Source of the DNA: a virus
DNA length: 22,987 nucleotides
Direction: 5' to 3' (one strand)
Virus record (IMG/VR): IMGVR_UViG_3300047678_000265
Coordinates: 1 to 22,987 of that record
Part shown: positions 1-22,987 of the stretch, piece by piece
Numbering within the stretch: position 1 is the stretch's first letter
How the letters are laid out: each line of letters starts with the position of its first letter
Notes under the pieces: model-generated
Seen by the model: only the letters and a program-made list of their open reading frames with translations
What the model was told of the DNA's origin: nothing
Databases searched by the model: none
Translations under genes and position numbers: made by a program

Positions 1-567
1 CGATTTGAATCTCTCTGCGTTGGTGATGGGGCAATTGTAGGATTTGGGAAAGACGGCTTGGTGATCATCGAGTACGCCTACAAGTCTGGTGCGCCCTATT
101 ATTTGGCTTACGAAAGACCCGCCACGCCATTTATCGCTAATGGCAAACAAGTTGCCCCTTCATCGGAAGTGGATGCCTACTTTGCCGAGTTCGGCGGCAA
201 TTTCACTAAAACCACTACATTGGTTAAACCCGATGGTTCAGTTAAATGTGTAAAGGTGGAAAACCAAATCGGTCGGAGCCTACCATACACTTCTCCGTAT
301 TTCGTTGACAAGTGGCCCTACGATGCCTATAGTATGGTAGCAGTAATGTCGGATGGGGTTCAGTCTTTTGTGGAAGTCACAAAAACGCCGACAACTGGCA
401 TCGAGACACATTCAATCCCTGCGGTGCAAGTCCTGCAAGAATTAATGGCCTTCAAAAACACAACCGGCAAATTCGTTCTTCGCCGGTGCCAGAAGGCATT
501 CAAAACTTTCAAGGATAAGAACTGGCAGCATATGGATGATGTCTCCGTTGGAGCCATTACCAAATGA
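1..567 (+). CDS. PP2C-family Ser/Thr protein phosphatase, 5'-truncated
   Basis: The reading frame is open from base 1, so only the C-terminal 188 residues are present and the start lies outside the window. Predicted role: metal-dependent removal of phosphate from protein Ser/Thr. Visible PP2C motifs are CVGDGAIVGF near the left edge, the strand-turn motif MSDGVQSF in the middle and MDDVSVGAI at the C-terminus, whose Asp pair usually binds metal. The family is normally about 220-260 aa, so some 50-80 residues are missing, including the N-terminal metal-binding Asp motif. The stop overlaps the ATG of the NMNAT-like gene (ATGA), and the third gene of the set encodes a kinase. Paired PP2C and kinase genes are typical of TerY-P (YegL/YegK/YegI) systems, in which the vWA gene often lies next to the phosphatase. 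The family call is fairly secure; the target is unknown. Confidence 0.75.
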   Translation, partial: RFESLCVGDGAIVGFGKDGLVIIEYAYKSGAPYYLAYERPATPFIANGKQVAPSSEVDAYFAEFGGNFTKTTTLVKPDGSVKCVKVENQIGRSLPYTSPYFVDKWPYDAYSMVAVMSDGVQSFVEVTKTPTTGIETHSIPAVQVLQELMAFKNTTGKFVLRRCQKAFKTFKDKNWQHMDDVSVGAITK

Positions 568-1175
568 ACATTGCGATACTCGGTGGTGCGTTTGACCCGC
601 CTCACAAGGGCCATATCAAGACGGCCCAACTTGCACTTGAAACTTGCGCAATCGGGCAATCTTGGCTGATGCCCTGTTTCAGCCATTTGTATGACAAGAA
701 AATGGAGTCTCCTGAGCATCGGTACGAAATGTGCCGGTTAGCTGTCGAAAAGTGCAAAAACATTCTTGTTTCCAGATTTGAAATCGACAATGAATTGACC
801 AGCGGCACCTACGACATGCTCAGTAAGTTGAAGGTCGAATATCCACAACACAATTTCTTTTTCGTTATTGGAACCGACAATGCCGATACCATTCACAAGT
901 GGCGGAACAGTGAAGCCCTTCTTGCTGAAAATCATTTCATTGTCATTCCGAGAAAAGGATATCAAGCCGACCCAAGCGTAACGTGGTACAAGAACGTCGT
1001 GAAGGGCGGGAAAACACACAAGTTTTTGTCGGATGGGACCACTATCAGCGTCAGCAGCACGGAAATTCGACTGTCCCTAAAAAACGACCCAACTCTGGCG
1101 GGGCGGCTTGGGCAACTGAACGAATCGGTCAAAGAGTACATCTTCGAGCATAATCTATACGGGGTAGAATCATGA
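564..1175 (+). CDS. NadD/NMNAT-like nicotinate (nicotinamide) mononucleotide adenylyltransferase
   Basis: A 203-aa protein of the nucleotidyltransferase (HxGH) superfamily. Residues 1-17 carry the GGAFDPPHKGH motif (HxGH at 14-17). The second signature, SSTEIR, is at about 164-169, and a FFVIGTDNADTI segment in the middle matches the NadD fold. The reaction should be ATP plus NMN or NaMN giving NAD or NaAD. Length is normal for NadD (about 190-215 aa) and both active-site motifs are intact, so it should be active. The start overlaps the phosphatase stop and the stop overlaps the kinase ATG (both ATGA), so all three genes are probably translated together. NAD-synthesis genes occur in large phages and can refill NAD drained by host defences. 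Whether the substrate is NMN, NaMN or something else cannot be read from the sequence. Confidence 0.85.
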   Translation: MNIAILGGAFDPPHKGHIKTAQLALETCAIGQSWLMPCFSHLYDKKMESPEHRYEMCRLAVEKCKNILVSRFEIDNELTSGTYDMLSKLKVEYPQHNFFFVIGTDNADTIHKWRNSEALLAENHFIVIPRKGYQADPSVTWYKNVVKGGKTHKFLSDGTTISVSSTEIRLSLKNDPTLAGRLGQLNESVKEYIFEHNLYGVES

Positions 1176-2890
1176 AGGTATTCGTAAAAGGCGTTGGCGA
1201 AATCGAAGTTGACGAAACCAAGCACTTCATTGCCAAGGGCGGTGAAGGTAGCATTTTCGGCAAAGGCGGCACCGTCTACAAGATTTATGAAGATGCTTCC
1301 AAGATGATTTCTCCCGCCAAGATCAAGGAATTAGCCGTCTTGGATCACCCTGAAATCATCAAGCCTGAAAACCTCATTCTCGACAGCAAAAGCAAGGTTA
1401 TTGGGTATACTATGAAGTATATCAAAAATGCCCTTGCCCTGTGTCGCATTTTTACCAAAACCTACCGACAAGCCAATAAGATCACGCCGGACATGATGCT
1501 GGAACTCACAAAGAAGTTCCAAGAAATGATCAAGTTTATCCACAGCAAAAAGATTCTTGTTGTGGACCTCAACGAATTCAACTTTCTTGTTGATGCCAGC
1601 ATCAAGCACATGTATGCAATTGATGTCAATTCCTACCAGACCCCAAGCTTTCCCGCTACTGCTATCATGCCGAGCGTGAAAGACCACCACTGTAACAACC
1701 ACTTCACAGAAGGAACAGATTGGTTTTCTTGGGGTGTTGTTGCCTGCCAAATTTTACTTGGCATTCATCCCTACAAACACGGCGGATACCAACCGTTCGA
1801 GAATCTTCCGCTGGATCAGCGGATGGAAGCAAGAATGAAGGGCAACGTTTCCATCTTCAACCCCAAAGTGAAGATTCCCGCCGTCGCCCAACCATTCGCT
1901 GTCATTCCGAGTGCATTAAAATCTTGGATGATTGCCGTTTTGGAAAAAGGCGAGAGGGTCGCACCGCCTGACAACTATGTCATGGCGGTACAGATTGCCG
2001 CTGTGGTTAAAAACATCACCGGCAGCAATTTGTTCGATATTGACGCTCTGCTGAGTTTGGATGAGGCAATCAATAAGATTGTCTATCACGAAGGAACTCG
2101 GGTTATTTTCACAGACGATAGCGTCTTTGTTGACAAGCGACAATTGAAGTTCAACAAGCCTAATGCACACGTCGGCTTTACAGCCAAATACCACAAGCCG
2201 ATTTTGGGTTGGATTGAGGGTGGGACAGTACAGTTGTTTGATGTACTGGACTCTCAACCTCTCCTTCTGAATTTACAGGCCGCCAATATCATGTCCTGTG
2301 GTGGTCGGCTGTATGTTCAGAACGATACGGGAATTTTGGAAGTTAACCTCAAAGAAGTCAGTAATTCGATCATCCCAACCACCAAACTTGTAGGCCGGGT
2401 CATGGACATTCCCGGAGCTACAATGGTTCTGGATGGCTTTGTGATTCAGAGCATCTTGGGACGACAAGTTGTTTCCTTGTTCCCTGATACGGGTTTATGC
2501 TATCAGGTCAACATAGCTGAACTCGATGGCTATAAAATCATCGACGGCAAGTACGAAAATCGAGTGTTGGTGATTGTTGGGGCCAAACACGGACGATACT
2601 CACGGTTTGTGTTCAGAATGGCAGATGATTACCAAACTTATGATTGTCGGAAGGTGGATAACGTAGCATATACGGACCTCAACTTTACGGTCAACGAAGC
2701 TGGAATCTGCACTCTTATGGCGGAAGATGAGAAGATGGAAGCATTCAGCAACAAGGTTAATAGTGCTGGCTTGAAGGTGTTGGACGATCCTATTCTCACC
2801 AGCGACATGCGACTCACCCATGATGGGACAAAAATCGTCTTTAGTAAGGATAAGAAGATTTACGGAATAAGCATTAAGAAAAAGCCGTGA
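1172..2890 (+). CDS. YegI/TerY-P-type protein kinase with C-terminal propeller-like region
   Basis: A 572-aa protein. Residues about 15-280 form a eukaryotic-like kinase domain: glycine-rich loop GGEGSIF at 23-29, likely ATP-binding Lys37 in TVYKIY, catalytic loop VVDLNEFNFLV with Asp132 and Asn137, and metal Asp151 in IDVNSYQ in place of DFG. The DLNExN and IDxxSYQ forms are typical of the YegI-type kinases found beside PP2C and vWA (TerY) proteins. From about residue 295 onward there are repeated short beta-rich units (for example VIFTDDSVFV, RLYVQNDTGILEV, KIVFSKDKKIYGISI), suggesting a WD40/propeller-like fold. E. coli YegI has a different C-terminus. The ATG overlaps the NMNAT stop, and GGGGT lies just upstream as a ribosome site. 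It probably phosphorylates Ser/Thr in partner proteins, reversed by the neighbouring PP2C; targets are unknown. Confidence 0.8.
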   Translation: MKVFVKGVGEIEVDETKHFIAKGGEGSIFGKGGTVYKIYEDASKMISPAKIKELAVLDHPEIIKPENLILDSKSKVIGYTMKYIKNALALCRIFTKTYRQANKITPDMMLELTKKFQEMIKFIHSKKILVVDLNEFNFLVDASIKHMYAIDVNSYQTPSFPATAIMPSVKDHHCNNHFTEGTDWFSWGVVACQILLGIHPYKHGGYQPFENLPLDQRMEARMKGNVSIFNPKVKIPAVAQPFAVIPSALKSWMIAVLEKGERVAPPDNYVMAVQIAAVVKNITGSNLFDIDALLSLDEAINKIVYHEGTRVIFTDDSVFVDKRQLKFNKPNAHVGFTAKYHKPILGWIEGGTVQLFDVLDSQPLLLNLQAANIMSCGGRLYVQNDTGILEVNLKEVSNSIIPTTKLVGRVMDIPGATMVLDGFVIQSILGRQVVSLFPDTGLCYQVNIAELDGYKIIDGKYENRVLVIVGAKHGRYSRFVFRMADDYQTYDCRKVDNVAYTDLNFTVNEAGICTLMAEDEKMEAFSNKVNSAGLKVLDDPILTSDMRLTHDGTKIVFSKDKKIYGISIKKKP

Positions 2891-2916
2891 TGCAACTTCT
2901 ATATAGAATATGCATC
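2889..2916. promoter_or_regulatory. Interrupted palindrome with TATATAG box over the start of the next gene
   Basis: Outer arms GATGCA (2889-2894) and TGCATC (2911-2916) are perfect inverse complements. They enclose a perfect 12-bp palindrome, TTCTATATAGAA (2897-2908), with two unmatched bases on each side. The structure joins the kinase stop codon to the ATG at 2910. No Shine-Dalgarno sequence precedes that ATG. The TATATAG box (2900-2906) sits 3 nt before it, where a -10 element would give a leaderless or nearly leaderless mRNA. A role as promoter, operator or both is inferred. Confidence 0.5.
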
Positions 2917-4034
2917 CGTCGATACTTAATATTTATTACTCGTTGATAAGAGATGTCACCACTGCGATTGACAGACTCCAAACAAAAATTTCCACGGAGT
3001 TTGATAAGCCTCAGCCGGAACAACCTCAATTCCAGTTTCATCCAACACAAGCACAGCCAGCCAACGCTGATGCCCCGTCTTCACCAACATCCAGTGCTTA
3101 TCGCCCCAAGTTGGGCGAAAAGCTTCCGTGGTTTTCTCATGGTATTAAAGGCTTTTTACAAAAATTGTGGCACGGTAATTCTCCGAACAACCCAAATTGG
3201 GCAGGACATCGGACTGAGAGTGTTGACTATCTAACTCTTGATGAATATAATGCAATCAAGGATGGATTGGACGAGCATGTAGATGCTTTTTTTGAAGAAT
3301 ACAACGATCTTTCTGACGTACTCATTCGGTTTAAGAAAGAATTAATTGGTATCGTCAAGCGGCACATGAACGATACTATTCGAACAATGCGAGACTTAAA
3401 CTTAACAGGCACCGTGTCCGCCCCAACTACACCAAACACGACAACAACCACCACAACCCCAACTACTGCACCAGTAACTCCGTCGCCAACCAAATCAACT
3501 GCCTCTAAGCCAGCAAAAAATGGCGGGGAAGTAACATCAAGATCGAATTTGCCAGAACCAAAACCAGCAGAACCGGAAGAAGAATTCGGATCAGGCATTC
3601 CAAAAGACGATATACCGAAAAAGCCAACTGCACCATTGGAAGCACCAAAGTCTAATGAAGCACCAAAGGCTAATATTGACAGTGGAAAACTACAGGGTCT
3701 TGCCCATAAGTTGGCCGCCGAAATCGATAAAGACCCAGAAGGTGTCTATGATAAGGGTTATGAATTCCAAGGCATTGTAATTGACGGAAAGAAATTCCCT
3801 GCATTTGCCCTGCCATCAAACATTGACTTCAAAGAGAAGAATGGCGTGATAAGGGCAGTGCAAGAAGATGGTCCAGACATTCCAGCAGCTATTGAATTTT
3901 TCAACAATTTGCCAGATGAGGCAAAAATGGAAATCTACAATCAATGGAGACACCATCTTGCCAGCGAATCGGTTAAGTTAATTGGAACAATCGGAGAGAA
4001 AACTGAAGCTTACTTGCAGTTGCTAAGAGGATAA
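2910..4034 (+). CDS. Unknown protein with Pro/Thr/Glu-rich linker
   Basis: A 374-aa protein of unrecognised family. Residues 1-35 look helical; 36-65 are Pro/Gln/Ser-rich; 66-165 form a folded, largely helical part (WFSHGIKGF to RDLNLTG). Residues about 169-257 are a low-complexity linker with a run of seven Thr followed by Pro/Lys/Glu-rich sequence. Residues 258-374 are a second folded region with segments YEFQGIVIDGKKFPAFALP and EAKMEIYNQWRHHL. No signal peptide or membrane segment is visible. Two domains on a long flexible linker suit a virion or adaptor protein, but that is a guess. The ATG has no ribosome site and follows a TATATAG box by 3 nt. Its stop overlaps the end of the convergent Nudix gene by 12 bp. 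Confidence 0.75.
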   Translation: MHPSILNIYYSLIRDVTTAIDRLQTKISTEFDKPQPEQPQFQFHPTQAQPANADAPSSPTSSAYRPKLGEKLPWFSHGIKGFLQKLWHGNSPNNPNWAGHRTESVDYLTLDEYNAIKDGLDEHVDAFFEEYNDLSDVLIRFKKELIGIVKRHMNDTIRTMRDLNLTGTVSAPTTPNTTTTTTTPTTAPVTPSPTKSTASKPAKNGGEVTSRSNLPEPKPAEPEEEFGSGIPKDDIPKKPTAPLEAPKSNEAPKANIDSGKLQGLAHKLAAEIDKDPEGVYDKGYEFQGIVIDGKKFPAFALPSNIDFKEKNGVIRAVQEDGPDIPAAIEFFNNLPDEAKMEIYNQWRHHLASESVKLIGTIGEKTEAYLQLLRG

Positions 4035-4436
4035 TTGCTGCAATTTGTCGAAGTATTCCGGCAAATCTTTTTTCAAATCAGATAGTAATGGGTAGTCTTT
4101 GAGGTCATCGAAGGCTACCCATTCCCATTCTGTGTGTTCGTCATTTAGTTTACACTCAAATGGCTTTGTGTAGAAGAAAAAGGTTGTCCACCAACCATCT
4201 CGGACTATTGAACCGAGATTCTTTCCTTCAGCTTGTCCAACTTCTTCCGTGGCCTCTCGCTTAGCAGTCTCCAACGGGGTTTCATCTCCCTTAGCGTGAC
4301 CTCCCGGTAAACACCAAGTTTCCCCTTCATTTGAATCGCTACTTCGCTTGAGCAGCAATACAGACTTACCATCCGTAAAGAAAATACCGGACCCTCGATC
4401 TGTATGGTCTTCCACTATCCACTCCTTAAAGTTCAT
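4023..4436 (-). CDS. Nudix hydrolase
   Basis: A 137-aa Nudix-fold pyrophosphohydrolase. The Nudix box runs from Gly46 to Gly67 (GGHAKGDE, then REATEEVG) and matches GX5EX7REUXEEXGU with all catalytic Glu residues (61, 64, 65) present. The preceding WCLPGG and the C-terminal HTEWEWVAFDDL are typical. Length is normal. It hydrolyses a nucleoside diphosphate linked to another group; whether that is a damaged nucleotide, NDP-sugar, NADH or capped RNA cannot be told. It is the last gene of a minus-strand operon, and its ATG overlaps the stop of the upstream gene (ATGA). Phages including T4 (NudE.1) carry Nudix enzymes. With NMNAT and several glycosyltransferases nearby, NAD-related or NDP-sugar substrates are worth testing. 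Confidence 0.9.
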   Translation of the reverse strand: MNFKEWIVEDHTDRGSGIFFTDGKSVLLLKRSSDSNEGETWCLPGGHAKGDETPLETAKREATEEVGQAEGKNLGSIVRDGWWTTFFFYTKPFECKLNDEHTEWEWVAFDDLKDYPLLSDLKKDLPEYFDKLQQLSS

Positions 4437-4948
4437 CTCTTCGGGCCTCTTTTCAAAGGAACTGGCTTCAACTTTTCAACGTAACGGTCTTTTGTTCCTT
4501 TCAAGCTATGCATTGTATTGCGTAGTTCAGATGTGATGTCTGAAGCTGAATCGCCACATTTTTTATTGGATTGAATGGAGACTGTTTTTTTCTCTTTGTT
4601 ATAAAAACCCTTGGCAATCATGAAGCAGGAATGTTCGGGATTCCAAAGGGCAATACCCACCCATTCACCATCATCCCAATTTCGGCTGGAAACTAGGATT
4701 CTCACCGGAGCTTGTTCAAACACATGTTTTACGTGATAGTTGTTCTGCTTCATTGCAGCACTGACATAACCAAGAACGATTTTGGCATATGCTTCCAAAA
4801 CCTCCTGGGTCTTACTGCGAAAATTGACTTCAACACTGTATCGGCTGGCCGTGCTTTCCAACATGGGCAAATACATATCGAGCCAGTCGTGCATACTGGT
4901 ATCTTCTTTGACGGTGTTCTGCATTAACCAATTTGAAAATTCTTGCAT
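4433..4948 (-). CDS. Unknown protein with basic C-terminus
   Basis: A 171-aa protein of unrecognised family. I chose the ATG at 4948 because AAAGGG lies 5 nt upstream; an in-frame GTG at 4972 would add 8 residues but overlaps the HNH gene. The N-terminus (MQEFSNWLMQNT) is amphipathic helical. The middle has alternating strands (VRILVSSRNWDDGEWVGIALW, CFMIAKGFY) suggesting a small alpha/beta fold, followed by KKTVSIQSNKKCG. The tail is strongly basic (KLKPVPLKRGPKR), as in nucleic-acid-binding or virion-associated proteins. It lies between the HNH and Nudix genes in one operon with overlapping or nearly overlapping ends, so the three are probably co-translated with the neck gene. Function unknown. 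Confidence 0.75.
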   Translation of the reverse strand: MQEFSNWLMQNTVKEDTSMHDWLDMYLPMLESTASRYSVEVNFRSKTQEVLEAYAKIVLGYVSAAMKQNNYHVKHVFEQAPVRILVSSRNWDDGEWVGIALWNPEHSCFMIAKGFYNKEKKTVSIQSNKKCGDSASDITSELRNTMHSLKGTKDRYVEKLKPVPLKRGPKR

Positions 4949-4950
4949 AT

Positions 4951-5208
4951 TTACCCTTTGGATTTCAGCCACGACTCAAACGCCGCTTTATCGTATTTAT
5001 CCTTCTTGGCAACGTTTTCCTTACCGGTAATTGGTCGCAAGTTATCAATGCTATTGATAATGGCAACATCTGTGATCCCATATTCAATAAATGCAGTGAT
5101 TGGGAAAATGTGGTCTAAATGCCATTTGCCATCTTTAACGTTGTTCCAATTCGGATGATTGACGATATACTTGGAGGTATTTTTTACTCTAATTGTGGAC
5201 CTAATCAT
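4951..5208 (-). CDS. Small HNH endonuclease (probable free-standing homing endonuclease)
   Basis: An 85-aa HNH nuclease if it starts at the ATG at 5208, which overlaps the stop of the neck gene (ATGA). The core is HLDHIFPITAF, then SIDNLRPITGKENVAKKDKYD: the His-Asp-His pair, central Asn and final Lys-rich part of the HNH metal finger are all present. An in-frame GTG at 5262 would add 18 residues inside the neck gene; I prefer the ATG for its coupling. It makes DNA nicks or breaks and is typical of selfish genes inserted between phage structural genes. It is short because there is no obvious separate DNA-recognition domain, so it may be a minimal or eroded copy. Its stop is 2 nt before the next gene's ATG. 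Confidence 0.8.
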   Translation of the reverse strand: MIRSTIRVKNTSKYIVNHPNWNNVKDGKWHLDHIFPITAFIEYGITDVAIINSIDNLRPITGKENVAKKDKYDKAAFESWLKSKG

Positions 5209-6101
5209 TCCATTCTCGGTCCGAGTACATCGCCGAACCTTGTAATCAAATCTTCCTTCCACTCTTTTCTTTCTTCTTTGGCCTCGGCAATTAATGCTTG
5301 ACCATCCAATTGTTGTCCGCCACCGGGACTAACGATATTAGAGAACTTACTTCTGATTCTGCCAAGTATTTCCTTAGCATAACTCAAAGCACCTTCCTGC
5401 ATAGCCTGTGTTACGTCTTCCCAATCCTTGCATTTTTGCAAGTAGTGAACAATGACGCCCTGAGAGCCATGTGGAACTGGATAGAGTTTAATGTGACGGT
5501 ATCCGCCGACCCATTCCCAACCACCCAGCGAGGAACTAATTTTGGAATACATATTTTCGTATTGCTTGTACAATACCCATTCGCCCATGCGACCCCAAAT
5601 TGGCTGGGTTGGGTCTACCAATCCGCCCTGAATGGATGCGTAAGTACCACCGGGATAAAAGTATTCAATAGGGATTGCACCCTGCAAATCATTGGCTTGA
5701 AAGCTAAAGGTGCTTTGAGTTCTATAGTGGACGCCTCTTATGAACCCAACATCATCTGGCATCTTGTAGACACTTTGTCCCGGAACAGTCATGAATTTGT
5801 AAAAACTGAAGAATTCTCGTGGGGCGTAATCTTCTACGATACTAAGAGCTTGATTGGCGCAAAACACAACATCCGACTCATCAAGTTCAATGTTGACCTT
5901 GGTTCCACCCAACATGTGTAGAATATACTCTCTTAGTCTACGGATAACCTCTTCTCGATTTTTCCTCGGTCCGAGTTTTCTGTTAATGGCATTGCAAGAA
6001 GTTCCACCGCCAGAACCAGACGAACAACTGCCAGAGCAGTTGGCCGCTTGAAAGTTGGCCCCATCAGGCCGAGATAAGATCAGAAGATTGTTGGAGTCCA
6101 T
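5205..6101 (-). CDS. Neck / head-completion protein, T4 gp13-like
   Basis: A 298-aa protein starting at ATG 6101 (MDSNNLLIL). The open frame extends 26 codons further upstream, but that stretch is hydrophobic and would cross the TATATAG box. Residues about 20-40 are Cys/Gly/Ser-rich. The rest has the layout of T4-type gp13 neck proteins: an N-terminal helix (LREYILHMLGG) with VNIELDESDV, a central beta-rich region around SVYKMPDDVGFIRGV, the HIKLYPVP strand and a C-terminal helical part ending SKFSNIVSPGGGQQLDG and EERKEWKEDL. gp13 joins the filled head to the tail. It heads a minus-strand operon, opposite to the other neck and tail genes. The assignment rests on layout, not on an alignment, so another connector protein remains possible. 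Confidence 0.6.
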   Translation of the reverse strand: MDSNNLLILSRPDGANFQAANCSGSCSSGSGGGTSCNAINRKLGPRKNREEVIRRLREYILHMLGGTKVNIELDESDVVFCANQALSIVEDYAPREFFSFYKFMTVPGQSVYKMPDDVGFIRGVHYRTQSTFSFQANDLQGAIPIEYFYPGGTYASIQGGLVDPTQPIWGRMGEWVLYKQYENMYSKISSSLGGWEWVGGYRHIKLYPVPHGSQGVIVHYLQKCKDWEDVTQAMQEGALSYAKEILGRIRSKFSNIVSPGGGQQLDGQALIAEAKEERKEWKEDLITRFGDVLGPRME

Positions 6102-6153
6102 ATAACTATATATTGGAAATGCGACTAATTGTGATAAATAAGTCAGGGTAATT
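6101..6153. promoter_or_regulatory. Divergent promoter region: TATATAG box (minus) and GATAAATA box (plus)
   Basis: This 52-bp gap separates the gp13-like gene (minus) from the 905-aa gene (plus). On the minus strand, ATATATAG (6106-6113) stands 4 nt before the ATG at 6101, and no Shine-Dalgarno is seen. On the plus strand, GATAAATA (6133-6140) resembles the T4 late -10 sequence TATAAATA. It precedes the ATG at 6154 by 13 nt, with a weak AGGG site between. Late promoters read by the gp55-like sigma are the likely explanation, by inference. Confidence 0.45.
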
Positions 6154-8871
6154 ATGATAACATTGGAAGAATATAGCACGACAAAAGAACAACTTCACCA
6201 GCAACAGCAAGACAGCGAGGTCAATGTCCTCGGTGGTTTCATGCCGAACGACCCTGACTTGTTCATCAATGAAGCTAAGGCTGAAAAGTTTGCTGAAGTT
6301 GGAAGCATTCCCAAGACTCCCATTATGTTCGACCAATGGGACACATTGTTCCTAAATCAATTTCCACCCGAGTTTTATCGACAAGCATTGGTTTGGAGAT
6401 ACCGGGAAGGATTGATAATGGCAGCAGAGATGATTGAAAGAGGCCAGCCAATTCCTGAAGATGCTAACGTCAAGTTCTCAACACGAGGCAAAAGAAGCAA
6501 AGATCAAAATGTATCTGCACAAAGAGGCGAAGGTGAAGCATGGTTTCATGTGAAAACTTTCATCCAACCCCTGTATGAAAAGCTCACCAAAAAGAGAAAC
6601 CTGCAATTACTTGCCGAATCAGATTATGCAGACAAAACGGCCTATGAAAAGAAGTTCGGAAACTACGGTTTTGACTTGAGCGACAGACACCAAGACAAGA
6701 GTGGTCATTGGCACGCAAAAAACTTCAACTTTATGACTGAGGAAGCTGCCAAGAAAATCATTGCCGAGTGGCGTATGGCTATTGCTACCGGCTTCCTGCA
6801 CCATCCAGAAGACGAACATGTCCAAACGGCGGTCAAGGGAGCTAAGGCAAGTTATCAAAATTGGGGTGGCGGACATAATCCACAAGAACATAATGCAATG
6901 GTGGATTGGCAAGGCAACCTGATCGATGCTGCCCATCGTGGTGAGAATCAAGGTACATACACCATGACCCACGGAGCAGAAACCGCTATCGCTCTGGCAA
7001 AACAACTTGGACTTAATGTAAGTCCTGATGGAAAAGTAGTTTACAAATATCGCAAAGGTGACAAAGTAGTTGAACAAGCTCATGAAATGCCAGTTCTGTT
7101 GCCGGGATATCTAATTCCTACTGGTGTGGTACATGGATACCAAAACAGGGTGAAGAATCTGCAATTTTACAAGAGCAAAATGCAAGAAGAACCGCAAAAT
7201 GCTTCTTGGAAAACTGCATATGAAGAAACCATCAATAACCATAAAAAGGTTATGGAGAAAATGCCTCGTAAAACTGCGTTCCAATGGAATGTAAGTCGAT
7301 ACAATCTTTCCACAAAACCAGTGAAGGTCAAAAATCCTGATGGTACTGAACAAATCCTACATGTTAGAAAATACAGAACAATGTATGCTAATCATGATTC
7401 AATGGCAGCAACAACGCCAACCAAAATGCATCAAGAACGTATTGAAGGCTCAAAGGAAGCCAAAGATGTTTTGAAGAAATGGTTCCTCGATGGCGGGACA
7501 AAAGATGGCCGCTCAATGGAAGATGAATGGCGTGTATTGATTCCGCCGGGAGTACGAATTGAAGCGAATGTTCCAGTCGAAGGCGTTCAAATCAAGAATC
7601 CCGTGCAAGCTGGTGTAGATTTGTTCATGGATTTCTTGAGTGGAAGTGCAACTCATGGCGAGGTATATCCAATCCTGATGCAAATGTATGGTGATGTGTT
7701 GAACTTCACCAACACTCGTTTGTTGGCTTTGGCGGGGGAACCTATGCTGCAAACTTTTGCACAACAAATTGCTCCGCTTGGGAAAAACGCAAAAAATGTT
7801 CACAAGTGGCCTGAAGAATTGAAAGCTTCTTGGCAATCCATTTACAACTTTTTGCTCAGTCGTTCAAGAGCTTACGCCAGCCAATTGGCTCAAATAGATT
7901 TGGGAGCCGGAACCAGACGAGATAGAGAGTCACGAGCGGCCCGAATGGATATGTTGCGACAAATAGAACCAAGTATTACTGATCCAAAGCAAAAAGAAAC
8001 TGTTGGCAAATGGAAACAGCAATGGCAACTATCCCCCGAAGAACAAGCTCAGTTCCAAAAGACTGTGGGAATTGCTCCGGGGTCTGGTATTCGTCACGAT
8101 GCAAGACAAGCACCTGATCGTGGATGGCCGGGACATGAAGTCGGCGGGCCTAGACCTGATTCGACTAAACTCGTTCAGTTCGCCCACAGCTTTGAAGAGT
8201 TGAACAAAAAGAGAGCCGCCCAGATTTCACAAGGACAAAAAACCCGTCACGAAGGGGCTAAATCTTTGGATTTGGAAGGATTAAAGGAAAGCATTAAACA
8301 GGAATTGACATTGCGTTATGCAATGTATGATGACTATTTCTTCTATGATGTTTTGAATCAAATGATGCAAGGTGTCCCAGAAGATAAGGTTGATGCGGTT
8401 CACGCAAAGAACTATGCTATTGAACGCACCAAGGCTGACCTAAAATCCAGCGGAGTGCGTGTTGCCAATATAGAAAACATCAAGGTCAAAGGATTGTCCA
8501 AGAGTGACGAAGCCCATAAGAATCGCATTTTGAAGGATTTGAAGGGCGAAATGCGACCAAAAGCAACTTTGAAGCCCGCTTTTGGTAATGAAAAAGTAAT
8601 GGGATTAGGTGATGACCAGAACTACATTAATTGGCTTGCCAAAAGCCCTCAATGGATGAAATCTGCTGAAGATAAAATCAAGTCTATGGGAATAGAAAAC
8701 GATACACTGCATCCTTTGGTGAAAGCCGTCAATAAAGCAAAAAAAGTAATGCAACAACGACCACCACAACCACAAGTTCCCCAAGCTGCACCCACCCAAC
8801 CATCGCAAGATTGGTTGTTCCCCGGTTTGGAAAACATGGCTCTAACAAAGAAGAAAAATGCAAAACCTTGA
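6154..8871 (+). CDS. Large unknown protein (possible virion protein)
   Basis: A 905-aa soluble, polar protein, one of the largest here, with no recognisable catalytic motif, signal peptide or membrane helix. The N-terminus is Gln-rich (HQQQQDSEV). Residues 50-110 and 180-240 are helical with many aromatic residues (FYRQALVWRYREGL, IIAEWRMAIATGFLHHP). The middle has a beta-rich patch (HEMPVLLPGYLIPTGVVHGY), a region around EDEWRVLIPPGVRIEANVP, and a helical C-terminal third. The tail is Pro/Gln-rich and ends in basic residues (KKKNAKP). It lies between neck genes and is expressed from a T4-late-like box, so an internal or minor virion protein is a fair guess, but only a guess. The next gene starts inside its last 14 bases. 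Confidence 0.8.
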   Translation: MITLEEYSTTKEQLHQQQQDSEVNVLGGFMPNDPDLFINEAKAEKFAEVGSIPKTPIMFDQWDTLFLNQFPPEFYRQALVWRYREGLIMAAEMIERGQPIPEDANVKFSTRGKRSKDQNVSAQRGEGEAWFHVKTFIQPLYEKLTKKRNLQLLAESDYADKTAYEKKFGNYGFDLSDRHQDKSGHWHAKNFNFMTEEAAKKIIAEWRMAIATGFLHHPEDEHVQTAVKGAKASYQNWGGGHNPQEHNAMVDWQGNLIDAAHRGENQGTYTMTHGAETAIALAKQLGLNVSPDGKVVYKYRKGDKVVEQAHEMPVLLPGYLIPTGVVHGYQNRVKNLQFYKSKMQEEPQNASWKTAYEETINNHKKVMEKMPRKTAFQWNVSRYNLSTKPVKVKNPDGTEQILHVRKYRTMYANHDSMAATTPTKMHQERIEGSKEAKDVLKKWFLDGGTKDGRSMEDEWRVLIPPGVRIEANVPVEGVQIKNPVQAGVDLFMDFLSGSATHGEVYPILMQMYGDVLNFTNTRLLALAGEPMLQTFAQQIAPLGKNAKNVHKWPEELKASWQSIYNFLLSRSRAYASQLAQIDLGAGTRRDRESRAARMDMLRQIEPSITDPKQKETVGKWKQQWQLSPEEQAQFQKTVGIAPGSGIRHDARQAPDRGWPGHEVGGPRPDSTKLVQFAHSFEELNKKRAAQISQGQKTRHEGAKSLDLEGLKESIKQELTLRYAMYDDYFFYDVLNQMMQGVPEDKVDAVHAKNYAIERTKADLKSSGVRVANIENIKVKGLSKSDEAHKNRILKDLKGEMRPKATLKPAFGNEKVMGLGDDQNYINWLAKSPQWMKSAEDKIKSMGIENDTLHPLVKAVNKAKKVMQQRPPQPQVPQAAPTQPSQDWLFPGLENMALTKKKNAKP

Positions 8872-9007
8872 TTTCAAATTATGGTTGAAAGAAATGGTTG
8901 GCACGGGAGCCATTTATGATCCAAAGGTCAAACCAGTGGATTTCCAATGGTGGGGTGCGCCAGAATCTATGGGTAAGCCAGTCAAAAAGAAAAACAAGAA
9001 GAAATAA
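8858..9007 (+). CDS. Small basic protein, 49 aa
   Basis: A short frame starting at ATG 8858, within the last codons of the 905-aa gene, and ending TAA at 9005-9007, which overlaps the next ATG (TAATG). It fills what would otherwise be an empty 135-bp gap. The protein begins MQNLDFKLWLKEMVG, has an aromatic centre (PVDFQWWGAPESMGKPV) and ends in KKKNKKK. Overlaps at both ends suggest translational coupling with its neighbours. The Trp-rich segment plus Lys-rich tail could bind nucleic acid or another virion part. No family is recognised. Confidence 0.65.
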   Translation: MQNLDFKLWLKEMVGTGAIYDPKVKPVDFQWWGAPESMGKPVKKKNKKK

Positions 9008-9324
9008 TGTCTAATCCATTTCAAAATCTAAATCCCTTGGCAATCGGCATGAAGAAACTTCTCTTTGACTTGCTTAAAGATAAGTATCCAGAGCATGAAG
9101 AAATGATATCAAGACTGGCAACAGTTGTTGTCACGGAAAAAGATTACTCTGCTGTAACTAAAATGCTAATCGACATTTATTACAAGGGATTTTCTCAAGC
9201 AGTCGAAGCCCAACGAGACCAACTGGAAAAATTAGGATATAAGGTCCAAGTTTATCATGGAAGCAATTCAGGTCCGACTCCGAAGATTTTCAATCAGCAA
9301 AATGTGGTTGATGATCAGAAATAG
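9007..9324 (+). CDS. Unknown small protein, 105 aa
   Basis: A 105-aa protein of unrecognised family. Residues 1-80 look mostly helical (LAIGMKKLLFDLLKDKYPEH; MISRLATVVVT; AVTKMLIDIYYKGF). The C-terminal 25 residues are polar and probably flexible. There is no membrane segment. Its ATG overlaps the stop of the 49-aa gene, so it is the third member of a coupled set with the 905-aa protein. Its last 35 bp overlap the convergent gene ending at 9290, so the two 3' ends share sequence. Confidence 0.7.
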   Translation: MSNPFQNLNPLAIGMKKLLFDLLKDKYPEHEEMISRLATVVVTEKDYSAVTKMLIDIYYKGFSQAVEAQRDQLEKLGYKVQVYHGSNSGPTPKIFNQQNVVDDQK

Positions 9325-9889
9325 TACACGACACAATCAATCCGCCATTCTTAGGCTCCGTCTGCATTGTTTTCCACCATCTGAACTGATTGTATTTTGC
9401 TCCGTTTCGGTACATTGATGGGTAAACAATTGAGTTGTTTTCAAGTTTTTCCAAGTTGGTCCAAAAGGCAAGGAAGTATTCATCTTGCTTTATGACCACC
9501 CCTTCAAACTTGAACTTATCACCATAATCAATCTTTTGGTATGAGTCTCCGTAAAGGGAGTCCGTGTGTTGCCGTATGATTGCCGGAAGACAATGAAAAA
9601 CAATTACATGGTCTTCCAGAAACTTGTCCTTCGGCTTCTCGTTCTTAACAATGGGAATTTCTGGTGACGTAACTACCTCTTTCACTGCAACCTTTTGCTC
9701 CACAATAACTTGTGGCTCGTGTCGTATTTCTTCCAAGATTTTCCGGTCGTCCTCATCCAATTTAGCGTCTGGATTGATAACGACTTGTCGCCAACTGATG
9801 TTGTAGACGGTCACTTTGGACTTATCCCATCGGTCTTGATTAATGATCAGCGGATTAGGCCGGGTGAGAGGTAAAAATGGGTCTTTCAT
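9290..9889 (-). CDS. Unknown protein, 199 aa
   Basis: A 199-aa protein of unrecognised family. The first 60 residues contain VTVYNISWRQVVINPDAKLD, then an acidic helix (DEDDRKILEEIRHEP) and a Val/Lys/Glu-rich linker (about 67-90). The C-terminal 105 residues are a compact beta-rich domain (DHVIVFHCLPAIIRQH, FEGVVIKQDEYFLAFWTNLE, FRWWKTMQTEP). The ATG at 9889 has only a weak upstream GAGTCAAG. It runs against the 105-aa gene and away from the sigma70 promoter at 9907, so it is outside the stress cassette. It may be a minor virion or host-interaction protein; nothing in it decides. Confidence 0.7.
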   Translation of the reverse strand: MKDPFLPLTRPNPLIINQDRWDKSKVTVYNISWRQVVINPDAKLDEDDRKILEEIRHEPQVIVEQKVAVKEVVTSPEIPIVKNEKPKDKFLEDHVIVFHCLPAIIRQHTDSLYGDSYQKIDYGDKFKFEGVVIKQDEYFLAFWTNLEKLENNSIVYPSMYRNGAKYNQFRWWKTMQTEPKNGGLIVSCTISDHQPHFAD

Positions 9890-9906
9890 CTTGACTCGTT
9901 TTCTGG

Positions 9907-9934
9907 TTTACAAACCCGACACCTGTGCTATAAT
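9907..9934 (+). promoter_or_regulatory. Sigma70-type promoter with extended -10
   Basis: TTTACA (9907-9912) and TATAAT (9929-9934) are 16 bp apart, and TGC precedes the -10 box to give the extended -10 form TGCTATAAT. It is the best host-type promoter in the window. It points at the GC-rich membrane-stress cassette, whose first ATG is at 9983 with an AAAGGAGAG ribosome site. The expected start of transcription is about 9941. This suggests that unmodified host RNA polymerase reads the cassette, possibly early in infection. Confidence 0.7.
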
Positions 9935-9982
9935 GGTAGGGCAGGGAGAGTAGATAGGATAGTTATTCAAAGGAGAGAAAAA

Positions 9983-11083
9983 ATGCGAAAGTTTTTTGCG
10001 GGTTTGGTTGCAGTTGCAGTCTTCTCTTGGGGTGCGGAACTTGCTACTTATGCAGGTTCCCGGCCAAGTGGCAGCAGTGGTGCGAGTAGTTCGAGTCGCC
10101 CCTCTGGATCAAGCGGCGGTAGCTCCCGGCCTTCGGGGTCGAGCGGTGGTAGTTCTCGTCCCTCTGGTTCCAGCCCTTCAAGCGGCGGTAGCTCCCGGCC
10201 TTCGGGGTCGAGCGGTGGTAGTTCTCGTCCCTCTGGTTCCAGCCCTTCAAGCGGCGGTAGCTCTCGACCGAGCGGCTCGTCCCCCTCACCTTCTACCGGC
10301 AGTTCCCGTCCTTCGGGATCGAGTCCAAGTTCAAGCCCACCTTCATCTAGTGGTAGTTCTCGGCCGACCGGATCGCCTCCTTCCAGCACCAGTAGCGGCA
10401 GTTCAAGCAAGCCGACCAGTAGTTTCGACTCTGGTGCCAGCCGGGCGCAAACCCGAGTTGACAGCAAAGCAAGATATGAGGCTTCATCGAAGCCCAAGGA
10501 AAGTTACACCGCTTCCAATGGACGGAGCGTCAACATTGACGCCAACCATCCTAGCACTACGACGGTTCGTTCCCGAGTATATGACCATGACACTTACGTG
10601 ACATATCATCGAACCTACGTCACGCACTACGAGACGATGCCTCGGTACAGCTACTACTCGACCTTGCCAGTCGTGTATGTCGGTCCCGGCCATTACTCGC
10701 ATCTGTTCTGGTATTCGACCTTTGATTGGACGTTGAGTATGCAGGCAATGTGGCTTTACAATCACCAAGCCAACATTGATTCTCAGTTGTACCAGCAGCG
10801 GATGCAGAATGCCGCTCTACGGGCCGAAGTTGACCGGTTGCGTGCCTCTGGGGTACGTCCTGACCCGACTTTTGTTCCTGCCGATTACAAGGGCAAGGAA
10901 CAGTTGATGTATGACCCGGAATTCGTCGCTAGTGCTGCAAATATGCGAGATACGGGACATTATGCCAGCGGCGGAAGCGGTGGTGGCGGGTGGGTGATAC
11001 TGTGGACGCTACTTATCATCGCCGTCATCATCCTGATTGTTTGGCTGATATTCGGCGTGAAGTGGGAAACGAGCCGATACTGA
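9983..11083 (+). CDS. Secreted/membrane-anchored protein with SRPSGSS repeats
   Basis: A 366-aa protein with an N-terminal signal peptide (MRKFFAGLVAVAVFSWGAEL; cleavage likely near Ala24). A Ser/Pro/Gly repeat region (about 25-155) is built from SRPSGSS units, and the DNA carries two perfect 69-bp tandem copies. A Tyr/His-rich extracytoplasmic part (about 190-260) includes YSYYSTLPVVYVGPGHYSH. A short coiled coil (NAALRAEVDRLRASG) precedes PDPTFVPADYKGK. One transmembrane helix (about 337-357) leaves a 9-residue tail. The layout 'WLYNH..., Leu-zipper, PDPxxxP' recalls envelope proteins encoded near PspA/YjfK-type genes in bacteria. It has a sigma70 promoter, a strong ribosome site and a higher GC content than the phage genes around it, which suggests acquisition from a bacterium. 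Function: inferred envelope-stress component. Confidence 0.8.
   Translation: MRKFFAGLVAVAVFSWGAELATYAGSRPSGSSGASSSSRPSGSSGGSSRPSGSSGGSSRPSGSSPSSGGSSRPSGSSGGSSRPSGSSPSSGGSSRPSGSSPSPSTGSSRPSGSSPSSSPPSSSGSSRPTGSPPSSTSSGSSSKPTSSFDSGASRAQTRVDSKARYEASSKPKESYTASNGRSVNIDANHPSTTTVRSRVYDHDTYVTYHRTYVTHYETMPRYSYYSTLPVVYVGPGHYSHLFWYSTFDWTLSMQAMWLYNHQANIDSQLYQQRMQNAALRAEVDRLRASGVRPDPTFVPADYKGKEQLMYDPEFVASAANMRDTGHYASGGSGGGGWVILWTLLIIAVIILIVWLIFGVKWETSRY
10111..10263. repeat. Perfect 69-bp tandem repeat, 2.2 copies
   Basis: Copy 1 is 10111-10179 and copy 2 is 10180-10248; they are identical. A third copy matches for its first 15 bases before diverging. Each unit begins AAGCGGCGGTAGCTCCCGG and encodes 23 residues of the Ser/Pro/Gly region. 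Because 69 is divisible by three, gain or loss of units keeps the frame. Complete identity of the copies suggests a recent duplication or continued slippage or recombination. Confidence 0.95.
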
Positions 11084-11152
11084 TACATTTGAATTGTGGT
11101 GCATCTGGAACCATTGTTCCAAGCCATTGACGAAGAAAACAGGAGAAGAGAA

Positions 11153-11821
11153 ATGCCAAAGGTAACTTTGTGGGACATGCTGACGAAGAAGAAGGCTGTG
11201 GCTGAATTGGAGCATTACAATCCTCTGAACCTTCGGATTGGAAACTCCATGAAAGTCAACACGGTGGACACAAGTGACCTCAACTTCACGTTGAAGTCCA
11301 TTCGTGAAGTCAATCGCTCCATCGATGGAACAGATCATAAGTTCTGTGATTACGATGTCCTTGCCCGTCCCTTCGGCAAGAATGAAATTCGCAAGCGACT
11401 TCGGTTAGTCCCTCGTGAAGAGAAGGATCGCAACCTCACCCATGATGTGGTGTTGTTCGAATTCCGGGAAGAGTTTGCCTATGATGAAGGCTTCCATGAT
11501 TGGTTGAAGGTCAACTCCGAAGTCACCCTTGGGGATTTGAAGCCCGGCGACCCCGACCCGCCACACTATTGGCGAGTGAACGACCTCAAGTCTCCGTGGG
11601 AAGCCAAGACGGTTTCCATGCGGGACGAGGACGGCAATGGAAAGATTGACGATAAGGAAGTTCACAATGGTCGTTTGACTTATTGGGACTTCTGGCGTAA
11701 CGTCAATGACGAAGGTGGCAACAAAGTCACCGAGTTTTACAACGTGGAAATGGATCAGGATGGCATGTTCTCGATTTGGGTTGGCCGTCTGATCGATCCT
11801 CTCCAAGTCAGTGTCATTTAA
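11153..11821 (+). CDS. YjfK/DUF2491-like protein with an EF-hand loop
   Basis: A 222-aa soluble protein. I start it at ATG 11153 because AGGAG lies 7 nt upstream; an in-frame upstream start at 11096 would add 19 residues without a ribosome site. Near the N-terminus, HYNPLNLRIGNSMKVNT resembles the 'NPLGLRLG' opening of the YjfK family, and the C-terminal LTYWDFWRNVNDEGGN, then EFYNVEMDQDG, follows the same plan; length agrees (YjfK is about 220 aa). In the middle, DEDGNGKIDDKE is a perfect EF-hand calcium loop (Asp1, Asp3, Asn5, Gly6, Ile8, Glu12). In bacteria YjfK is linked to the PspA-like YjfJ, and here a PspA-like gene follows directly. The family call is by eye and moderate; the EF-hand is clear. 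Confidence 0.6.
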   Translation: MPKVTLWDMLTKKKAVAELEHYNPLNLRIGNSMKVNTVDTSDLNFTLKSIREVNRSIDGTDHKFCDYDVLARPFGKNEIRKRLRLVPREEKDRNLTHDVVLFEFREEFAYDEGFHDWLKVNSEVTLGDLKPGDPDPPHYWRVNDLKSPWEAKTVSMRDEDGNGKIDDKEVHNGRLTYWDFWRNVNDEGGNKVTEFYNVEMDQDGMFSIWVGRLIDPLQVSVI

Positions 11822-11833
11822 GTAGGAGATAGC

Positions 11834-12457
11834 ATGTCTTTGAAAGCGTTTTGGAATTGGTTGTGGGGCGTGAAGACGACGGACGACCAGATCACCGAGA
11901 AGAAGGCGAAGTTGGAGTCGGCCCGCAAGGCCGTCGAAACTGGTGCCAGTTTGTGCCGTGAATACGAACGTAATGTTCGTATTCACTCTGAAAACCGCAA
12001 CGTACTACGGGCGAGAGTTGACAAGGCCCTGAAAGACGGCCGGGATGATGAAGCAATGCAGCTTCAAGAGAAGCTGGACGCCCAAGAAGACGCCGTTACT
12101 GACTATACATCCAAGTTTGAAGCGGCCAAGAAGGATCAAGAGTTGGCGATTCGCATTGTGGAGCAATTCCAACAAAACCTCCACGGCAATGTCAACGACT
12201 TGCAAGAATACAAGCGACAATTGGAAATTGCGGAAGCCAAGAAGGAAACCGCAAAGCTGGCTGCCGATCTTTCCACTGAGTCAAACGATTTGGCCTCTAC
12301 CAAGGCCGACTTGAAGCGGAAGATCGACGCCGCCAACTTCGAGGCTGAAACTGTTGCCTCGGCCTTTAAGCCACAGGAAGACAAATTCTCCGACATGGCA
12401 AAGAAGGAAGAAATGCGCCGAAAATTGCAACAGCGGAAAGAAGAATTGAAAGTCTGA
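11834..12457 (+). CDS. PspA/IM30-like coiled-coil membrane-stress protein
   Basis: A 207-aa, almost fully helical protein. The N-terminus MSLKAFWNWLWG is an amphipathic, Trp-rich helix as in PspA membrane-binding segments. Residues 20-175 are long coiled coils with the PspA-like 'ALKDGRDDEAMQLQEKLDAQE' spacing; the tail is charged (EEMRRKLQQRKEEL). Length matches PspA (about 220 aa). PspA/Vipp1 proteins assemble on the inner face of stressed membranes and limit proton leak. AGGAG stands 7 nt before the ATG, and the gene is 12 nt behind the YjfK-like gene, as third member of the cassette. A perfect 12-bp inverted repeat lies inside it (11958-11986). A non-PspA coiled coil remains possible. Confidence 0.65.
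   Translation: MSLKAFWNWLWGVKTTDDQITEKKAKLESARKAVETGASLCREYERNVRIHSENRNVLRARVDKALKDGRDDEAMQLQEKLDAQEDAVTDYTSKFEAAKKDQELAIRIVEQFQQNLHGNVNDLQEYKRQLEIAEAKKETAKLAADLSTESNDLASTKADLKRKIDAANFEAETVASAFKPQEDKFSDMAKKEEMRRKLQQRKEELKV
11958..11986. repeat. Perfect 12-bp inverted repeat inside the PspA-like gene
   Basis: Arms GTGAATACGAAC (11958-11969) and GTTCGTATTCAC (11975-11986) are exact inverse complements around a 5-nt loop, GTAAT. The hairpin falls in codons for residues about 42-51 (CREYERNVRI). There is no U-run after it, so it is not a typical terminator. It could be a protein-binding site, an mRNA structure or a recombination or nuclease target. Confidence 0.85.
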
Positions 12458-12462
12458 CTATC

Positions 12463-12480
12463 ATATCTTCATGAAGATAT
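12463..12480. promoter_or_regulatory. 18-bp perfect palindrome over the glycosyltransferase start
   Basis: ATATCTTCATGAAGATAT is a perfect palindrome whose centre is the ATG start codon at 12471. No Shine-Dalgarno sequence precedes that ATG. In RNA the two halves could hide the start codon; in DNA it could be a dimer-binding operator. It also lies 6 bp after the stop of the PspA-like gene, where weak termination is another possibility. Confidence 0.55.
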
Positions 12481-13502
12481 TTTATGGAATATGCGGCGAT
12501 GGCAGGGGCCACGCCGCACGTTCGTTTGCATTGATCGAGAAACTGACTTCTTTAGGACACGAAGTCAGTGTTTTCTCGTTTCATGAGGGATATGAGTTAT
12601 TTTCCCTATCAAACTTCCCCACTAGCAGGTTGTTCAAAATCAGCGGACTTCGTTTTGGACAAGATGCAACTGGAATCAGTTTGCGTCAAACCATCAAAAA
12701 TGCGTGGAATTACTTTTTCGATGCCAAAGCAGATTTGAAGTTTTTCAAATCTGAAATCAAAAAATTTGGGTCGCCGGGATTGATCATCAGCGATTTCGAA
12801 CCATTGCTCCCACGAATAGCCAATTACTTCCACATTCCATGCGTGACGATTGATAACCAACACAAATTTTGCACACCTTTGCGTGATGGCTTTTCGTTCG
12901 GACTGCAAGCTTACTCCATGCTTGCAGGCGTTTTCATTTCGCAATACATACCAAAACCTACGTTGTCGATTATCTCTACCTTCCACGAATGTGTCAACTT
13001 GGAGGGATATGATAGAATTGAAATCATGCTGAGGGAACAATTTGCAAATAGAAAACCAACTAACAAAGGACATGTGCTTGTATACGTGAGGCATCCAGTC
13101 CACATCAAAGTCAGCGAAGTCATATCCAAAACACCATACAAGTTTATCTTCTACGGTCCGCAAGGCACAATTTCTCCAAACATTGAATACAAGTCTACGA
13201 GTTATGGAGAATTTGCGGATGACCTAGCCAGTTGCTCAGGAGTGATCTGCTGTGGTGGCAACCAATTGATTGGTGAAGCCAAATACTTTGGCAAGAAAAT
13301 CATGGCGATTCCACTACCACGGCAAAATGAGCAAGAAATAAACTCAATATACGTCAAAAAAGAAAATCTCGGAGAATGTTGCTATCTGTCTGATTTTTCA
13401 GAACATCAAGTGGAGAAATTTTTGAATACACAATACAAGAGGGAGGAAGGGAGAAACGGTCTCAGTCAAGTCCTCGAATTATTGAAGCCCTACTTGCATT
13501 AA
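12471..13502 (+). CDS. GT-B glycosyltransferase (MurG/GT28-like)
   Basis: A 343-aa GT-B fold enzyme. The N-terminal motif GDGRGHAARS (residues 9-18) is the glycine-rich loop of MurG/GT28-like and TIGR00661-like transferases. The N-domain continues with GSPGLIISDFEPL, and the C-domain carries ICCGGNQLIGEAKYFGKK (about 259-276), the usual nucleotide-sugar binding region, followed by IPLPRQNEQEINSIYV. Length is normal. It should transfer a sugar from a UDP- or similar donor; the acceptor may be DNA, a virion protein or host surface sugar. It is AT-richer than the cassette just before it, so it marks the return to phage-like composition. The start codon sits in an 18-bp palindrome without a ribosome site. 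Its last 4 bp overlap the convergent gene. Confidence 0.8.
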   Translation: MKIFYGICGDGRGHAARSFALIEKLTSLGHEVSVFSFHEGYELFSLSNFPTSRLFKISGLRFGQDATGISLRQTIKNAWNYFFDAKADLKFFKSEIKKFGSPGLIISDFEPLLPRIANYFHIPCVTIDNQHKFCTPLRDGFSFGLQAYSMLAGVFISQYIPKPTLSIISTFHECVNLEGYDRIEIMLREQFANRKPTNKGHVLVYVRHPVHIKVSEVISKTPYKFIFYGPQGTISPNIEYKSTSYGEFADDLASCSGVICCGGNQLIGEAKYFGKKIMAIPLPRQNEQEINSIYVKKENLGECCYLSDFSEHQVEKFLNTQYKREEGRNGLSQVLELLKPYLH

Positions 13503-13819
13503 ATCTTGTAGCCCAATCGAGCCAAATTGACTTTAGTCTGTTGGGCAAGAGCCTTCAATCCCCTTGCTTTGATGGACTTTATTCTACTCTTACCTTCAAT
13601 TTCGTCAGCTTCCTTATTCAGTGCTTTAACGAAGTCTTCTGCTGCCTGCTCCATTTCATCGCCATCAATTTGCACAACTGCCCCCATCAGCAACTCATCC
13701 GGCTCTTTCTTGAACTCTTCCACACGCACTTGGAAGATATGAAATGGGTCCGATGGGTCAAGCTCCTTCTTTTCTTTCCTCTCCATCGACATTTCTTGTC
13801 GGTCATATTGTTCAAGCAT
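13499..13819 (-). CDS. Unknown small charged protein, 106 aa
   Basis: A 106-aa, highly charged protein of unrecognised family. It has an N-terminal Met/Glu/Lys-rich stretch (MSMERKEKKELDPSDP), a short strand region (LLMGAVVQIDGDE) and a basic helical C-terminus (SRIKSIKARGLKALAQQ, then KVNLARLGYKI). AAAGGAG lies 8 nt before the ATG at 13819 and is embedded in the last codons of the homing endonuclease upstream, so the two are probably on one transcript. The gene runs against the glycosyltransferase gene, with a 4-bp overlap of stops. Confidence 0.7.
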   Translation of the reverse strand: MLEQYDRQEMSMERKEKKELDPSDPFHIFQVRVEEFKKEPDELLMGAVVQIDGDEMEQAAEDFVKALNKEADEIEGKSRIKSIKARGLKALAQQTKVNLARLGYKI

Positions 13820-13823
13820 AAAA

Positions 13824-14786
13824 TCACTCCTTTAACTCCGCATTATACTCAATTTTTGCGTTGCCGCCAATGTGAAAATTTGTTTTGTATATCAAATTGT
13901 TAACAATTCTGTCAATCGTCGCTCTGGTTACAGCATATATTTTTGACGCCTCTTTACGAGTACATCCACTCTTGATTATTCGTCTGATTTCAATGGCTTT
14001 TTTCATATCCAATTTGTTTGGGCCATAGTTAGGCAAAACATCCCGTACCTGTGTGGTATCAATTTTGTATTGAAAACAATCAAATGACACATACGGTTTT
14101 ACTAATTCAACGAATTGAAAATAGCTTTTTGCACCAACGTTTATTATCTTTCTCTGCCGATTGCAGTTAATGCCGAGTTCCTTAACTTTATCTACAAGGA
14201 AATCCACTTCCACAGTGGTAAATGAATTAGTGCAAACAACAATAGTTTTTCTTTGTTGATTATTACACCCATCTTGCAAATACCAATGGGCCAAAATGTA
14301 AGGATTAAGCTTCAAATCGCTCGGAACGATTTTTTTTCCGGTTAAATACCACTTGTCTCTAATTGCCTTGAATAGTGGATGGGTTCCAGTCCAAAACGCA
14401 GAGGCGTAGCAAAGTTCATTTGAGTCTCCGTGAATAACTTTGTTGTTTTTTCCTCTCTTCGGTTTTGTTGAAACCTCTTCATGGATTTCTTTTGCAAATG
14501 GCTTAAAGATTTGCTGGGCATATCCAACATATTCTTTCATGGTTGATTTCATCTTCAACCGAAATCTACCTTGTTTGTGGACAGTTCCATCTCCAAGCAT
14601 ACACGCAGTCATCAAATCATCTTGTTGTTGTGTAAACTTATCTACATCATATTTCAAATTGTAATAGTTTAGCTTATACTTTTTAAGATATCGAATTATC
14701 GTACTGACTGCCACGCCAAAATGCGTGGCAGCTTCTCGATTAGTTTTATCTTTCAACATCACAAGTAAGTCTTCCTTATCAATCAT
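13824..14786 (-). CDS. LAGLIDADG homing endonuclease with HTH domains at both ends
   Basis: A 320-aa free-standing homing endonuclease. I use the ATG at 14786 because GGGAG lies 5 nt upstream; the frame extends 24 codons further but into AT-rich leader. Residues 1-40 form a helix-turn-helix (NREAATHFGVAVSTIIRYLKKY). Two LAGLIDADG helices follow: MTACMLGDGTVH and ILAHWYLQDGC, each with the catalytic acidic residue. The C-terminal part carries a second HTH (GCTRKEASKIYAVTRATIDRIV). It cuts a specific DNA site to spread its own gene. It sits on the strand opposite to the virion genes, directly before the small virion-protein gene. Not within an intron, as far as can be seen. Confidence 0.85.
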   Translation of the reverse strand: MIDKEDLLVMLKDKTNREAATHFGVAVSTIIRYLKKYKLNYYNLKYDVDKFTQQQDDLMTACMLGDGTVHKQGRFRLKMKSTMKEYVGYAQQIFKPFAKEIHEEVSTKPKRGKNNKVIHGDSNELCYASAFWTGTHPLFKAIRDKWYLTGKKIVPSDLKLNPYILAHWYLQDGCNNQQRKTIVVCTNSFTTVEVDFLVDKVKELGINCNRQRKIINVGAKSYFQFVELVKPYVSFDCFQYKIDTTQVRDVLPNYGPNKLDMKKAIEIRRIIKSGCTRKEASKIYAVTRATIDRIVNNLIYKTNFHIGGNAKIEYNAELKE

Positions 14787-14839
14787 ATTGCTCCCGTATT
14801 TTGTATAGTATTTTATCAATTTGGAAATGAAAATGTAAG

Positions 14840-14882
14840 CATAAATAAAATGCAGCATATAAAATGTTGTCTTAAAAGGAGG
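14840..14882 (+). promoter_or_regulatory. TATA-type late promoter candidates and strong ribosome site
   Basis: CATAAATA (14840-14847) and TATAAAAT (14858-14865) both resemble the T4 late box TATAAATA. They are followed by AAAAGGAGG (14874-14882), the strongest Shine-Dalgarno sequence in the window, 5 nt before the ATC codon used as start of the next gene. The region also includes the 5' leader of the divergent endonuclease. Confidence 0.5.
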
Positions 14883-14887
14883 TTTTT

Positions 14888-15286
14888 ATCGCACTCATCA
14901 GCCCAGATGTCGGGGAGATTGCACTTCTTCAGTATATTGTTAACTTGGTTGCTCCAACCCACCCTGTCATGAAGTTGTTTACCAACAACTACACCCCGAA
15001 CGACAGTGCCACGCTTGCCACCTTGGCCGAAGCATCCCAAGCTGGTTATGCCCCAATTACACTTGCTGGAACCAACTGGACAACGACTTTAACCGCTGGC
15101 TTGGCAACAGCCGTGTACAGCGAACAAACATTCAGCTTCACCACTGGCGTGAATGTTTATGGGTATTTCGTAGTTGATACTACTGGCACCAAGCTTTTGT
15201 GGTTGGAACGATTCTCGGGTGCGCCATTCACTCTACCAAGCGGTGGTGGTACGATTGCAATCACCAGCCGTGTAACTTTGGATTAA
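14888..15286 (+). CDS. Small phage virion-type protein with apparent ATC start
   Basis: A 132-aa protein if it starts at ATC 14888, 5 nt after a perfect AGGAGG. No ATG, GTG or TTG is found in frame near that site; the first in-frame TTG (14945) would remove 19 residues and has no ribosome site. The resulting N-terminus, (M)ALISPDVGEIALLQYIVN, fits a family of small phage proteins that open with L-PDVGE-LL-YI, then KLFTNNYTP and a GYAPITLAGTNW segment. The rest is beta-rich (VYGYFVVDTTGTKLLWLERF) and ends TSRVTLD. Such proteins are usually minor virion or fibre-linked components, but their exact role is unclear. A strong terminator hairpin follows. It is transcribed with the neck and tail genes. 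Confidence 0.75.
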   Translation: MALISPDVGEIALLQYIVNLVAPTHPVMKLFTNNYTPNDSATLATLAEASQAGYAPITLAGTNWTTTLTAGLATAVYSEQTFSFTTGVNVYGYFVVDTTGTKLLWLERFSGAPFTLPSGGGTIAITSRVTLD

Positions 15287-15308
15287 TTTCAAAGTTAATA
15301 CAACATTG

Positions 15309-15343
15309 ACAAAATCCCTCGGAGTTAATCCGAGGGATTTTGT
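15309..15343 (+). terminator. Rho-independent terminator (15-bp stem)
   Basis: Arms ACAAAATCCCTCGGA (15309-15323) and TCCGAGGGATTTTGT (15329-15343) pair perfectly around the loop GTTAA. The 3' arm ends in a T-rich stretch (ATTTTGTTT). It lies 22 nt after the stop of the small virion gene. It separates that gene from the gp14-like gene, which has its own TATATAT box. It might also work weakly on the minus strand. Confidence 0.9.
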
Positions 15344-15353
15344 TTGGCACACA

Positions 15354-15360
15354 TATATAT
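15354..15360 (+). promoter_or_regulatory. TATATAT box 4 nt before the gp14-like start
   Basis: TATATAT (15354-15360) comes just after the terminator and 4 nt before ATG 15365. No Shine-Dalgarno is present between. The arrangement matches the boxes at 2900, 6107 and 22608. It is a candidate late promoter making a leaderless mRNA. Confidence 0.45.
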
Positions 15361-15364
15361 TTGC

Positions 15365-15910
15365 ATGATAATGCTAGGTAATGGATCGAATGAATTACAA
15401 AGCGGACCGCTTTCGTTTTTCAGTGCCGATCCATCCCAAAATCCTGACATGCAATTTCTCAACAAAATTGATGAAGAGGCGATCCAAGTTGGTGGATCAC
15501 CAATTCATTATCATGAAGTTTTCATCCAAGAGGGGACGATGGACCCTCTTTACCGAGAAGATAGAGGAAAGTTATTTTCCCCAATTCCTGTGCAACTCTA
15601 TGCGTTCTATGAGCCAATTGGAAGCAGCAGGGCGCAAGGTATATTCGGCATTGACTCCGCAATGGATGAAGTCATGTTTGAATGTAATTATAGTGCAGTG
15701 CTTAAATTATTGGGACATCCACCGAAAGTCGGATCGTTGATTCACACGCCACACTTGGGCGAAAATTGGGTAATTATTGAATGTAAGACCGCCGAGTTCA
15801 AAATGTGGGGTCGATTCCGCATCCATATCCATTGTGCCAGATTCCAAGAGTCTGTTACAACTGGTGAGGGTAAGATGGCTCAAAATAACACCAAGGTCAA
15901 TCACATCTAA
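15365..15910 (+). CDS. Neck protein, T4 gp14-like
   Basis: A 181-aa protein (179 aa if the second ATG at 15371 is used). Its order of segments follows T4 gp14: FLNKIDEEAIQVGGSPIHYH, then a DPLYREDRGKLF loop, IPVQLYAFYEP, a GIFGIDS-DEVMFEC strand, and the PPKVGSLIHTPHLGENWVI motif corresponding to 'PREGDLIYFP...FEI' in gp14. gp14 with gp13 forms the neck that connects head and tail. T4 gp14 is about 256 aa, so this is shorter. The next gene is gp15-like, as in T4 (13-14-15 order), which supports the call. The start lacks a ribosome site and follows a TATATAT box. Confidence 0.65.
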   Translation: MIMLGNGSNELQSGPLSFFSADPSQNPDMQFLNKIDEEAIQVGGSPIHYHEVFIQEGTMDPLYREDRGKLFSPIPVQLYAFYEPIGSSRAQGIFGIDSAMDEVMFECNYSAVLKLLGHPPKVGSLIHTPHLGENWVIIECKTAEFKMWGRFRIHIHCARFQESVTTGEGKMAQNNTKVNHI

Positions 15911-15918
15911 TTTCTTTA

Positions 15919-15949
15919 CACTTTAATAAAGTGCAAAAACCACTATATA
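15919..15949 (+). promoter_or_regulatory. Small inverted repeat and TATATA box before the gp15-like gene
   Basis: CACTTT (15919-15924) and AAAGTG (15928-15933) form a 6-bp stem with an AAT loop, flanked by TTT and AAA. TATATA (15944-15949) follows, then the GAGGG ribosome site and ATG 15962. The hairpin is weak for a terminator. The TATATA box belongs to the same group as the others upstream of late genes. Confidence 0.35.
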
Positions 15950-15961
15950 CAGAGGGTTAAT

Positions 15962-16963
15962 ATGGCCGTCGAAATAGTAAATCCGGGCAACCATAATCAG
16001 AAATCCATTGTCGATTGTAATCCAAAGGCACCACAGGGTCAAATGAACCAAGACCCGCCGCCAAAATATTGCAACGATGATGGCTCACCATCAAAGCGAA
16101 GACCGGATCAGCCTCCATTAGACTGGCTCAAAGAAGTTTGTGATCAAAAGTCTGGTCTTGGCGCACATGCAATGTGCGATCCTCAGCAAACAGGTCAGAT
16201 TGTAAATGACCTAGCCAATCCAACCAGAAAAGTTGTTTATAACTATCCACAATCATTAAAAGGCACCGACGAGGCGATGGTTGACCTTTTTAGTAACCTC
16301 GTAGTGCTTGACAACGATGGGAAAGCTTGGCCAGTTCCAATTATTTGGGGAACCCAAGAAAGAGCCGTGGCTGAAATATTGCAAGATAATATCCGAAAAG
16401 ACGACAGCCTTATCGTTGATAGATTGAAATTACCCATGATGGCAATTATTGACACGGGATTTCAATTTGATCCTAAAAGATACATCTACCACAAAGCTAC
16501 TGATTGGTTAAGGCATTTAAGGAAAGATGGAAAACCGGGTTGGACGCTGCCAAACCAAGGAAGAGAACGAGGAACAATTTTCGGGTTGCCACCGGGATTG
16601 CCGGTAAACATTGGCTACACCTTAACTGCTTGGTCTTTATATTTGGAAGATATGAAGCAAATACAGACGCAAGTCCAATTGAAATTTAGCCAATTGGCGT
16701 ATTTGAGAGTGAAAGGAGTTCAGTGGGAAATTGGGGTCAAGTTGGACTCCACCGCTAATAACCTCGACCTAGAACCCGGAGACTTGAAGCAAAGGGTGAT
16801 AAAATATCAGTTTAATTTGACGGTTGAATCATATATACCTCAACCCGTTGTCCGAGAACAAGCTGTATTGAAAATTAAGCGTAATGTTTTCAATAACGTG
16901 GAAGAAGAAAAGATTACGGATGTACTAGATAGACTAGAGACCGTGGTAGAGGACTTGAAATGA
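15962..16963 (+). CDS. Tail completion / sheath-stabiliser protein, T4 gp15-like
   Basis: A 333-aa protein. Residues 1-100 are a Pro/Cys-rich extension not found in T4 gp15. From about 108 the gp15 plan is clear: VDLFSNLVV, the strand VPIIWGTQERA, RLKLPMMAIIDTGFQFDPKR, and then LTAWSLYLEDMKQIQTQVQLKFSQL, followed by QRVIKYQFNLTVESYIPQPV. In T4, gp15 forms a hexamer that caps the tail tube and holds the contractile sheath. Length is above T4 gp15 (272 aa) because of the extension. GAGGG lies 5 nt before the ATG. The stop overlaps the next gene's ATG (ATGA). Position between gp14-like and sheath genes supports the call. Confidence 0.75.
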   Translation: MAVEIVNPGNHNQKSIVDCNPKAPQGQMNQDPPPKYCNDDGSPSKRRPDQPPLDWLKEVCDQKSGLGAHAMCDPQQTGQIVNDLANPTRKVVYNYPQSLKGTDEAMVDLFSNLVVLDNDGKAWPVPIIWGTQERAVAEILQDNIRKDDSLIVDRLKLPMMAIIDTGFQFDPKRYIYHKATDWLRHLRKDGKPGWTLPNQGRERGTIFGLPPGLPVNIGYTLTAWSLYLEDMKQIQTQVQLKFSQLAYLRVKGVQWEIGVKLDSTANNLDLEPGDLKQRVIKYQFNLTVESYIPQPVVREQAVLKIKRNVFNNVEEEKITDVLDRLETVVEDLK

Positions 16964-17172
16964 TTGAAATTACAAACAAACAACATCATCCAGTGCAAGT
17001 GATAATAAGGTCACGGAAATCTCCCCGTGCCTTCAACACCCTGAACATACCGGGATTAGGTTCAGGCAACAACACTTATCTTTTGGAAGACGAAAGATAT
17101 ACCGATTATATCGACCGTGTTGAGAAATTGGGATGGATTTCAGTGCGTAAGATCATAAATAAAACCAAGTGA
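16960..17172 (+). CDS. Unknown small protein, 70 aa, between gp15-like and sheath
   Basis: A 70-aa protein of unrecognised family. The N-terminal half is beta-rich with MIEITNKQHHPVQVIIRSRKSPRAF, the middle has LNIPGLGSGNNTYLLEDER, and the end is basic (SVRKIINKTK). The GLGSGNNTY segment suggests a loop. Its ATG overlaps the gp15-like stop, so the two are translated together, and the sheath gene starts 16 nt after its stop. The position suggests a small tail-terminator or sheath-assembly component; that is an inference from context alone. Confidence 0.75.
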   Translation: MIEITNKQHHPVQVIIRSRKSPRAFNTLNIPGLGSGNNTYLLEDERYTDYIDRVEKLGWISVRKIINKTK

Positions 17173-17188
17173 AGGGGAGAAGAGTTAT

Positions 17189-19591
17189 ATGGCAATTTTA
17201 AGAGGCTTTCCACCGAGTAACATCATATCTCCGAGCGTAAGAATCTCTGAGCAAGACTTGAGTTTCATCGCACCGGAGCAAAATTTCCACCGAGCAGGTG
17301 TTATCGGGTTTGCCAGCAAGGGTCCAATCAACGTCCCAACACTGGTTCAAACAGTAACAGAACTACATCGTAAGTTTGGTCATGGCCATCCTGATGTCGG
17401 CGATCCATATTTGGTTTACGCTGGCGAGCAATATTTGCAAGTCGCTACAGACTTGTGGGTTGTTCGTGTCGGCGATGAAGATCAAGTAAGCGATGAACGG
17501 GCGCAAATCGCCTCAGTAGATGTAGCTGCCGCTGGCGGTCAAGTAATCATCCAAGGCAACGTTCCAGAAACATTCACGTTCGTTGGCGACCACTTCTTTA
17601 AGTGGAAGCTCAATGGTGTTCTCGCCTCCAAGACATTGGTTGTCCTCGGTGACGACACTCTTGGAACAGTTTACACCTGTTCGGAATTGGTTGACAGTCT
17701 AAACGACCAACTTGTTCCAACAATTGATGGAATCGAATTCTTCTGCAATGGTGCTACCGAAATCGGCGTAAGAACCACTTTCGCCTATGGCCCAAGTGCA
17801 ACTTTGGAATTGGTGTCCGTAGCAAATGCTATCTACGGTGGAAATGACCCAACGGACGATTTGTTTGGTGGCTTGCAACCAGAACCCGGTGCCATCACTG
17901 GCTTGGGAACTGGCATGACACGAGCCGTGGCGGTTGGAGCCAATGATCGTTATCCAAACGACGGCTATCAAACCGCTGGTGTTTGGGACTTCACTGGTCT
18001 AACAGACTTGAACCTTCAGATTGTAATCGACGGCACTGACAGCGTATTGATTGACAATATCAACCAAGTTGTTGATTTGGCAAACTTGGAAGGATTGGTC
18101 AACACATCGACGGATATCGTTAATGAAATCAACAACCAAATCGATACGAGTGTTGTGCCGGGTGGATTCCGGGCGCACTTGGTTGGTGGAGTCGGACCAA
18201 ACATCGAAATCAAGACCGTTCACCACGGTCGTGATGCAAGAATGTTAATCAAGGTCGAAAGCACCGCAAGTGCCATCTTCGGATTCGATAATCTAACCAA
18301 GAAGGGTACAAGCCCATCTGGTATCAGTGGCGACGTAGCAGTCAGCACTTTCGGTATCGTAAGTGGTACTGTTAACACAGGACTTTTGAGCTTTACTGCA
18401 ACAGCCGATAGCTCGGGTGTAGATGGTAATGTAACTCAATTCGTAGTCACAAACGACACAACACAAAATACATTCAACATTGAAGTTTACACAAATGGTG
18501 CCCAAGTAGAAGCTTGGGGTAATTTGTCGAAAGATACCAACAGCTACTTCTATGTTGGTACTTACTTGGCACAAGTCAGTGATTACTTGCGAATAAGTGA
18601 TAACCTCGCAGTTGGTGCCCCGCCTGCAAATGGAACTTACAGTTTGTCCGGTGGAACTGATGGTATTCCATCAGACCCAGATGAACAAGATGATTTGATT
18701 ATCGGTAGCGATGTTGGGTTGACAGGTATGTTCTCCTTGTCAGAACCAGAGCAAATCGACATCGATTTGGTTGCCGTGCCGGGACACTCTTCGACAAGTG
18801 TTATCTTGTCACTAATCAGTTTGTGCCAAGACTTCAGACAAGATTGTTTGGCACTTATTGATCCGCCATTCGGATTAACAGTAACCGAAATCGTACATTG
18901 GCAAAATGGTGTTCACCCATTGAACACCGAAAGATTTGACACCGATTTCGCTGCTCTTTATTGGCCGTGGGTCAAGATTCGTGACACCTTTAACCGTGTC
19001 AACGTTTGGGCACCACCATCTGGCAGCGTAATGGCAGCTATTGCAAGAAGCGATACACTCGCAGCACCTTGGTTTGCACCAGCCGGAACGACAAGAGGTA
19101 TTTGTCCCGGCGTACTAGATGTCTTCACTCGTCCAACATTGGCCGAGAGAGATGAAATGTATGGCAACAGAAATGCAATCAACCCAATCATCCAATTCGT
19201 GGATGTAAGTGGATTCCTAATCTGGGGCCAGAAGACGCTACAGCGTAGACCAACGGCTCTCGACCGTGTTAACGTTCGAAGAATGTTGTTTGTTGCAGAA
19301 AAGAGAATTCGTGCGGCTTGCAGAGACTTGTTGTTTGAGCCGAATGATGCAATTTTCAAAGCAAGATTTGAATCTATTGTAGGCTCGATTTTGAATGAAA
19401 TCAAAATCGGACGTGGAATCACAGATTTCATCATCCGTGATGATGAAACCTTAAACACCACGGACGTAATCGATAGAAACGAGTTCAGAGCGAACATCGG
19501 TATCCAGCCGACCAAAGCAGTTGAATTCATCTTCTTGCAATTCACAATCAATAGAACTGGATCGTTTGCTGAAACATCTGACTCGTTCTAA
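17189..19591 (+). CDS. Contractile tail sheath protein, T4 gp18-like
   Basis: An 800-aa sheath subunit, which polymerises around the tail tube and contracts to drive it through the host envelope. The N-terminus (PSVRISEQDL, then AGVIGFASKGPINVPTLV) and the C-terminus (LQRRPTALDRVNVRRMLFVAEKRI, then NRNEFRANIG-like segment and QPTKAVEFIFLQFTINR) are the conserved sheath core. The protein is longer than T4 gp18 (659 aa). The extra length is a large middle insertion with two similar domains (about residues 125-220 and 267-365) sharing DG/NG turns and a closing AIYG/AIFG motif. These should lie on the outer surface. The ribosome site is GAAGGGGAG. The tube gene follows after 18 nt. Confidence 0.95.
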   Translation: MAILRGFPPSNIISPSVRISEQDLSFIAPEQNFHRAGVIGFASKGPINVPTLVQTVTELHRKFGHGHPDVGDPYLVYAGEQYLQVATDLWVVRVGDEDQVSDERAQIASVDVAAAGGQVIIQGNVPETFTFVGDHFFKWKLNGVLASKTLVVLGDDTLGTVYTCSELVDSLNDQLVPTIDGIEFFCNGATEIGVRTTFAYGPSATLELVSVANAIYGGNDPTDDLFGGLQPEPGAITGLGTGMTRAVAVGANDRYPNDGYQTAGVWDFTGLTDLNLQIVIDGTDSVLIDNINQVVDLANLEGLVNTSTDIVNEINNQIDTSVVPGGFRAHLVGGVGPNIEIKTVHHGRDARMLIKVESTASAIFGFDNLTKKGTSPSGISGDVAVSTFGIVSGTVNTGLLSFTATADSSGVDGNVTQFVVTNDTTQNTFNIEVYTNGAQVEAWGNLSKDTNSYFYVGTYLAQVSDYLRISDNLAVGAPPANGTYSLSGGTDGIPSDPDEQDDLIIGSDVGLTGMFSLSEPEQIDIDLVAVPGHSSTSVILSLISLCQDFRQDCLALIDPPFGLTVTEIVHWQNGVHPLNTERFDTDFAALYWPWVKIRDTFNRVNVWAPPSGSVMAAIARSDTLAAPWFAPAGTTRGICPGVLDVFTRPTLAERDEMYGNRNAINPIIQFVDVSGFLIWGQKTLQRRPTALDRVNVRRMLFVAEKRIRAACRDLLFEPNDAIFKARFESIVGSILNEIKIGRGITDFIIRDDETLNTTDVIDRNEFRANIGIQPTKAVEFIFLQFTINRTGSFAETSDSF

Positions 19592-19609
19592 TAGGATATA
19601 GGAGAAAAC

Positions 19610-20173
19610 ATGGGTATAAACATGGGTATTGGTGCCGTTGGTTTGCCCGGCACAATCTATAAGAGAAAGTTCAGATGGACGTTCCAAGTAGATTTTTGCG
19701 GCAACGAGGGCATTCCAGCTAATTTCGTAAAAGTAGCTGCACGTCCAAATCTTGCTATTGAAGAAACTGAAATCAACTTCCTCAATAGTAAGACATGGAT
19801 TTCTGGCAAAGCAGCTTGGGAAACCATTACTGTAACCTACTTGGACGTTGCTGGCGATCAGTCAGCAAAAATTCTAAGCTGGTTGGCATCAGTCTACAAC
19901 TTTGCCGTACCAGTTAGAACTCCAAATTACTCTCAAGGTGCTGCTCTACAAGACTACGAGGGAACAGCTACATTGACAATGTATGATGGTTGCGGCGAAA
20001 CATTGGAAGAATGGAGACTTCAACACGTTTGGCCGACCGCAGTAAACTTCGGGGAATTGGATTACAGTTCTTCGGACATTGCAGAAATCGAACTCACGCT
20101 ACGTTACAGCGATGTACAGTACAGGTCTAGCTGTGCTGGTCAAATTGCACCTTGCAGTTGCACACGTTGCTAA
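19610..20173 (+). CDS. Tail tube protein 1, T4 gp19-like
   Basis: A 187-aa tail-tube subunit. Hallmarks are KRKFRWTFQVDFCG at the start, IEETEINFLNSKTWISGKAAW in the middle, WETITVTYLDV, TLTMYDGCGETLEEWRLQHVWPTAVNFGELDYSSSD, and IELTLRYSDVQY at the end. This is the order seen in T4 gp19 (163 aa). Hexamers stack to form the inner tube. It follows the sheath gene, as in T4, with ATAGGAG as ribosome site. It is clearly related to the next gene, with shared RKFRW, DGCG, VWP and LRYS/D motifs. The Cys-rich C-terminus (CAGQIAPCSCTRC) is unusual. Confidence 0.9.
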   Translation: MGINMGIGAVGLPGTIYKRKFRWTFQVDFCGNEGIPANFVKVAARPNLAIEETEINFLNSKTWISGKAAWETITVTYLDVAGDQSAKILSWLASVYNFAVPVRTPNYSQGAALQDYEGTATLTMYDGCGETLEEWRLQHVWPTAVNFGELDYSSSDIAEIELTLRYSDVQYRSSCAGQIAPCSCTRC

Positions 20174-20184
20174 TCATCTCGAAC

Positions 20185-20216
20185 AACCAGTGCGGTTTTC
20201 AAAAACCGCACTGGTT
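20185..20216 (+). terminator. Strong hairpin between the two tail-tube genes
   Basis: AACCAGTGCGGTTT (20185-20198) and AAACCGCACTGGTT (20203-20216) pair perfectly over 14 bp with a TCAA loop. The stretch after it is only moderately T-rich (ATTCTCTCTTACTT). It follows the first tube stop by 11 nt and ends 17 nt before the second tube ATG. It may stop, or partly stop, transcription so that tube 1 is made in excess. Confidence 0.8.
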
Positions 20217-20233
20217 ATTCTCTCTTACTTCAT

Positions 20234-20908
20234 ATGCCTGATAGAAAAACAATGGGCCTTGCGTTTGGTCTTCAAACACTTTGCTTCCCACGGAAGTTCC
20301 GATGGCTTTTTACCATTAAAGGTATTAGTGCAGATGAAGGTTCAGCAGAATCTTTGCCCCCAATGAAGGGAGCAAGACCATCCATCAACTTCAAAGAAAT
20401 AGACTCAGAGCATCTTTCTGAAACAATTTATTTCCCCGGCAAGCCGGATTGGAAACCAATTACTTTGACACTTTATGATTTGAAAAAGAACAAAAACCCT
20501 GTTTTCGAATGGCTTAAAAAGTTCTACGATCCATGTAGCGACAGCACAACAATAAATTACTCAACCTCTCTAACTGGTGATGATAATGGATTCAAGAGAG
20601 ACGCTACATTGGAATTATATGATGGTTGCGGCCACGTCATAGAAACATGGACGTTTGAAAACGTTTGGCCGCAATCTATTGAATTTGGTGATTTAGACAT
20701 GGCAAGCAGTGATGTTGTTACGGTGGACGTAACACTTCGATATGATCGAGCCACAAGAGACTGTAGTGGCGGGGGTGGTGGAGGTAGTAGTGGCAGCGGC
20801 AGCGATAGCCCCAACAGCTTCGACAGCAGTTCCGGTGGTGCTGGGGAAGATGGCTCTACCAATAGTTTTGGACAGCCAACTGGCGTTGATCCAAACGGGG
20901 CAATTTAG
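20234..20908 (+). CDS. Tail tube protein 2 (gp19-like paralogue) with Gly/Ser tail
   Basis: A 224-aa paralogue of the first tube protein. Shared motifs are PRKFRWLFTI, INFKEIDSEHLSETIYFPGKPDW, TLTLYDL, LELYDGCGHVIETWTFENVWPQSIEFGDLDMASSD, and VDVTLRYDRA. Its last 55 residues are a flexible tail of Gly and Ser (SGGGGGGSSGSGSDS, then Asp/Gly-rich to GVDPNGAI), which tube 1 does not have. It could be a distinct segment of the tube, a tail-tip ring or a baseplate-proximal tube. No Shine-Dalgarno precedes the ATG, and a strong hairpin is 17 nt upstream, so its level is probably lower than that of tube 1. Its stop overlaps the convergent small gene by 4 bp. Confidence 0.85.
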   Translation: MPDRKTMGLAFGLQTLCFPRKFRWLFTIKGISADEGSAESLPPMKGARPSINFKEIDSEHLSETIYFPGKPDWKPITLTLYDLKKNKNPVFEWLKKFYDPCSDSTTINYSTSLTGDDNGFKRDATLELYDGCGHVIETWTFENVWPQSIEFGDLDMASSDVVTVDVTLRYDRATRDCSGGGGGGSSGSGSDSPNSFDSSSGGAGEDGSTNSFGQPTGVDPNGAI

Positions 20909-21138
20909 TCTCCGAACTCTCTACTTAGCAACTCCTTGCACATTTCAAGGGCATCTTCCAGTTGTTTGGATTTCCAACCCAAGACTCGGCAAGCTCCACT
21001 TTTGTTTAAGCGACCCTTCTTAGTATACACTTTTCCCTCATTGGAAAGCAAAATATCTATTAATTCAGCGTAACCGGCCTTCTGTAACTTTTCAATAATT
21101 TCTTCACGCTCCAAAAGCTCAAGGGGGTTCTTCTTCAT
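20905..21138 (-). CDS. Small HTH-like protein, 77 aa
   Basis: A 77-aa, mostly helical, charged protein. After two N-terminal helices (LELLEREEIIEKLQKAG; ELIDILLSNEG) comes KKGRLNKSGACRVLGWKSKQLEDALEMCKELL, which has the shape of a helix-turn-helix. It could bind DNA or RNA polymerase; no specific family is recognised. AAGGAT precedes the ATG at 21138. The gene is 9 nt downstream of the late sigma gene and in the same direction, so both may be on one transcript and related in use, but this is inference. Its stop overlaps the tube 2 stop (convergent). Confidence 0.7.
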   Translation of the reverse strand: MKKNPLELLEREEIIEKLQKAGYAELIDILLSNEGKVYTKKGRLNKSGACRVLGWKSKQLEDALEMCKELLSREFGD

Positions 21139-21147
21139 GATAATCCT

Positions 21148-21705
21148 TTATATGATATTACTATTCTTGGAATCTGACGTAGGAAACTCTCTCCTATTTT
21201 TAACAATGAATCCATTACATTGAGATTCAACGTAATCTGTGTACTTTCTCTTTAACTCATTGTAATTACGTGCAGATCGGTAGAGTTGTCTGAAATGATT
21301 CAGTATGCAAGTAGTCAAATAATTGAACGCCTTTGCCTTTTGACCACCTTTCCCAACATAATTGGGATTGAATCGGTCAATCTTCTCAAAGCAAATCATG
21401 ACGCCCTCCTGTATGGCATCATCCACATCGAGAAATGCAAACTTGGCAAAGTTGAAAAGATTATTAGAGAGTTCGTAAAAATGAGATGCCAACTCGTGTT
21501 GTGACTGAACATATTCAACCACGACAGCATCATAAGCTTCGCTGAACTTCTTATGATCAGCCAAAAGCTTCTTGGATTTCCTTTTACCTAAGCTCTGTGT
21601 ATAATCTTCCATGATTAACTGACACTTAGTCTTCTCTTTTTTCAATCTTTGAAAACGTTGTATCGATGCCTCTAAAACTTTGTTGTTTAGATATTCTGTA
21701 CTCAT
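21148..21705 (-). CDS. Late transcription sigma factor, T4 gp55-like
   Basis: A 185-aa protein. Residues about 92-158 match the region 2 core of gp55-type sigma factors: DVDDAIQEGVMICFEKIDRFNP (cf. IADGIEASIKGLHNFD in T4), then AFNYLTTCILNHFRQLYRSARNYNELKRKY (cf. [20 protein letters not shown]). Gp55 directs host RNA polymerase to the simple late -10 box TATAAATA. The N-terminal 80 residues are a helical extension of unclear function. The C-terminus (REFPTSDSKNSNII) lacks the acidic-hydrophobic SLDFLYE-type motif by which T4 gp55 binds the sliding clamp. TATATATA lies 22 nt before its own ATG. The ATG has no Shine-Dalgarno. Confidence 0.75.
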   Translation of the reverse strand: MSTEYLNNKVLEASIQRFQRLKKEKTKCQLIMEDYTQSLGKRKSKKLLADHKKFSEAYDAVVVEYVQSQHELASHFYELSNNLFNFAKFAFLDVDDAIQEGVMICFEKIDRFNPNYVGKGGQKAKAFNYLTTCILNHFRQLYRSARNYNELKRKYTDYVESQCNGFIVKNRREFPTSDSKNSNII

Positions 21706-21726
21706 GAAAAAGCCAAAAAATTGGGT

Positions 21727-21736
21727 CTATATATAC
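21727..21736 (-). promoter_or_regulatory. TATATATAG box upstream of the late sigma gene
   Basis: Read on the minus strand, GTATATATAG lies in the 35-bp gap between the glycosyltransferase stop (21741) and the sigma ATG (21705), leaving 21 nt to the ATG. It matches the TATATAG boxes before the late genes, which would allow the sigma factor to activate its own gene. No ribosome site is seen between. Confidence 0.4.
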
Positions 21737-21740
21737 TGCA

Positions 21741-22595
21741 TTACGCTTCATTTTTTCCTTCTTTCTTCCAATTATCAATTCTTTGCAATGCTTCTTTCTT
21801 TGCGTCTTCCGCCCACTTTGTAGCTTTTTCATAATACTCTGGGCTGTATAGTTTTCCCGATGTAATACTTCTGCAATGGTCAATGTTGTCGTCTTTGTTC
21901 CTTACGAAGTTTTCTTCTTTGCCTATAAGTAAAGGATTGATTTTGTATTTTCGCAGTATATAATTGCCCAAAATTTCAGTATCGGGCCAATTGGGGGTCA
22001 TTGGATTTGGCTTGTAGTTTTTGATGTTGTAGATGTTGGCGAGCCTTCGCAGGCTCCACCCAAAACCAATTTTATCCATGCTGGGGATATGGAACATGGT
22101 AGCCGTATGGCTGACCATGCCAACCCAATCGGCGTGCGCCCGTGGGCTGAGTTCATATCCGACAACAGGCGAGTTTTTAATAGTTAGCTCTAGTAATTCA
22201 GCTATAAATTCTTTTCGTCTAAGGAAGCAATCAGCATGAGTTGCAAACATAAATTGCGTTCTACATAATGTGAATGCCAAATCCATTGCCATAGCAGGGA
22301 AATCGGAGGGATGTTCGACCCCATTAAGTCGAATGGAATGAACTTCCAAATCTTCCGCTCGCAATGACTCTATTTCCTTCAGTTCTTCAGGGGTACTCCC
22401 TGTGTCGATGACCATGATAAATGGTCGTTCTGTTTGACATCGTAACGACTCAACACATATCTTCAAAATATCAAAAGTTCCAATGACTGGAATCGCCGCT
22501 GTGACCTTATAGTCCCACGGCTTTTTGACACAATTCCCCTCCCAAGGAGCTTGAGTTGTGGAAACATTTCGAATCGGAGCGATAGTGTATTGCAT
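21741..22595 (-). CDS. Glycosyltransferase, family 2-like (GT-A fold)
   Basis: A 284-aa protein starting at ATG 22595 (MQYTIAPIRN); the frame extends further upstream but would cross the divergent gene. Residues 31-125 show a GT-A nucleotide-sugar binding fold: VTAAIPVIGTFDILKICVESL, the DTGS turn (64-67), ALxFT-helix and THADCF (119-124) in place of the usual DXD metal site. Later comes WSLRRLANIYNI and PNWPDTEILGNYIL. The C-terminus is charged and helical. It should add a sugar to an unidentified acceptor. It is divergent from another GT2-like gene (22767), and the palindrome at 22603 lies between, so the two may be controlled together. Confidence 0.75.
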   Translation of the reverse strand: MQYTIAPIRNVSTTQAPWEGNCVKKPWDYKVTAAIPVIGTFDILKICVESLRCQTERPFIMVIDTGSTPEELKEIESLRAEDLEVHSIRLNGVEHPSDFPAMAMDLAFTLCRTQFMFATHADCFLRRKEFIAELLELTIKNSPVVGYELSPRAHADWVGMVSHTATMFHIPSMDKIGFGWSLRRLANIYNIKNYKPNPMTPNWPDTEILGNYILRKYKINPLLIGKEENFVRNKDDNIDHCRSITSGKLYSPEYYEKATKWAEDAKKEALQRIDNWKKEGKNEA

Positions 22596-22602
22596 AAGTA
22601 GC

Positions 22603-22616
22603 ACTATTATAATAGT
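22603..22616. promoter_or_regulatory. 14-bp palindrome with TATAAT on both strands
   Basis: ACTATTATAATAGT is a perfect palindrome in the 23-bp gap between divergent genes starting at 22595 (minus) and 22619 (plus). It gives TATAAT at 22608-22613 on the plus strand and at 22611-22606 on the minus strand. The plus box would start RNA close to the ATG (leaderless), the minus box within a few bases of it. It is a candidate bidirectional promoter or operator; no Shine-Dalgarno is seen on either side. Confidence 0.5.
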
Positions 22617-22618
22617 AT

Positions 22619-22807
22619 ATGACGAAAATCTACCAATCAATTTCTCAAATAATGGAAAATCCCAACGCAAAAAAACCGTACAATGAGTTAAAAAAGCAGT
22701 TGGAATTGTTGGGAAGATTGGAAGAAGCCAATGCTTTTGAATACCTGATCAGAAGAAAATTCCCCCATGAAATCAACAGCACTGCTGCTGACACACAACA
22801 ACAGTGA
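22619..22807 (+). CDS. Unknown small helical protein, 62 aa
   Basis: A 62-aa, mostly helical protein of unrecognised family. The main part, PYNELKKQLELLGRLEEANAFEYLIRRKF, has the look of a helical hairpin. The C-terminal ten residues are polar (NSTAADTQQQ). No ribosome site is present; the ATG follows TATAATAG by 3 nt. The end overlaps the start of the next gene by 41 bp in a different frame, which makes its exact extent less certain. Confidence 0.6.
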   Translation: MTKIYQSISQIMENPNAKKPYNELKKQLELLGRLEEANAFEYLIRRKFPHEINSTAADTQQQ

Positions 22808-22987
22808 TACCATCAGAGATACACTTAAATCTTTGACTGGATTTAATTTACGAGTTGGAGATATTGGGTCTTCAGATGGAACTCTGGAAGCTTGTCGGCA
22901 CGCCGCAATCACTAATTTCAAGTTTAACAACGACTATAGCCATATCAGAAATTCACTTGTTAGTGACGGATGGAATCTCCATATCCA
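22767..22987 (+). CDS. Glycosyltransferase family 2, 3'-truncated
   Basis: The first 73 residues of a protein that runs off the right edge. They match the start of a GT2 domain: ALLLTHNNSDTIRDTLKSL, the acidic turn VGDIGSSDGTLEAC (residues 30-43), then FKFNNDYSHIRNSL (51-64), which resembles the 'F..NDFS..RN' pattern of TPR-linked GT2 enzymes, and DGWNLHI. The catalytic DXD site would be just past the edge. It starts inside the end of the 62-aa gene, with a weak AGAAGAAAA upstream. Together with 21741-22595 it forms a divergent glycosyltransferase pair. Substrate unknown. Confidence 0.75.
   Translation, partial: MKSTALLLTHNNSDTIRDTLKSLTGFNLRVGDIGSSDGTLEACRHAAITNFKFNNDYSHIRNSLVSDGWNLHI

Follow-up and report, generated by a model that had tools for sequence, protein, structure and literature searches.

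Large phages carry a conserved, co-directional unit of three genes, P1, P2 and P3, which has its own host-type promoter. P3 is a divergent PspA/IM30-family (ESCRT-III-like) protein, and the cassette is real, conserved and coherent, belonging to the PspA kind rather than to a new kind. PspA owes its name to its induction by phage and is a host answer to membrane damage. A conserved viral operon in which a PspA relative is joined by two new partner families, and frequently by a K+ channel, suggests that large phages make this answer their own, and that the uncultured large viruses of bacteria in which it is found are equipped with their own means of keeping the membrane of the infected cell working. 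With moderate confidence, we read the cassette as a phage-carried, mobile, PspA-centred operon for envelope maintenance during long infections. It provides a defined gene set for studying how phages maintain an energised cell over hours, and P1 and P2 are two named partner families that could be sought in bacteria.

The cassette, its promoter and its junction

The stretch of DNA analysed here (the window) is a virus contig of 22,987 bases (IMGVR_UViG_3300047678_000265) that encodes a sheath, a sheath stabiliser, a tube and a head–tail adaptor, and thus represents the setting of a large contractile-tailed phage. The cassette occupies positions 9983–12457, between two conserved phage genes, P0 and Fib. 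The features discussed below are:

9290–9889, minus strand: P0, a conserved phage gene and the left bound of the site (from conservation in relatives)
9907–9934, plus strand: sigma-70-type promoter TTTACA-N16-TATAAT (from the pattern and its conservation with the cassette)
9983–11083, plus strand: P1, 366 aa
10109–10263, plus strand: perfect 69-base tandem repeat in P1, 2.2 copies
11153–11821, plus strand: P2, 222 aa
11624–11659, plus strand: EF-hand-type Ca2+-binding loop DEDGNGKIDDKE in P2 (from a sequence pattern)
11834–12457, plus strand: P3, 207 aa
11840–11872, plus strand: N-terminal amphipathic segment LKAFWNWLWGV of P3 (from the amphipathicity of the sequence)
14888–15286, plus strand: Fib, a conserved phage gene and the right bound of the site (next to P0 in most relatives)

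An earlier sequence-only reading had described three co-directional genes with higher GC, strong ribosome sites and a host-type promoter, and all of these were confirmed. The ribosome sites are AAAGGAGAG, AGGAGAAG and AGGAG, and the GC content of the block is 52.4%, against 43.1% in the remaining window, with a peak of 61% in the P1 repeats. The true start of P2 is the ATG at 11153 (behind AGGAGAAGAGAA) and not the GTG at 11096, because its relatives begin MP-TLWxMLTKK. At the right bound, Fib is preceded by AGGAGGTTTTT; the codon at its start position (14888–14890) is ATC, where homologues begin MAL; either the start codon is non-standard or a base is wrong.

Scanning with P1 identified L002, a viral contig of 99 kb that shares the trio, its order and its neighbours with the window, scans with P2 added L009 and a further virus (L005/L007), and a scan with the head–tail adaptor yielded 80 relatives, L018 among them. 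The sequence-only reading had proposed to look for the set in other phages. The trio is complete and in the same order in four viruses besides the window (L002, L009, L018 and G011). The L005 virus retains P2 and a broken P1. Five of these six viruses (the window, L002, L009, L018 and the decayed L005) hold the cassette at the P0|Fib junction, where P0 and Fib lie 3.4 to 6.1 kb apart. Among 66 distinct loci with both genes, they overlap or are separated by 90 bases or fewer in 46. The sixth virus, G011, is a relative of 254 kb whose junction is closed (locus L095); its trio lies about 120 kb away in the same order, with matches to P1 (E 3.4e-34) and P2 (E 1.3e-23) and a PspA-like gene. The presence of the ordered trio at another site indicates that the cassette travels as a unit. 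No gene lies between P1 and P2 or between P2 and P3 in the window, L002, L009 or L018; in G011, P1 and P2 are separated by a small gene for a membrane protein, which has a weak DUF350 match (E 0.009, below the cut-off). A few genes behind the PspA-like gene of the same phage lies a membrane-anchored AAA+ ATPase (PF00004; L103, 15–1202). In eukaryotes, AAA+ ATPases act on ESCRT-III polymers.

Loss of the cassette is visible in L005 and L007, which are one virus from two samples: P1 is broken by a frameshift and an in-frame TAG, P2 is intact, no P3 was found, and remains of a TnpB-type gene follow. Because P3 and P1 have been lost there, the cassette is accessory and dispensable and can decay. 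A P1–P2 fusion in this virus, in which the membrane helix reads into P2, was considered and discarded in view of the frameshift and stop codon. The junction also hosts other membrane cassettes. In L040 it holds genes (7300–8369) for a ZorA-like membrane protein of the MotA/TolQ/ExbB type (PF01618) and for a protein with one helix and a beta domain. L030 has at the P0 junction, in the absence of P1 and P2, a PspA-like gene (E 7e-5) whose product is membrane-anchored, and similar homing-endonuclease-like genes occur at or near the junction in the window (13824–14858), L030 (7267–8277) and L059 (1074–1955).

Profiles built without the window recovered its P1, P2 and P3 at E 2.6e-68, 2.1e-71 and 3.7e-9, respectively. 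Protein identity to the window is 35–41% for P1, 32–49% for P2 and 19–27% for P3, and third codon positions are the most changed in nearly every orthologue pair; from this low identity and the predominance of third-position changes, we conclude that the genes are old and that their frames have been kept open. These data bear on two other origins of the cassette, a join to bacterial DNA during assembly and recent acquisition from the host, either of which might explain why cassette GC lies 9 points above that of the remainder. However, the same gene order and neighbours recur in contigs of different samples, which upholds the phage location, cassette GC follows that of each virus (35 to 55%), and P1 and P2 orthologues that are just 32–49% identical to the window are still open in frame. 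We consider this explanation very remote. None of the three genes had a tblastn match in 50,697 phage records, and P1 and P2 had no relatives in plasmids by tblastn. No bacterial relatives of P1 or P2 turned up when genome contigs were scanned twice with short peptide patterns, but such patterns detect close relatives alone, so that this result does not show the two families to be missing from bacteria.

The promoter matches 11 of the 12 consensus bases, and a TG precedes its second hexamer. In a pattern scan, TTTACA-15..18-TAnAAT occurred once in the 23 kb window. Each virus with the cassette at the P0|Fib junction, five in all, has TTTACA-N16/17-TAnAAT at a distance of 13–30 bases from the start of P0, and none of the other 61 loci shows it within 150 bases; this indicates that the promoter travels with the cassette. 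L002 has two copies of the pattern, and the window, L005, L009 and L018 have one each. The second L002 copy, at 10869, lies directly behind a K+ channel gene and is followed (10869–11302) by a membrane protein that is weakly zf-HC2-like (anti-sigma-factor-like). Transcription by host sigma-70 polymerase would free the cassette from the neighbouring late genes. This promoter type, which is not common to the late genes, argues against a role in assembly or lysis, in which P3 would either remodel membranes in the manner of ESCRT-III where capsids are assembled on them, or delay holin action. Such a role would suit the position amid head and tail genes and the predicted remodelling fold of P3. Yet most relatives that share these structural genes lack the cassette, and no recognised holin or endolysin adjoins it, and we judge an assembly or lysis role improbable.

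Protein families of the cassette

The assignment of P3 relies on its orthologues. The L018 protein matches PF04012 (PspA_IM30) with 36.5 bits, over the cut-off of 33.9, along residues 22–217 of 220. The L009 protein reaches 26.4 bits in the same register, the G011 match is likewise weaker and in register, and reversed P3 sequences gave no match to this family. The window protein by itself has no Pfam PspA match and gave coiled-coil noise only in Pfam, PHROGs, NCBIfam and PDB searches; it joins the L018 family at E 3.7e-9, the next outside match being at E 0.018. In its AlphaFold model (mean pLDDT 78, with less certain ends), a short N-terminal helix is followed by a hairpin (16–67/71–148) and by helices at 154–176 and 184–205. 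This predicted order equals the hallmark of PspA, Vipp1 and ESCRT-III, namely alpha0, an alpha1–alpha2/3 hairpin, alpha4 and alpha5 (PMC8281802). The best fold matches include chains of Vipp1 and PspA (Escherichia coli PspA 4whe, Z 12.0, 120 residues, r.m.s.d. 2.4), and unrelated helical hairpin folds match at similar Z. An hhalign comparison of three P3 sequences with five YjfJ-type PspA proteins gave a weak match (P 0.002, 67 columns).

The window protein's lack of a PspA match of its own, and the many folds that helical hairpins resemble, would suit a P3 that is a mere coiled coil in a set unrelated to PspA. We give this idea little credence: the L018 orthologue exceeds the Pfam cut-off at full length and in register with negative reversed controls, L009 and G011 add weaker in-register matches, and the P3 model has the PspA helix order. 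Thus the earlier view of P3 as PspA-like was borne out through its orthologues and the predicted helix order. The N terminus of P3 appears to keep a membrane contact by differing means: it is amphipathic in the window (shuffle P = 0.056) and L002 (P = 0.013), and a full membrane helix in L009, L018, L030 and, by eye, G011 (L103).

P1 consists of a signal peptide, Ser/Gly/Pro/Arg repeats, a conserved part rich in Tyr and Trp and, at the C terminus, a strong membrane helix (residues 338–356), so that its description as a membrane repeat protein agrees with the repeats and the predicted helix. From its predicted topology, P1 most likely faces the periplasm and has a short cytosolic tail. Homologues are found in L002, L009, L018 and L103, and a broken one in L005. 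Direct searches of Pfam, PHROGs, NCBIfam and PDB with the window P1 and P2 returned nothing, and a candidate relationship of P1 to PspB (E 1.6) was rejected as noise. We know of no counterpart of P1 in yjf operons.

Without a signal or a membrane helix, P2 is by sequence a cytosolic protein, with a beta-rich model (mean pLDDT 75). Fold searches found no known fold, and the best VIA-align hit was a designed barrel (Z 4.0). An EF-hand-type loop (D-x-[DNS]-x-[DNS]-G-x-[ILV]-x-x-x-[DE]) is present in five of the six P2 proteins and absent in G011; the pattern occurs in 15 of 1,451 ORFs of at least 150 aa, and 14 of the 15 should be copies of P2. The sequence-only reading had called P2 YjfK-like, which could not be established. 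In five viruses, P2 had no profile match to DUF2491 (PF10679, cut-off 25 bits) up to E 10 or to DUF4178 (PF13785), and pairwise hhalign with single E. coli YjfK and YjfJ sequences gave no match. A profile–profile comparison of P2 with DUF2491 scored 24.2 (P 0.0096) at the same N-terminal position in both, narrowly above all 200 column shuffles (maximum 23.8) and against a maximum of 15.9 in eight unrelated phage families. The match centres on one N-terminal motif (LRIGNSMKVNTVD in P2, LRLGGAFELDxL in DUF2491), at which G011 P2 reads FHLDTLKFR and E. coli YjfK FTLDTLAFR, and this motif is suggestive of kinship to YjfK.

In L002, L009 and L018, a K+ channel gene follows P3, directly or after one or two small genes. 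The encoded proteins are of the six-helix type, exceed the Ion_trans cut-off and have a TVGYGD filter and an Arg/Lys-rich S4-like segment. No K+ channel was found in 18 further records searched, including the window and the L005 virus, and the gene is absent from the searched sequence of three of the six cassette viruses. Channels of the same Ion_trans family are annotated in other phage records in which, unlike in the cassette viruses, no relative of P1, P2 or P3 was found. Between P3 and the channel, L018 encodes (3115–4125) a 336-aa protein of no family, whose N terminus forms a membrane helix and whose tail is rich in Gly, Ser and Asp.

Known PspA systems and the proposed function

Bacterial yjfJ-type operons join PspA, DUF2491, DUF350 and a K+ channel (PMC11237479). 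E. coli yjfIJKLMC and its Vibrio, Photobacterium and Aureimonas equivalents combine a PspA of class YjfJ with DUF2170, DUF2491, DUF350, DUF1190 and glutathionylspermidine synthase and, in some, a K+ channel. Given this shared content, the phage cassettes look like reduced, reshuffled versions of a yjfJ-type operon: a PspA-family gene adjoins one for a cytosolic protein with a similar N-terminal motif, and three phages add a K+ channel, one a gene with weak resemblance to DUF350. Unlike those operons, they have no DUF2170, DUF1190 or polyamine gene, and their P2 falls below every DUF2491 threshold. CesT/Tir (DUF2170), the hallmark partner of the YjfJ class, was absent from Pfam scans of the set, and it is on DUF2170 that membership of that class fails. 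The whole yjf-type PspA/DUF2491/DUF350/DUF1190 operon is carried by Vibrio plasmids (L012, L015 and L017) and an Aureimonas plasmid (L013), so the bacterial set is mobile too.

The cassette shares with pspFABCDE, the canonical phage shock response, a PspA-family protein with a predicted N-terminal membrane contact, but it has no PspF, PspB or PspC, and its other partners are unrelated. PspA relatives within large phages have precedents: ORF54 of the Ralstonia jumbo phage RsoM2USA, whose latent period is 270 minutes, is annotated as phage shock protein A (PMC8504454), and a transcribed operon of Jug phages includes terD and, adjacent to it, a pspA-like gene (PMC12363816). Unlike in Jug phages, TerD was absent from the records searched. 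The sequence-only reading knew of no phage in which the complete set had been described. Although pspA-like genes as such are on record in jumbo phages, for the P1–P2–P3 set we found no report in the literature searched, which is not proof of its being undescribed. Infection by the jumbo phage AR9 strongly lowers the host pspA transcript (PMC5312081), and hence a viral copy could stand in.

In the envelope-maintenance operon that we favour, P1 would report from the periplasmic side, P2 would connect P1 with P3 in the cytosol, and P3 would polymerise on the inner leaflet through its N terminus and plug or stabilise a leaky membrane. Membrane potential and phage production would thereby last through a long infection, and the K+ channel, where present, may tune the potential or ion balance. 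Several findings count against envelope maintenance: P2 lacks both a demonstrated link to DUF2491 and a match to any known fold, DUF2170, PspB, PspC and PspF are absent, the window has no K+ channel, L005 has lost P3 and P1, and hairpins match many folds. A bolder proposal, which we put forward as tentative, is a self-contained viral membrane-homeostasis system comprising a periplasm-facing sensor (P1), a Ca2+-binding relay (P2), an ESCRT-III-like polymer (P3) and a voltage-gated K+ channel, by which the phage would control both membrane integrity and potential.

The main rival to envelope maintenance is superinfection exclusion, or an anti-phage module, in which the set would sense the entry of a second phage and depolarise or seal the membrane, with the K+ channel as effector. 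It would fit a site that is an accessory junction, closed in most relatives, and that in L040 holds a ZorA-like gene for a MotA/ExbB-type proton channel (E 2.5e-7); moreover, Ter genes of jumbo phages have been proposed to counter superinfection (PMC7824862). Against this, no PADLOC defence model matches P1, P2, P3 or the channel, three of the viruses have no channel, and PspA relatives normally protect membranes, so that we regard superinfection exclusion as unlikely.

Elsewhere in these phages, the window encodes at 58–2890 the tail end of a PP2C phosphatase homologue, then a NadD-like gene and a Ser/Thr-kinase-like protein with a long C-terminal part. The counterpart in L002 (54–2589) is a PP2C phosphatase (PF13672) followed by a Ser/Thr-kinase-like protein, and the two are predicted to form a signalling pair.
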